DNA from: Gammaproteobacteria bacterium
GTDB taxonomy: Bacteria > Pseudomonadota > Gammaproteobacteria > CAIRSR01
Reading direction: 5' to 3'
Assembly: GCA_963575655.1 (NCBI GenBank)
Contig: CAUYTY010000110.1
Location: 1 to 47,460 of the forward strand
Length of the DNA stretch: 47,460 nt
This document shows, in pieces, positions 1 through 47,460 of this stretch. Position 1 is the stretch's first letter, and the number at the start of each line of letters is the position of its first letter. Below the pieces are notes generated by a model. It saw nothing but the letters and a program-made list of their open reading frames with translations. It did not search any database and was not told the origin of the DNA. The position numbers and the translations under genes were made by a program.

Positions 1-76
1 TCCGATCCTGCGATGGGGAGGGCGGGCTGTTCTCGTTTCGGGGAATCGTCGACCAGTTCCCTTTTCCTTGGGGCGT

Positions 77-106
77 CGTTCAGATCTTCTCGGGAGGACC
101 TGAACG
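77..106. repeat. short inverted repeat
   Basis: Ten-base arms at 77-86 and 97-106 are complementary except for one mismatch, around a 10-base loop. It lies beyond the 3' end of the CBS remnant. No T-run follows on either strand, so a terminator role is only possible. The rest of 1-132 shows nothing else I can support. Confidence 0.4.
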
Positions 107-132
107 ATCGCGCGTGCTGTTTATACAGATGG

Positions 133-432
133 CTATGGTGCTGGCTGCCGCGTGACGGCCAAGTCACGCAAGACATTATTCTCCAATTCCATCTCAGCAA
201 TTCGCTCCCGCACCAAGTCGCGCATACTGATTACGTTGAGGACTTTGCCGTTTTCGACCACCGGCAGATGTCGGAATCCACGATCGATCATTACCGACAT
301 CAGATCCTTCAAATTCTCCTGCGGTTCACAGGTGACCAACTTATGGGTCATCAGTTCAGAGACGTACCGATGCAAGGTCAGACCACCCCATTTGGCGAGC
401 CCTTGAACTATATCGCGCTCGGAAGAGAACAA
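133..432 (-). pseudogene. CBS-domain protein, N-terminal half missing
   Basis: The 99-residue reading frame matches the second half of a CBS-pair protein. It begins at the usual inter-CBS motif (FSSERDIVQGLA), continues through SELMTHKLVTCEP and the second domain HLPVVENGKVLNVISMRDLV, and has the usual helical tail. Family members are about 140 residues with two CBS motifs. Here the first CBS domain is absent, an in-frame TGA lies just upstream (436-438), and the only start is TTG without a ribosome site. CBS pairs bind adenine nucleotides in the cytoplasm; this copy keeps one motif and is probably non-functional. It follows atpC on the same strand. A functional short single-CBS protein cannot be excluded. 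Confidence 0.65.
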
Positions 433-532
433 ACTTCACCACGCCGGGCAGAAAAAATCTGGGGAGGTGTCTGAGATTCTGCGCCGCCCCCCCTCCCGTC
501 AGGAAGGGGAAGCAAACGGTGGCGACCCTAAT

Positions 533-811
533 CTAGGGAGGGGGAAGATCGACAGAGGTAATCTTCTCGACTAAAAGCGTGGCCTGATTCGAGGCGACCT
601 CGAGAAAACCACCATCGACGGTAAAAATCTTTTGGGAGTGATCGGCCAAGCGTAATTCAACCTTACCCTTGGCGAGTGGAGTTACCAGCGGCGCATGACC
701 TCCCAGCACACCAAGATAACCAGCAAGCCCAGGCGCACTCAGACTAAGGATCTCCCCAGAGAAATAGCTTCCCTCAGGGATGAGAATGTCGATTCTAAAC
801 GATTGGGCCAT
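533..811 (-). CDS. atpC: F1Fo ATP synthase epsilon subunit, short form
   Basis: Last gene of the atp operon. The product is the central-stalk subunit of the F1 sector at the cytoplasmic face of the membrane. The start is placed at MAQSFRIDILIPEG, because the 11 residues encoded upstream do not resemble the family. The 92 residues contain the N-terminal beta-sandwich, including the signature LGVLGGHAPLVTPL. They then stop after a short proline run, so the C-terminal two-helix domain that normally brings the protein to 130-140 residues and acts as a brake is missing. Short epsilon subunits are known in green sulfur bacteria. The stop lies in a C/G-rich tract; loss by frameshift or deletion is possible, but no helical-domain remnant was recognised downstream. 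Confidence 0.93.
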   Translation of the reverse strand: MAQSFRIDILIPEGSYFSGEILSLSAPGLAGYLGVLGGHAPLVTPLAKGKVELRLADHSQKIFTVDGGFLEVASNQATLLVEKITSVDLPPP

Positions 812-876
812 TCTTACTCCGTCCTGCGTCACCCCGCACGGCACTCTGCCGCCGAAGGAACCTAAATCACTCTCAC

Positions 877-903
877 CCCACGACCACCAATGGCGGTCGT
901 GGG
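877..903 (-). other. stem-loop between atpD and atpC
   Basis: Perfect 9-bp arms (CCCACGACC at 877-885, GGTCGTGGG at 895-903) around a 9-base loop, located just after the atpD stop. There is no T-run, so it is more likely an mRNA-stability or attenuation hairpin that lowers atpC expression than a full terminator. Confidence 0.55.
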
Positions 904-915
904 ATAGTTAGCGAA

Positions 916-2358
<1,443 letters not shown>

Positions 2359-3219
2359 TTATTTCAGCGCGTCCGCCCCGCCGATGATCTCGCTAAGTTC
2401 GCGGGTAATCATCGCCTGACGGACCTTATTGCGTTCTAAAGAGAGCTTTTTAATGACTTCCTTGCCATTCTCGGTAGCCTGCTTCATCGCGACCATGCGG
2501 GCAAAGTATTCCGCCGTCACTGACTTGAGCAGCAGGGTAAAAAGCTTCTGCCTGATGAAGAGATCAGCCAACGTTTCCAAAGCGGTCTGCTGATCGGGTT
2601 CAAAAATATAGTCCGATCTCAAACTCTCACCGCTTTTCTTAAGCAAGTACGAAAGACTCAGAAACGGCTCCAACGCTGGCTTCGACGCCCCAGCCCGTGA
2701 CATCGTCACGGTGAGCACATTCACCTCGTCAAACTCGCCAGACAAAAACGCCGCAACAATCTCGTCCGCTCGCTCCTTAAACAAATCGGGGGTGAATTGG
2801 TAGCCAATATCCATCCAACTCTTCCACACATCAAGCTCGCGCCGCCGTGCAAACGCCGTCGCTATCTTCCCGATCGGATACACCGAAATCTTGCGGTCTT
2901 TTCCGGCGGCAAGGTACTTGGTAAGTTCCTTCAGGATCGACGAGTTAAAGCTACCGCACAACCCCCTCTCGCCAGTGATCACCAACACTAATTCGCGCTT
3001 GCGCTCCCGCCTGGCAAAAAGCGGACTGCCGGTAGCCAGTTCCTCCGAAGCGGAGCTTCTCAACAACCGCTCCAACTCCGTAAAGAAAGGCGTCGCCTTC
3101 CGATAACGCGCAGCAAACTTTTTGTAACGCACCGCCGAGATAATCTCCATGGCCTTAGTAATGCCACGAATGTTCTCGGCGCTCTTAATGCGTCTGCGTA
3201 ACTCTCTTAGTGATGCCAT
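2359..3219 (-). CDS. atpG: F1Fo ATP synthase gamma subunit
   Basis: Rotor shaft of F1. The 286-residue product starts with the conserved MASLRELRRRIKSAENIRGITKAMEIISA helix (only part of which is family-invariant), has VITGERGLCGSFN in the globular middle and ends with the C-terminal helix containing ITRELSEIIGGADAL. These two terminal helices form the coiled coil inside the alpha3beta3 ring. Length is usual. It sits between atpA and atpD with short gaps, consistent with one transcript. Confidence 0.97.
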   Translation of the reverse strand: MASLRELRRRIKSAENIRGITKAMEIISAVRYKKFAARYRKATPFFTELERLLRSSASEELATGSPLFARRERKRELVLVITGERGLCGSFNSSILKELTKYLAAGKDRKISVYPIGKIATAFARRRELDVWKSWMDIGYQFTPDLFKERADEIVAAFLSGEFDEVNVLTVTMSRAGASKPALEPFLSLSYLLKKSGESLRSDYIFEPDQQTALETLADLFIRQKLFTLLLKSVTAEYFARMVAMKQATENGKEVIKKLSLERNKVRQAMITRELSEIIGGADALK

Positions 3220-3269
3220 CGTCGGGTGTCATCTCGCACGCCATCTAGCAAACAGATGGCGTTCAGGAA

Positions 3270-4772
3270 TCACTTCTTGGTTTTGAACTCAGCCGCGGCT
3301 ATCTTAAGCTTTTCCTGATCATCCGCGCTCAGGTCGTTGGTCTGTTCGATGTTGTGAATAATATCGGGGTAGTCCTTGTGCAAAAACGCCAAGAACTGAT
3401 CCTCGAACGCGGTGACCTCATGCACCGGCACCTCATCGCATAAGCCGCTGATGCCGGCAAAAATTATGCAGACTTGGTTGGCCACACTCATCGGCCGATA
3501 TTGACCCTGCTTCAGAATCTCGACAAGCCGTGCGCCACGATTAATCTGCGCCTGGGTCGCCTTGTCCATATCAGAACCGAACTGCACAAAGGCCGCTAGC
3601 TCCCTATATTGTGCAAGGTCAAGACGCAACCGACCCGCAACCTTCTTCATCGCTTTGGTCTGCGCGTTTCCACCGACACGCGACACGGAGAGACCGACGT
3701 TAATGGCCGGACGAATACCAGCATAGAAGAGGTCAGCCTCTAAGAAGATCTGGCCATCGGTGATCGAAATCACGTTCGTCGGAATATAACCCGAGATATC
3801 GCCCGCCTGCGTTTCAACGATTGGCAGCGCGGTAAGACTCCCCCCGCCCTTTTCATTGGACAGCTTGGCGGCACGCTCCAAAAGACGCGAGTGCAGATAG
3901 AACACGTCACCTGGATAGGCCTCACGCCCTGGCGGACGACGCAACAACAACGAAAGCTCACGATAACTCACGGCGTGTTTCGACAAATCGTCGTAGATCA
4001 CCAGCGCGTGCTTACCGTTATACAGAAATTCCTCGGCCATCGTTACGCCCGAAAACGGCGCTAGATATTGCAACGTTGCGGAACCATCCGCCGTTGCCAT
4101 AACGACAGTCGTGTACTCCATCGCGCCGTGTTTCTCAAGCGTATGGACGGTACCCAAAACGCTAGAGGCTTTCTGACCGATCGCAACGTAAAAGCAGTAA
4201 ACGTCCGTATTCTTCTGATTAATGATGGTATCGATTGCGATTGCAGTCTTTCCGGTCTGACGGTCACCAATAATCAGCTCACGCTGACCGCGACCGATCG
4301 GAATCATGCCATCGATGGCCTTGATACCCGTTTGGAGAGGCTGTTTCACCGGTTGGCGTTCGATCACCCCCGGGGCCTTAAGCTCGATAGGACGAGTGGT
4401 ATGGGTAACGATCGGACCCTTACCATCCACTGGATGGCCAAGCGGGTCAACGACGCGCCCCAGGAGCGCCTCACCAACCGGCACCGAGGCAATCTTCCCG
4501 GTGCGCGTGACGGTATCACCCTCGCGAATTCCAAACGACTCGCCGCAAATCACGACGCCGACATTGGATTCCTCGAGGTTAAGCGCGATGCCATTTACCT
4601 TGTTCGAGAACTCAACCATCTCGCCCGCCATAACCTCATCCAGGCCATAGACGCGCGCAATGCCATCGCCGACGGCCAGAACAGTTCCAACGGACTTCAT
4701 CGAAGAGTCGGATTCATACCCCTCGATTTCCCTCTGGAGAATGCTTCTGATTTCCTCAGGTTTGATCGCCAT
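3270..4772 (-). CDS. atpA: F1Fo ATP synthase alpha subunit
   Basis: Non-catalytic nucleotide-binding subunit of F1. The 500 residues show the N-terminal delta-binding helix ([16 protein letters not shown]), the P-loop GDRQTGKT at 169-176, the Walker B region [12 protein letters not shown] and the arginine-finger segment [10 protein letters not shown], whose arginine reaches the beta active site. Length is as expected. The gap to atpH (4773-4896) contains a small C-rich palindromic repeat that recurs between atpF and atpE. Confidence 0.98.
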
Positions 4773-4825
4773 GACTCTTTGTTACCCTTCGTTTAGGCAG
4801 CCGGCCGTAAATGACACACTACAAC

Positions 4826-4862
4826 CCCTCCCCCGCTTCATTATTCTTGCGCGGCAGGAGAG
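4826..4862. repeat. C-rich palindromic intergenic repeat, copy 1
   Basis: A C-rich arm (cctcccccgc) is followed within about 15 bases by an imperfectly complementary G-rich arm (gcggcaggagag). A similar unit recurs at 5984-6021, also inside the atp operon. Both lie in the spacer before the next minus-strand gene and could form mRNA hairpins that adjust subunit ratios. Confidence 0.5.
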
Positions 4863-4896
4863 AAATAATTGACGCACCATCCGCAGCCGAGACGCC

Positions 4897-5439
4897 TTAG
4901 GTGTATTGGCCCTCGAGGAGCCGCTCCTTCATTGATCCCAGACGCCTGCGGTAGGTCCCGTCGAGCACGTGATTTTTGATCTTCAACCACACGCCACCGA
5001 GTATCGCTGGATCAACCTGGACTCGTAGCTCAACCTCCAGGTGCGCGATACGTTTGAGCTGTTCCTCGACACGATCGAGAAATTCCTTGCCCGGCTGCGA
5101 CGCAAATACCAGTTCACACACTGCAATTCCCTTCGACTCGCGGTACAGATCGGTATAACGGTCAACGATCTGCTCCAAGAGTCCAATCCGCGAATGCATC
5201 AACAGAACCCGCAGAAAATTCGCTGTAAGCTTCGACACAAACATCGCGCCGATACTTTCAATGGTCCGAAGCTTAAGCGCCCTTGGGTATCGAGGATTCT
5301 CCAAAAAGTTCTTAAGCCCTGACCGACGAATCTCCGCCTTCAGCGACAACAAGTCCTGTTCGACGAGTTGTTCCTGAGACGCATTTCGCGCAGCGTAAAA
5401 CAGGGCCAACACGTAACGGTCGACGGCGACAGGATCCAT
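4897..5439 (-). CDS. atpH: F1Fo ATP synthase delta subunit
   Basis: Peripheral-stalk subunit that links the top of F1 to the b subunit. The 180-residue product has the N-terminal six-helix domain (VDRYVLALFYAARNASQEQLVEQDL) followed by the C-terminal domain with VDPAILGGVWLKIKNHVLDGT, the family signature. Its ATG overlaps the atpF stop by one base (TGATG), which indicates translational coupling. Confidence 0.96.
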   Translation of the reverse strand: MDPVAVDRYVLALFYAARNASQEQLVEQDLLSLKAEIRRSGLKNFLENPRYPRALKLRTIESIGAMFVSKLTANFLRVLLMHSRIGLLEQIVDRYTDLYRESKGIAVCELVFASQPGKEFLDRVEEQLKRIAHLEVELRVQVDPAILGGVWLKIKNHVLDGTYRRRLGSMKERLLEGQYT

Positions 5440-5939
5440 CAGGAAAGCCTCTCAGTGTGGCTCAGCAGTTCCAACACGTATTTCTCATTGTCCGCATCAG
5501 TGAGGTTCTTCGCAATCAGCTTGCCCGCAATCAAAGAGGATAGTTCGACCACTTCCTGCCGCATTGAGGCACGGGCACTCTCGGTCTCGCGTTGAATCTC
5601 CTGCTTGGCACGCTCCAATTGAACTGCGACATCAGCGCGCGCTCTCTCGCGAATATCCTCAGCAATCTGCTCCGCCTCAGCGACAGCAGCCTGCATCTTC
5701 ACGCGCCCTTCATGCCCGATGTCCTGCAATTTCTGCTCATACTCCTTCTTAAGAGACTCAAACTCAAGCCTCTTATCCTCCGCCTCTTGAATCGACGATG
5801 CGATCTTTTCCTGTCGCTCATCGAGCGTCCGGAAAATGGCCCCAAAGGCGTATTTTTTTAAAATAAGAAACACCACCAAGAACGCAACCAACTGCGTCAA
5901 GATTTCGGGCAGTGCTGCCAGGATAACTTTGGGATCCAT
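5439..5939 (-). CDS. atpF: F1Fo ATP synthase b subunit
   Basis: Membrane-anchored peripheral stalk. The 166 residues comprise one N-terminal membrane segment (roughly residues 8-30, LVAFLVVFLILKKYAFG) and a long charged, heptad-rich coiled coil rich in E, K and R. This is the normal layout for a b subunit. Coupled to atpH by a one-base overlap. A single b gene is present, not a b/b' pair. Confidence 0.95.
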   Translation of the reverse strand: MDPKVILAALPEILTQLVAFLVVFLILKKYAFGAIFRTLDERQEKIASSIQEAEDKRLEFESLKKEYEQKLQDIGHEGRVKMQAAVAEAEQIAEDIRERARADVAVQLERAKQEIQRETESARASMRQEVVELSSLIAGKLIAKNLTDADNEKYVLELLSHTERLS

Positions 5940-5983
5940 GGATTCCGCCTAGTAGTTTAGGTGGTCAGTCAGATAAGGAATGC

Positions 5984-6021
5984 CCCCTCCCCCGCCCATT
6001 CTTCTGCGGACAGGAGAGGGA
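5984..6021. repeat. C-rich palindromic intergenic repeat, copy 2
   Basis: C-rich arm and partner arm gcggacaggagagg enclose about 10 bases, resembling 4826-4862. Located in the atpE-atpF spacer, the place where other bacteria control the high c-subunit dosage. Confidence 0.5.
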
Positions 6022-6081
6022 CAACGGAGTATTTATCTCCGCACCAACCATCGTAGGGATCGAAATAAATCCGCTAGGGAC

Positions 6082-6321
6082 TTATCCGATTTTCCCAATG
6101 TACATGAACAGGACGATGAGGGTGTAGATGGTCAGCGATTCGATCAACGCACAGCCAACCAACATGTTGATAAAGATCTTGCCAGCCGCTTCCGGTTGAC
6201 GGGCCATGCCTTGCAGTGCGGAGGCGATGGCCAACCCCATACCTATCGCCGAACCAAACGCGGCGAGACCTAGGGACAGCGGGAGCGATATGGCAAGTCC
6301 TGCTTGGGAAGAAGGGTTCAT
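6082..6321 (-). CDS. atpE: F1Fo ATP synthase c subunit
   Basis: Ion-translocating rotor-ring subunit. The 79 residues form two membrane helices joined by the conserved polar loop ARQPE (residues 40-44). The ion-binding carboxylate in helix 2 is a glutamate at position 61 (CALIESLTIY), where E. coli has aspartate. Helix 1 is glycine-rich (GLAAFGSAIGMGLAIASA), as required for ring packing. A typical sodium site would need additional polar residues around the carboxylate; I cannot decide between proton and sodium coupling, though S62 and T64 next to E61 deserve attention. Confidence 0.96.
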   Translation of the reverse strand: MNPSSQAGLAISLPLSLGLAAFGSAIGMGLAIASALQGMARQPEAAGKIFINMLVGCALIESLTIYTLIVLFMYIGKIG

Positions 6322-6405
6322 TGTTAGCTAATTTCCTCTCGGTTTTGTTTAGACGCGGGAACCCCGCGTCATACTTTAATGCGCGTGGATACTTCCATGC
6401 GCAGC

Positions 6406-7284
6406 TTAGTGTGCCCGTTCCTCTGCGTGGTCATGCGGCAACGCCATCGAGATATAAACCGTGCACAGGACTGCGAACACAAAGGGCTGGAGACAACTAA
6501 CCAGGATTTCCAAAAAGAGGAATGGAAGGTGCATCGGCATACCCACCGGGATACCAACGTGCTTCATCATCTGAAGCCCCATACCCACAAAGAGCGCAAC
6601 TAGGATATGGCCTGCCATTACGTTGCCGTACAACCGGAACATCAAACTCAACGGCTTAGTAAACTCCCCCAAAACATGCAACGGGAAGTTAAGTGGGATG
6701 AGGAGATACGTAACAAGTTCCTTTGGACTACCTGCAAGGTGATACATATAGCCCAAAAACCCGTTCCTCGTAAAACTCAGCCACTGCACGTAAAAGAACA
6801 CAACCAACGCCAACGGCGCAGTCGTTGTTATGTAGGCGGTCGAAGAATTCTGCAAAGGGATAAGACCGAAAAGATTCGAAACCAGGATATAGATAAAAAA
6901 ACTACCGACCAGCGGCGTATATACACGACCCTTCGGCCCCGTAACTCCGCAAACCATATCATCGACAGCGATCACGATGGTTTCCAACAGCATCTGAAGC
7001 CGACCCGGAACCATCTTCAGATTGGAACTCACCTTAATACAAAAAGTAGCTATCAGGACAATAACAATCGCGCTGAAGATCAGCTTTTCGTATTGGACAA
7101 GCATGTGGGCGACGGTCGTGTCTCCCATCGCATTTGCCAAAAGGGTCACCCAGTTGATGGAGTGCGGAATACCGTGACCTGCCGCTTGGTCTGCATGTTC
7201 GGCGTGCTCAGCGACTTGCTGCACGGCCTCCACAGCGACCTGAGCGTGCTCAGCGAGTAGAGAAGTTTGCGCTACGAGAAACAC
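6406..7284 (-). CDS. atpB: F1Fo ATP synthase a subunit
   Basis: Membrane stator that forms the ion half-channels. The 292 residues start with GTG and carry an unusual His/Ala/Glu-rich N-terminal stretch of about 40 residues before the first membrane helices. Conserved segments include VSNLFGLIP and the essential-arginine helix SLMFRLYGNVMAGHILVALF. The family is commonly 225-290 residues, so the extension makes this a long member. A GAGG lies upstream of the GTG. The 384 bp before it hold no gene. Confidence 0.95.
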   Translation of the reverse strand: MFLVAQTSLLAEHAQVAVEAVQQVAEHAEHADQAAGHGIPHSINWVTLLANAMGDTTVAHMLVQYEKLIFSAIVIVLIATFCIKVSSNLKMVPGRLQMLLETIVIAVDDMVCGVTGPKGRVYTPLVGSFFIYILVSNLFGLIPLQNSSTAYITTTAPLALVVFFYVQWLSFTRNGFLGYMYHLAGSPKELVTYLLIPLNFPLHVLGEFTKPLSLMFRLYGNVMAGHILVALFVGMGLQMMKHVGIPVGMPMHLPFLFLEILVSCLQPFVFAVLCTVYISMALPHDHAEERAH

Positions 7285-7668
7285 AGTTTATCAAGACCTC
7301 ATATTCTCTTGTCGGACGCCAGCCAACAGCGCAACGACAAACCCAATTAGAGAAGACCGCAAAAGCAATCGGGACTCAATCTCTCACGAACATTCGCGGG
7401 TCATCATAACTCAAACCTCAACCGAACACAACACCAAAAGCCCAAACGTACCTCGCAGCTAAGGATCTGACGCTACAGAAAGATACCTCCGCCTCGCGCT
7501 ACGTCAACAATCCACCAAACTAGTCAATTAATGTCGGAAATAAATCACCACAACGAAACCCCCACAAACTAATCAGCACGCCCAACCAAAACAATCACCG
7601 CAACAAACAAAAACCGTCATTGCAATAATCGCCCTAGTCACAACGCCCAAAAAGTTCCAACTAGCGCA
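7285..7668. other. 384-bp gap between atpI and atpB
   Basis: No frame on either strand is open far enough to be a gene; the minus strand is interrupted by many stops in all frames. The plus strand is rich in A and C. Many atp operons carry a second subunit-I-like gene here, so decay of such a gene is conceivable, but I see no convincing remnant. Confidence 0.5.
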
Positions 7669-7986
7669 TCACCCGTTCTGATCCTGACTTTTGGCGAACC
7701 GGTTGGCAATCTGCCAAGACTCCCTCCCACCGCTAATGAGACCTAAAACCATGAATACCGCACTCAGGTAGGGGGTAGTACCTAACCATCGATCAGCCCA
7801 CCCCCCCATCCAAAACCCCAACAACAACCCTCCTCCGATATAAAAAGGGATCATCATCAGATCACCAACCTGACGAGCCTTTAAATAAACATCAGAGTTA
7901 TTCTTTTTTGTCAAAGGTGCGCCACAGATTAAAGAATCCCAACTGGAAACAAAAAACTTTCCCCAGGATATCCGCTCACCATGCAC
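7669..7986 (-). CDS. atpI: AtpZ/AtpI-family ATP synthase subunit I
   Basis: Small membrane protein at the head of the atp operon, thought to help assembly of the c-ring or cation transport. The 105 residues contain two predicted membrane helices separated by the family hairpin: GGGLLLGFWMGGWADRWLG and SAVFMVLGLISGG. The conserved GxxxGxxxD pattern fits the AtpZ/AtpI group (Pfam ATPase_gene1) better than the enterobacterial AtpI. The start is GTG without a clear ribosome site; an internal start is possible. It is the first gene after a 740-bp spacer that presumably contains the operon promoter. Confidence 0.85.
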   Translation of the reverse strand: MHGERISWGKFFVSSWDSLICGAPLTKKNNSDVYLKARQVGDLMMIPFYIGGGLLLGFWMGGWADRWLGTTPYLSAVFMVLGLISGGRESWQIANRFAKSQDQNG

Positions 7987-8729
7987 CTTGTCAAGAGGGG
8001 CTGATTAAGAGGAGATAGAAGATACAACCACAGATAGACAAACACGACTTCAAGAATTTGTTTTTTTCTATATTATTCATTGCGTTACGAATTGATTACA
8101 GGATAACTAAAGGGACATTTCTTCTCATTAAGATTGCAACCAGAAAACCAATCTGGCTCAGCGCGTTCACCCAGAATTTTGCTTTTCAGATCACGACGAT
8201 AGATAAAAAAATGATGGTCAAGAACACCACCAGGATCTTCCCACTAATACCGCAACACAAATTGAAACAAAGAATCGTACATTAAGGACATATATCTTAC
8301 ACACCACTAAGGACATATAACCCTTACGCACAATTCGCTTCTTACCCCTGGACAGACGACAGCGTCTCACGCCCTTCACACTACCCGGATACCGTCAACT
8401 TATAACCCCACTCACATTACGACAGCCACACGCAACCAAATTTCCCATCCATTATCGAATAATTTTATCGGAAATAACACCCCCTAGCCATGCGATTACT
8501 CGCCCACGAGCCACCCTTCCACCCACATAACATGATGAACCTAATAGCATTATATAACACACAAGAACCATAACAGATTATCGTGTGCTGGATTTTCTGT
8601 CAGCCCATTGAATAATTTTATCAGAGATGATACCTTCACGCTATAGGTTTGTCCGCTTCTGTGATTGAGCTGGTTGGGTGCTCCTAAAATAAGAACGAGC
8701 AAAACCACACGCTAACAGAGGGAGGGTAG
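7987..8729. other. 743-bp gene-poor spacer upstream of atpI
   Basis: Divergent region between the atp operon and a small plus-strand pair. No convincing CDS; a 75-codon open frame at 8058-8285 has unlikely composition and no ribosome site. Short direct repeats occur: TAAGGACATATA twice (about 8283-8318), and a pair at 8454 and 8608. The atp promoter should be near 8000-8060, but I could not single out a convincing -35/-10 pair. Confidence 0.5.
8451..8633. repeat. pair of direct repeats around AATAATTTTATC
   Basis: The sequence GAATAATTTTATCGGAAATA at about 8457 recurs as GAATAATTTTATCAGAGATG at about 8609, each preceded by CATT and followed by ACACC/ATACC. Spacing is about 153 bp. They may mark a decayed duplication or binding sites. 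Confidence 0.45.
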
Positions 8730-8936
8730 GTGCTTACTACACTGATCGTTATATTTATGTTCACGCTGGGGATCAAGGTTGTAGCTCTGCGGCATTTCCG
8801 AATGTTGCGGAAGCGATATCCTGAGAAGAAGTCGCATTACGATTCCCTCATCAAACTCGCGTGGATATTCATCATCCCAACTGTACTTCTGCTGATGGGG
8901 GCATTTGTATTCATACTGTGGAGGGGCTATGTTTAA
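8730..8936 (+). CDS. small two-helix membrane protein, unknown function
   Basis: The 68-residue product has a first hydrophobic helix (TLIVIFMFTLGIKVVAL), a basic cytoplasmic loop (RHFRMLRKRYPEKKSH) and a second helix (AWIFIIPTVLLLMGAFVFIL). It starts with GTG behind a strong GGAGGG at 8720-8725. It overlaps the next gene by 8 bp, so the two are translationally coupled. I do not recognise the family. Context gives no function beyond a membrane pair. Confidence 0.7.
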   Translation: MLTTLIVIFMFTLGIKVVALRHFRMLRKRYPEKKSHYDSLIKLAWIFIIPTVLLLMGAFVFILWRGYV

Positions 8937-9324
8937 TACTCATTGGATTATTATTCCCTTATCTTTCTTTCCGGCAGGAGTTGCCTGTGGGTTTCTTGGG
9001 GTAACCCCGGAGGGAGTTTTCTTTTCTACGTTGTTATTGTCTCTGCTGTGGCAACATCTCGCGGCCTACTTCGCGTGCCGAGTTTTCCTTAAACTCGGAA
9101 TCGGTAAGTTCCCAAGAATGGAATTGTTGATTGCCCTTGCGACTTTTGTGGCAGGATACATCATCGCTCTGGGGCGCCACGAGCTGCACATTTTTTCTAT
9201 TGCCGTTCTGGCCTGTGCGATATTTTTCCTACATGACTTCATTCTTGGTCTGTCGCTGTTAATCGTACGGCTGATGCCACCAAAGGGTTGGGACTGGGAT
9301 CGGCTGTACAAACCACTAGTATAA
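8929..9324 (+). CDS. multi-pass membrane protein, unknown function
   Basis: The start is placed at ATG 8929, behind GGAGGGG (8920-8926), giving 131 residues. About four hydrophobic segments are visible: IIIPLSFFPAGVACGFLG, TLLLSLLWQHLAAYFA, ELLIALATFVAGYIIALG and IFSIAVLACAIFFLHDFILG. The C-terminus is short and polar (PPKGWDWDRLYKPLV). It forms a coupled pair with the preceding gene. No family was recognised; the two may form a complex in the inner membrane. Confidence 0.7.
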   Translation: MFNTHWIIIPLSFFPAGVACGFLGVTPEGVFFSTLLLSLLWQHLAAYFACRVFLKLGIGKFPRMELLIALATFVAGYIIALGRHELHIFSIAVLACAIFFLHDFILGLSLLIVRLMPPKGWDWDRLYKPLV

Positions 9325-9339
9325 ACAATACTTCCGTCA

Positions 9340-9978
9340 TTAAACCACGGGCAAAGGCGAGTTGATACGGCCAAGCGAGGCTACTTGCCTAACGATGGCG
9401 TCAGGGGAAATTGGTTCTGGGATTTGCGGAAGCCATCTTAAAGTTTCGCGGACATACTTCCCCGCACGGAACCAAGCCTTGAGGTCAAGGGTGCTCATGC
9501 CGGTGAACTCGGTTTGTTGTCTCAAGAGATGCGAAACATTGACCATGAAGAAGGTATGGTTTCCCGCATTGATGACTGGGCATTCGTTGACGGACCTGAA
9601 ATCATCAAGCCCAAAAACTGCTTAGTGTCACGAAAGTTGAACTCGATTTGGAAGCGAGTAATAGTCCATCAGATCGTTCCAGGCGAGGGCAAGATCGGAA
9701 CTGAATAGTAGAACGTGGACGGATTTGAGGATTTTTAGGTTCGTTTTGACGATGACGACAACGTTGAGCAGTTTCGCAAATTTCTTGTGGCGCAAACTCA
9801 TCTGATAAATGTTGATACGTAGATTGTCTTCGACTACGGAGGATTTATGGAAATGTTCGGGAAGTTGACCATAGTCGAAACGATTGCCATACTTCTTACG
9901 CGGTCCCCGCGTTGGATTGAGGACCCTCGCGGGGGAAATAAAGCGCGGAATCGTAACGTAGCTTGGAATAGCTAGCAA
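9340..9978 (-). pseudogene. decayed DDE (IS4-like) transposase, C-terminal part
   Basis: Two frames together rebuild the C-terminal half of a transposase. One reads from about 9978 (KYGNRFDYGQLP, NINIYQMSLRHKKFAKLLNV-like core, SSDLALAWNDLMDYYS). It then shifts within about 9640-9660 to RFQIEFNFRDTKQF, the conserved YREK/FRD-type glutamate region of IS4-like enzymes. A further shift leads into MVNVSHLLRQQTEFTGMSTL and the tail to 9340. At least two frameshifts and loss of the N-terminal half show that it is dead. Its 5' side abuts an end sequence (agcaacttgggttaac, 9974-9988) shared with the mini-elements in this window. Confidence 0.75.
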
Positions 9979-9988
9979 CTTGGGTTAA

Positions 9989-10140
9989 CTAACCCAAGTT
10001 GCCACCTACTTGCCCCCTCCCCAGCCCTCCCCGTAAACGGGGAGGGAGTAGGTCGCAGACCTCCCCCCGTTTACGGGGGGATTGAGGGGGGACAATTGGA
10101 TGCGATCCCGAATTTTGAATAGGTGGCAACTTGGGTTAAC
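9989..10140. mobile_element. 150-bp MITE-like palindromic element, copy A
   Basis: Terminal inverted repeats of about 20 bp (left TAACCCAAGTTGCCACCTA, right its complement at 10120-10140) flank two inner hairpins, CCCTCCCCGTAAACGGGGAGGG (arms only) and CCCCCCGTTTACGGGGGG. A copy in the opposite orientation lies at 23222-23373 and differs at only four positions by my comparison. There is no coding capacity. The right end supplies the stop codon of panB. Confidence 0.85.
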
Positions 10141-10933
10141 TATAACTGTGTTCAGGTTTGGGAAAAGTTCCTACCTTTACTTCGCGGACAAAGGTCGCCA
10201 CTGCCTCGCGTATACTGCCGTTTCCTGGCATGAAGTCACGAGAAAATCGCGGACGCTTGCCAGTTACCACTCCCAACATGTCATAGAGCACCAGAACCTG
10301 ACCGTCACATGAAATCCCCGCACCAATCCCGATAACAGGGATCTTCAATGCGGCAGTAATCTGACGCGCCAGTGGAACGGGTACGCACTCCAACACCAAC
10401 AATTCAACACCCGCCTCCTCCAGAGTTTGAGCATCTTCGAGGATGGTTGCTGCCTGGTCCGGGTCACGCCCCTGGACGCGATACCCCCCCAATTTATGTA
10501 CAGATTGTGGTAAGAGTCCCAGATGGGCACATACTGGAATCCCCCACTGTCCCAAACGCCGTACCGTCTCCAAGACCAATCCACTCCCCCCCTCCAGTTT
10601 AATCATCCTGGCCCCTGCGGCCATCAGCCGTCCGGCGTTGTCCAAGGCTCGGTCGGGGGTGGTGTAACTCAGGAAAGGTAAGTCTGCGACCAAGAGCGCA
10701 TGACGTATCCCACGAGCAACACAGGTTGTGTGGTAGACCATGGCATCCACAGTCACCGGTAGCGTGCTGGCCTGACCTTGAACCACCATACCCAGGGAAT
10801 CACCGACAAGCACCACCTCCACTCCAGCGTCCTCCAGCAAAGCAGAGAAACTAGCATCGTAGGCGGTAAGGCAGGCAATCTTTTCGCCAGCCTCTTTCAT
10901 CTGGCGCAGGACAGCGGGGGTCACGGTCTTCAT
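10136..10933 (-). CDS. panB: 3-methyl-2-oxobutanoate hydroxymethyltransferase
   Basis: First committed step of pantothenate (coenzyme A) synthesis: it transfers a hydroxymethyl group from methylene-tetrahydrofolate to alpha-ketoisovalerate in the cytoplasm. The 265 residues form the expected TIM barrel with metal-binding aspartates in VLVGDSLGMV and DLPFLSY, the catalytic glutamate region LECVP and the IGIGAG loop. Length matches E. coli PanB (264). panC is not adjacent. The TAA stop at 10136-10138 and part of the last serine codon belong to the inserted mini-element, so the original C-terminus may have been replaced by a few residues. Confidence 0.97.
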   Translation of the reverse strand: MKTVTPAVLRQMKEAGEKIACLTAYDASFSALLEDAGVEVVLVGDSLGMVVQGQASTLPVTVDAMVYHTTCVARGIRHALLVADLPFLSYTTPDRALDNAGRLMAAGARMIKLEGGSGLVLETVRRLGQWGIPVCAHLGLLPQSVHKLGGYRVQGRDPDQAATILEDAQTLEEAGVELLVLECVPVPLARQITAALKIPVIGIGAGISCDGQVLVLYDMLGVVTGKRPRFSRDFMPGNGSIREAVATFVREVKVGTFPKPEHSYS

Positions 10934-10984
10934 ACAGCAGGATTTGAACCTCTAGGGATGGACACAATCCGATGTAGTAATCAT

Positions 10985-11362
10985 CAGTGTCCCCGAGAAA
11001 CCCGGCCCTTGAGGGCGGGGAGGAAAGGGGACGGTTTTTTCCGCCCCATTGGATAGCAAAATCTTTAAAGTTGCCGGTCTTTCCCGGCTGTCAGCCCGTA
11101 AGGGCCTAGTGACGCACACCTTACGGTGTGGCTCCCCTCGCCAATGTTGCAACGCAGCTTCGATTCTTGCGAACCTTGCAGCAGACCGTTTCGTGCGTAC
11201 CCGTCGCGTGTCTGCTTCTGCTGCTTTCAGAGCTTGGAGTTGAGGAAGCGCCCCAAGGTGAGTCTTGTACTTCGTTGCAACGTAGTCCGATTTCTCGGAC
11301 TAAGGCTGGTCAATCTCGGGCTTGCTTTCACAAGCCCCGGGCTTTAGCCCAGGGTGATTGAC
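10985..11362 (-). mobile_element. non-autonomous IS200/IS605-like element (probable solo HEARO)
   Basis: On the minus strand the unit starts with GTCAATCACC and a hairpin CCTGGGCTAAAGCCCGGG, the style of an IS605 left end. It finishes near 10995-11020 with a hairpin CCCCGCCCTCAAGGGCCGGG followed by TTTCTCGG, the style of a right end. The tetranucleotide ATGA follows the right boundary. Between the ends is a strongly structured segment and no open reading frame for IscB, TnpB or TnpA. It lies between amtB and panB. The identity rests on end style and structure, not on a database match. Confidence 0.55.
11040..11362 (-). ncRNA. structured RNA, probable HEARO / IscB omega-RNA
   Basis: Read on the minus strand, the segment folds by eye into many hairpins. 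Examples are TAGTCCGA-GAAA-TCGGACTA (11283-11302), CACACC-GTAA-GGTGTG (11115-11130) and GCCGG...CCGGC (11073-11087). A longer stem runs between GCAGCAG and CTGCTGC (11178-11224). Two identical GTTGCAACG strings (11146, 11274) can pair because the core is palindromic. Two GNRA tetraloops and a position next to an IS605-like left end are what is expected of the HEARO RNA that guides IscB nucleases. A guide would be encoded just upstream of 11362. No nuclease gene is in the window. Another structured transposon RNA is possible. Confidence 0.5.
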
Positions 11363-11415
11363 CGTTTTTGCAGCGAGACATCAGTTTATCACGGTGCTTG
11401 TTTCAATTCCCGAGC

Positions 11416-11444
11416 AAAAAAAAGCGGGCGCTGATAGCGCCCGC
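11416..11444 (-). terminator. Rho-independent terminator of glnK-amtB
   Basis: Minus-strand hairpin GCGGGCGC-TATCA-GCGCCCGC followed directly by eight T residues, 28 bp after the amtB stop. A textbook intrinsic terminator. Confidence 0.93.
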
Positions 11445-11471
11445 AAGTTCCCGACAAGTCTTCCGAAACAC

Positions 11472-12839
11472 CTAGAGATTGTAACCGCGTTCGTCGTGCT
11501 GGGAGATATCAAGGCCTTGAGTCTCTTCCTCTTCCGTGACCCGCAACCCAATCATCAGATCCACTACTTTAAGGATGATGAAACTCATCACCACGCTATA
11601 GACGATAGTAGCACCGACACCGAAGGCTTGACTCATCACCTGAGCGCCGATATCTAAATCTACCTTGGACCCACCCAAGCTTGATGCCGCAAATACCCCG
11701 GTAAGCAATGCACCCACAATACCCGCAATACCGTGAACACCGAACACATCAAGCGAATCGTCATAACCCAAGGCGCGTTTGAGTTTAGTGGAGGCCAAGA
11801 AGGCGAATACCGTACCAACTGAACCGATGGCTATGGCACCCATGGGCCCGACAAAACCAGCGGCTGGGGTAATTGCGACTAACCCCGCAACGGCGCCAGT
11901 AACAATACCAAGCACACTCGGTTTACCGTGGACCATCCACTCTACGAACATCCACGCTAGGGCCGCGCTGGCAGTTGCAATCTGGGTCACAGCCATGGCC
12001 ATTCCCGCTGTACCGTTGGCAGCTACCGCACTACCCGCGTTAAAACCAAACCAACCTACCCACAACATGGCCGCCCCTACCACAGTCAGACCTAGATTGT
12101 GCGGTGGCATGGCAGTGGTCGGGAAACCCTTACGCCGGCCCAACATCAGGGCTGCTACGAGAGCCGCCATTCCTGCGTTGACATGAACCACCGTACCTCC
12201 TGCGAAATCTAACACCCCAAGGTCACCCAACAGGCTACCCGCTCCACTCCACACCATATGAGCAACGGGCAGATAGACCAGGGTTAGCCATGCACCCATG
12301 AACCACAACAACGCAGAGAACTTCATCCTTTCAGCAAAAGCACCGACAATTAGGGCAGGGGTAATAATGGCGAAGGTCATCTGGTACATCATGAATACCG
12401 TTTCGGGAATAGCATTCGACACGGTCGTATCTGGCTGCCACAAGCTCCCTACCTCTATTCCTCGCAAAAAGACCTTGGCTAAGCTTCCGATAATGGCATT
12501 GAGGTTAATCTCTCCCTTGACCATCCCGGTAGTATCGAAGGCTACGCTGTAACCATAAATCGCCCACAACACTGTCACCAAACAGGTAATGGCAAAACAT
12601 TGCATCAACACCGACAACATATTCTTGGTACGCACCAAACCACCATAAAACAGGGCGAGCCCAGGAATGGTCATGAACAATACGAACGCCGTAGAGGTGA
12701 GCATCCAGGCGGTATCACCGCTATTAAGGATTGGTGCGGGTGCCGGCGGGACATCGGCAGCGGTTGCCAGCAGTGGCACAGCAGTGAGCAGAAAGATACC
12801 CAGTGTCTGCAAACCCGTTTTGTGGTCACGTTGTGTCAT
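11472..12839 (-). CDS. amtB: ammonium transporter
   Basis: Inner-membrane ammonia channel. The 455 residues begin with a cleavable signal sequence (LLTAVPLLATAADVPPAPAP), as in E. coli AmtB. Eleven membrane helices follow, with the family segment GLALFYGGLVRTKNML and the pore histidines in LPVAHMVWSG and FGVHGIAGIVG. The C-terminal cytoplasmic tail (ending EETQGLDISQHDERGYNL) is the GlnK docking element. It lies 20 bp downstream of glnK, the standard nitrogen-responsive pair. Confidence 0.98.
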   Translation of the reverse strand: MTQRDHKTGLQTLGIFLLTAVPLLATAADVPPAPAPILNSGDTAWMLTSTAFVLFMTIPGLALFYGGLVRTKNMLSVLMQCFAITCLVTVLWAIYGYSVAFDTTGMVKGEINLNAIIGSLAKVFLRGIEVGSLWQPDTTVSNAIPETVFMMYQMTFAIITPALIVGAFAERMKFSALLWFMGAWLTLVYLPVAHMVWSGAGSLLGDLGVLDFAGGTVVHVNAGMAALVAALMLGRRKGFPTTAMPPHNLGLTVVGAAMLWVGWFGFNAGSAVAANGTAGMAMAVTQIATASAALAWMFVEWMVHGKPSVLGIVTGAVAGLVAITPAAGFVGPMGAIAIGSVGTVFAFLASTKLKRALGYDDSLDVFGVHGIAGIVGALLTGVFAASSLGGSKVDLDIGAQVMSQAFGVGATIVYSVVMSFIILKVVDLMIGLRVTEEEETQGLDISQHDERGYNL

Positions 12840-12859
12840 GGTCGTTCTTCTCCAAAAGC

Positions 12860-13201
<342 letters not shown>

Positions 13202-13280
13202 TTAACTCCTCTGTTAAATTCAATTTGGCAAAAGTTTTGTCCAACCCTCATAAGAATCTCATCTGATCACTCATCTCCCG

Positions 13281-14093
13281 TTAGAAAGTCTTAGAGACGG
13301 TCAGCACCGCACGACCACCACACAAATCCTTCTGGCCCTGGAACGCGAGACATTTATCCTTATTCAGACTAGTATCGAAATAGGCCAGTTCCAGACCGAC
13401 GCCAGCAATCTGCTTCGAGATCCCTAATTTCCACTCTGAGTAATTCTTAGGTATGTATCCAGGGGTGGTGGTGATATCAACAAAGGTCTGGGGGAGTCCG
13501 CTATTTTTATCTGCCTTTAGCCACTGTTCACCAATATGGGCATTCAACGCGAAATCCGCAGGCAACGGTACATCTAAGGCTGCCATAAGGTAGGTACCAC
13601 TCTTAGCATTTCCAAAGAAATCTGGGCTATAGGCAAGCGAACCAGTTACTTTGGCAGAACCAAAATCGTAAACCAGGGTAGGCAATATTTCCCAAAAGCC
13701 ATACTTGGATGTGCCGTTGACATTAGAACCTGGATAACTGTAATAAGTAGCGCTGACATCCCAGGTAACGGTATCGCTAATCTTTCCGCCATAACCCATA
13801 CCGATATCTACTTCCATATTAGCGCCGTCTTCATAAGCAGAGGGGTTATCCTTAGACTTAAAATCAATATTAGAGCCCCATAAGCCAGCATGGAAGCCAT
13901 TTGCATGGGTATAGGTGAGGCCACCTTGAATGGCTGGTTTCTCCTGCGTCTGGGAGAGACCGCGAAAGATATAATCGCTAGTGAGCGCCAGACTGCCGGT
14001 AATGGGTGATGGAGGGGTGGCGTCTCCTGCAATCACTAGAGCAGAACTAGCAAGCAGGCTGCCGGTTAAAAGAGTCTTGGTCACGAACTTCAT
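13281..14093 (-). CDS. TorF-family putative outer-membrane porin
   Basis: The start at MKFVTKTLL lies behind AGGAGT; upstream in-frame codons are ignored. The 270 residues carry a signal peptide (to about residue 22) and a beta-barrel pattern beginning with the family motif GSLALTSDYIFRGLSQT. It ends with an aromatic C-terminal residue (TVSKTF), the recognition signal for the BAM complex. TorF-type proteins are commonly found beside glnK-amtB in proteobacteria and are presumed to admit nitrogenous solutes; the substrate is unknown. A central PYIPK-type loop and two C-terminal cysteines (DKCLAFQGQKDLCGG) are notable. Confidence 0.88.
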   Translation of the reverse strand: MKFVTKTLLTGSLLASSALVIAGDATPPSPITGSLALTSDYIFRGLSQTQEKPAIQGGLTYTHANGFHAGLWGSNIDFKSKDNPSAYEDGANMEVDIGMGYGGKISDTVTWDVSATYYSYPGSNVNGTSKYGFWEILPTLVYDFGSAKVTGSLAYSPDFFGNAKSGTYLMAALDVPLPADFALNAHIGEQWLKADKNSGLPQTFVDITTTPGYIPKNYSEWKLGISKQIAGVGLELAYFDTSLNKDKCLAFQGQKDLCGGRAVLTVSKTF

Positions 14094-14440
14094 TGGGGAT
14101 GCACTCCTAAATGGTGAACAGATTAATTTACCGAAACGTTTTGATTCTCGCCACACAAGCAAGCACACTTAAATGCTTTTTCGGTAGCTATTGCTAAAAG
14201 ACTCCCGTAACCAAACCAACACTGATCCACCGAACCATTGCCCTACCTCACTAGCACGGACTGTGCCAACCTCTCTCTGTGCGAATCGCAACGGGATGTC
14301 TTGCACTTCCGCAACGGATATAAAAGGGACTCTCCAAAGTGGTTCGATGTGGGGAGAGGGTGCGCTTTTTTGGTGCGCGGGTGGTGATCTCCGTACTCAA
14401 GTGATTGGCGTACACTAGGCACTATCCCACAAACCTTAAG
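14094..14440. other. divergent intergenic region torF-ubiK
   Basis: 347 bp between two diverging genes, with no CDS on either strand. It must carry both promoters. TACACT at 14411-14416 is a possible -10 for ubiK, but no clear -35 is seen. A GC-rich imperfect palindrome (GTGCGC...GCGCG) around 14360-14380 flanks a T-run. Confidence 0.4.
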
Positions 14441-14743
14441 ATGAGACCTACCACCGTGTTCGACCCAAAGATCCTCGACGAACTAACCGCACGCTTGAGC
14501 AGCTTGCTCCCCGCAGGGGCGTTAGAGTTTCAGCGTGATGTGGAGAAAAATCTACGTGCCGCGCTATCTTCCGCCTTTGCGCGGTTGGATCTGGTCACCC
14601 GTGAGGAATTCGAGGTACAGAAGGCATTGCTGGAGCGTACCCAGGACCGACTGACGGCTCTGGAGCGTCAAATGGAGTCATTGATGGCCCGAAAGTCCGA
14701 GAACTCTCCTACGCTGACCGATGGCACGAAGGATCGACTGTGA
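14441..14743 (+). CDS. ubiK: ubiquinone biosynthesis accessory factor UbiK (YqiC)
   Basis: Small trimeric coiled-coil protein that stimulates aerobic ubiquinone synthesis with UbiJ at the membrane. ATG at 14441 gives 100 residues. It has an amphipathic N-terminal helix (KILDELTARLSSLLPAGA), the central LRAALSSAFARLDLVTREEFEVQ signature (brought together from residues about 38-60), and a heptad-rich C-terminal helix (LLERTQDRLTALERQMESL). Length and order fit the BMFP/YqiC family. The position between nitrogen genes and comM is a recurrent gammaproteobacterial arrangement. Confidence 0.93.
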   Translation: MRPTTVFDPKILDELTARLSSLLPAGALEFQRDVEKNLRAALSSAFARLDLVTREEFEVQKALLERTQDRLTALERQMESLMARKSENSPTLTDGTKDRL

Positions 14744-14788
14744 CTCGTCCGCACGCCATCCCCCTCCTTTCTCCCTAAGATCCCTGCC

Positions 14789-16336
14789 ATGTCTCGCAGG
14801 GAAGCGCTTCCACCGACAATGGCTCTACAACTTGCTGTGGTCTATAGCCGTGCCCGGGTGGGGGTCGATGCCCCCTTGGTGACTGTCGAGGTCCACCTAT
14901 CCGGTGGGCTACCCGGGTTATCCATTGTTGGATTACCCGAAACGGCGGTAAAGGAGGCCAAGGACCGAGTACGGAGCGCCCTGCTCAATGCCCACTACGA
15001 ATTCCCCCAGGCACGTATCACCTTCAACCTTGCCCCTGCCGATCTACCCAAGGAGGGCGGACGCTTTGACCTGCCCATGGCGGTGGGGATGCTCGTTGCC
15101 TCCGGCCAGATCCCCGCCCGCATGTTGCCGGAACTAGAGTTGATTGGAGAGTTAGCACTGGGTGGGGAATTACGACCGGTACGTGGGGTACTGCCGGCAG
15201 CACTAGCGGCCCGTACCGCTGGACGGGCACTGGTGGTACCGGCAGGTAACGCCGCCGAGGCCTCCCTGGCACGAGGACTTACCGTATTACCGGTACATCA
15301 CTTATTGGAACTGTGCGCCCACCTTACCGGCGTCACACCATTATCCCCTTACGTTGGTGGGCCACCCTCTCAACCTGCTCCCCTCGCGGAAGACCTTTCT
15401 GACGTACGCGGTCAACACCACGCTCGCCGCGCCTTGGAAGTAGCCGCAGCGGGTGGTCATTCGTTGCTCCTCATTGGCCCCCCCGGTACCGGCAAGACGA
15501 TGCTGGCGAGCCGATTACCGGGCATCCTACCTGTTCTGACCGAAGACGAGGCGTTGGCAGTGGCCACAGTGGCTTCGATCAGCGAGAGCGGTTTCAATCT
15601 TGCCACCTGGGGTCATCGCCCATTCCGTTCTCCTCACCACACTGCTTCCGGGGTAGCCTTAGTGGGGGGCGGAGCCAATCCTCGGCCTGGTGAGATCTCG
15701 CTGGCCCACCATGGAGTTTTATTTCTGGACGAACTCCCCGAATTCGATCGCCGTGTCCTGGAGGTTTTGCGCCAACCGCTAGAGTCAGGACGTATCACTA
15801 TCTCGCGGGCGGCACGTCAAGCGGATCTCCCGGCCCATTTCCAGCTCGTGGCGGCGATGAATCCTTGCCCCTGTGGCTACCTTGGCGACCCGCATGGGCG
15901 TTGTCACTGTAGTGCCGATGCCGTGGCTCACTATCGGGCGCGTGTATCGGGACCATTGTTGGACCGCATCGACCTCCATATCGAGGTTGGTCCCCCGCCG
16001 CGCGACGCCTTGCGCATCGGCACCCCCTCCGATGGCGAAACCAGTGCCATGGTACGTGGTCGAGTCGAGGCCGCACGTATCCACATGATGGAGCGTGGAG
16101 GTTGCATCAATGCTGAACTACGGGGATCGCAACTGGAGCAAGTCGTGCGTTTGGCCGAGGTCGACCACAACCTTCTGGAAGATGCCGTGGAACATCTTGG
16201 TCTTTCCGCCCGTGCCTACCATCGCATCTTACGAGTTGCCCGCACCATTGCCGACCTAGCAGGTAGCACCAGCATTGTCACTGCTCATCTAGCCGAGGCC
16301 ATCAGTTACCGTCGTCTCGACCGCAGGATACGTTAA
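14789..16336 (+). CDS. comM: Mg-chelatase-like AAA ATPase ComM (YifB)
   Basis: Hexameric DNA helicase that promotes branch migration of the incoming strand during natural transformation. The 515 residues contain an N-terminal Lon-like domain (LAVVYSRARVGVDAPLV, GLPETAVKEAKDRVRSAL), the Walker A motif GPPGTGKT and the sensor segment GVLFLDELPEF. A zinc-like cluster MNPCPCGYLGD...CHCS and the C-terminal Mg_chelatase_C domain follow. The ATG at 14789 is taken; M11 (14819, MALQLAVVYSRA) would align better with typical N-termini. It may be co-transcribed with ubiK (45-bp gap). Confidence 0.96.
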   Translation: MSRREALPPTMALQLAVVYSRARVGVDAPLVTVEVHLSGGLPGLSIVGLPETAVKEAKDRVRSALLNAHYEFPQARITFNLAPADLPKEGGRFDLPMAVGMLVASGQIPARMLPELELIGELALGGELRPVRGVLPAALAARTAGRALVVPAGNAAEASLARGLTVLPVHHLLELCAHLTGVTPLSPYVGGPPSQPAPLAEDLSDVRGQHHARRALEVAAAGGHSLLLIGPPGTGKTMLASRLPGILPVLTEDEALAVATVASISESGFNLATWGHRPFRSPHHTASGVALVGGGANPRPGEISLAHHGVLFLDELPEFDRRVLEVLRQPLESGRITISRAARQADLPAHFQLVAAMNPCPCGYLGDPHGRCHCSADAVAHYRARVSGPLLDRIDLHIEVGPPPRDALRIGTPSDGETSAMVRGRVEAARIHMMERGGCINAELRGSQLEQVVRLAEVDHNLLEDAVEHLGLSARAYHRILRVARTIADLAGSTSIVTAHLAEAISYRRLDRRIR

Positions 16337-16396
16337 ACGGTTACAATTTCTCTATTACGACCAACGAAAAAACGTGTCCATCGTAGAGAAATAGAA

Positions 16397-16490
16397 AACC
16401 CAAGTTGCCACCTATGCTGTGAGAAACGAAAAAGCCCCTCTCTCGGAGGGAGAAGGGGAGAAAAGTACGCTAGGTAGCAATTTGAATTAG
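16397..16490. repeat. 94-bp palindromic mini-element, type C
   Basis: Ends AACCCAAGTTGCCACCTA and TAGGTAGCAATTTGAATTA are imperfect inverted repeats around an inner hairpin of the form CCCCTCTCTCGGAGGGAGAAGGGG. Related copies occur at 23125-23216 and 33888-33980, with a decayed one at 47073-47165. Non-coding. Confidence 0.75.
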
Positions 16491-16494
16491 AAAT

Positions 16495-16535
16495 AGCTAA
16501 TTCATCCGTTGCACTTCAAGGTTGAATCCGTCTCC
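16495..16535. repeat. dispersed repeat just upstream of lpdA
   Basis: The motif GTTGCACTTCAAGGTTGAAT with flanks (TAGCTAATTCATCC before, CCG after) recurs in inverted orientation at about 31767-31804 downstream of rsmB. It directly joins the type C element. Its closeness to the lpdA start (16562) means it may carry or displace the lpdA promoter. Confidence 0.65.
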
Positions 16536-16561
16536 CTTCATACATTTTCTTGGAAACTTTG

Positions 16562-18358
16562 ATGAGCAAGATCGTCGAGGTACGACTGCCGGATATCGGC
16601 AACTTCAAAGACGTAGACGTGATTGAGGTTTTAGTGAGTCCAGGGGACTCGGTTCAGAAAGAGACCTCCCTCGTAACGCTAGAAAGCGATAAGGCCACCA
16701 TGGAGGTCCCCTCTCCTCACGCTGGCGTCGTAAAAGAGGTACGAGTAAAAACGGGTAGTAAGATTTCCAAAGGTGAGCTAATCCTCACCCTGGTCTTGGA
16801 AGAGGTCCTAGCCGGACCCATCGCTCAACCCAAGGCATCGTCCCCCCCGGTCAAACCTAGCCTTTTGGAACCACAGTTTACCGTGTCATCCACTGCCTCC
16901 CCTCCACACCCAGCACGCGCATCAACCGCCGCTACTAATACTGACCTGCAAGCTCAAGTCCTAGTTTTGGGGGCCGGGCCGGGGGGCTACACCGCTGCCT
17001 TCCGCGCCGCCGACTTGGGATTACAGGTGATTTTGGTAGAACGCTATCCAACCCTCGGCGGAGTGTGCCTGAATGTGGGTTGTATCCCCTCCAAGGCGCT
17101 GCTCCACGTTGCCAAGGTCATCAATGACGCCGCCGCCCTGGCGGCTCATGGGGTGACCTTCAATCGACCGACCCTTGACCTACCAAAACTACGAACCTGG
17201 AAGGAATCGGTGGTGAGCAAGCTCACCAAAGGTCTGGCGGGATTGGCAAAACAGCGCAAGGTACAGGTCGTACAGGGTAATGGACGATTTATTGCTCCCC
17301 ACCGACTCGAAGTAGACGGTCCTTCGGGCCGACGCTCGATTACCTTTCAACACGCCATTATCGCGGCAGGTTCGGCCTCCGTGCGCCTACCAGGGATCCC
17401 CTACGACGATCTAAGGGTCATCGATGCCACTGGCGCATTGGCGTTGCCCGATATTCCCGCCGAGTTATTGGTCATTGGCGGTGGCATCATCGGCCTAGAG
17501 ATGGCCAACGTCTACGCTGCCCTAGGTTCCCGGGTCACCGTCGTCGAGCTAACTCCGGGACTCATCCCCGGTTGCGACGCTGACTTGGTACGCCCCCTGC
17601 AGCAACGTATTGAGCCATATACCACTATCCATTTGAATACCAAGGTTACGCGTGTTGACGCTAACCCCGCAGGTCTTACCGCTCACCTTGCTGGCCCCAA
17701 GGGAACCTTTAGCGCACGCTTTGACCGTATTCTGGTGGCGGTTGGTCGCCGCCCCAACGGCATGTCCCTCGGTGCCGATGCCGCTGGCGTACAAGTAGAC
17801 GAACGTAGCTTTATTCCCGTAGATCGTCAACAACGCACCAATGTCCCTCACATCTATGCCATCGGTGATGTAGTAGGCAATCCCATGCTTGCTCACAAGG
17901 CATCCCACGAAGGTAGGGTAGCAGCCGAGGTCATTGCCAACCATAAAACCGCTTTCGATGCCCGAGTTATTCCCAGCGTCGCCTACACCGACCCGGAAGT
18001 TGCCTGGGTAGGCCTGAGCGAAACCGAGGCCAAACAAAAGGGCATCGCCTACGAAAAAGGAAGCTTTCCCTGGGTAGCTTCCGGTCGATCCTTATCCTTG
18101 GGTCGAAAAGAAGGCCTGACTAAACTTCTCTTTGACCCCACCACCAAGCGGCTGCTGGGAGCAGGAATAGTCGGTCCTGGGGCTGGAGAATTGATTTCCG
18201 AGGCCGCACTCGCCATCGAAATGGGGGCCGATGCCAGTGATATCGCACTGACGATTCACCCCCATCCCTCATTGTCCGAAACCGTCGCCTTTTCCGCCGA
18301 GGCTTTCGAGGGCACCCTCACGGACCTCTATCTACCCAAAAAATATCAGCGACCATAG
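16562..18358 (+). CDS. lpdA: dihydrolipoamide dehydrogenase with N-terminal lipoyl domain
   Basis: E3 flavoprotein that reoxidises dihydrolipoamide, passing electrons to NAD, in 2-oxoacid dehydrogenase complexes. The start is at [13 protein letters not shown], with GGAAA 6-9 bases upstream. Residues 1-80 are a biotinyl-lipoyl domain with the lipoylation lysine K44 ([10 protein letters not shown]). A Pro/Ser/Ala linker follows to about 125. The pyridine-nucleotide oxidoreductase part has [17 protein letters not shown], redox disulfide [16 protein letters not shown] motif [10 protein letters not shown] and active-site HPHPSLSE. Fusion of a lipoyl domain to E3 is known in Neisseria, Pseudomonas-related and purple bacterial PDH clusters. 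aceE/aceF are not in the window. Confidence 0.96.
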
Positions 18359-18412
18359 ATTCAGGCCTTGGTCAACATTCTTGCTACCCCGAAGGGGTTA
18401 CGTCATTTAGCC

Positions 18413-18453
18413 CAGGGTTGCAACGTAGCTACTGGGGAAAAATCGCAACCCTG
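18413..18453 (+). other. stem-loop between lpdA and pyrE
   Basis: Perfect arms CAGGGTTGC (18413-18421) and GCAACCCTG (18445-18453), followed by ATTTCTC. It could be a weak terminator for lpdA or a leader structure of pyrE, whose expression is attenuated by a hairpin in enteric bacteria. No leader peptide was recognised. Confidence 0.5.
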
Positions 18454-18489
18454 ATTTCTCTGTTGATGCTGTAGGTGAGGATTATAAAA

Positions 18490-19131
18490 ATGCAACAATA
18501 TCAGAAAGACTTTATCGATCTATCCATCAAGCGCGGTGTATTACGCTTTGGTGATTTTACACTCAAGTCAGGGCGACGTAGTCCGTATTTCTTTAACACC
18601 GGTATGTTTAGTAGCGGTGAAAGTATCATGCGGCTGGGAGAGGCCTATGCCCAGGCAATTATCGCAAGCCGCGTAGAATTTGATATGTTATTCGGATTGG
18701 CCTACAAAGGTATCCCTTTAGTAGTTGCGACCGCTATTGCCCTTGCGACGCAACATGGCCGCGACCAGCCCCTTGCTTTTAATCGCAAGGAGGTCAAGGA
18801 TCACGGAGAGGGAGGAACGATCGTGGGGGCGCCGTTAAAAGGACGGGTACTGGTATTAGATGACGTTATCTCGGCCGGGACCTCAATCCGAGAATCAGCA
18901 GCCCTAATCCGCGCGGCGGGTGCGGTGGGTGCCGGGATGATTATCTCACTTGACCGCCAAGAACGCGGTAGTGGTACCATCTCAGCGGTTGCCCAAGTGG
19001 AACATGAATTAGGCATACCCGTCTATAGTATTATCCGTCTGGATCATCTCGCCCATTATCTGGAGGAACGGCCAGAGATGTCATCGGTATTGGCCGCAAT
19101 TCGAGCCTACCAGGCACTCTACCGGGCATAA
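18490..19131 (+). CDS. pyrE: orotate phosphoribosyltransferase
   Basis: Fifth step of UMP synthesis: it joins orotate to PRPP. The ATG at 18490 with GAGG ten bases upstream gives 213 residues, the E. coli length. Diagnostic segments are [23 protein letters not shown], the flexible catalytic loop [13 protein letters not shown] and the PRPP-binding motif [15 protein letters not shown] dimeric cytoplasmic enzyme. An upstream GTG (18475) would add five residues and is less likely. Confidence 0.97.
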
Positions 19132-19138
19132 ACGCTGC

Positions 19139-19213
19139 TTGGTCGATAACCGACACGTCCCAGTGCTCTGGATTCCGGCATTCTCTACTGGGATAACGAC
19201 CAAACGGATTAAT
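19139..19213. other. long inverted repeat after pyrE, plus element end
   Basis: TTGGTCG (19139) pairs with CGACCAA (19207), with an inner pair CCCAGT/ACTGGG; followed by GGATTAATTAGGTAGCGACTTGAA, which resembles a decayed end of the dispersed mini-elements. May stop transcription from pyrE before rimK. Confidence 0.5.
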
Positions 19214-19253
19214 TAGGTAGCGACTTGAATTTTGTAAGAAAACTAAAAACTAG

Positions 19254-20132
19254 ATGAAAATCGCCCTTCTTTCTCGCAGGCCAGAGCTATATTCGACTCG
19301 CAGATTGGTAGAAGTAGCGCAAACGCGGGGGCACGAGATCCAGGTCGTTGACACCTTACGTTGTTATATGAATGTCTCCGTCGGTCCGCCGCTCGTTCAT
19401 TACCAAGGGGAGGGGCTGAAAGACTTCGATGCGGTGATTCCCCGCATTGGAACCTCGATTACGGCCTACGGGACGGCGGTGGTGCGTCAATTCGAGAGAA
19501 TGGGCGTCTATTCGCTCAATTCTTCGGCCGCGATTGCCCTTGCCCGCGATAAACTGCGCACACTCCAAACTTTGGCCGAGGCAGGAATCGCCCTACCGCA
19601 GACCGGATTCGCCGATTCCCAAGAAGACGTAGCTAATTTAATTACCTTGGTGGGTGGTGCGCCCTTGGTAGTAAAACTGCTGGAAGGAACGCAAGGGATC
19701 GGGGTCGTACTTGCTGAAACTCATCAAGCAGCGACCAGTGTCATTGAGGCGTTTTACGGGCTACGAGCCAATGTTCTGGTCCAAGAATTCATCGGAGAGG
19801 CCGCTGGCGCCGATATCCGTTGTTTTGTCGTGGGCGGACAGGTAATCGCTAGCATAAAGCGTCAGGCCACCGCCGGGGATTTCCGTTCTAATTTGCATCG
19901 CGGTGGTACGGCAAGCCCCATACAGATCACCGCCCAAGAACGAACCATGGCAGTGGAGGCAACTCGGATCATCGGACTTGACGTGGCGGGGGTTGATCTT
20001 CTGCGTTCACGCAACGGCCCAGTAGTAATGGAGGTCAACGCCTCCCCAGGCCTAGAAGGAATTGAAACCACCACCAACGAAGATGTGGCGGGCACCATCC
20101 TCGATTATCTGGAACGACGGCTATCCATTTAA
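19254..20132 (+). CDS. rimK: RimK-family ATP-grasp glutamate ligase
   Basis: Adds glutamates to the C-terminus of ribosomal protein S6, using ATP, in the cytoplasm. The 292 residues include the N-terminal Rossmann-like part ([18 protein letters not shown]), FDAVIPRIG, the ATP-grasp lysine region [15 protein letters not shown] and the metal site [15 protein letters not shown]. Length is close to E. coli RimK (300). A caspase-fold remnant begins 6 bp downstream. Confidence 0.95.
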
Positions 20133-20138
20133 GCCGAA

Positions 20139-20465
20139 ATGGCGAGTCGAGACACGGGGCAGAAAACCGCCATCGATCGACTAATCCGCACCACCGGTCG
20201 CGCGGTAATCGCCACCAGCGGCGAGGGGCAAATGGCCCTAGAAGGGTATAAAGAGCATGGCGTCTTTACTTTTAGTCTGTTGGAAGGATTGGACGGCAGC
20301 GTGGATACCAACCACACCGGACAGGTAACCCTTCTCGATTTGGCGACCCACGTCTCCAAGCGCGTACCGGAAATTACCCAGAAGCGTTGGCGTTACGAAC
20401 AATTTCCTATGCTCGGTCTTAAGGGAATAGATTTTCCATTGGGGCTGGTAAAGACGAGGCGATGA
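20139..20465 (+). pseudogene. C-terminal remnant of a caspase-fold (peptidase C14) protein
   Basis: The 108 codons match only the last part of the caspase-like domain seen in prokaryotic metacaspase or WD40-caspase proteins. Segments are TTGRAVIATSGEGQMALEGY, HGVFTFSLLEGLDG and the tail VTLLDLATHVSKRVPEITQK...QFPMLGLKGIDFPLG. The catalytic His and Cys lie upstream in intact proteins and are absent because rimK occupies that sequence. No ribosome site. Interpreted as a leftover of a larger gene cut off by rearrangement next to rimK. Confidence 0.7.
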
Positions 20466-20553
20466 GTGAAATGGCAGACAGATTGTCCCTCCGGTTACCA
20501 ATGTAAAGTTACCTCGGCTCGATAAGAACCAATTCCCTATTCAGGAGGATGTC

Positions 20554-20805
20554 GTGACCACATTACTTTTAGAGTTACCGGAAACTATTCTTTCCTCCCT
20601 GCGGCGTAGCCCGGAGGAAATACTGCGAGAGATGCGTCTGACATCCGCTGCTATGTGGTATACCCAGGGATATATTTCTCAGGAAATGGCTGCTGCGTTT
20701 GCTGGTCTGGACCGTACAGATTTCCTGCTGGCCTTGGCCCGTATGGGAATTGATTCATTTCGGGTTGATTTCGAGGACCTGGATCGTGAGTTGTCCCGTG
20801 GATGA
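20554..20805 (+). CDS. UPF0175-family antitoxin
   Basis: The 83-residue product starts with GTG behind a strong AGGAGG. It has the UPF0175 layout: a short beta strand (TTLLLELPETIL), an acidic helix (SPEEILREMRLTSAAMWYTQG) and a helix-turn-helix (SQEMAAAFAGLDRTDFLLALARMGI) ending FRVDFEDLDREL. It overlaps the downstream PIN-domain toxin by 8 bp. UPF0175 proteins are predicted antitoxins that bind DNA and their partner, so autoregulation is expected. Confidence 0.88.
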   Translation: MTTLLLELPETILSSLRRSPEEILREMRLTSAAMWYTQGYISQEMAAAFAGLDRTDFLLALARMGIDSFRVDFEDLDRELSRG

Positions 20806-21289
20806 AACGGCGATAATCGACGCTTCTCCCCTCATCTTTCTGGGAAGGGCTGGATATTTGGAATTGTTATGCGACATTGCTGTCCGTTATCTGGTACCCG
20901 AAACTGTGATGGAAGAAATTCAACGACGTGGCCAGACCGATGAAACTGTCCGTGCTGTGGCGAAGGCTTCATGGATAGAAATTATCCCCGCTCCCATCAT
21001 CCCAGAAACAGTCTTGGCATGGAGCCTTGGGCCAGGAGAATCCACGGTTCTGGCCTTGGCAATAGCATTGCGAGAAAAATCTACCGTGGTGGTGATCGAC
21101 GATCTTGCCGCACGCCAATATGCCTCCGTACAGGGCTTATCCTTACGAGGCACCTTGGGCATTGTTCTAAACGCTAAAAGTAAAGGCCGGATACCTTTAG
21201 CCAGACCGGTCATGGAAACATTGGTTTTAAAAGGGATGTATCTGTCGAGAACCATCCTCGATAAGGCTTTGGAACGTGTAGGAGAGTGA
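20798..21289 (+). CDS. DUF3368 PIN-domain toxin (VapC-like)
   Basis: The GTG at 20798 overlaps the antitoxin stop and gives 163 residues beginning MDETAIIDASPLIFLGR. The PIN-fold acidic residues are visible in IIDASPL, ETVMEEIQRRG, GPGESTVLAL and VIDDLAARQYA. DUF3368 members are predicted ribonucleases paired with UPF0175 antitoxins. The C-terminal ALNAKSKG/GYLSRTILDKAL-like region (LNAKSKGRIPLARPVM) is family-typical. It probably cleaves RNA in the cytoplasm when released from the antitoxin. The pair looks intact. Confidence 0.87.
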   Translation: MDETAIIDASPLIFLGRAGYLELLCDIAVRYLVPETVMEEIQRRGQTDETVRAVAKASWIEIIPAPIIPETVLAWSLGPGESTVLALAIALREKSTVVVIDDLAARQYASVQGLSLRGTLGIVLNAKSKGRIPLARPVMETLVLKGMYLSRTILDKALERVGE

Positions 21290-21328
21290 ATTAGAACGCT
21301 CAAAACTAGAAGAATCTCTCGACGCTCC

Positions 21329-21626
21329 TTGGCATCTCTCTTCCTCCCCTATTCCCACGAGGATGAGAAATTGGTGGAGGAGCTACGAAAGCACCTGCAA
21401 GGATTTGGGCGGTTCGGACTAATTACGTCTTGGTATGACCGTAGTATCAATGCCGATGCGGCCTGGGACGACGAGATTAGAAAGAATCTGGAGCAGGCTA
21501 ATCTGCATCAGCACCGATTTCGTGAATTCCGAATACATCCACAAAGTGGAACTGAATTCGGGAGACTGTGTCATCTCCAAGAATTATAATACAGCTAACA
21601 ATGACGGTAGGGAACTTTGTGAATAA
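21329..21626 (+). pseudogene. broken TIR-domain gene
   Basis: The first frame encodes the start of a bacterial TIR domain (LFLPYSHEDEKLVEELRKHL, LITSWYDRSINADAAWDDEI, NLEQANL). It loses the frame near 21505, where the next TIR strand continues in another frame as ICISTDFVNSEYIHKVEL. A deletion of several bases inside the beta strand explains this. No further TIR sequence is seen, so both the frameshift and a C-terminal truncation disable it. TIR proteins often act in antiphage defence by consuming NAD. Confidence 0.72.
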
Positions 21627-21628
21627 AA

Positions 21629-21784
21629 AATTTGCCGCAATATCTTCTCAGAGGCAAAAGGGACATTTATGGAGAATATAAAGAACTCATAAGCTTGATC
21701 ACAAAAGTACTCCAGACACGAAGCGAGGGAATTGGCTTTAATGCGGCGTGTCGAGTTTTTGGGATAGCCCATTACATCGTTCCC
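21629..21784 (+). pseudogene. N-terminal fragment of an IS transposase
   Basis: A frame from about 21629 to 21784 reads NLPQYLLRGKRDIYGEYKEL and RSEGIGFNAACRVFGIA, which resembles the helix-turn-helix region of IS1-type transposases. It is cut by the palindrome that begins at 21777. No start codon and no catalytic region remain. Confidence 0.55.
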
Positions 21785-21966
21785 ACGCTCCGCGTGGGAA
21801 TGATATAACTACTTTTTCTAAGAGAGATTCCCTTAACTTAATGGCAGTGAAGGCGTTGCCCTAGGTTGATATGCCGACACGCCGTTGGCGTGTCTAAAAG
21901 AATTACGACACTCTCCCTGAGCAACTTTACGCTGGTGGCCGAGGTTTTCGGTCAGGCACTAAATAA
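21774..21966. repeat. decayed palindromic composite element
   Basis: Contains the palindrome CGTTCCCACGC-TCC-GCGTGGGAATG (21778-21802), GACACGCC-GTT-GGCGTGTC, and GAGGTTTTCGGTCAGGCACTA (about 21942-21960). The first and last parts also occur together in the intact composite element at 33986-34137. It ends at the comFB stop codon. Confidence 0.6.
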
Positions 21967-22236
21967 CTAACGGGGAACCTGACGCCGTTTGGCAAAGTCG
22001 ATCGCGTCATTGACTATTCTTACTATCAAAGCATGCATTTCCTCCCACTCTCTGTCGGTAATATTAGACGCCATATCTACATTGTGGCGAATATAACGTG
22101 GGGGTAAATGGTTCAAGGCGATGCAGGCAATATCTTCCATAAGCTCTTGGTCTGCCACCTCGTCACGTTCTCTCATGACGATTTGGATCCGCTCGAGAAC
22201 CACTTGTTCGTAGTAGTTGTGGATTGAACTAAACAT
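21967..22236 (-). CDS. ComFB-family protein
   Basis: The 89-residue product has the layout of the late-competence ComFB family: MFSSIHNYYEQVVLERI at the N-terminus, then IACIALNHLPPRYIRHNVDM, the family's LN-LPPRY core, and a C-terminal helix. ComFB-domain proteins of cyanobacteria have been reported to bind cyclic dinucleotide or nucleotide second messengers. A signalling role in the cytoplasm is therefore plausible here but not shown. It follows nrdJb by 157 bp on the same strand. Confidence 0.85.
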   Translation of the reverse strand: MFSSIHNYYEQVVLERIQIVMRERDEVADQELMEDIACIALNHLPPRYIRHNVDMASNITDREWEEMHALIVRIVNDAIDFAKRRQVPR

Positions 22237-22393
22237 CGCAAACCTCTCGTATCTTTAGGCTTTGCAATAAGGAACCGAATCATCATCTCAGGCTCGTTTA
22301 TTGACAAATCCGGTCCCGTGATTTTTGTGAATTTCGCCCAACAACATCCTGTCACTGATTGCTAAATGGGTGTAGCACAGGTGTTCAGTAAAC

Positions 22394-23086
22394 TTACCCG
22401 CACTTAGATTCTCCGCAACTCAGACAGGTAAGACAACCATCCATTACGATCATAGCCTTGGTCTGACATTTAGGACAGAGCTGGGCGCTGGGGGGAAAGG
22501 TAGCGTCGTTGTCAGCGGTTGCCGTGGCGTTCGACTTGGTAGCGGCATCGTATTCGGCACGCTTTTTGGCAATAAATTCTCGCTGTTGCTCATCCAATCC
22601 ATCGCCCTTGATAAGACCAATGGAACGTAGATGAGATTCGATAACATCTCCCAATTCTGCTACCAGTGAGGGCATGTACTTCCCGCCCCGTTTGAAATAA
22701 CCACCCTTGGGATCAAAAACCGAGCGCAGTTCCTCGACTAGAAAGGTAAGATCCCCCCCCTTACGAAATACCGAAGAGATGATCCGAGTCAACGCCACGA
22801 TCCATTGGAAATGGTCCATATTCTTCGAGTTGATAAAGATCTCAAAGGGCTGGCGTTGTTCGTGGGAGGTACCCTCATTGAGGACAATGTCATTGACGGT
22901 AACGTACAAGGAATGCTCCGAGAGGGGGGTGCGAATCTTGTAGGTAGCACCCAACAAAACACCAGGCCGCTCGACATTCTCATGCATCTTCATCGGAGGT
23001 TCGGGTACTGGTACGGCGGGTACTGGTGCCACTTCCTCTTCTTTTACTACGCTGTATTTGACGATCTTTTTGTCAATATGGATAGC
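22394..23086 (-). CDS. nrdJb: cobalamin-dependent ribonucleotide reductase, C-terminal subunit
   Basis: The second part of a class II ribonucleotide reductase split as in Pseudomonas. The start is placed at MAIHIDKKIVKYSVV (230 residues), the length of Pseudomonas NrdJb. It shows the TSCPD-like region (NSKNMDHFQWIVALTRIISS, FRKGGDL) and a C-terminal cysteine cluster CPKCQ...CLTCLSCGESKCG that likely binds zinc or acts as the redox shuttle that re-reduces the active site of NrdJa. The gap to nrdJa (287 bp) is filled by two mini-elements. The codons upstream of the chosen start lie partly in one of them. Confidence 0.93.
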   Translation of the reverse strand, partial: AIHIDKKIVKYSVVKEEEVAPVPAVPVPEPPMKMHENVERPGVLLGATYKIRTPLSEHSLYVTVNDIVLNEGTSHEQRQPFEIFINSKNMDHFQWIVALTRIISSVFRKGGDLTFLVEELRSVFDPKGGYFKRGGKYMPSLVAELGDVIESHLRSIGLIKGDGLDEQQREFIAKKRAEYDAATKSNATATADNDATFPPSAQLCPKCQTKAMIVMDGCLTCLSCGESKCG

Positions 23087-23124
23087 CATGGGGCAGCTCT
23101 TAAAGGACATCAGCCAGAGAATAA

Positions 23125-23216
23125 AACCCAAGTTGCCACCTAGCGTGATTTTCTCCCTTCTCCCTTCGGGAAAGAGGCTTTTTATTTTTCACCGCATAGG
23201 TAGCAACCTGGATTAA
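23125..23216. repeat. type C palindromic mini-element between nrdJa and nrdJb
   Basis: Left end AACCCAAGTTGCCACCTAG and right end ATAGGTAGCAACCTGGATTA surround TTTTCTCCCTTCTCCCTTCGGG...; closely similar to 33888-33980. It abuts the second element at 23222. Confidence 0.8.
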
Positions 23217-23221
23217 TTAAC

Positions 23222-23373
23222 CTAACCCAAGTTGCCAGCTATTCAAAATTCGGGATCGCATCCAATCGTCCCCCCTCAATCCCCCCGTAAACGGGGGGAG
23301 GTCTGCGGTCTACTCCCTCCCCGTTTACGGGGAGGGCTGGGGAGGGGGCAAGTAGGTGGCAACTTGGGTTAAC
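23222..23373. mobile_element. 150-bp MITE-like palindromic element, copy B
   Basis: Inverted copy of 9989-10140, about four substitutions different. Its right end (GTTAAC at 23368-23373) touches the TAG stop of nrdJa directly. Near identity of the copies suggests recent movement or conversion. Confidence 0.85.
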
Positions 23374-26300
23374 CTACCACTTTCCGTAATAGCCTTCCTT
23401 GAGCGCATCGTAGAGATTGGCAGCCGAATGAGTTTCACCGTCGTACTCGATCTCTTCGTTACCTTTAGCCTCGACCACAGTACCATCCTCTAAAACAAAA
23501 TGGTAGATGGTAGCCGCCAAGTCTTTTTCTTTGACGAGTACTCCTTGAAAAGCCTCGGGGTTGTAGCGGAAGGTGGTACATCCCTTAAGTCCCTGTCGAT
23601 AGGCATAGAGATAAACGTCCTTGAATTTCTCAAAGGGAAAATCAGTGGGAACGTTGATCGTCTTGGAGATTGACGAGTCTATCCAACGTTGGGCCGCAGC
23701 TTGGACATCAACATGCTCACTGGGAGCAATTTCATCGGCGGTGGTGAAATAATCCGGGAGTTGATACTCTGCATCCTCCGCATAAGGCATTGCCTTGGAA
23801 TTAATAAGGGCACGGTAGGCTAATAATTCAAAAGAATAGACATCCACCTTTTCCTTGCTCTTCTTGCCTTCGCGGATCACATTACGTGCGTAGTGGTGGG
23901 CAAAACTTGGTTCAATGCCGTTGCTGGCATTGTTGGCAAGCGACAGTGAGATCGTTCCGGTAGGGGCGATAGAGGTATGGTGGGTAAAGCGGCAACCAAT
24001 CTGCGCCAGATCCTCTATCAATTCCGGGTCCACCTCACGTAGACGCTGCATATAACGGCTATAGCGGGCATGTAGGACCTTACCCATAACACTATCGCCG
24101 ATCTGATAACCATCATTGACCATTTCAGGACGGTGGCGCAGCATTTCCTTTGTCACCACAAAATCTTCCGTCATAATCGGGGCCGGTCCTTTCTCGTGGG
24201 CCAATTCCAAACCGGCACGCCAACCAGTCAGGGCCATTTCCCGGGTGACCTCTTCGGTGAATTCCAGAGATTCAGGGCTACCATAGCGAAGGCGCAGTAG
24301 GGTAAGAGTAGACCCCAGCCCGAGATATCCCATACCGTGTCGACGTTTATGTAAGATCTCCGCACGCTGTCCAGGGAGTGGCAGGCCGTTAATCTCTACG
24401 ACGTTGTCCAACAGACGGGTAAAAATGGAAACTACCTTCCGATATTGTTCCCAGTCAAAAGCCGCACGGTCCGTAAACGGGTGGAGAACAAATTTGGTGA
24501 GGTCAATCGAGCCGAGCAGGCAACTACCATAAGGCGGCAGACCTTGTTCGCCACATTGCCCGGTCGCAATGCCATTAAAAAGAACGGAATTGTGGTCTGG
24601 TTGGGTAGTATCGTAAACCGCCTGACGCCCCACGTAGGTAATTGTCTCGACCCGTGCGCTAAATCGTTGCCCCTGACCCGGAGATTGACCCTTAATCCAC
24701 GTATGATAAGTCTCAACTTTGTCCGTGGACAGGAAACCGATCTCGCTCATGAAGCGATCACGGGATTCGTCATCGATCTGTAATTCATAATTGGCGCGCC
24801 CAGAAGAGTACTGCTGTCCATCTCTGCTATCTGGGAACTGGCACCCTTCCGTGCTATGGAGGTGTGCGATGCGTGCCAAGATCCCGAAATTGGCGAGTAG
24901 CATCTGGATATCTTGCAGCAGACCCTTTTCACGGGATGCAAGACGCACAGAACAGGTCAATGATTCATCAGCAATCTCAACCGTTCCATCGATCTGGAAT
25001 AACCCACGGAGATATCCTTTCGCGCATTCTTCGGTACCACGCCAAACAACCTCAGGCACCTGGAATTTATGCTCTTTGGTGAGGCCGTAATGCTGAAGAT
25101 AGCGGGCCAATAGCACCGATTTAATCAAGACGTGATTACGTTCTTCAACGCCAATCGGCCGCCCTTGATAATCGCAACCGATAAAGTGGCCCGCTCCAGT
25201 AATCAGGAAGTTGACGTAATTGGCAACATCAGCGGCCAGAGCTTGCCCTTCGCCCCAGAGATTGACATAGGTAATTGGCTCGTGGCGCTTACTCTCGGTA
25301 AAGTGACCGTTACCGGTGAGGAGGCCAACCAGAATGCCAAGTTCCAAGGTTCCCTGATTACCAAACTGCCCTTTGCCCGACTGGATCAGGATCTCGTCAC
25401 CGGGTTGCAGCTCTTGGAGTTTGATCTTGCCACGTTGGGTATAGAAATCATGCCACGCGGTGGCCTTAATCTCGTAACCCTCATGGGTGGTAACACGATA
25501 AACATCGGCCGCACCTGCGGTCATAAAAGCGGGTTTGGCCGGACGAATGGCGACACCACATACGGATTGCGCCAAGGTGCGGGTATCGACTGTTACCTCT
25601 AGTGGCGCGGCACTTGCGTACAACTCGCCAATTGGGATCATTCCGTACTGAGTGTGGAGGCGAGTATCCGCAGTGACGCACGGATTCGTTGCCCGGATAC
25701 TCTCACACCACCAATTGTTATTCATCTCATTGTACTGGTCGATGAGAATGAACCCCGGTTCGGCGTAGTCGTAGGTAGAGGCCATGATGAGATCCCATAG
25801 CTTCCTTGCAGGGATGATGCGATAAACCTTGCAGGCTACCCGTCCCGCAATGTCGGTAATATAACCAGTGGTATCGGGCCAGGGACGCCACACCACCTTG
25901 GTGGGGTCCTGAAGGTCGGGGGCATCTGAGGGAGTTTCCTTGGCGCTGATAGGGAAGGCAAGCTTCCAAGAACCATTGGCAACTACTGCTTCCATGAACT
26001 CTTTAGTGATGAGCAAGGACAGATTGAACTGACGCAGCCGCCCTGCCTCGCGCTTGGCACGGATGAAATCCATGACATCGGGATGGCCCACGTCGAAGGT
26101 CGCCATTTGAGCGCCCCGTCGCCCTCCTGCGGAGGACACCGTGAAGCACATCTTGTCGTAGATATCCATGAAGGACAGCGGGCCGGAGGTATAGGATCCC
26201 GCCCCGGAGACGTAGGCCCCACGCGGACGTAGCGTAGAAAACTCGTAACCGGTGCCCGATCCGGCCTTGAGTGTAAGCCCCGCTTCATGGACCTTGGCGA

Positions 26301-26652
26301 GGATGTCATCCATGGAGTCGTGGATGGTGCCCGATACCGTACAGTTGATCGTGGAGGTAGCGGGTTTGTGTTCCAAAGCACCGGCGTTGGAGATAATGCG
26401 CCCGGCCGGGATCGCACCGTGACAGAGTGCCCATAGGAACTTCTCAAACCACTCCTCACGCTTCTCCGGGGTCAGCTCTACCCCAGCCAGCGCCTTTGCT
26501 ACCCGTTTGAAGGTATCGTCCATACTCCGGTCGATAAGCGTTCCATCTTTGGTCTTGAGTCGGTACTTTTTGTCCCAGATGTCCATGGAGGCATTCTGGA
26601 ACGGGATATCGGTAACAGCATTGGGTACAGCTTTGAGGTGAGCGGACTTCAT
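23374..26652 (-). CDS. nrdJa: cobalamin-dependent ribonucleotide reductase, catalytic subunit, with intein
   Basis: Class II reductase using adenosylcobalamin to make deoxyribonucleotides with or without oxygen. The start at MKSAHLKAVPNAV has GGAAGG ten bases upstream; 1092 residues are encoded, about 717 after removal of a 375-residue intein. Host motifs are INCTVSGTIHDSMDDI (catalytic cysteine), GSGTGYEFSTLRPRG, FNLSLLITKEFMEA and the finger loop NPC-GEQGLPPYGSC, which the intein interrupts immediately before the cysteine. It ends with an acidic tail (EGYYGKW). It works with NrdJb, encoded downstream. Upstream are a promoter and two NrdR boxes. Confidence 0.95.
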   Translation of the reverse strand: MKSAHLKAVPNAVTDIPFQNASMDIWDKKYRLKTKDGTLIDRSMDDTFKRVAKALAGVELTPEKREEWFEKFLWALCHGAIPAGRIISNAGALEHKPATSTINCTVSGTIHDSMDDILAKVHEAGLTLKAGSGTGYEFSTLRPRGAYVSGAGSYTSGPLSFMDIYDKMCFTVSSAGGRRGAQMATFDVGHPDVMDFIRAKREAGRLRQFNLSLLITKEFMEAVVANGSWKLAFPISAKETPSDAPDLQDPTKVVWRPWPDTTGYITDIAGRVACKVYRIIPARKLWDLIMASTYDYAEPGFILIDQYNEMNNNWWCESIRATNPCVTADTRLHTQYGMIPIGELYASAAPLEVTVDTRTLAQSVCGVAIRPAKPAFMTAGAADVYRVTTHEGYEIKATAWHDFYTQRGKIKLQELQPGDEILIQSGKGQFGNQGTLELGILVGLLTGNGHFTESKRHEPITYVNLWGEGQALAADVANYVNFLITGAGHFIGCDYQGRPIGVEERNHVLIKSVLLARYLQHYGLTKEHKFQVPEVVWRGTEECAKGYLRGLFQIDGTVEIADESLTCSVRLASREKGLLQDIQMLLANFGILARIAHLHSTEGCQFPDSRDGQQYSSGRANYELQIDDESRDRFMSEIGFLSTDKVETYHTWIKGQSPGQGQRFSARVETITYVGRQAVYDTTQPDHNSVLFNGIATGQCGEQGLPPYGSCLLGSIDLTKFVLHPFTDRAAFDWEQYRKVVSIFTRLLDNVVEINGLPLPGQRAEILHKRRHGMGYLGLGSTLTLLRLRYGSPESLEFTEEVTREMALTGWRAGLELAHEKGPAPIMTEDFVVTKEMLRHRPEMVNDGYQIGDSVMGKVLHARYSRYMQRLREVDPELIEDLAQIGCRFTHHTSIAPTGTISLSLANNASNGIEPSFAHHYARNVIREGKKSKEKVDVYSFELLAYRALINSKAMPYAEDAEYQLPDYFTTADEIAPSEHVDVQAAAQRWIDSSISKTINVPTDFPFEKFKDVYLYAYRQGLKGCTTFRYNPEAFQGVLVKEKDLAATIYHFVLEDGTVVEAKGNEEIEYDGETHSAANLYDALKEGYYGKW
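24556..25680 (-). other. intein with LAGLIDADG endonuclease inside NrdJa
   Basis: Encodes residues 325-699 of the precursor. It starts with Cys (CVTADTRLHTQYGMIPIGEL, block A), has block B T-A-W-H (ATAWHDFYTQRG), and ends DTTQPDHNSVLFNGIATGQ before the +1 Cys of the host. The last two residues are Gly-Gln instead of the usual His-Asn. Two LAGLIDADG-like motifs lie in the middle: LVGLLTGNG, where the catalytic acid is Asn (codon AAC at 25309-25311), and LRGLFQIDG, which keeps Asp. The insertion is in the catalytic NPC/GE loop, a favoured intein site. Flanking host residues rejoin exactly to NPCGEQG. Confidence 0.93.
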
Positions 26653-26800
26653 GAGGTTGGCGCCTTCCAGGATCCTAGGAGTCTTGTTAAAAGAAAGGTA
26701 ATGGCTAGCGGGCCATCTCACGGAGATACGTCATAAACACTTGTTTTTTCTCGACCATGGAAAAGAACTCAGCGAGGTGAGGCGGTTACTTGGTATGGTG

Positions 26801-26838
26801 GCGTGGTTGAGTCGAGCTGTCCGGTTATCAAACCACGC
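26801..26838 (-). other. leader stem-loop of nrdJa
   Basis: Perfect arms GCGTGGTT (26801-26808) and AACCACGC (26831-26838) separated by 22 bases, located between the predicted transcription start and the nrdJa start codon. No B12-box was found, so this is not a recognisable cobalamin riboswitch. Confidence 0.45.
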
Positions 26839-26846
26839 AGTATGAG

Positions 26847-26862
26847 ACACAACATATTGTGC
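26847..26862 (-). promoter_or_regulatory. NrdR box 1 upstream of nrdJa
   Basis: ACACAACATATTGTGC fits the palindromic NrdR-box consensus (ACACtATATATtGTGT-like). It sits immediately downstream of the predicted -10, where bound NrdR repressor would block initiation. Its exact complement recurs at 27004-27018. Confidence 0.8.
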
Positions 26863-26874
26863 CTGCTGGGTGGG

Positions 26875-26904
26875 ACAATAAATCACTCACGACGCCACTG
26901 TCAA
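26875..26904 (-). promoter_or_regulatory. sigma-70 promoter of nrdJa
   Basis: Minus-strand TTGACA (26899-26904), an 18-bp spacer and TATTGT (26875-26880). Transcription would start near 26868, next to NrdR box 1. Confidence 0.6.
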
Positions 26905-27002
26905 CACCATTACTAGAGTGATACTCTACTATTATCAATACGTTGTGACGAGTAACAGGAAATCGACGGGATAGAGGAATCATCCTTGCATCGCTCTCGA
27001 TG

Positions 27003-27018
27003 CCACAATATGTTGTGT
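27003..27018 (-). promoter_or_regulatory. NrdR box 2
   Basis: CCACAATATGTTGTGT; 15 bases are the exact reverse complement of box 1. It lies 156 bp from box 1, close to 15 helical turns, and upstream of the predicted promoter. NrdR usually binds paired boxes much closer together. Confidence 0.7.
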
Positions 27019-27533
27019 TCTCATCCTCTTACAATCTTACCTATCATCCTCCATGGGCTGTGACTGTTCACTTCGGTACATCCACGACAATCCCTAGAGG
27101 TAGGTAGAAAACACCGGAAGAATCAAAATTCGGTTCACTGCAGTTGGATCATTTATGATGATCCCCCCTCCTCGAACCATTGTACGATTTTACCACACTG
27201 CGTCGGTGGATTTTCTGGATCTGGAAGCCTTGGCCGGAATTCTCAGCGGGTTATCGTGAATGTACTAACAAGCCCATGGTTACTCACGGAAAACCATACT
27301 ACCGGAAGGTAGCGTAAAACGGTTACTCAATATGTGGCAAAATGGTTTCCCTTATAATGGACAGGATGTTCCTTCACCGTAGTCCCAGCAGAGGGGAATT
27401 TGATATATTGCTTATTTCCCAAATCATTGGAATTGTCACGATAGCAATCGTACAGACTATTTCCTTAGCAATTCAGTTCAACGATAAGCTATATTTTATC
27501 TGATCACCGATATGGCTCTACTCGTTATGGTGC
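27019..27533. other. gene-free stretch between nrdJa control region and cNMP-fold gene
   Basis: About 515 bp with no convincing CDS or RNA. AT-rich from 27420 on, which is a likely promoter zone for the gene at 27534 (TTGTCA at 27434 and AT-rich hexamers downstream at imperfect spacing). Nothing else recognised. Confidence 0.4.
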
Positions 27534-28043
27534 GTGACTATGAGTAAAAATACTAAGAGCGCCAACCTGGTCGAGGACCTGGGGATAAACGCAAAGCAGC
27601 GCGCCGAGATCCTTGATAATACCAGATGGGCTCATGATTTCTCTTGGTCAGAGATTGAGTCGCTCGCCTCATATCTACGACTCACCCACGTATCTAAAGA
27701 TGCCATCTTTATAAAAGAAGGTTCAGGCGAACGTTTGTTAGCCATTATTATTAGTGGTTCCGTCATAATCTACAAAGAAGACCCGGCCAGCCACCCACAA
27801 ATAATTGCAACGCTTGGTCCCGGTCAAACGATTGGGGAAATGTCTATGATCGACGGTAATCACTGCTCGGCAACGGTGGTAGCCGCCGAGGACCTGACAC
27901 TGCTCACCATGTCCAAGGTTTCGCTGAATATGCTCATCAACGAAAAACCAACCCTCGCGGTAAAATTTGTTCTAAAACTCTCACGGATCTTAAGCCAGCG
28001 ACTCCGCCTGACCAGTAGCAATCTAGTGGATCTATTTTCATAA
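27534..28043 (+). CDS. single-domain cyclic-nucleotide-binding-fold protein
   Basis: The 169 residues consist of a short N-terminal region and one cNMP-binding beta-roll (HVSKDAIFIKEGSGERLLAI to DLTLLTMSKVSLNMLI) with a C-terminal helix; no DNA-binding domain. The phosphate cassette reads GQTIGEMSMIDGNHCSATV: the glutamate is present, but the arginine that normally holds the cyclic phosphate is Cys. Cyclic nucleotide binding is therefore doubtful, and it may be a protein-interaction version. Start is GTG at 27534 or ATG at 27540; no strong ribosome site. It precedes a PilZ-GAF gene on the same strand. Confidence 0.82.
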   Translation: MTMSKNTKSANLVEDLGINAKQRAEILDNTRWAHDFSWSEIESLASYLRLTHVSKDAIFIKEGSGERLLAIIISGSVIIYKEDPASHPQIIATLGPGQTIGEMSMIDGNHCSATVVAAEDLTLLTMSKVSLNMLINEKPTLAVKFVLKLSRILSQRLRLTSSNLVDLFS

Positions 28044-28170
28044 GAATTATGATTCCGCGCACTTTCTCGGCACAGTTATCGATTAACACCACGCCACAAA
28101 ACTCCCCAAGTGCGATCGAGGATTACACTATTATAATAGCGATCTCTTTCTGGAAAGCTAAGAAACGTCA

Positions 28171-28217
28171 AGAACCTCTCGACCCTTCGGGATCGAGGAG
28201 TTTCCGCCCGAGGTTCT
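28171..28217 (+). other. nested stem-loop before the PilZ-GAF gene
   Basis: Outer arms AGAACCTC (28171-28178) and GAGGTTCT (28210-28217) enclose an inner hairpin CTCGACCC-TTCG-GGATCGAG with a stable UUCG-type loop. It ends 22 bp before the start codon at 28239. It could be a terminator for the preceding gene or a leader that limits translation. Confidence 0.5.
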
Positions 28218-28238
28218 AAGAATCTAAAGAGCAAAAGT

Positions 28239-29231
28239 GTGATGAACCCACCCTATAGCAGAGAATTAGCTGTGGAAGCATTGAGAAACGTTTCTGGCCA
28301 GTTCTCCGAGAAAGTAAGCAATTTCTCCAAGGAGAACACAGTTGCCAATGACGCAAAAGAGCTTAGAAGATACCAGAGGTACTCTTGTAATCTCCCCGCG
28401 AAAATCACAATAGGAAACATCGAGCTTGAGGGGGTAGCGCTGAATGTAGGGTTCAAAGGAATGTTAATTGTTATAAATCACCCCCAGGATATTGACACGG
28501 ATATTACCGTAAACGTATCTTTCAAACTTCCGTTTATAATTAACGATACAAAGATTCTTTCCAGGGTTCGTTGGAAAGACGAGAGAAATATTGGTGTAGA
28601 ATTCCTTAGCCTCAAAGAAAAGGAAATCGATGGGTTAAAGCGGTTTATTGACTCAATCTTAGATATTGAAGAGCATCACGATATACAAGAAATTCAGTCT
28701 CGCGTTGCCATTAACGCCCTTATTGAAACCACCTTAAGCAAACTATCTCTTGAAAGGCAATTGGGAGTTGCCCTTGAGATCATCCTAACAGTTCCCTGGT
28801 TCTCATCTGAGCATAAGGGGGCAGTATTCCTGTTTGAGAAAAACACGCAAGTTTTGAAGATGAAAACCGGCATAAATATGCCAGAGCTAAAAGCTCTGTG
28901 CAGTACCGTTGCTATTGGCCAATGTCTATGTGGTCGCGCTGGAGAACTGAAGAAAATTATCTTCCGCAACTCCTTAGATAAAGAACATACTATCACCTAT
29001 GACGGCATGAAACGCCAAGGTTGTTATTGTGTTCCGTTCTTAGAAAATTCAGAACTTATTGGCGTGCTAAATATTTACGTCTCTGGCGAGCATGCCAAGA
29101 ATAAGGATGAGGAGAGTTTTCTTCTGGCATCTGCGGCAATCATTGCTGACCTTATCAAATTCAGAAGAACTGAGGAGAGCCTTAATAAGACCGGTTACTT
29201 TCAGAGAAGTTGTTGTACAACATCGCGGTAG
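28239..29231 (+). CDS. PilZ-GAF domain protein, C-terminus possibly truncated
   Basis: Residues about 40-150 form a PilZ domain beginning RRYQRYSCNLPAKI, but the second half of the c-di-GMP motif is NVGFKG instead of D/NxSxxG, so binding may be weakened. Residues about 165-310 look like a GAF domain (LGVALEIILTVPWF, GAVFLFEKN, CLCGRAGE, CYCVPFLENSELIGVLNIYV). The end (RRTEESLNK followed by an unrelated tail) resembles the linker that usually leads into a kinase or cyclase domain, suggesting loss of an output domain. No catalytic domain follows in any frame before waaC. Confidence 0.8.
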   Translation: MMNPPYSRELAVEALRNVSGQFSEKVSNFSKENTVANDAKELRRYQRYSCNLPAKITIGNIELEGVALNVGFKGMLIVINHPQDIDTDITVNVSFKLPFIINDTKILSRVRWKDERNIGVEFLSLKEKEIDGLKRFIDSILDIEEHHDIQEIQSRVAINALIETTLSKLSLERQLGVALEIILTVPWFSSEHKGAVFLFEKNTQVLKMKTGINMPELKALCSTVAIGQCLCGRAGELKKIIFRNSLDKEHTITYDGMKRQGCYCVPFLENSELIGVLNIYVSGEHAKNKDEESFLLASAAIIADLIKFRRTEESLNKTGYFQRSCCTTSR

Positions 29232-29339
29232 ATTGCCAAAACGAAGCTGGCACCGTTGTTTGGGACAGTTCAATCGAAACTTGAGAAATTATCTAGTGAT
29301 GTTGACTGAATCGATGACGACACTATACGGATAACTGTT

Positions 29340-30326
29340 TTGACCAATATTTTGGTAGTCAAGACCACGTCTCTGGGTGACTTAGTCCATACTCTGCCGG
29401 CAATAACCGATCTCGCCCAGCGAATTCCTGATGTTCGCATTGATTGGGTAGCGGAAGAGGCGTTTACCGACATCCCTACCCTACATCCAGCGATCAGGCG
29501 GGTAATACCGGTAGCATTGCGACGCTGGCGCAAAACTCCCTGGCAGTCTGCAACACGGCACGAATTGGGAGCTTTTCTGAGGACCTTGCGGGCAATTGAG
29601 TATGATTTGGTGCTGGACTATCAGGGATTGATCAAAAGTGCCGTCATTACGTGTTTGGCATATGGTCGACGCTGGGGATTGAATTGGTACAGCGCGCGCG
29701 AGCCGCTAGCAACACTCTGTTATGATCGACGTTGCATGGTAGCATGTGACCAACATGCAGTGACCCGTAATCGGGCATTGGCTGCCTGCGCCCTGGGATA
29801 CGAATTACCTATCGATCCCCCCAATTACGGGATCGTGCAATCACTCTCCCAACCAATTGGTATGGTGTTATCGGAGCGCTACGTGGTATGTCTGCACGCG
29901 ACCAGTCGCGCCAGCAAAAATTGGTCCCCGGAGCATTGGATAACCTTGGGCCGAATTTTAACCAAACGTGGTTGGACCTGTCTGTTACCTTGGGGAAATG
30001 AGCGTGAGCGTGGCGCTGCCATTACGTTAGCCGGTGAGATTCCCCAGGCTCGCGTATTGCCGGCGCTTACTTTGCGTGAATTGGCGAGTGTTCTCTCGGG
30101 TGCGGAGGTAGTTATTGGAATGGACACCGGATTGACCCACCTTGCTGTGGCGCTTGGTCGCCCCACCGTTGCCCTCTATACCGACACGGCACCGAAATTA
30201 ACCGGGGTGCTCGCTGGACAAATCGGTTGGGCAATAAACTTGGGAGGTCCCGGCCAAATTCCAAATCCGGAACAGGTTGTGGCCGCAATCGATGGGAAAC
30301 CAATTCTCTTAGGAGAAATCTCGTAA
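29340..30326 (+). CDS. waaC: LPS heptosyltransferase I
   Basis: Transfers the first heptose onto Kdo2-lipid A at the cytoplasmic face of the inner membrane. The 328 residues (TTG start) have the GT-9 layout: ILVVKTTSLGDLVHTLPAITD at the N-terminus (only the short core being invariant), VLDYQGLIKSA, HATSRASKNWSPEHW and the donor-binding MDTGLTHLAVALGRPTVALY. Length fits RfaC/WaaC. The gene shows that the cell makes lipopolysaccharide. Its TAA stop falls inside an inverted repeat (30323-30368). Confidence 0.94.
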   Translation: MTNILVVKTTSLGDLVHTLPAITDLAQRIPDVRIDWVAEEAFTDIPTLHPAIRRVIPVALRRWRKTPWQSATRHELGAFLRTLRAIEYDLVLDYQGLIKSAVITCLAYGRRWGLNWYSAREPLATLCYDRRCMVACDQHAVTRNRALAACALGYELPIDPPNYGIVQSLSQPIGMVLSERYVVCLHATSRASKNWSPEHWITLGRILTKRGWTCLLPWGNERERGAAITLAGEIPQARVLPALTLRELASVLSGAEVVIGMDTGLTHLAVALGRPTVALYTDTAPKLTGVLAGQIGWAINLGGPGQIPNPEQVVAAIDGKPILLGEIS

Positions 30327-30368
30327 TTGTGCATCCCATCCTCCCAACGGGAGGGAATGAGCAATTAC
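30323..30368. repeat. inverted repeat overlapping the waaC stop
   Basis: Outer arms GTAATTG and CAATTAC, plus inner CCTCCC-AAC-GGGAGG, give a long imperfect hairpin. The waaC stop codon is part of the left arm. No T-run. Confidence 0.6.
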
Positions 30369-30468
30369 GAAAGTTCTACCGGGGATGTTACCATTACGTC
30401 CGTATCCATTTACTGTGATATACGGCCATCGTTTCTTTTTCTCCACAAACAGGACATATCACACGATT

Positions 30469-31752
30469 ATGGCGATAACGCTTCATTCCCTGATCACAGT
30501 TGCCGCTGAATTGCTGGGGGCGGTACTGAGTGCTGAACAGGGGGCTGACCATACCTTGTCGCGCTATTTCCAGGATCATCCTCGATTCGGCAGCCGGGAT
30601 CGTCGCATCCTGGCCGATGCCGTATATGGTTGCCTGCGTCGCCTGCGTTCTCTTGGGTATATCTTAGGCCAACCAGAACACCCGAATTGGCGCCTTACCA
30701 AGTTCGAGGCCCAAACGCGATTAGCTGCCTGGATACTAAACGAAGGTAATGAAAAACGAGAAGAGATAAATGCCATCCTTGGTGCCGAAATTAATCTACT
30801 GCCAGCTAATATTGCGATTAGTCGACCTCCAGCGGTGGCCGCCGATCTGCCTGACTGGCTTTACGATGCCTTAACTTTGGAGCTAGGTACCACCGAGGTT
30901 CAGACTCTAGCTGCAGCGTTGGTCCTGCCAGCACTACTAGACCTTCGAGTTAATACCCTGCGCACAAATCGTGGGGAGGTCATTCGTCAATTACAGGAGG
31001 CTGGCATTGAGGCTACCCCAACTCCTTTATCTCCAGTTGGGCTACGCCTGCCCGCGCGGACCTCTCTCATGGAAAGTGAACTCTACCGCCAGGGATTGGT
31101 AGAGATCCAAGATGAGGGGAGCCAACTTATTGGGCAGCTCCTCGCCCCGCGTCGCCACGAAATAGTGGTGGATTTTTGTGCCGGGGCTGGTGGTAAAACG
31201 CTCCATCTCGGGGCATTGATGGCCAATACCGGTACCCTGCACGCCTTTGACCCGGTACCACGTCGCCTCGATCAACTCAGGTCCAGGATTGAACGAGCGG
31301 GAATTACCACGGTGCGTAGCGCACGCATTGATAATCTGGCGGCGCCGCCCATTTTGGCTTTGCGTGGAAAAGTCGACCGGGTATTGGTAGATGCCCCCTG
31401 CACAGGCACGGGCACCCTGCGCCGTAGCCCAGACATCAAATGGCGCCACCATAACCTCACCCGACTCACCACGGAGCAGAAACAAATTCTTGCTACTGCC
31501 GCAACTCTAGTACGTCCCGGCGGACGATTGGTATATGCCACCTGTAGCCTATTGCGCGCCGAGAATGAGGCAATAGTGGAAGATTTCTTGGCTTCCCATC
31601 CTGATTTCGTTTTGATCCCTCCCGATACGTCGTTAGCTCGCCTAAATATCCCTCCAGATCTATTGTCCAAAGAGGCGCAGGCCCTACGTCTCTATCCCCA
31701 TCGTCATGCTACTGACGGTTTCTACGCCGCGTTATTGGCACGTCACAGATAA
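30469..31752 (+). CDS. rsmB: 16S rRNA (cytosine-C5) methyltransferase
   Basis: Methylates C967 of 16S rRNA with S-adenosylmethionine. The ATG at 30469 (MAITLHSLITVAAELLGA) gives 427 residues, the RsmB length; the longer frame upstream does not look coding. It has an N-terminal NusB-like helical domain (SRYFQDHPRFGSRDRRILADAVYG), then the Rossmann methyltransferase with VVDFCAGAGGKTLHLGA, VDAPCTGTGTLRRSPD (assisting cysteine) and YATCSLLRAEN (catalytic cysteine). The TAA stop coincides with the first bases of a mini-element end (TAATCCAAGTTGC). Confidence 0.96.
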   Translation: MAITLHSLITVAAELLGAVLSAEQGADHTLSRYFQDHPRFGSRDRRILADAVYGCLRRLRSLGYILGQPEHPNWRLTKFEAQTRLAAWILNEGNEKREEINAILGAEINLLPANIAISRPPAVAADLPDWLYDALTLELGTTEVQTLAAALVLPALLDLRVNTLRTNRGEVIRQLQEAGIEATPTPLSPVGLRLPARTSLMESELYRQGLVEIQDEGSQLIGQLLAPRRHEIVVDFCAGAGGKTLHLGALMANTGTLHAFDPVPRRLDQLRSRIERAGITTVRSARIDNLAAPPILALRGKVDRVLVDAPCTGTGTLRRSPDIKWRHHNLTRLTTEQKQILATAATLVRPGGRLVYATCSLLRAENEAIVEDFLASHPDFVLIPPDTSLARLNIPPDLLSKEAQALRLYPHRHATDGFYAALLARHR

Positions 31753-31806
31753 TCCAAGTTGCTACTTGCGGATTCAACCTTGAAGTGCAACAGGTGAACT
31801 AGCCAA
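31749..31806. repeat. element end plus dispersed repeat
   Basis: TAATCCAAGTTGCTACTTGC followed by GGATTCAACCTTGAAGTGCAAC, the inverse of 16495-16535. It lies between the convergent rsmB and cyclase genes and overlaps the 3' end of the cyclase by a few bases. Confidence 0.65.
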
Positions 31807-33790
31807 TGGTAACGGGTGATTCAACATCTAATAGCTGCTTTATCCCCAACAGTCGATATCCTGTAAGCGGTTCGATTCGTCCCTTTAATTTCAATGACCC
31901 GAGACAATAGGCATCCACCTGGTCAGCAACGTATCGATAGGTTGCTTCGCTGATGATAATGCGAAATGGTTCTTTGTCGAAGTCGTGACCAATGTCACTA
32001 TAAGATTCCAGACGTTGTGCCAAAATCACTTCGGCACCCACGGTGGTGTACTTGAGACGTTTAGTGCTCCCCAGGCAACCGGCCACTGCCTTACCCGTAT
32101 GCACCCCGATCCGCATTCCGGCACTTGGCAGACCCGCCGCCCGCCATTCCTCATTCAGTCGCTCCAATTGGTGACCCAAATCAATGGCACAAGCCACCGC
32201 ATTTAAGGCATCTTGACGAATTCCCTCTTCGTTATGCTTGGGAACCGGGACACCAAAATCTGCCTTAATCCCGTCGCCAAAAAAGTCATCTACTAATCCG
32301 CCGTGTTCGGCAATTCGCTCCGACATTGCCTCCATGAAAGTATTAACCCAACTCATCAATGCGTCGGGTTCCATCAGACTGGCCTGCTGGGTATAACCTT
32401 TCATGTCGAGAAATAGTGCAGTCATCGTCAGTCGTTGATTACGCGGGCGGCCCTGGATCAAGAATTCATCGCGACGCTCCCAGAGATTCTCAGCCAACAG
32501 CGGTGATAGATAATTGGAAAAGAACTGCATCAACTGCCCACGCTCAAGGCGTTCACGCCGTAGCACATAGACGCCCATCCAACTGAGAGAAAATCCCCAG
32601 GCGAGTAACGGAGCAATTACCGGTAACCACAAACCATTAGCGGCCAAAATAAAACCAAGGCCGCCAATAGTTGTAATTCCCCCGAGCAGTACCGCCAAGG
32701 AGAAAAGGACACCACTGGCAAACGAACCAAGCACTATCCCAACCAGGGCACTAAAAATAATCAGTGTTACGGTCATACTCTCGGGAACTGCCAACAATGG
32801 CATGGTTTCCTCTAGACCGTTGCGAATCAGTTGGCTGATCGTATGAGCATGGATCACCACCCCAGGCGTCTTGATATCTGAATCGTCATTGGGGTCGTCC
32901 GTAGACGTAGAGAAAAACGAGAACAACGACGCCTCTTTGCCATAGTCACCGACAGGCACGGAGAAATGATCGGTAACACTCTCCAGATGAGGACCAATTA
33001 GAACTATTCGATCAGTAAAGCGCGATAATTCGATCTCACCACGCTGGATAGCGCCAAAGGTAACCGTATCAAAACGCGCACTACCGCCTCGATAGTCCAA
33101 TAGAATCTGATAACCGGCCGCATCAACTCCCCGGTAGCCGCCAGTATTTGGTTCGACCGCTGGAAGCACGGTGTCACCGATCATAATCTGTTGCGGATCC
33201 TGTGGCACATTTTTAAGAGTAATCTTTGTCTTCGCAAGATAATCCAATGCTATTCGCAAACCAAATGATGATATTACCCGGTCATCGTTATCTGTCATCA
33301 TCAACAACCCACGTCGTACCACATTATCGGAATCAAGAACTAGATCATTAAAACCAACCCGTCCGCGTTTCGCCAGAGCAGGATGCGGGGGAATTCCCGG
33401 AGATCGACCTTTCGACATCTTTCTTATACCGATGATGCGTGATTCATTGGCGAACAGCGCATCCAATTCCTCACGACCGGGCGGCTCCGGCAAATCGCGA
33501 TAAAGGTCAATACCCACTACCCGTGGGGCACCTTGAAGAATGGTTTTCAAGACACTCGCTAATGCTTGATCGCTAAATGGCCAGTGTTGCGTGTGAATAT
33601 CATTCTCGACAATTTCAACAATGACTACCCGTGGATCGGGCTGGCCCCGTGTCGTAAATTTCAACAATTGGTCGTAGGCAACTAATTCAAACCACTGAAT
33701 TGCCCCCAACCAACGTAGCAGCAATACGGCGACCCAGACCGCACACCAGAGCATAAGTCCACCCCGCCCAATCTTTCCTAGCTTAAACAT
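31799..33790 (-). CDS. CHASE2-domain class III adenylate/guanylate cyclase
   Basis: Membrane receptor cyclase of 663 residues. An N-terminal helix (LMLWCAVWVAVLLLRWLG) leads to a periplasmic CHASE2 sensor (VVGIDLYRDLPEPPG, RGLLMMTDNDDRVISSFGLR, ILLDYRGG, DRIVLIGPHLESVTDHF). Three membrane helices follow (about 340-420). The C-terminal catalytic domain has the metal-binding aspartates in LFLDMKGYTQQ and DDFFGDGIKADFG, and the HTGKAVAGCLG...KYTTVGAEV segment. These residues appear complete, so it should make cAMP or cGMP; ATP versus GTP preference cannot be decided by eye. Neighbouring genes encode two cyclic-nucleotide-binding proteins, likely effectors. Confidence 0.92.
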   Translation of the reverse strand: MFKLGKIGRGGLMLWCAVWVAVLLLRWLGAIQWFELVAYDQLLKFTTRGQPDPRVVIVEIVENDIHTQHWPFSDQALASVLKTILQGAPRVVGIDLYRDLPEPPGREELDALFANESRIIGIRKMSKGRSPGIPPHPALAKRGRVGFNDLVLDSDNVVRRGLLMMTDNDDRVISSFGLRIALDYLAKTKITLKNVPQDPQQIMIGDTVLPAVEPNTGGYRGVDAAGYQILLDYRGGSARFDTVTFGAIQRGEIELSRFTDRIVLIGPHLESVTDHFSVPVGDYGKEASLFSFFSTSTDDPNDDSDIKTPGVVIHAHTISQLIRNGLEETMPLLAVPESMTVTLIIFSALVGIVLGSFASGVLFSLAVLLGGITTIGGLGFILAANGLWLPVIAPLLAWGFSLSWMGVYVLRRERLERGQLMQFFSNYLSPLLAENLWERRDEFLIQGRPRNQRLTMTALFLDMKGYTQQASLMEPDALMSWVNTFMEAMSERIAEHGGLVDDFFGDGIKADFGVPVPKHNEEGIRQDALNAVACAIDLGHQLERLNEEWRAAGLPSAGMRIGVHTGKAVAGCLGSTKRLKYTTVGAEVILAQRLESYSDIGHDFDKEPFRIIISEATYRYVADQVDAYCLGSLKLKGRIEPLTGYRLLGIKQLLDVESPVTIG

Positions 33791-33887
33791 CTTGGATTAT
33801 CCGAATCATTAACCAGGTCTCTCACTCATAGCGCAAACGGGTACTCTAGAATTGAGTTACCCAGTTGTGCGGAAGGAATATTAAACT

Positions 33888-33980
33888 TAACCCAAGTTGC
33901 TATCTAGCGCGATTTTCTCCCCTCTCCCGAAGGGATAGGGGCTTTTTCGTTTCTCACCGCATAGGTGGCAACTTGGGTTA
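33888..33980. repeat. type C palindromic mini-element
   Basis: Ends TTAACCCAAGTTGCTATCTA and TAGGTGGCAACTTGGGTTA around a hairpin CCCCTCTCCCGAAGGGATAGGGG; about 93 bp, closely similar to 23125-23216. Adjacent to a different element at 33986. Confidence 0.8.
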
Positions 33981-33985
33981 TTTAG

Positions 33986-34137
33986 CTCAAGTTGCTACCT
34001 AGTGCCTGGCCGAAAATCTCGGTTTTATGTTCTACAACCCGGAGGGTTACTCGCTATTTCATCGTTCCCACGCGGAGCGTGGGAACGATGTATAAAACCG
34101 AGGTTTTCGACCAGACACTAGGTAGCAACTTGGATTA
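33986..34137. mobile_element. 152-bp composite palindromic element
   Basis: Ends CTCAAGTTGCTACCTAGTG and CACTAGGTAGCAACTTGGAT; nested inside are TGGCCGAAAATCTCGGTTTTA paired with its near-complement TAAAACCGAGGTTTTCGACC, and a central palindrome CATCGTTCCCACGC-G-GAGCGTGGGAACGATG (arms). No coding capacity. A worn relative is at 21774-21966. Confidence 0.8.
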
Positions 34138-34214
34138 AACTTACTTAAGTTGCTAGCTATCCGGGATGGCGTCGATATAAATTATATGCTATTTCGGGTA
34201 GGTAGAAACCCGAA

Positions 34215-35930
34215 TTAGAATTGGTAACTCGCCTGAAACAACACCCCGTGATCCTGCAAAGTAGTGGTGGGATGGTCTACCTGACCAAAAGGAACGCCAA
34301 AATAGATATTGGCCTGTAATCGTTCATTGGGTTGCCAACGCAAACCGATTCCCGCACTAGCCAGAGATTCATGTTTCTCCGTTTTATCCCAGGTTTGGCC
34401 AAGATCGATGAATGGCGCAATTTGCAGCGTCTGCCCACCATGCTCACCATCTCCGAGGGGGGCGCGCAATTCCAGTGAGAGGAGCCAACCATTGTCATGG
34501 ATCAGCAACCCTTCACGATAACCGCGCACCATATTAGGGCCGGCCATGGAAAAACGCTCAAGCAGTAACAGGGATTCATCGGAAAATCGAGCCAATGCTC
34601 GAGTGATCTGCTGATAGCGTCGGTTTTCGCCGAAGCGTCGCGCCCACTGCAACTCCCCCATCCACGAAAAGAATCGGCTATCAGGGGCAGAAGAATTAAT
34701 TGTAGAACCCAGGGCATCAATCCCCAGGCTAAAGGTCGAGCGGGCAGCCAATACCTGCTCCAGAGAACGCGACAGCCATTCCTGTTCCAGGCGTATCACC
34801 GCAACGCTACTCTTTCCATTAGCCTCGCCTGCAAAAAAAGAAAAAGGGTCATCCAACAGGGATGTCTTATTTTCGGCCCATTCGAGCTTTACGCCAAGTT
34901 TATTTTCAGCATCTGGACTACGTACCAGAAAATGATATAGACCCACATGGAAACGACGCGATTTCCCCGTGATATCCAGATCTTTAAAATCTGGACTAAT
35001 CGCTCGCGCATCCACATACTCACCACCGAAAGCAAGCGCAGTGTTACGTCCCCGTAACGGAAAATCGTAGTCAATGGTGGTGTCGTTTACGCCTTGGCTG
35101 CGTGCATAACTAACCTGGAGGGCATCTGCGTTACCAGTGATATTAGCAAAACCACCAGTTAGAATAACCTGTTCGCTACCTACATCCGGGGGCCGGTAAT
35201 TATTCGTTTCGATCTGCCAGTGCCAGAGGGTGGCCTCAGTCACCTCAGCGGCCAGGGTCGCCTCGCCACGACGCAGACCGGGAATTACCTCAACCTTAAT
35301 CCGTTCGATCAACGGGTCCTGGTGTAAAAGTAATACTCGATCCTGGAGTTGCTGCATATTGAGCACCTCTGTTGGTTCGGGTAAGAGCCCCTGCTCAATA
35401 AAACTATTATGTAAACGACGATTACCACTCACCTGTATCCCGCAGACCTGCCCTTCTACCACCTGGAAATGTACTTTGCCATTCGTAATTTCCTGATCGG
35501 GGATCCAAGTGCCGGAATTGATATAGCCGTGGTCCACGTAGAATTTGGTCAGGCGATGACGGATGGCCTGGAGTTCTTCCGCAGTGACCGCACGTCCCAG
35601 ATCGGAACCAATCACCGCCAGCAATTGCTCATCACTGAATACGTGGTTACCCTCAAAGGTAACACTTAGCAAAAGCACCTTTTGGGCATCGGCCAGGTGG
35701 GGGGGGTCAGGATTTCCCAAGGTTGGCGGCAAGATCGGTGCCGCGTCGGGCCGCGAATTGGAAAATCCCAGTTCGGTTGATTTGGTCCAGCCACCTCGGA
35801 GACCGACATCAGGTCCAATTCCCGGAGTAAGCGAGGCCCCTAAGGTTAGGAGAGGTGCAAGCACCCCTCCCACCAGAATAAACCAGCGCAGAGGGACGCC
35901 CCAAAATATCACGGATGAGTCTCCAGCCAT
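34215..35930 (-). CDS. TpsB/FhaC/ShlB-type outer-membrane transporter
   Basis: Two-partner-secretion pore of 571 residues. Signal-like N-terminus (FILVGGVLAPLLTLGASL) and a proline-rich stretch precede a POTRA domain (VTFEGNHVFSDEQLLAVIG, YVDHGYINSGTWIPDQEI, VVEGQVCGIQVSGNRRLHN), a second POTRA-like part, and a 16-strand barrel. The conserved loop-6 motif appears as MVRGYREG, and the protein ends with an aromatic residue (YQF). It exports the TpsA exoprotein encoded in the same cluster. The start overlaps the DUF928 stop by 22 bp, so the two are coupled. Confidence 0.94.
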   Translation of the reverse strand: MAGDSSVIFWGVPLRWFILVGGVLAPLLTLGASLTPGIGPDVGLRGGWTKSTELGFSNSRPDAAPILPPTLGNPDPPHLADAQKVLLLSVTFEGNHVFSDEQLLAVIGSDLGRAVTAEELQAIRHRLTKFYVDHGYINSGTWIPDQEITNGKVHFQVVEGQVCGIQVSGNRRLHNSFIEQGLLPEPTEVLNMQQLQDRVLLLHQDPLIERIKVEVIPGLRRGEATLAAEVTEATLWHWQIETNNYRPPDVGSEQVILTGGFANITGNADALQVSYARSQGVNDTTIDYDFPLRGRNTALAFGGEYVDARAISPDFKDLDITGKSRRFHVGLYHFLVRSPDAENKLGVKLEWAENKTSLLDDPFSFFAGEANGKSSVAVIRLEQEWLSRSLEQVLAARSTFSLGIDALGSTINSSAPDSRFFSWMGELQWARRFGENRRYQQITRALARFSDESLLLLERFSMAGPNMVRGYREGLLIHDNGWLLSLELRAPLGDGEHGGQTLQIAPFIDLGQTWDKTEKHESLASAGIGLRWQPNERLQANIYFGVPFGQVDHPTTTLQDHGVLFQASYQF

Positions 35931-36631
35931 TGTGCTATTGCCTTCAAATCTCCCTGAGCCAACAGAGTGCCACGCTGCAAACGATGTTCTGGGGTGTTCT
36001 TCTGATCAACTAATTGATTAAGGCACTGAAGTGCGTCGTACCACAGACCTTGCGCCGCATAGGCCGTGGCCTGTTGTATTCGTCCGTGCTGTCGGCAATC
36101 GACCGTTCCCCCGTTTCCATCGGTAGTACGAACTACGCTCCCAGCAACAAAGGTATCCGCTGAACGATGGGTGTCATCATTCACCAAAGACACCGACCAC
36201 TGGTACTCCACATCCGGTTTGAGTTTGATCCCCAATTTGGCCAAATCGATACCCTGAATGCCCGGTCGCGAGGGACTCGGTAGACGTATTTCAAGCACCG
36301 GATTCTCTTCGTTAGGGACCGTTATTGCCAGATCCAGTGGAGTATTTACTGCTTGTGAGATAAACCAATAGAGAATTGGTTGGGTCTGGCTGGTCAATCC
36401 CGTTTGCGGTGGGACCAAGGCTGACATCAATAGCTGGGTCTTATCTCCACGAGACCCCCCACCAATGCGACGAGCGGGGGCGCCACGATTAGGAGGAGTG
36501 AAGGCAATCGCGCCGGAAAATGATTCTACAGTTGGTGATTGGTCCAGATCTTCCGAAGTAGCACCATGAATAGGCACCAATAAAGTCCCGGCCAGTAGAA
36601 CACCGAGTAGTTGTCGAGTTGGGTGCAACAT
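35909..36631 (-). CDS. DUF928-family secreted protein
   Basis: The 240-residue product has a signal peptide (LLGVLLAGTLLVPIHGATSE). The DUF928 core follows, beginning FTPPNRGAPARRIGGGSRG, with ALVPPQTGLTSQTQPILYWFI, beta-rich segments and the conserved GIKLKPDVEYQWSVSLV. An alpha-helical end (AYAAQGLWYDALQCLNQLVD) is typical of the family. DUF928 genes accompany TPS and CHAT genes in cyanobacteria and sulfur bacteria; a periplasmic helper role is inferred, with no biochemical function known. Coupled to tpsB. Confidence 0.9.
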   Translation of the reverse strand: MLHPTRQLLGVLLAGTLLVPIHGATSEDLDQSPTVESFSGAIAFTPPNRGAPARRIGGGSRGDKTQLLMSALVPPQTGLTSQTQPILYWFISQAVNTPLDLAITVPNEENPVLEIRLPSPSRPGIQGIDLAKLGIKLKPDVEYQWSVSLVNDDTHRSADTFVAGSVVRTTDGNGGTVDCRQHGRIQQATAYAAQGLWYDALQCLNQLVDQKNTPEHRLQRGTLLAQGDLKAIAQWLETHP

Positions 36632-36739
36632 GATTTTCTCCTAAATGTACAATGCTTTTAGTTAACACAATCTGCTATTCTTCTTCATTTCGATAGAAAG
36701 TACCGAGATGATGAATAGGCAACAATTTTGGTTACAGGT

Positions 36740-39073
36740 CTAGTGCCAATTACCAATAAGTAAGAATGGCGCCCACAAACCTGCATGTCGATAAGGGCCT
36801 GCTTTCAACAGCACCATTTGTGCTTGACGTAACGCTTGGGCCTTGGATTGCCGAGAATCGGCTAACTGTTGGTAAAACTCCGCCATTAATCGAGTGGTCG
36901 CCTCATCATTGACCAACCACAGGGTAGCCAGGGCACTACGCGCCCCCGCCTTTACCGCCACGCCACCGAGTCCTAAAGCCGCTCGATCATCGCCAACCGC
37001 AGTTTGACAGGCACTCATCGTAAGCAATTCCACTGGTTCATCCCGAAACCGAGTCAAACGGATAAAACGTTCCAATTGATCCAGGGTAAGATGTTCGTCA
37101 TAGGTCAGAATGAAACTCTCTTGTCCTTTTTCCTCAAAATGGCCGTGAGAGGCGAGGTGGATAATATTATAAGTATTGTCGCTCAGGCTGCGATGCATCT
37201 TTTCGAGTTCAAAGTTTTTGTTTCTGAGCACTGTGGCGGGAAACAGCTTCTCCAGATTGGCAGTTTCCAGGGCGACATTGGGTAGCGCAGGGAAACCCTG
37301 GCGCGCTTCCGTAAGGGCGGTGATTAGGGCAGAGCGCCCCCCTCGCTGGTTAGCGTCGCCCAGGTCGGTAATGCCCAGACCCGGCGAGGTTGCCACTGCA
37401 AATCGCTCCAGCAGGTAGTGAGCGCCGTCGTTGAGGGCGGCCAGGGGTAACAAGCGCAGGGCGCCGTCGGGCACAAAGACGAGGGTATCTACTCCGACCA
37501 AATCCGCTTCGAGCGGTTTAATGAGGGCTTCGTAGAGTCGTCGCGCCGGGGCTAGGTATTGATACGTCGAGCGTTTTTCCAGCAGTGCTCGCAGGCGATG
37601 GGCATTGTCTACGACCTCCGTGGTCGGCAATGGGGAGATGCGTTGGAAGATGTGCTCGCCACGACTGACCAGCATTACGGTACGGTCGGGCAAGAGCAGT
37701 GGATAGAGTACGGCGGTAGTGTCCTCCGCCTGCGCACCGGAGAGTCCCCGGCCTTGAGCCTGAGGGTCGCGTAGGCATTCATCCTTGAAGTAGTCCTTCA
37801 ACTCGGCGGTCTTGAGCTGTTCCAGCACGGTTTGAACCTGCCGCAGCAGGGTACCTCGCCCTTCCTCGCTATCTGTCTGTTCGGCGCGATGTAACAAGAG
37901 GTTGGCAAGTTCAAGAAAGAGTGCCCCGGTGGATTCTCGAAAGCGGTCGGCCGCATCGGTTGCCGTGGCAGTCGCTGGTCGGAGCCCCTGCAATTGTTCA
38001 ATGGCACGACGATAGCCCTGGATGGCCGGCTCGTGCTGACCCAAACGCTCCAACAAGCGTGCGCTCTGCCACTCCCAGCGATACTGGATGGGGACGGAGA
38101 GGGTTTGGGCGGTAAACAAGGCGCGCCGGTAGAACTGGAGTCCTTCCTGGAGGCGTCCCTGCTCACTGTAGAGCGCCCCTAATTCGGCATTGGCCAGGGC
38201 AGTGGCGTAATCATCCTGGATCCCTTGGGCTACGTTGAGCCCAGCCCGAAAGGCATCGTAGGCCGCACGCAAGTGGTGGTCACGTCCTACGCCAGCCGTT
38301 GTGCTCAGTGCGCGATAGATCCAACCCACGGCAAGGTGGGCCATGGCTGTCTGGTGCGCGGGAGGGGCGGCACGTAAGCGCGCCACAGCGATGGAGAGGG
38401 TTTGATCGGCAATACTCGATTGCTTGGTGATGATCTGAAGTCGGGCCTGGGCCAGTAATACCCCCACGGTAGCCAAGGGCGCTGTCGCACGATTAGCGGT
38501 TTGGCGGGCTTGGTCGTAGAGGGCCGCCGCCGCAGTGGAATCACCGCGCCGCACGGCCCTTTCACCAAGCTGGATCTGGACTTCAGCCAATTCGGCAGAA
38601 GGCCCTAGCGGGGTCAGAAGGTCACGCGCTCGGGTCAGTAGATTTTCGGCGGAGTTGTTCGAATCCTTGGCCGAGTCGTTCGCATGAACGCGGGCCAAGG
38701 CTGACAAAATTTGGCCCTGTTGGAGCACGACCCCACCCTCGGTCGCTACACGCAATGCCTCGTCGAAGGCCTCTCCTGCCTCAGTCCAGCGCCCCAGAGA
38801 TCGATAGGACTCGCCCTGAAGGAGCCACTGTTCTGCCCGTTCCGTCGGCGTAGCGGCCAGCGTACGTTCCTGCTGAAGTTGTTCGATGGCCTCGACGAAG
38901 TGGCCTCGTAGCCACTGCTCCTTGGCATCCAATACCGCCCCAGACGGTGATGCCCAGAACAGCGACAAAGTAGTAATAGTTAGCAATAGTGAACGTAGGG
39001 AAAGGATCATTGACAATCGTTCGCAAACATTGGCACCCAACATTCCAACAAGCCTAAAATTCCGATTAATCAT
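36740..39073 (-). CDS. TPR-CHAT caspase-like protease, exported
   Basis: 777 residues. A signal-peptide-like segment starts at M22 (MILSLRSLLLTITTLSLFWA; start at 39010 if that Met is used; the longer start leaves a 16-bp gap to tpsA). Roughly residues 50-430 are tetratricopeptide-type helical repeats (ALANAELGALYSEQGRLQEG is one). The C-terminal third is a CHAT domain with an intact catalytic dyad: H643 in HLASHGHF and C689 in SACQTAVGDD. The ALGLGGVAVKAGARSALATLW stretch and the final FLLIGNW are family-typical. The protein would be a cysteine protease in the periplasm or outside. It sits between TpsA and DUF928-TpsB, so TpsA or a partner may be its target (inference). Confidence 0.93.
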   Translation of the reverse strand: MINRNFRLVGMLGANVCERLSMILSLRSLLLTITTLSLFWASPSGAVLDAKEQWLRGHFVEAIEQLQQERTLAATPTERAEQWLLQGESYRSLGRWTEAGEAFDEALRVATEGGVVLQQGQILSALARVHANDSAKDSNNSAENLLTRARDLLTPLGPSAELAEVQIQLGERAVRRGDSTAAAALYDQARQTANRATAPLATVGVLLAQARLQIITKQSSIADQTLSIAVARLRAAPPAHQTAMAHLAVGWIYRALSTTAGVGRDHHLRAAYDAFRAGLNVAQGIQDDYATALANAELGALYSEQGRLQEGLQFYRRALFTAQTLSVPIQYRWEWQSARLLERLGQHEPAIQGYRRAIEQLQGLRPATATATDAADRFRESTGALFLELANLLLHRAEQTDSEEGRGTLLRQVQTVLEQLKTAELKDYFKDECLRDPQAQGRGLSGAQAEDTTAVLYPLLLPDRTVMLVSRGEHIFQRISPLPTTEVVDNAHRLRALLEKRSTYQYLAPARRLYEALIKPLEADLVGVDTLVFVPDGALRLLPLAALNDGAHYLLERFAVATSPGLGITDLGDANQRGGRSALITALTEARQGFPALPNVALETANLEKLFPATVLRNKNFELEKMHRSLSDNTYNIIHLASHGHFEEKGQESFILTYDEHLTLDQLERFIRLTRFRDEPVELLTMSACQTAVGDDRAALGLGGVAVKAGARSALATLWLVNDEATTRLMAEFYQQLADSRQSKAQALRQAQMVLLKAGPYRHAGLWAPFLLIGNWH

Positions 39074-39089
39074 GATTCTTACGCCATTG

Positions 39090-41741
39090 TTAGAATACCC
39101 AGTCTTTTACCACGTCACCAACTGCCTGAGCGGGACGTACCAGGAGTTGACTACCGCGTTCACGCGGTTTGCAATTGCGGGATAACTGTTGGTCGATGGC
39201 TAAGTAATCAGAGGGTAAGGTGGCAACTGTTCCATTGGATACCTGATTCGGGGCATTCAACTGTATATTTCCGTTAAGACCAAGGTTGGAAGAGGCGCGA
39301 ATTACACTACCTGCAGAACGAAGGATAGTATTGGCATCGATCGTAATATTCCCACCTCTCCCTAGATCGGCGTCAGCAACAATTTGACTCCGGCTCAAAA
39401 CTACAAAGCGGGGATCAATGGTAATACTGCCACCATTTCCACTACCACTATGAACACTGGTCAGGATATTTCCGTCACGAAGATATACTCGATTGTTAAC
39501 GGCCAATGATACGTTACCACCACCGGCACTTTTGGCCGTCGTCTGAATACTCGCACCGTTCAACATATCAAGATTCTGGGCCGCAACCACAATATTCCCC
39601 GCATGTCCAGCATTTTCGGTGAGAGAAGAGACAGTACTAATGGTACTGGAGACTCCGTCCATCACAAGATTTTCAGATACCTTGACGTTGATAGTGCCAC
39701 CATTGCCTTTGGTATTGGTGGTAGAGTCAATAGAGGCACCGTTGCGGATCTCTAAAGTATGCGTGTTGATTGTAATATCTCCCGCATCACCTCTTTCTAT
39801 GCTGTCGCTATTCCCCATATCAGATTTGAATTCACTGTTGGCGAAGATGGAACTCACTTTCCCATTTTTTGTATACCGACCATCCAATGAAATAGCGTCT
39901 GCGGTTATATTGATCTTGCCAGCATGAGTATTTCTCTGCCCCTTGGTTTCAGTACTAATCGATCCGCCATCCTTCAGAGTTAGCTTACTGGTTCGAATGT
40001 TGACATCCCCTCCGCTACCAGTAGCGTTATCCCAGACCGCGCTAAACAGGTGACTGCCATGCTGAGGGTTTACCGCGTCGTAGCCACTTACCAACAACTG
40101 GCGAGAGATGATATTGAGATTGCCTGCCCTACCTGCACCACGAGTAGTATTATCAATCCTTGAGCCTCCGAGAACTTCCAGATTAGTGGCGTTGATCGTA
40201 ATGTTCCCACCGTTCCCAGTAGAGGACGGGGCACCAGGTAAATTAGACACCTCAGTACCGCCAGAAATGACCGATGTTTTGTTCAGCACCAGATTCTGAG
40301 CCTGCAAAGTAATCGGGCCAGCGTTACCACTACCGCTGGTAGTGCTAGAAATAAGTGCTGAATCATTCAGGGTCAAATTTTTGGTATTCATGATGATCGG
40401 TCCAGCGTTACCGCTGCCACTGGTCGTACTATCGATCTTTGAACCCCCCCAAATTTTCAGGTTAGTAGCATGGATCCTGACATTTCCAGCGTTTCCAGTA
40501 GAAGGGGGAGCGCCCGGAAATCTAGGCATCTCCGCACTGCTGGAAATAACTGATGTTTTATCCAGTACCAGATTCTGAGCCTGCAAAGTAATCGAGCCAG
40601 CGTTACCACTACCGCTGGTAGTGCTAGAAATAAGTGCTGAATCATTCAGGGTCAAATTTTTGGTATTCATGATGATCGGTCCAGCGTTACCACGACCACT
40701 CGTAGAGGAGGAGATCATGCTGCTGTGACCGCTAAAGGGGTCTCCGCCGTAGAGAGAAAAATCCCGGGCTAGGATACGGGTCGTTCGGCTATCGGAATCC
40801 TGCGTCTTATCGGTGATCTGGCTCCCATTTAGTTTCACCGCTCCACCTACCATGACAACGGCGGTAGCTGGTATCGAGACATCAAGTGAGGCACGCCTAA
40901 CCCTAGGAGGCGGCGGTGGATTACCCCCACCATTAGAATCTGACATACCCGTATTTACGTTCGCATTAACGAGGGTGATCGCACCATTAGCACTACCTGC
41001 AATCCAGAAATTAGTACTGGCGTTAGGGTCGTTAGGGTCAGCACCAGAATCAACGGGAATATCGCCGGGTTCGCTAACCGCCGCGAGTGCGACCCGGCCT
41101 TTGGGCGCATTGATTGAAGCAGACCATTCGTGAGTGGAATCTCCTTCGACATCAATCCCACCGGAAACAAATTCCAGGGTCCGGAAATCTGGGACACTCA
41201 ATCTACAGTGGTCACATCTAATGATGGCTGGATTTGGTTCCAGGAAACCAAAGGCCTCAGGCGCGGCACTGGTGAGGGTTGATTCGGTAGGATGACTCGC
41301 CGAAAATTGTTTTCCATCCGCGAACTTTATAGTATTTGCGGTAGAGGCGTAGAAAGAACCTCTGACATCCAGAGAGGAATGAGGACCAAAAATCACTCCA
41401 TAAGGGTTGAAAAGGTAGACATTGGCACCGTCAATGGTGCTACGGATCGTACCGTCAATGGAAGAAGGGGTCCTACCGGTAACCCGCGCAATAACATTCT
41501 GGATCTGAACCCCGGGTTGTCCGTTGAAAGTCGCAGCTTCACCGTTGGCAATATTGAATGTCCGAAAACTATGAAAGAGATTGCCGCCTCGCAATTGACC
41601 GAGGTTTGCGCCAATATCGTAGTTATTGTTAATTGGCGGAAGTGTACCACGGGTACCCATAGTTCCATCTAAGACTACCCCTGCTTGCGTCGGCAGAGAA
41701 AGCAAGAGTGGCAACACCAACAGGATGTAGAATCGATACAT
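39090..41741 (-). CDS. TpsA filamentous-haemagglutinin-type exoprotein
   Basis: 883 residues with signal peptide (LLVLPLLLSLPTQAGVV) and an N-terminal TPS secretion domain: GTRGTLPPINNNYDIGANLG, LFHSFRTFNIANGEAATF, the ANVYLFNPYGVIFGPHSSLD motif (positions about 107-127) and NPAIIRC. The rest is a right-handed beta-helix built of approximate repeats rich in G, N and S, including a duplicated 93-residue block. The C-terminal end contains SRNCKPRERGSQLLV, common at the end of short TPS exoproteins. Probably a secreted or surface adhesin exported by the TpsB encoded downstream. Confidence 0.94.
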   Translation of the reverse strand: MYRFYILLVLPLLLSLPTQAGVVLDGTMGTRGTLPPINNNYDIGANLGQLRGGNLFHSFRTFNIANGEAATFNGQPGVQIQNVIARVTGRTPSSIDGTIRSTIDGANVYLFNPYGVIFGPHSSLDVRGSFYASTANTIKFADGKQFSASHPTESTLTSAAPEAFGFLEPNPAIIRCDHCRLSVPDFRTLEFVSGGIDVEGDSTHEWSASINAPKGRVALAAVSEPGDIPVDSGADPNDPNASTNFWIAGSANGAITLVNANVNTGMSDSNGGGNPPPPPRVRRASLDVSIPATAVVMVGGAVKLNGSQITDKTQDSDSRTTRILARDFSLYGGDPFSGHSSMISSSTSGRGNAGPIIMNTKNLTLNDSALISSTTSGSGNAGSITLQAQNLVLDKTSVISSSAEMPRFPGAPPSTGNAGNVRIHATNLKIWGGSKIDSTTSGSGNAGPIIMNTKNLTLNDSALISSTTSGSGNAGPITLQAQNLVLNKTSVISGGTEVSNLPGAPSSTGNGGNITINATNLEVLGGSRIDNTTRGAGRAGNLNIISRQLLVSGYDAVNPQHGSHLFSAVWDNATGSGGDVNIRTSKLTLKDGGSISTETKGQRNTHAGKINITADAISLDGRYTKNGKVSSIFANSEFKSDMGNSDSIERGDAGDITINTHTLEIRNGASIDSTTNTKGNGGTINVKVSENLVMDGVSSTISTVSSLTENAGHAGNIVVAAQNLDMLNGASIQTTAKSAGGGNVSLAVNNRVYLRDGNILTSVHSGSGNGGSITIDPRFVVLSRSQIVADADLGRGGNITIDANTILRSAGSVIRASSNLGLNGNIQLNAPNQVSNGTVATLPSDYLAIDQQLSRNCKPRERGSQLLVRPAQAVGDVVKDWVF
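40195..40735. repeat. 279-bp duplication inside tpsA
   Basis: The block around 40270-40420 recurs about 279 bp further on (for example gcgttaccactaccgctggt at 40321 and 40600), preserving the frame as 93-residue units. A shorter internal repeat of the GSGNAG-containing coil occurs within each unit. Signs of recent in-frame duplication. Confidence 0.8.
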
Positions 41742-41808
41742 AATTATGCCTTTGATTTAACCGTAATCGTTCAACGCTTCCCGAGGAGCGCAGCCATCTT
41801 GGCCGCAA

Positions 41809-41834
41809 GAGAGCGGGCGAGAATTCCCGCTCTC
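41809..41834. other. stem-loop between motB and tpsA
   Basis: Perfect 9-bp arms GAGAGCGGG (41809-41817) and CCCGCTCTC (41826-41834) with an 8-base loop. No T-run, so it may only reduce read-through from the motor genes into tpsA or protect transcript ends. Confidence 0.5.
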
Positions 41835-41868
41835 CCCAGAGAAAGCGTGCTGAATTTACTATTCGCCA

Positions 41869-42954
41869 CTATCGCCTTGGTGGAATAGTAACGCTGATCT
41901 CTTTCTCGAATAAAAACACCACCCGTCGATTGGCCGCACGACGCTCAATTTCACTCGTCCCCACCACGAACGGTAATGGGCGCGTATCCGCATAACCTGT
42001 AACCGCTAACCGACTTGGCGCAATACCGCGTTCAATGAGAAAACGCGCCACCCGACCCGCCCGCGCCGCTGACAGTTCCCAATTCGAGGGAAATTGTTGG
42101 GTGTGAATCGGAATATCATCGGTGTGTCCCTCGATACGGATAGCATACGGGAGGCGTAGTACAAAACTGGCGACCTGATTTAATAGATCATTGGCGCGGG
42201 GGGTCATTTCCGCACTACCCGAGGAAAATAGTAGGTCTCCCGTTGCGGTCAAGGCCACCCCCGTCGAGACCAATTGCACCCGGGCAAGACCTTCCAGGCC
42301 GAGGGCGGTGAGTTGAATTTGGATCTCGCGGAGCAAATCATCGTAGCCGATCTGTTTAGCTACCGGTTGATTGGATATCGGCGGACTCTTTACGAGAGTT
42401 TTGGCAAGCGATTCCTTAATCTGCTCTGCTTTGCTGGCATCAATGCGCGAGGCGGCATAGAGCACAATAAACAGGGCCAGCATGAGCGTAATCAGGTCCG
42501 CAAAGGACATGAGCCAGGCATCCAGATCCTCTTCGGCGACTGGACGGCGGCGGCGCAACCGAGAAACCGGCGGCAACGATGCTGTGGATTTGGTCGGAAC
42601 CGAGGGGTGAGGCGCCGGCGGCGTGGGTGTAGGAGGACTGTTCGAAACCGCCCCCGGCGAGGGATCCGCAGGTCGTGCTGGTGCGCGAGGAAGCGACCCC
42701 GGTGGGCGGACCGCAGATGGCGCGGTCGCAGGGTTGGCCGAAACCGCCCCCGGCGAGGGATCCGCAGGTCGCACCGATGCACGAGGAGGCGCCCCCGGTG
42801 GGCGAGCCGCAGATGGCACGGTCGTAGCGCTGACCGGAGAGGTCGCAGGACGTGACACAGGCGGTGCAGGCATCGGCTTGTTTGGGTCTGATGTCTCAGA
42901 CTGGGGGCGGGGCGCAGGCGGCGCAGATAGCGGTTTGGTTGGTGGAGTGTCCAT
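41869..42954 (-). CDS. motB: MotB/PomB-like stator protein with long proline-rich N-terminus
   Basis: 361 residues. Residues 1-140 are Pro/Ala/Ser-rich with two copies of a 32-residue repeat, about 110 residues longer than usual. Then come the cytoplasmic basic stretch SRLRRRRPVAEEDLD and a single membrane helix with the ion-carrying aspartate at D153 (AWLMSFADLITLMLALF). The plug/linker and an OmpA-like peptidoglycan-binding domain (IRIEGHTDDIPI, NWELSAARAGRVARFLIERG) follow. SFADL-TL resembles sodium-type PomB/MotS more than E. coli MotB. It follows motA by 11 bp, forming a MotA-MotB unit anchored to the wall. Confidence 0.95.
   Translation of the reverse strand: MDTPPTKPLSAPPAPRPQSETSDPNKPMPAPPVSRPATSPVSATTVPSAARPPGAPPRASVRPADPSPGAVSANPATAPSAVRPPGSLPRAPARPADPSPGAVSNSPPTPTPPAPHPSVPTKSTASLPPVSRLRRRRPVAEEDLDAWLMSFADLITLMLALFIVLYAASRIDASKAEQIKESLAKTLVKSPPISNQPVAKQIGYDDLLREIQIQLTALGLEGLARVQLVSTGVALTATGDLLFSSGSAEMTPRANDLLNQVASFVLRLPYAIRIEGHTDDIPIHTQQFPSNWELSAARAGRVARFLIERGIAPSRLAVTGYADTRPLPFVVGTSEIERRAANRRVVFLFEKEISVTIPPRR
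42641..42830. repeat. 96-bp tandem repeat in motB
   Basis: GAAACCGCCCCCGGCGAGGG and its following sequence occur at 42644 and 42740, two in-frame copies of 32 codons (RPADPSPGAVS core) with some divergence. High GC. Confidence 0.75.
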
Positions 42955-42965
42955 GAATTAATCCT

Positions 42966-43754
42966 TTATTTCTTACGGTCCTGACCTACCCGTACATCCT
43001 TCCACTGACGCGCCGGAATAAAGGCCTTCAATTGATCGAGCACCAGATCGGGCGGCGTTTTCATAGCGACCAGTAGCACCCCCTCCATGATTACCTCCAT
43101 GAGAAGCGTATGCTCTTCGGCGCGGCGCTCCATTTTGATCGCGATGGGTTGAAATACTAGATTGGCGAGTAAAACCCCGTAGAGAGTAGTCAGCATCGCC
43201 ATACCCATGGCAGGGCCAATGCCATTCATATCATTTCCCAGATGCTGAAATAGATTGATGAGGCCAATTAGGGTGCCTACCATACCAAACGCTGGAGCAA
43301 AACGGGCCATGGTACGAAACATTGCCGCCTCTCGTAATTCCGATTCACGAGCCTTTTCGATGGTACTCTCCAAAATGTGACGAACCCGATCTACAGGATA
43401 ACGATCTACAATCATGCGCAAGGCATCTTGCAGAAAGAAATTCTCCACTCCCTCCAGTTCTTCCTCTAAACGGATCGTACCACCGGCCATTACTTGACCA
43501 GCCAAATAATGGAGGGCACGAATATAGTGAGGTACCGGTAAACTCTCACGGCGCAGCACCTTGATAAAGGCACCAAAGGAGCGCAATACATCGCGTAATG
43601 GATAGGAGGTAAAGGTAGCGGCAACCACGCCACCGACCACAATCGCTAAACTTTCCGGTTGGACAAATAATGCGGCGTTGCCCGTTGCACTATAAATGGC
43701 CCAACTTAAGGTGATAAAACCAACCAGAACGCCAATAATCGTTGCGATATTCAT
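42966..43754 (-). CDS. motA: MotA/PomA-like stator protein
   Basis: 262-residue inner-membrane stator subunit that uses ion flow to drive motor rotation. Four membrane helices are visible: IATIIGVLVGFITLSWAIY, LAIVVGGVVAATF, FGMVGTLIGLINLF and the GMAMLTTLYGVLLANLVF helix. The long cytoplasmic loop carries charged residues that touch FliG in classical motors (REAAMFRTMARF follows it). GMVGTLIGLI is the PomA/MotP-type signature. It has the normal length. Downstream of two cyclic-nucleotide-binding genes and directly upstream of motB. Confidence 0.95.
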   Translation of the reverse strand: MNIATIIGVLVGFITLSWAIYSATGNAALFVQPESLAIVVGGVVAATFTSYPLRDVLRSFGAFIKVLRRESLPVPHYIRALHYLAGQVMAGGTIRLEEELEGVENFFLQDALRMIVDRYPVDRVRHILESTIEKARESELREAAMFRTMARFAPAFGMVGTLIGLINLFQHLGNDMNGIGPAMGMAMLTTLYGVLLANLVFQPIAIKMERRAEEHTLLMEVIMEGVLLVAMKTPPDLVLDQLKAFIPARQWKDVRVGQDRKK

Positions 43755-43847
43755 AATCTATTCATACTCCGCAAACAAGTCAAAGTAGGGGCAGGGGCGG
43801 TGCAGGTAGTTATTCGCTCTATCCCGTTGATAAGGAAGAATGAAGCA

Positions 43848-44321
43848 TCATCCAAAACTAAATTGGCGCAGGGTTAGGTCCGCATCCTTGAGGCGATCGG
43901 CAAGAATCAATGCGATGTTATATAAGATGCGCATTCCCACCTCTGGATTAGCAGCGAGCAACTCCCATAAGGCGACCCCTTCGATCTGAATGATGTCAAC
44001 CGCATCGATACACTTCACCGTTGCGGTACGATACTGACGCTTCAACCAATTGACCTCACCGATTAATTCATACTGACCCTCTCCGACCATAAATTCTTTA
44101 CAGAGAGGAGGTTCCGAGCTGCCCGGTCGGGAGTTTATAGCTACTTCCACGCTACCGTTACTCACCACATACAGATTATAATCCGCAGTGCCCTCGGCGG
44201 TAAGGGTCTCACCAGGAACTAATTGGCGCTCGCTACAGATAGCAGCAATCTCTGTTAGTCGATCGGTCTCGATATTGTCCAAGAGTGGTATAGCGCGCAG
44301 TTTTTCTATCAAGGCTGTCAT
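43848..44321 (-). CDS. cyclic-nucleotide-binding domain protein
   Basis: 157 residues made of one cNMP-binding beta-roll with flanking helices and no output domain. The N-terminal helix (ALIEKLRAIPLLDNIETDRL) leads to YNLYVVSNGSVEVAI. The phosphate cassette is YELIGEVNWLKRQYRTATV, where the glutamate and an arginine are both in place, so binding of cAMP or cGMP is plausible. It lies 5 bp after the cNBD-FliG fusion gene and 93 bp before motA, so it is very likely in one operon. It may act as a soluble regulator of the stator. Confidence 0.88.
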   Translation of the reverse strand: MTALIEKLRAIPLLDNIETDRLTEIAAICSERQLVPGETLTAEGTADYNLYVVSNGSVEVAINSRPGSSEPPLCKEFMVGEGQYELIGEVNWLKRQYRTATVKCIDAVDIIQIEGVALWELLAANPEVGMRILYNIALILADRLKDADLTLRQFSFG

Positions 44322-44326
44322 GGATA

Positions 44327-45469
44327 TTAGATCCCGAGGGCAATTTGCTTGATTCGTTCGATGATGCGCTGCTCTAATTGCGCCACACGCATCTCATCCA
44401 CTTGATTGATAGAACCCATGGTTTGGGTAATAATTCCACGCATTCGCCCGGAGAGAGCACTAAGGGCACGTTCACACACCGGCGGATCTTGTTTCTTCAG
44501 TAACAGGGCCAAGTCGTAGGGCTCTACTTCCCCAAAGGCCAGTGCCATGGTCTCTTGATCTACAAATTCGATATCACAAAACTCTTCCAAATCTTCGATC
44601 TTTTTAAACGTTCGTTTCTTAAAGAACTGGCTGCCCTTATCTTGGAGGAGCTTCAATACCTCGGTACGACGAAAGAGAAACAGATCTGACGGCAATTCCC
44701 CTTGTGCTATTTTGCGCACCAGGAGCGGTTCTTCTACCTCGACCAAACGCGCCAATTCATGCAGCTCGATAAACTCCACATCGGTGTGGAGTTTATCGGC
44801 AACCAGATCGCCCATTTTAGTGGTGAGATTACGTGCATCGGCGACAATTCGTGCGGGTTCAAAGCGCACGACAGCATGATCCCCCCCGCCATCAATCTTG
44901 ACCAGGTTTAGATCGGCCATGTGTCGAAGGATCTCTTTGATTCGGAAGGGAGGGAGGGTGGCGGCCGCCGCCTTCAGGGTCTCAAGACACTGACGGTAGG
45001 GGAGGCTGGCCATAGCCTCGCCTCGACCACGCCCGGAACTCCCAACAGAACGCGCCAACAGCTCCAAGATGGTTGCAAAAGAGATCAAGGCATTACTCGC
45101 CGCCGCGTGTGGTACCGCTGTCTCGGTCAGTACTTTGACTCGCTCGATGAGGGCGACGATGATCGTGCGCAGCAAGGGGTTGGCCTGCTGCATGAGCTGT
45201 TCCAAAACCGTACGGTTGACCAGGTAGGCCTCGGTGTACTCGTAGGCAGTGGCTGTGGCGCTACGAGGCTCACCAAGGATCACGCCCATTTCACCGAAGC
45301 AACGATTCGGCCCAACCTTGGTCAACACAACCTTTTGACCATCACGCAGGATCGAGATCTCAACCTGTCCAGTTTTGACGATGTAGGCATACTGCCCAGA
45401 AGATCCTTCTCGGAAGATGGTTTCTCCCTTACCGAAGGTTGTCACTGTTGGGGGCATGGTAGATTCCAC
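44327..45469 (-). CDS. cNMP-binding domain fused to FliG C-terminal-like rotor domain
   Basis: 380 residues (start at M1, or M5). Residues 10-115 are a cNMP-binding domain with a complete cassette FGEMGVILGEPRSATA (E60, R69). Residues 120-290 are mostly helical with winged-helix-like parts (FRIKEILRHMADLNLVKIDG). Residues 293-376 align by eye with the FliG C-terminal torque domain: EEFCDIEFVDQETMALAFGE, YDLALLLKKQ and ALSGRMRG. Of the classical torque residues, K264 and R281 equivalents remain (K325, R342), whereas D288/D289 and R297 are replaced (Q349/T350, D358). Followed by a second cNBD gene and motAB. I know of no characterised protein with this layout. Confidence 0.85.
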   Translation of the reverse strand: MESTMPPTVTTFGKGETIFREGSSGQYAYIVKTGQVEISILRDGQKVVLTKVGPNRCFGEMGVILGEPRSATATAYEYTEAYLVNRTVLEQLMQQANPLLRTIIVALIERVKVLTETAVPHAAASNALISFATILELLARSVGSSGRGRGEAMASLPYRQCLETLKAAAATLPPFRIKEILRHMADLNLVKIDGGGDHAVVRFEPARIVADARNLTTKMGDLVADKLHTDVEFIELHELARLVEVEEPLLVRKIAQGELPSDLFLFRRTEVLKLLQDKGSQFFKKRTFKKIEDLEEFCDIEFVDQETMALAFGEVEPYDLALLLKKQDPPVCERALSALSGRMRGIITQTMGSINQVDEMRVAQLEQRIIERIKQIALGI

Positions 45470-45542
45470 TGTACCGTAGGTATAGAGGCGTGGAAGAATA
45501 AAGAATTCTTTGGGTAAATACTATTCATCAACAATGGGCTAA

Positions 45543-46517
45543 GTGGCATCCATGACAGCAAGGGTAGGTGCGATACGGGGAGTAGCCCTCATTACGGCGA
45601 TGTTGGTCACTGCCCTGGTGAGTCTGGTGGCCTTGGATCTAGCGGCACGTCAGCAGCTTGATGTCCGCCGCACCAGCAACCTTCTGAGCTATGACCAATC
45701 GCTCCTCTACGCCCAAGGGATGGATGCCTGGGTCACCCAGATCCTGGTGCGCGACCGCATGCAAGGGCTAGTGGATCATCTGGGGGAGGAATGGGCCATG
45801 CACCTTCCCCCCTTACCAGTGGATGGCGGGACGTTAATCGGAGAACTGGTCGATCAACAAGGACTCTACAATCTCAATAATCTGATGCCGAATAATGATG
45901 GAACGGTAAACCTGGTCGAGCGCAATCGTTTTCTGCGTTTGCTGGTAACCCAGGAAATACCCGAGGATCTCGCCGGGGCATTGGCCGACGCATTAATCGA
46001 TTGGATGGATCCGGATCAGGATCGGCGATTTCCGGGCGGGGCTGAAGACCAGGATTATCTGTTGCTCCAACCCCCCTATCGCGCCGCCAACGCCCCCCTG
46101 CGTAGCGTTAGTGAATTACGGTTGGTGAAGGGATTTACCACCGAGATCTATCGGCGTATCGCCCCCTTCGTTACTGCCCTCCCGGTGCGTACCGCAATCA
46201 ACGTCAATACTGCTCCGCTCCCTGTACTATTGGCCCTGATCCCAGACCTACGCCCCCTCGACGCTGAGGCATTAATTGAAGCGCGCGGGGCACAAGGTTA
46301 TCGGGATGCCCAGTCTTTTATCAATCAACCCCCCGTTATCAGCCGCGCTGCCGAATTACCTCTACAGACCATCGACGTAAAAACTAATTGGTTTTTGGCC
46401 CATGGCAAGGCCACCATCAGAAATCTGTCCATAGAATTTTACAGCCTACTGAATCGCACGGACGCCAACAATCAAGTCATGGTAAGGGTGCTACAACAAA
46501 CCCAGGGAATGCTGTAA
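45543..46517 (+). CDS. gspK: type II secretion minor pseudopilin GspK
   Basis: 324 residues; GTG at 45543 or ATG at 45552. The prepilin signal is AIRG-VALITAMLVTALVSLVALDL, processed after Gly by prepilin peptidase. The body matches GspK: GELVDQQGLYNLNNLM, DLAGALADALIDWMDPDQ, YRAANAPLRSVSELRLVKG and the INVNTAPLPVLLALIPDL segment. GspK sits at the tip of the pseudopilus in the periplasm with GspI/GspJ. No other gsp genes are in the window, so it is an orphan or the edge of a dispersed set. It is divergent from the cNBD-FliG gene across only 73 bp. Confidence 0.94.
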   Translation: MASMTARVGAIRGVALITAMLVTALVSLVALDLAARQQLDVRRTSNLLSYDQSLLYAQGMDAWVTQILVRDRMQGLVDHLGEEWAMHLPPLPVDGGTLIGELVDQQGLYNLNNLMPNNDGTVNLVERNRFLRLLVTQEIPEDLAGALADALIDWMDPDQDRRFPGGAEDQDYLLLQPPYRAANAPLRSVSELRLVKGFTTEIYRRIAPFVTALPVRTAINVNTAPLPVLLALIPDLRPLDAEALIEARGAQGYRDAQSFINQPPVISRAAELPLQTIDVKTNWFLAHGKATIRNLSIEFYSLLNRTDANNQVMVRVLQQTQGML

Positions 46518-46554
46518 ACCGGAAAATCAGAAAACAAAATATAACACACGATGA

Positions 46555-46603
46555 GGGGGCAGGTCTTGTCTTTTTCTATAGAAGAAAACAAGACCTGCCC
46601 CCC
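46555..46603. repeat. 49-bp palindrome after gspK
   Basis: Perfect 15-bp arms GGGGGCAGGTCTTGT (46555-46569) and ACAAGACCTGCCCCC (46589-46603) around a centre that itself contains TTCTATAGAA. It would form a strong hairpin at the gspK 3' end; no T-run. Looks like a REP-type element. Confidence 0.75.
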
Positions 46604-46635
46604 TTACATACATCAACTCGAAATTTAGAATTCTT

Positions 46636-47010
46636 CTATTGGCAGGAAAGATATCGATGGTTATGGTCGGAGAAATATATCCAGAAAAGACGCGCATTCT
46701 CGCCCCCTGGTGCCGGTAATTCGTTTGTATAAGCAACATTAACGAGATCATTCACCCCCTTAACGTACCACACGCTCCAACCAGTTGACCATTGAATCTG
46801 GTAGGCAATAATGTCCTTACGGATTAACGTCTGATCAAGTCGCCGATTAAGAGTCTCAACGCCACCGGTGTTCCATCGAGCATCAGGAGGCAGGGTGCCT
46901 GTCATCTTACATATTTCTTGAGTTGCGGCGTTGTTAATAGCCGTATCGGCGTTTGCGAACATCGATGCGGTTAACATCAACACAACAATTACTATTTTGC
47001 TTTTCATCAT
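46636..47010 (-). CDS. small secreted protein, unknown function
   Basis: 124 residues from ATG 47010 (AGGA five bases upstream). Signal peptide MKSKIVIVVLMLTASMFANA with a likely cut before DT. The mature part of about 100 residues has two cysteines (EICKMTG and the penultimate C) that could form a disulfide. It contains many aromatic residues (STGWSVWYVKG, ARLFWIYFSDHNHRYL). I do not recognise the family. The next upstream short ORF has a similar RLIWVRFSD segment, so the two may be related. Confidence 0.65.
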   Translation of the reverse strand: MMKSKIVIVVLMLTASMFANADTAINNAATQEICKMTGTLPPDARWNTGGVETLNRRLDQTLIRKDIIAYQIQWSTGWSVWYVKGVNDLVNVAYTNELPAPGGENARLFWIYFSDHNHRYLSCQ

Positions 47011-47072
47011 TAATTTCCTGTTCAGTAATGCGTGGGTAGGGCTATCCACCGATATCCATAGCGCCCCGTTTA

Positions 47073-47165
47073 CTTAACTCAAACTGCTATTGGCACGCTT
47101 TTCTCCCTCCTTTTTTGAAGGGAGAGTGACTTCTTCGTTTTTCACGTAGGAACGTAGCTTGACAA
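47073..47165. repeat. decayed type C palindromic element
   Basis: TTAACTCAAACTGCTATTGG...TTTTCTCCCTCC...GAAGGGAGAG...TTTTTCACGTAGG...GTAGCTTGA parallels the type C copies at 23125 and 33888 but with many changes. Confidence 0.5.
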
Positions 47166-47252
47166 TAGGTGGGTAGCTTTCATTCTGAATAAGAACCGAT
47201 TCTACGGATAGTCTAATTTAGCGATATTTTACCACCGCAAGTCAGTTAATAT

Positions 47253-47450
47253 TCAAGGAGGTATGGTATATAAAGCTTTATCTGAGATAAATACCTGGAT
47301 ATACGGAGAATGAGTTCCTAGATCTGGGGTATCGGAGAAACGAACCCAGATTAATCGTATCCTTCCCATTTTGATGAACGGAAATATGTTCTCATAATAT
47401 GCTGTATAATAGACCTTATCGGAAACCTCCTCATCACCCACCACAGTCAA
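47253..47450 (-). CDS. short ORF, unknown
   Basis: 65 codons from a TTG (or internal GTG) just after an in-frame stop at 47457-47459. Composition looks protein-like (YYTAYYENIFPFIKMGRIRL, then WVRFSD and YIQVFISDKALYTIPP). RLIWVRFSD resembles ARLFWIYFSD of the neighbouring secreted protein. No signal peptide and no good ribosome site, so it may be the tail of a truncated relative. Confidence 0.3.
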   Translation of the reverse strand: MTVVGDEEVSDKVYYTAYYENIFPFIKMGRIRLIWVRFSDTPDLGTHSPYIQVFISDKALYTIPP

Positions 47451-47460
47451 TATAAATCAT

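Follow-up and report, generated by a model that had tools for sequence, protein, structure and literature searches.

A CRP-like cyclic-nucleotide-binding protein with a FliG C-terminal domain, encoded beside its own motA and motB genes

In Escherichia coli, the contact between the stator protein MotA and the rotor protein FliG involves two charge pairs, R90 of MotA with D288-D289 of FliG and E98 of MotA with R281 of FliG (PMC12505986). Some proteins that act on these partners have been described. For example, the nucleotide-controlled protein YcgR binds both MotA and FliG (PMC10140304), and EpsE acts on the rotor as a clutch (PMC3000366). In the papers reviewed here, the effectors YcgR, FlgZ and EpsE either are responsive to c-di-GMP or function as a clutch on the rotor, and cAMP acts on motility through transcription (PMC13432727). 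Among nucleotide receptors, Bdellovibrio Bd2879 has its nucleotide-binding domain at the N-terminus, with two winged helix-turn-helix (HTH) domains after it, and the ligand residues of Bd1971 are E58 (ribose), R67 (phosphate) and R108 (base cap) (PMC12750041). Then, could a cyclic-nucleotide receptor itself carry the C-terminal domain of FliG? A literature search, covering few subscription journals, returned no paper that joins FliG with a cNMP-binding domain in the sense described below. As far as could be checked, this architecture is new, although nucleotide-controlled motor effectors are already known.

Here, we describe such a fusion, P0001, encoded on a stretch of 47,460 nucleotides (the window) from a gammaproteobacterial genome. 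The features referred to in the text are as follows, with the evidence for each given in brackets.

44327..45469, minus strand: P0001, cNMP-binding / CRP-like / FliG_C fusion protein, 380 aa (open reading frame, Pfam, model with fold match, recurrence)
45116..45451, minus strand: cyclic-nucleotide-binding domain (CNB) of P0001, residues ~7-118 (PF00027; E60, R69 and R110 invariant)
44858..45106, minus strand: CRP-like winged HTH (HTH1) of P0001, residues ~122-204 (AlphaFold2 models and fold matches; no Pfam match)
44600..44857, minus strand: helical segment of P0001, probable second HTH, residues ~205-290 (conserved block, model helices, Bd2879 domain order)
44342..44593, minus strand: FliG C-terminal domain of P0001, residues 293-376, six helices (PF01706, AlphaFold2, fold match)
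43848..44321, minus strand: P0002, second, single-domain cNMP-binding protein, 157 aa (PF00027, 2e-8)
42966..43754, minus strand: P0003, MotA-type stator subunit, 262 aa (PF01618 MotA_ExbB, 7e-25; PomA/MotA structures, 3e-34)
41869..42954, minus strand: P0004, MotB-type stator subunit, 361 aa (PF13677 MotB_plug, 4e-16; PF00691 OmpA, 6e-17)
31799..33790, minus strand: protein with CHASE2 and class III nucleotidyl cyclase domains (PF05226, 3e-50; PF00211, 4.5e-14)

The open reading frame of P0001 is intact and begins with GTG. The four genes, in the order CNB-FliG_C, CNB, MotA and MotB, form a same-strand run with gaps of 5, 93 and 11 nt, and the fusion stands at its head because the upstream gene, which encodes T2SS protein K, is divergent. 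The run and its Pfam matches agree with the preliminary description of this DNA, in which the fusion headed an operon with a second cNMP-binding protein, MotA and MotB.

The same description joined a complete-looking cNMP-binding cassette to the C-terminus of FliG, and both parts of this assignment hold. The Pfam model PF00027 (cNMP_binding) matches residues 11-95 (1.3e-22, 80 bits, cut-off 27.5), and PF01706 (FliG_C) matches residues 293-376 (2.1e-9, 38.1 bits, cut-off 23.3). In the AlphaFold2 model of P0001, built with 34 relatives, residues 291-380 form six helices with a pLDDT of ~85-93. The modelled domain matches the solved FliG-C structures 3ajc and 4fhr with a Z score of 13.5 and an rmsd of 1.6 Å over 87 residues, which is the outcome of the fold check that had been proposed, and 8ucs_H, the chain of FliG bound to MotAB, with a Z score of 12.9. 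The six-helix fold is thus that of FliG, including the MotAB-bound form, at 25% identity to 3ajc. In addition, when all PDB sequences were searched with a profile of the fusion family minus the CNB, FliG chains were the sole matches (E 8e-6), and FliG_C was detected in 33 of 35 family members, the remaining two, from Methylobacter, stopping before it. Because of the profile search, the recurrence among relatives and the fold match, the FliG_C assignment is not a chance match, and an overfitted profile is likewise ruled out. However, FliG also possesses the domains FliG_N, which binds FliF, and FliG_M, which binds FliM, whereas P0001 lacks both and has its FliG_C domain fused to a CRP-like receptor.

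The nucleotide pocket of this receptor looks competent for a ligand, judging from the sequence, as the ribose Glu and the phosphate Arg are kept. Residues E60, R69 and R110 do not vary among the 35 aligned relatives, and their spacing equals that of E58, R67 and R108 in Bd1971; the phmmer match between the two proteins covers the ligand-residue region with equal lengths on both sides. Bd2879, in contrast, lacks the phosphate Arg and the ribose Glu (PMC12750041).

Full-length homologues of P0001, with ~27-33% identity, occur in Burkholderia, Paraburkholderia and Caballeronia, on chromosomes as well as on large secondary replicons. It should be noted that a contig search with the single P0001 sequence gave no relatives, which were retrieved with an alignment as query. 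At 41 of 41 loci from these three genera, motA and motB directly follow the fusion gene. The two genes also adjoin it in both genomes of the window's genus, that is, the window genome and its sister G001, where the order is fusion-motA-motB and an equivalent of P0002 between the fusion and motA is absent. The recurrence beside motAB that had been named as a check was therefore found. Within the window's family the fusion is present in three of four genomes (the window genome, G001 and G003), and in G003 it has no linked motAB; at that locus (L120, 4711-9139) a TPR/outer-membrane-like protein, a FecR-like protein and a CHASE2 cyclase come after the fusion in place of motAB. Overall the fusion is rare, occurring in 2 of 398 genomes sampled across the phylum, and in the family that contains Burkholderia it was found in 18 of 100 genomes, one of the 18 being a weak match. 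A viral origin was also considered and rejected, as a scan of viral contigs gave no relative. A comparison of the window with G001 shows purifying selection on every domain of P0001, as dN is 0.09-0.21 and dS is either saturated or above 2; the corresponding dN of the linked MotA is 0.05.

The recurrence of the fusion beside its own motAB suggests that a special set of flagellar stators is under the control of a small-molecule signal. We consider most likely, with about an even chance, that P0001 is an adaptor or decoy for a dedicated auxiliary MotAB stator and is controlled by cyclic nucleotide; in this reading, cNMP binding, MotA binding and the effect on the motor are all putative. A CRP-type receptor, comprising the CNB, a winged HTH and a probable second HTH, would carry the FliG-C domain, which would let the protein dock on its own auxiliary MotAB, and perhaps on other stators, at the cytoplasmic torque interface. 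Ligand in the CNB would alter the presentation of the FliG-C domain. This presentation would control the access of the stator to the real rotor, with the protein serving as a decoy, clutch or brake, or would help the stator to engage. The adaptor reading is favoured by the high-confidence FliG-C fold, the adjacency of motA-motB at every one of the 41 Burkholderia-group loci and in the two genomes from the window's genus, the invariance of the three pocket residues and the purifying selection on every domain, but the unlinked fusion of G003 speaks against it.

Two kinds of precedent favour it as well. The flagellar brakes YcgR, FlgZ and MotI resemble the proposed adaptor in how they work, as a nucleotide second messenger acts on MotA or FliG. 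However, they are PilZ proteins of unrelated fold that respond to another class of ligand, c-di-GMP, while in P0001 the effector itself bears FliG-C, and PilZ and YcgR domains gave no Pfam match on P0001. Similarly, the B. subtilis clutch EpsE is a non-motor protein that uncouples rotor and stator, but it has a glycosyltransferase fold that acts on FliG and is not FliG-like, whereas P0001 carries FliG-C. If the adaptor reading is true, a receptor with the rotor's stator-binding domain would let a mononucleotide messenger act directly on stator engagement. Many Burkholderia and Paraburkholderia species carry the fusion next to its own stator genes, so that tractable environmental strains are available for testing it.

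A possible source of the ligand is the CHASE2-cyclase of the window, which lies on the same strand as P0001 and 10.5 kb downstream; its membership in the P0001 system is uncertain, and so is its activity, because the position of the transition-state Asn reads Ile (VGAEVILAQR). In G003, a CHASE2-cyclase is located 2.4 kb downstream of the fusion. The fusion of the sister genome G001 is preceded, 254 nt upstream on the same strand, by the gene of a class III nucleotidyl cyclase (PF00211; L121, 9695-11917). The class III cyclase genes number only 4, 2 and 5 in G001, G003 and the window genome, respectively, and the cyclases neighbouring the fusion in the three genomes are mutually 25-28% identical, that is, non-orthologous. 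With so few cyclases per genome and neighbours that are not close relatives, three separate occurrences beside the fusion exceed a rough expectation, for a proximity that was noticed after the fact. These non-orthologous neighbours in the window's clade favour the adaptor reading, but three Burkholderia-type genomes that carry the fusion contain neither class I nor class III cyclases. Therefore, the ligand there may not be cAMP, or another class of enzyme may make it.

A pure adaptor role would leave the HTH domains unexplained, and it is this region that supports the most serious rival. Residues 1-212 of P0001 have the layout of CRP, with the CNB, the C-helix and the winged helix in order, as judged from the model and its fold match to T. 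thermophilus CAP (4ev0, 24% identity); CRP/FNR regulators such as this CAP, Clr and NtcA share the succession of CNB and winged helix. When modelled alone, HTH1 gave a Z score of 8.5 against 4ev0 and of 8.7, over 98 residues, against Bd2879 (9sfa). Residues ~205-290 contain a conserved block (ELELIELADLEALIGVE...FAFRKSKVL), are helical at moderate pLDDT in the model, and are probably a second HTH, MerR/excisionase-like by eye. No HMM matched this segment, a profile search of the PDB with the middle region gave no significant relative, and comparison of folds yielded no clear assignment for the segment. As the middle of P0001 would comprise a CRP-like winged helix and a probable second HTH, as in Bd2879, P0001 is best described as a CRP-type receptor plus FliG_C. 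The preliminary description had overlooked this middle part, and likewise the sigma-28-like promoter of the Burkholderia relatives and the cyclases close to the fusion. The order of CNB, winged HTH and further HTH-like segment is shared with Bd2879, which, however, ends in a disordered zinc-finger region where P0001 ends in FliG_C. Two Methylobacter proteins of 288-300 aa (L071, 7965-8867, and L073, 7977-8843) have the CNB and the same middle region without FliG_C and constitute a stand-alone receptor family, so FliG_C looks to have been added to a pre-existing receptor.

Consequently, P0001 could be a stator-tethered transcription factor, a putative DNA-binding regulator of the CRP/Bd2879 type for which FliG_C is an anchor at MotAB. 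The state of the stator and the cyclic nucleotide would jointly set its release to DNA, so that motor load or surface contact is passed on to gene expression; this would be a route from the state of the motor to genes. We consider this serious rival unlikely. The CRP layout of residues 1-212, the matches of HTH1 to Bd2879 and CAP and the two winged HTHs of Bd2879 itself all favour it, as do the Burkholderia copies, which retain the CRP-like recognition helix SRPHVxAMLRRMEKLNLV. However, the window and Methylobacter proteins lack the SR motif of the recognition helix, so that the DNA-binding motif is not conserved across the fusion family, and P0001 further differs from CRP/FNR regulators in its additional domains. 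No HTH family model scored above its cut-off, and HTH_Crp of Pfam gave no match on P0001 at E up to 1.

Also unlikely in our view is that one polypeptide, a receptor docked on the stator, links cyclic nucleotide to DNA binding and to the mechanical state of the dedicated MotAB. FliG-C would sense or load the stator, the CNB would sense the nucleotide and the HTH domains would relay both to genes; if true, this would be a direct motor-to-transcription mechanosensor.

The torque charges of FliG_C are partly kept or lost in the P0001 family. In the window protein, the equivalents of K264 and R281 are kept and those of D288 and D289 are lost under each alignment tried, while the equivalent of R297 depends on the alignment, being D358 in the near-ungapped structural register and R361 with MAFFT. 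Of the altered torque residues in the preliminary description, the loss of the acidic pair therefore stands, and that of the distal Arg is undecided. In Burkholderia it is K264 and R281 that are lost. On the stator side, E98 is kept in the linked MotA everywhere, and R90 is replaced by Met or Ile in the window's genus and by Lys in Burkholderia. R281 of the window protein and E98 of its MotA are kept and D288/D289 and R90 are lost, so both partners retain their half of one charge pair and lack their half of the other. The poor retention of these charges, K264/R281 in Burkholderia and D288/D289 in the window's clade, counts against the adaptor reading, as the FliG_C surface may no longer bind MotA. 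FliG_C could be a plain dimerisation or protein-binding module without MotA contact, its neighbourhood reflecting co-regulation only. The extensive loss of torque residues in Burkholderia and the fusion retained without linked motAB in G003 agree with this. But motA-motB linkage is strict in two lineages, and FliG_C is under purifying selection and recognisable in 33 of 35 members, which makes a plain module improbable.

The linked stator pair shares with the MotAB/PomAB group, of the flagellar ion transporters, the MotA_ExbB domain, the channel prolines, the MotB plug, the transmembrane Asp and the OmpA domain, and all of the linked MotA and MotB domains score above the Pfam cut-offs. In P0003, both channel prolines and the equivalent of E98 are kept, and that of R90 is Met in the alignment. 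P0004 has a proline-rich N-terminus, a transmembrane helix with the ion-binding Asp (SFADLITLM, by inspection) and an OmpA-like peptidoglycan-binding domain. Its N-terminal extension (42550-42954, minus strand), proline-rich and repeat-like, spans ~135 residues and is much shorter in the G001 relative of 254 aa. The pair differs from typical stators in being an extra copy, divergent from the other stators of the same genomes, and in its residue at the R90 position. Two more MotA genes of the flagellar type occur in the window genome, each fusion genome examined has at least one further MotB gene, and an ordinary fliG is present in 8 of 8 genomes checked; these further MotB and FliG genes accord with the adaptor reading. 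In the tree, the linked MotAs of the window and Burkholderia lineages do not form one clade and have long branches (AU p 2e-37). The sister relationship that had been expected is rejected, though the long branches make the rejection unsure; therefore, either the fusion acquired different stator genes as neighbours in the two lineages, or both sets of linked MotAs diverged rapidly. That these MotAs are not one clade also favours the adaptor reading.

The promoter of the textbook sigma-28 factor (FliA) is TAAAG-N14-GCCGATAA. An element close to it, T(A/C)AAG-N14/15-GNCG(A/T)3, is located 129-157 nt before the start of the fusion match at 41 of 41 Burkholderia-group loci, with spacer sequences that differ widely, against 13 of 4516 control stretches (0.3%). 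It should be noted that the pattern was drafted after 11 of the 41 sequences had been viewed and many of the loci are close relatives, so 41 of 41 overstates the number of independent events. Some of the off-target matches precede chemoreceptor genes. Across one Burkholderia-type genome, the close exact pattern gave 6 matches versus 8 for the reversed control, and is not specific; therefore, the sigma-28 claim rests on position at the 41 loci. In addition, a chemoreceptor gene adjoins the operon in 16 loci. Both the element and these neighbours favour the adaptor reading, but no such element was found before the window gene or other fusion genes of its clade.

The same evidence bears on the possibility of a separate, non-flagellar rotary device with no part in swimming, in which the fusion is driven by the linked MotAB or gates it. 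The stator pair is indeed an extra, divergent copy, and without FliG_N and FliG_M the fusion cannot join the C-ring by known surfaces. However, the sigma-28-like promoter at all 41 loci and the chemoreceptor neighbours point to the flagellar regulon, and ordinary fliG is present in all fusion genomes checked, so that we regard such a device as improbable.

As for the rotor substitute of the preliminary description, an alternative subunit that would take the place of FliG in the C-ring or be mixed with it there, the FliG-C fold and the K264 and R281 equivalents kept in the window's clade would suit it, but it is nearly excluded by the absence of FliG_N and FliG_M matches in Pfam, the score of 17.1 bits for NCBIfam fliG against a cut-off of 226.7, the lost acidic torque residues and the presence of a normal fliG. 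With neither FliG_N nor FliG_M and with poorly conserved torque charges, P0001 is not a spare rotor subunit, as that description had also favoured in preferring a clutch or decoy to an ordinary rotor.

Some minor observations were also made. Downstream of motB on the same strand, the window contains a cluster (34215-41741, minus strand) encoding a TPS-domain exoprotein, a CHAT-TPR protein, a DUF928 protein and a ShlB/FhaC transporter. The gene of the ribonucleotide reductase large chain (23374-26721, minus strand) carries an inserted LAGLIDADG/intein region (PF14528, PF14890). Finally, in one Burkholderia-type genome a further FliG-like C-terminal domain (98 bits; L141, G476:C1:133575-133898) is encoded separately from the main fliG.
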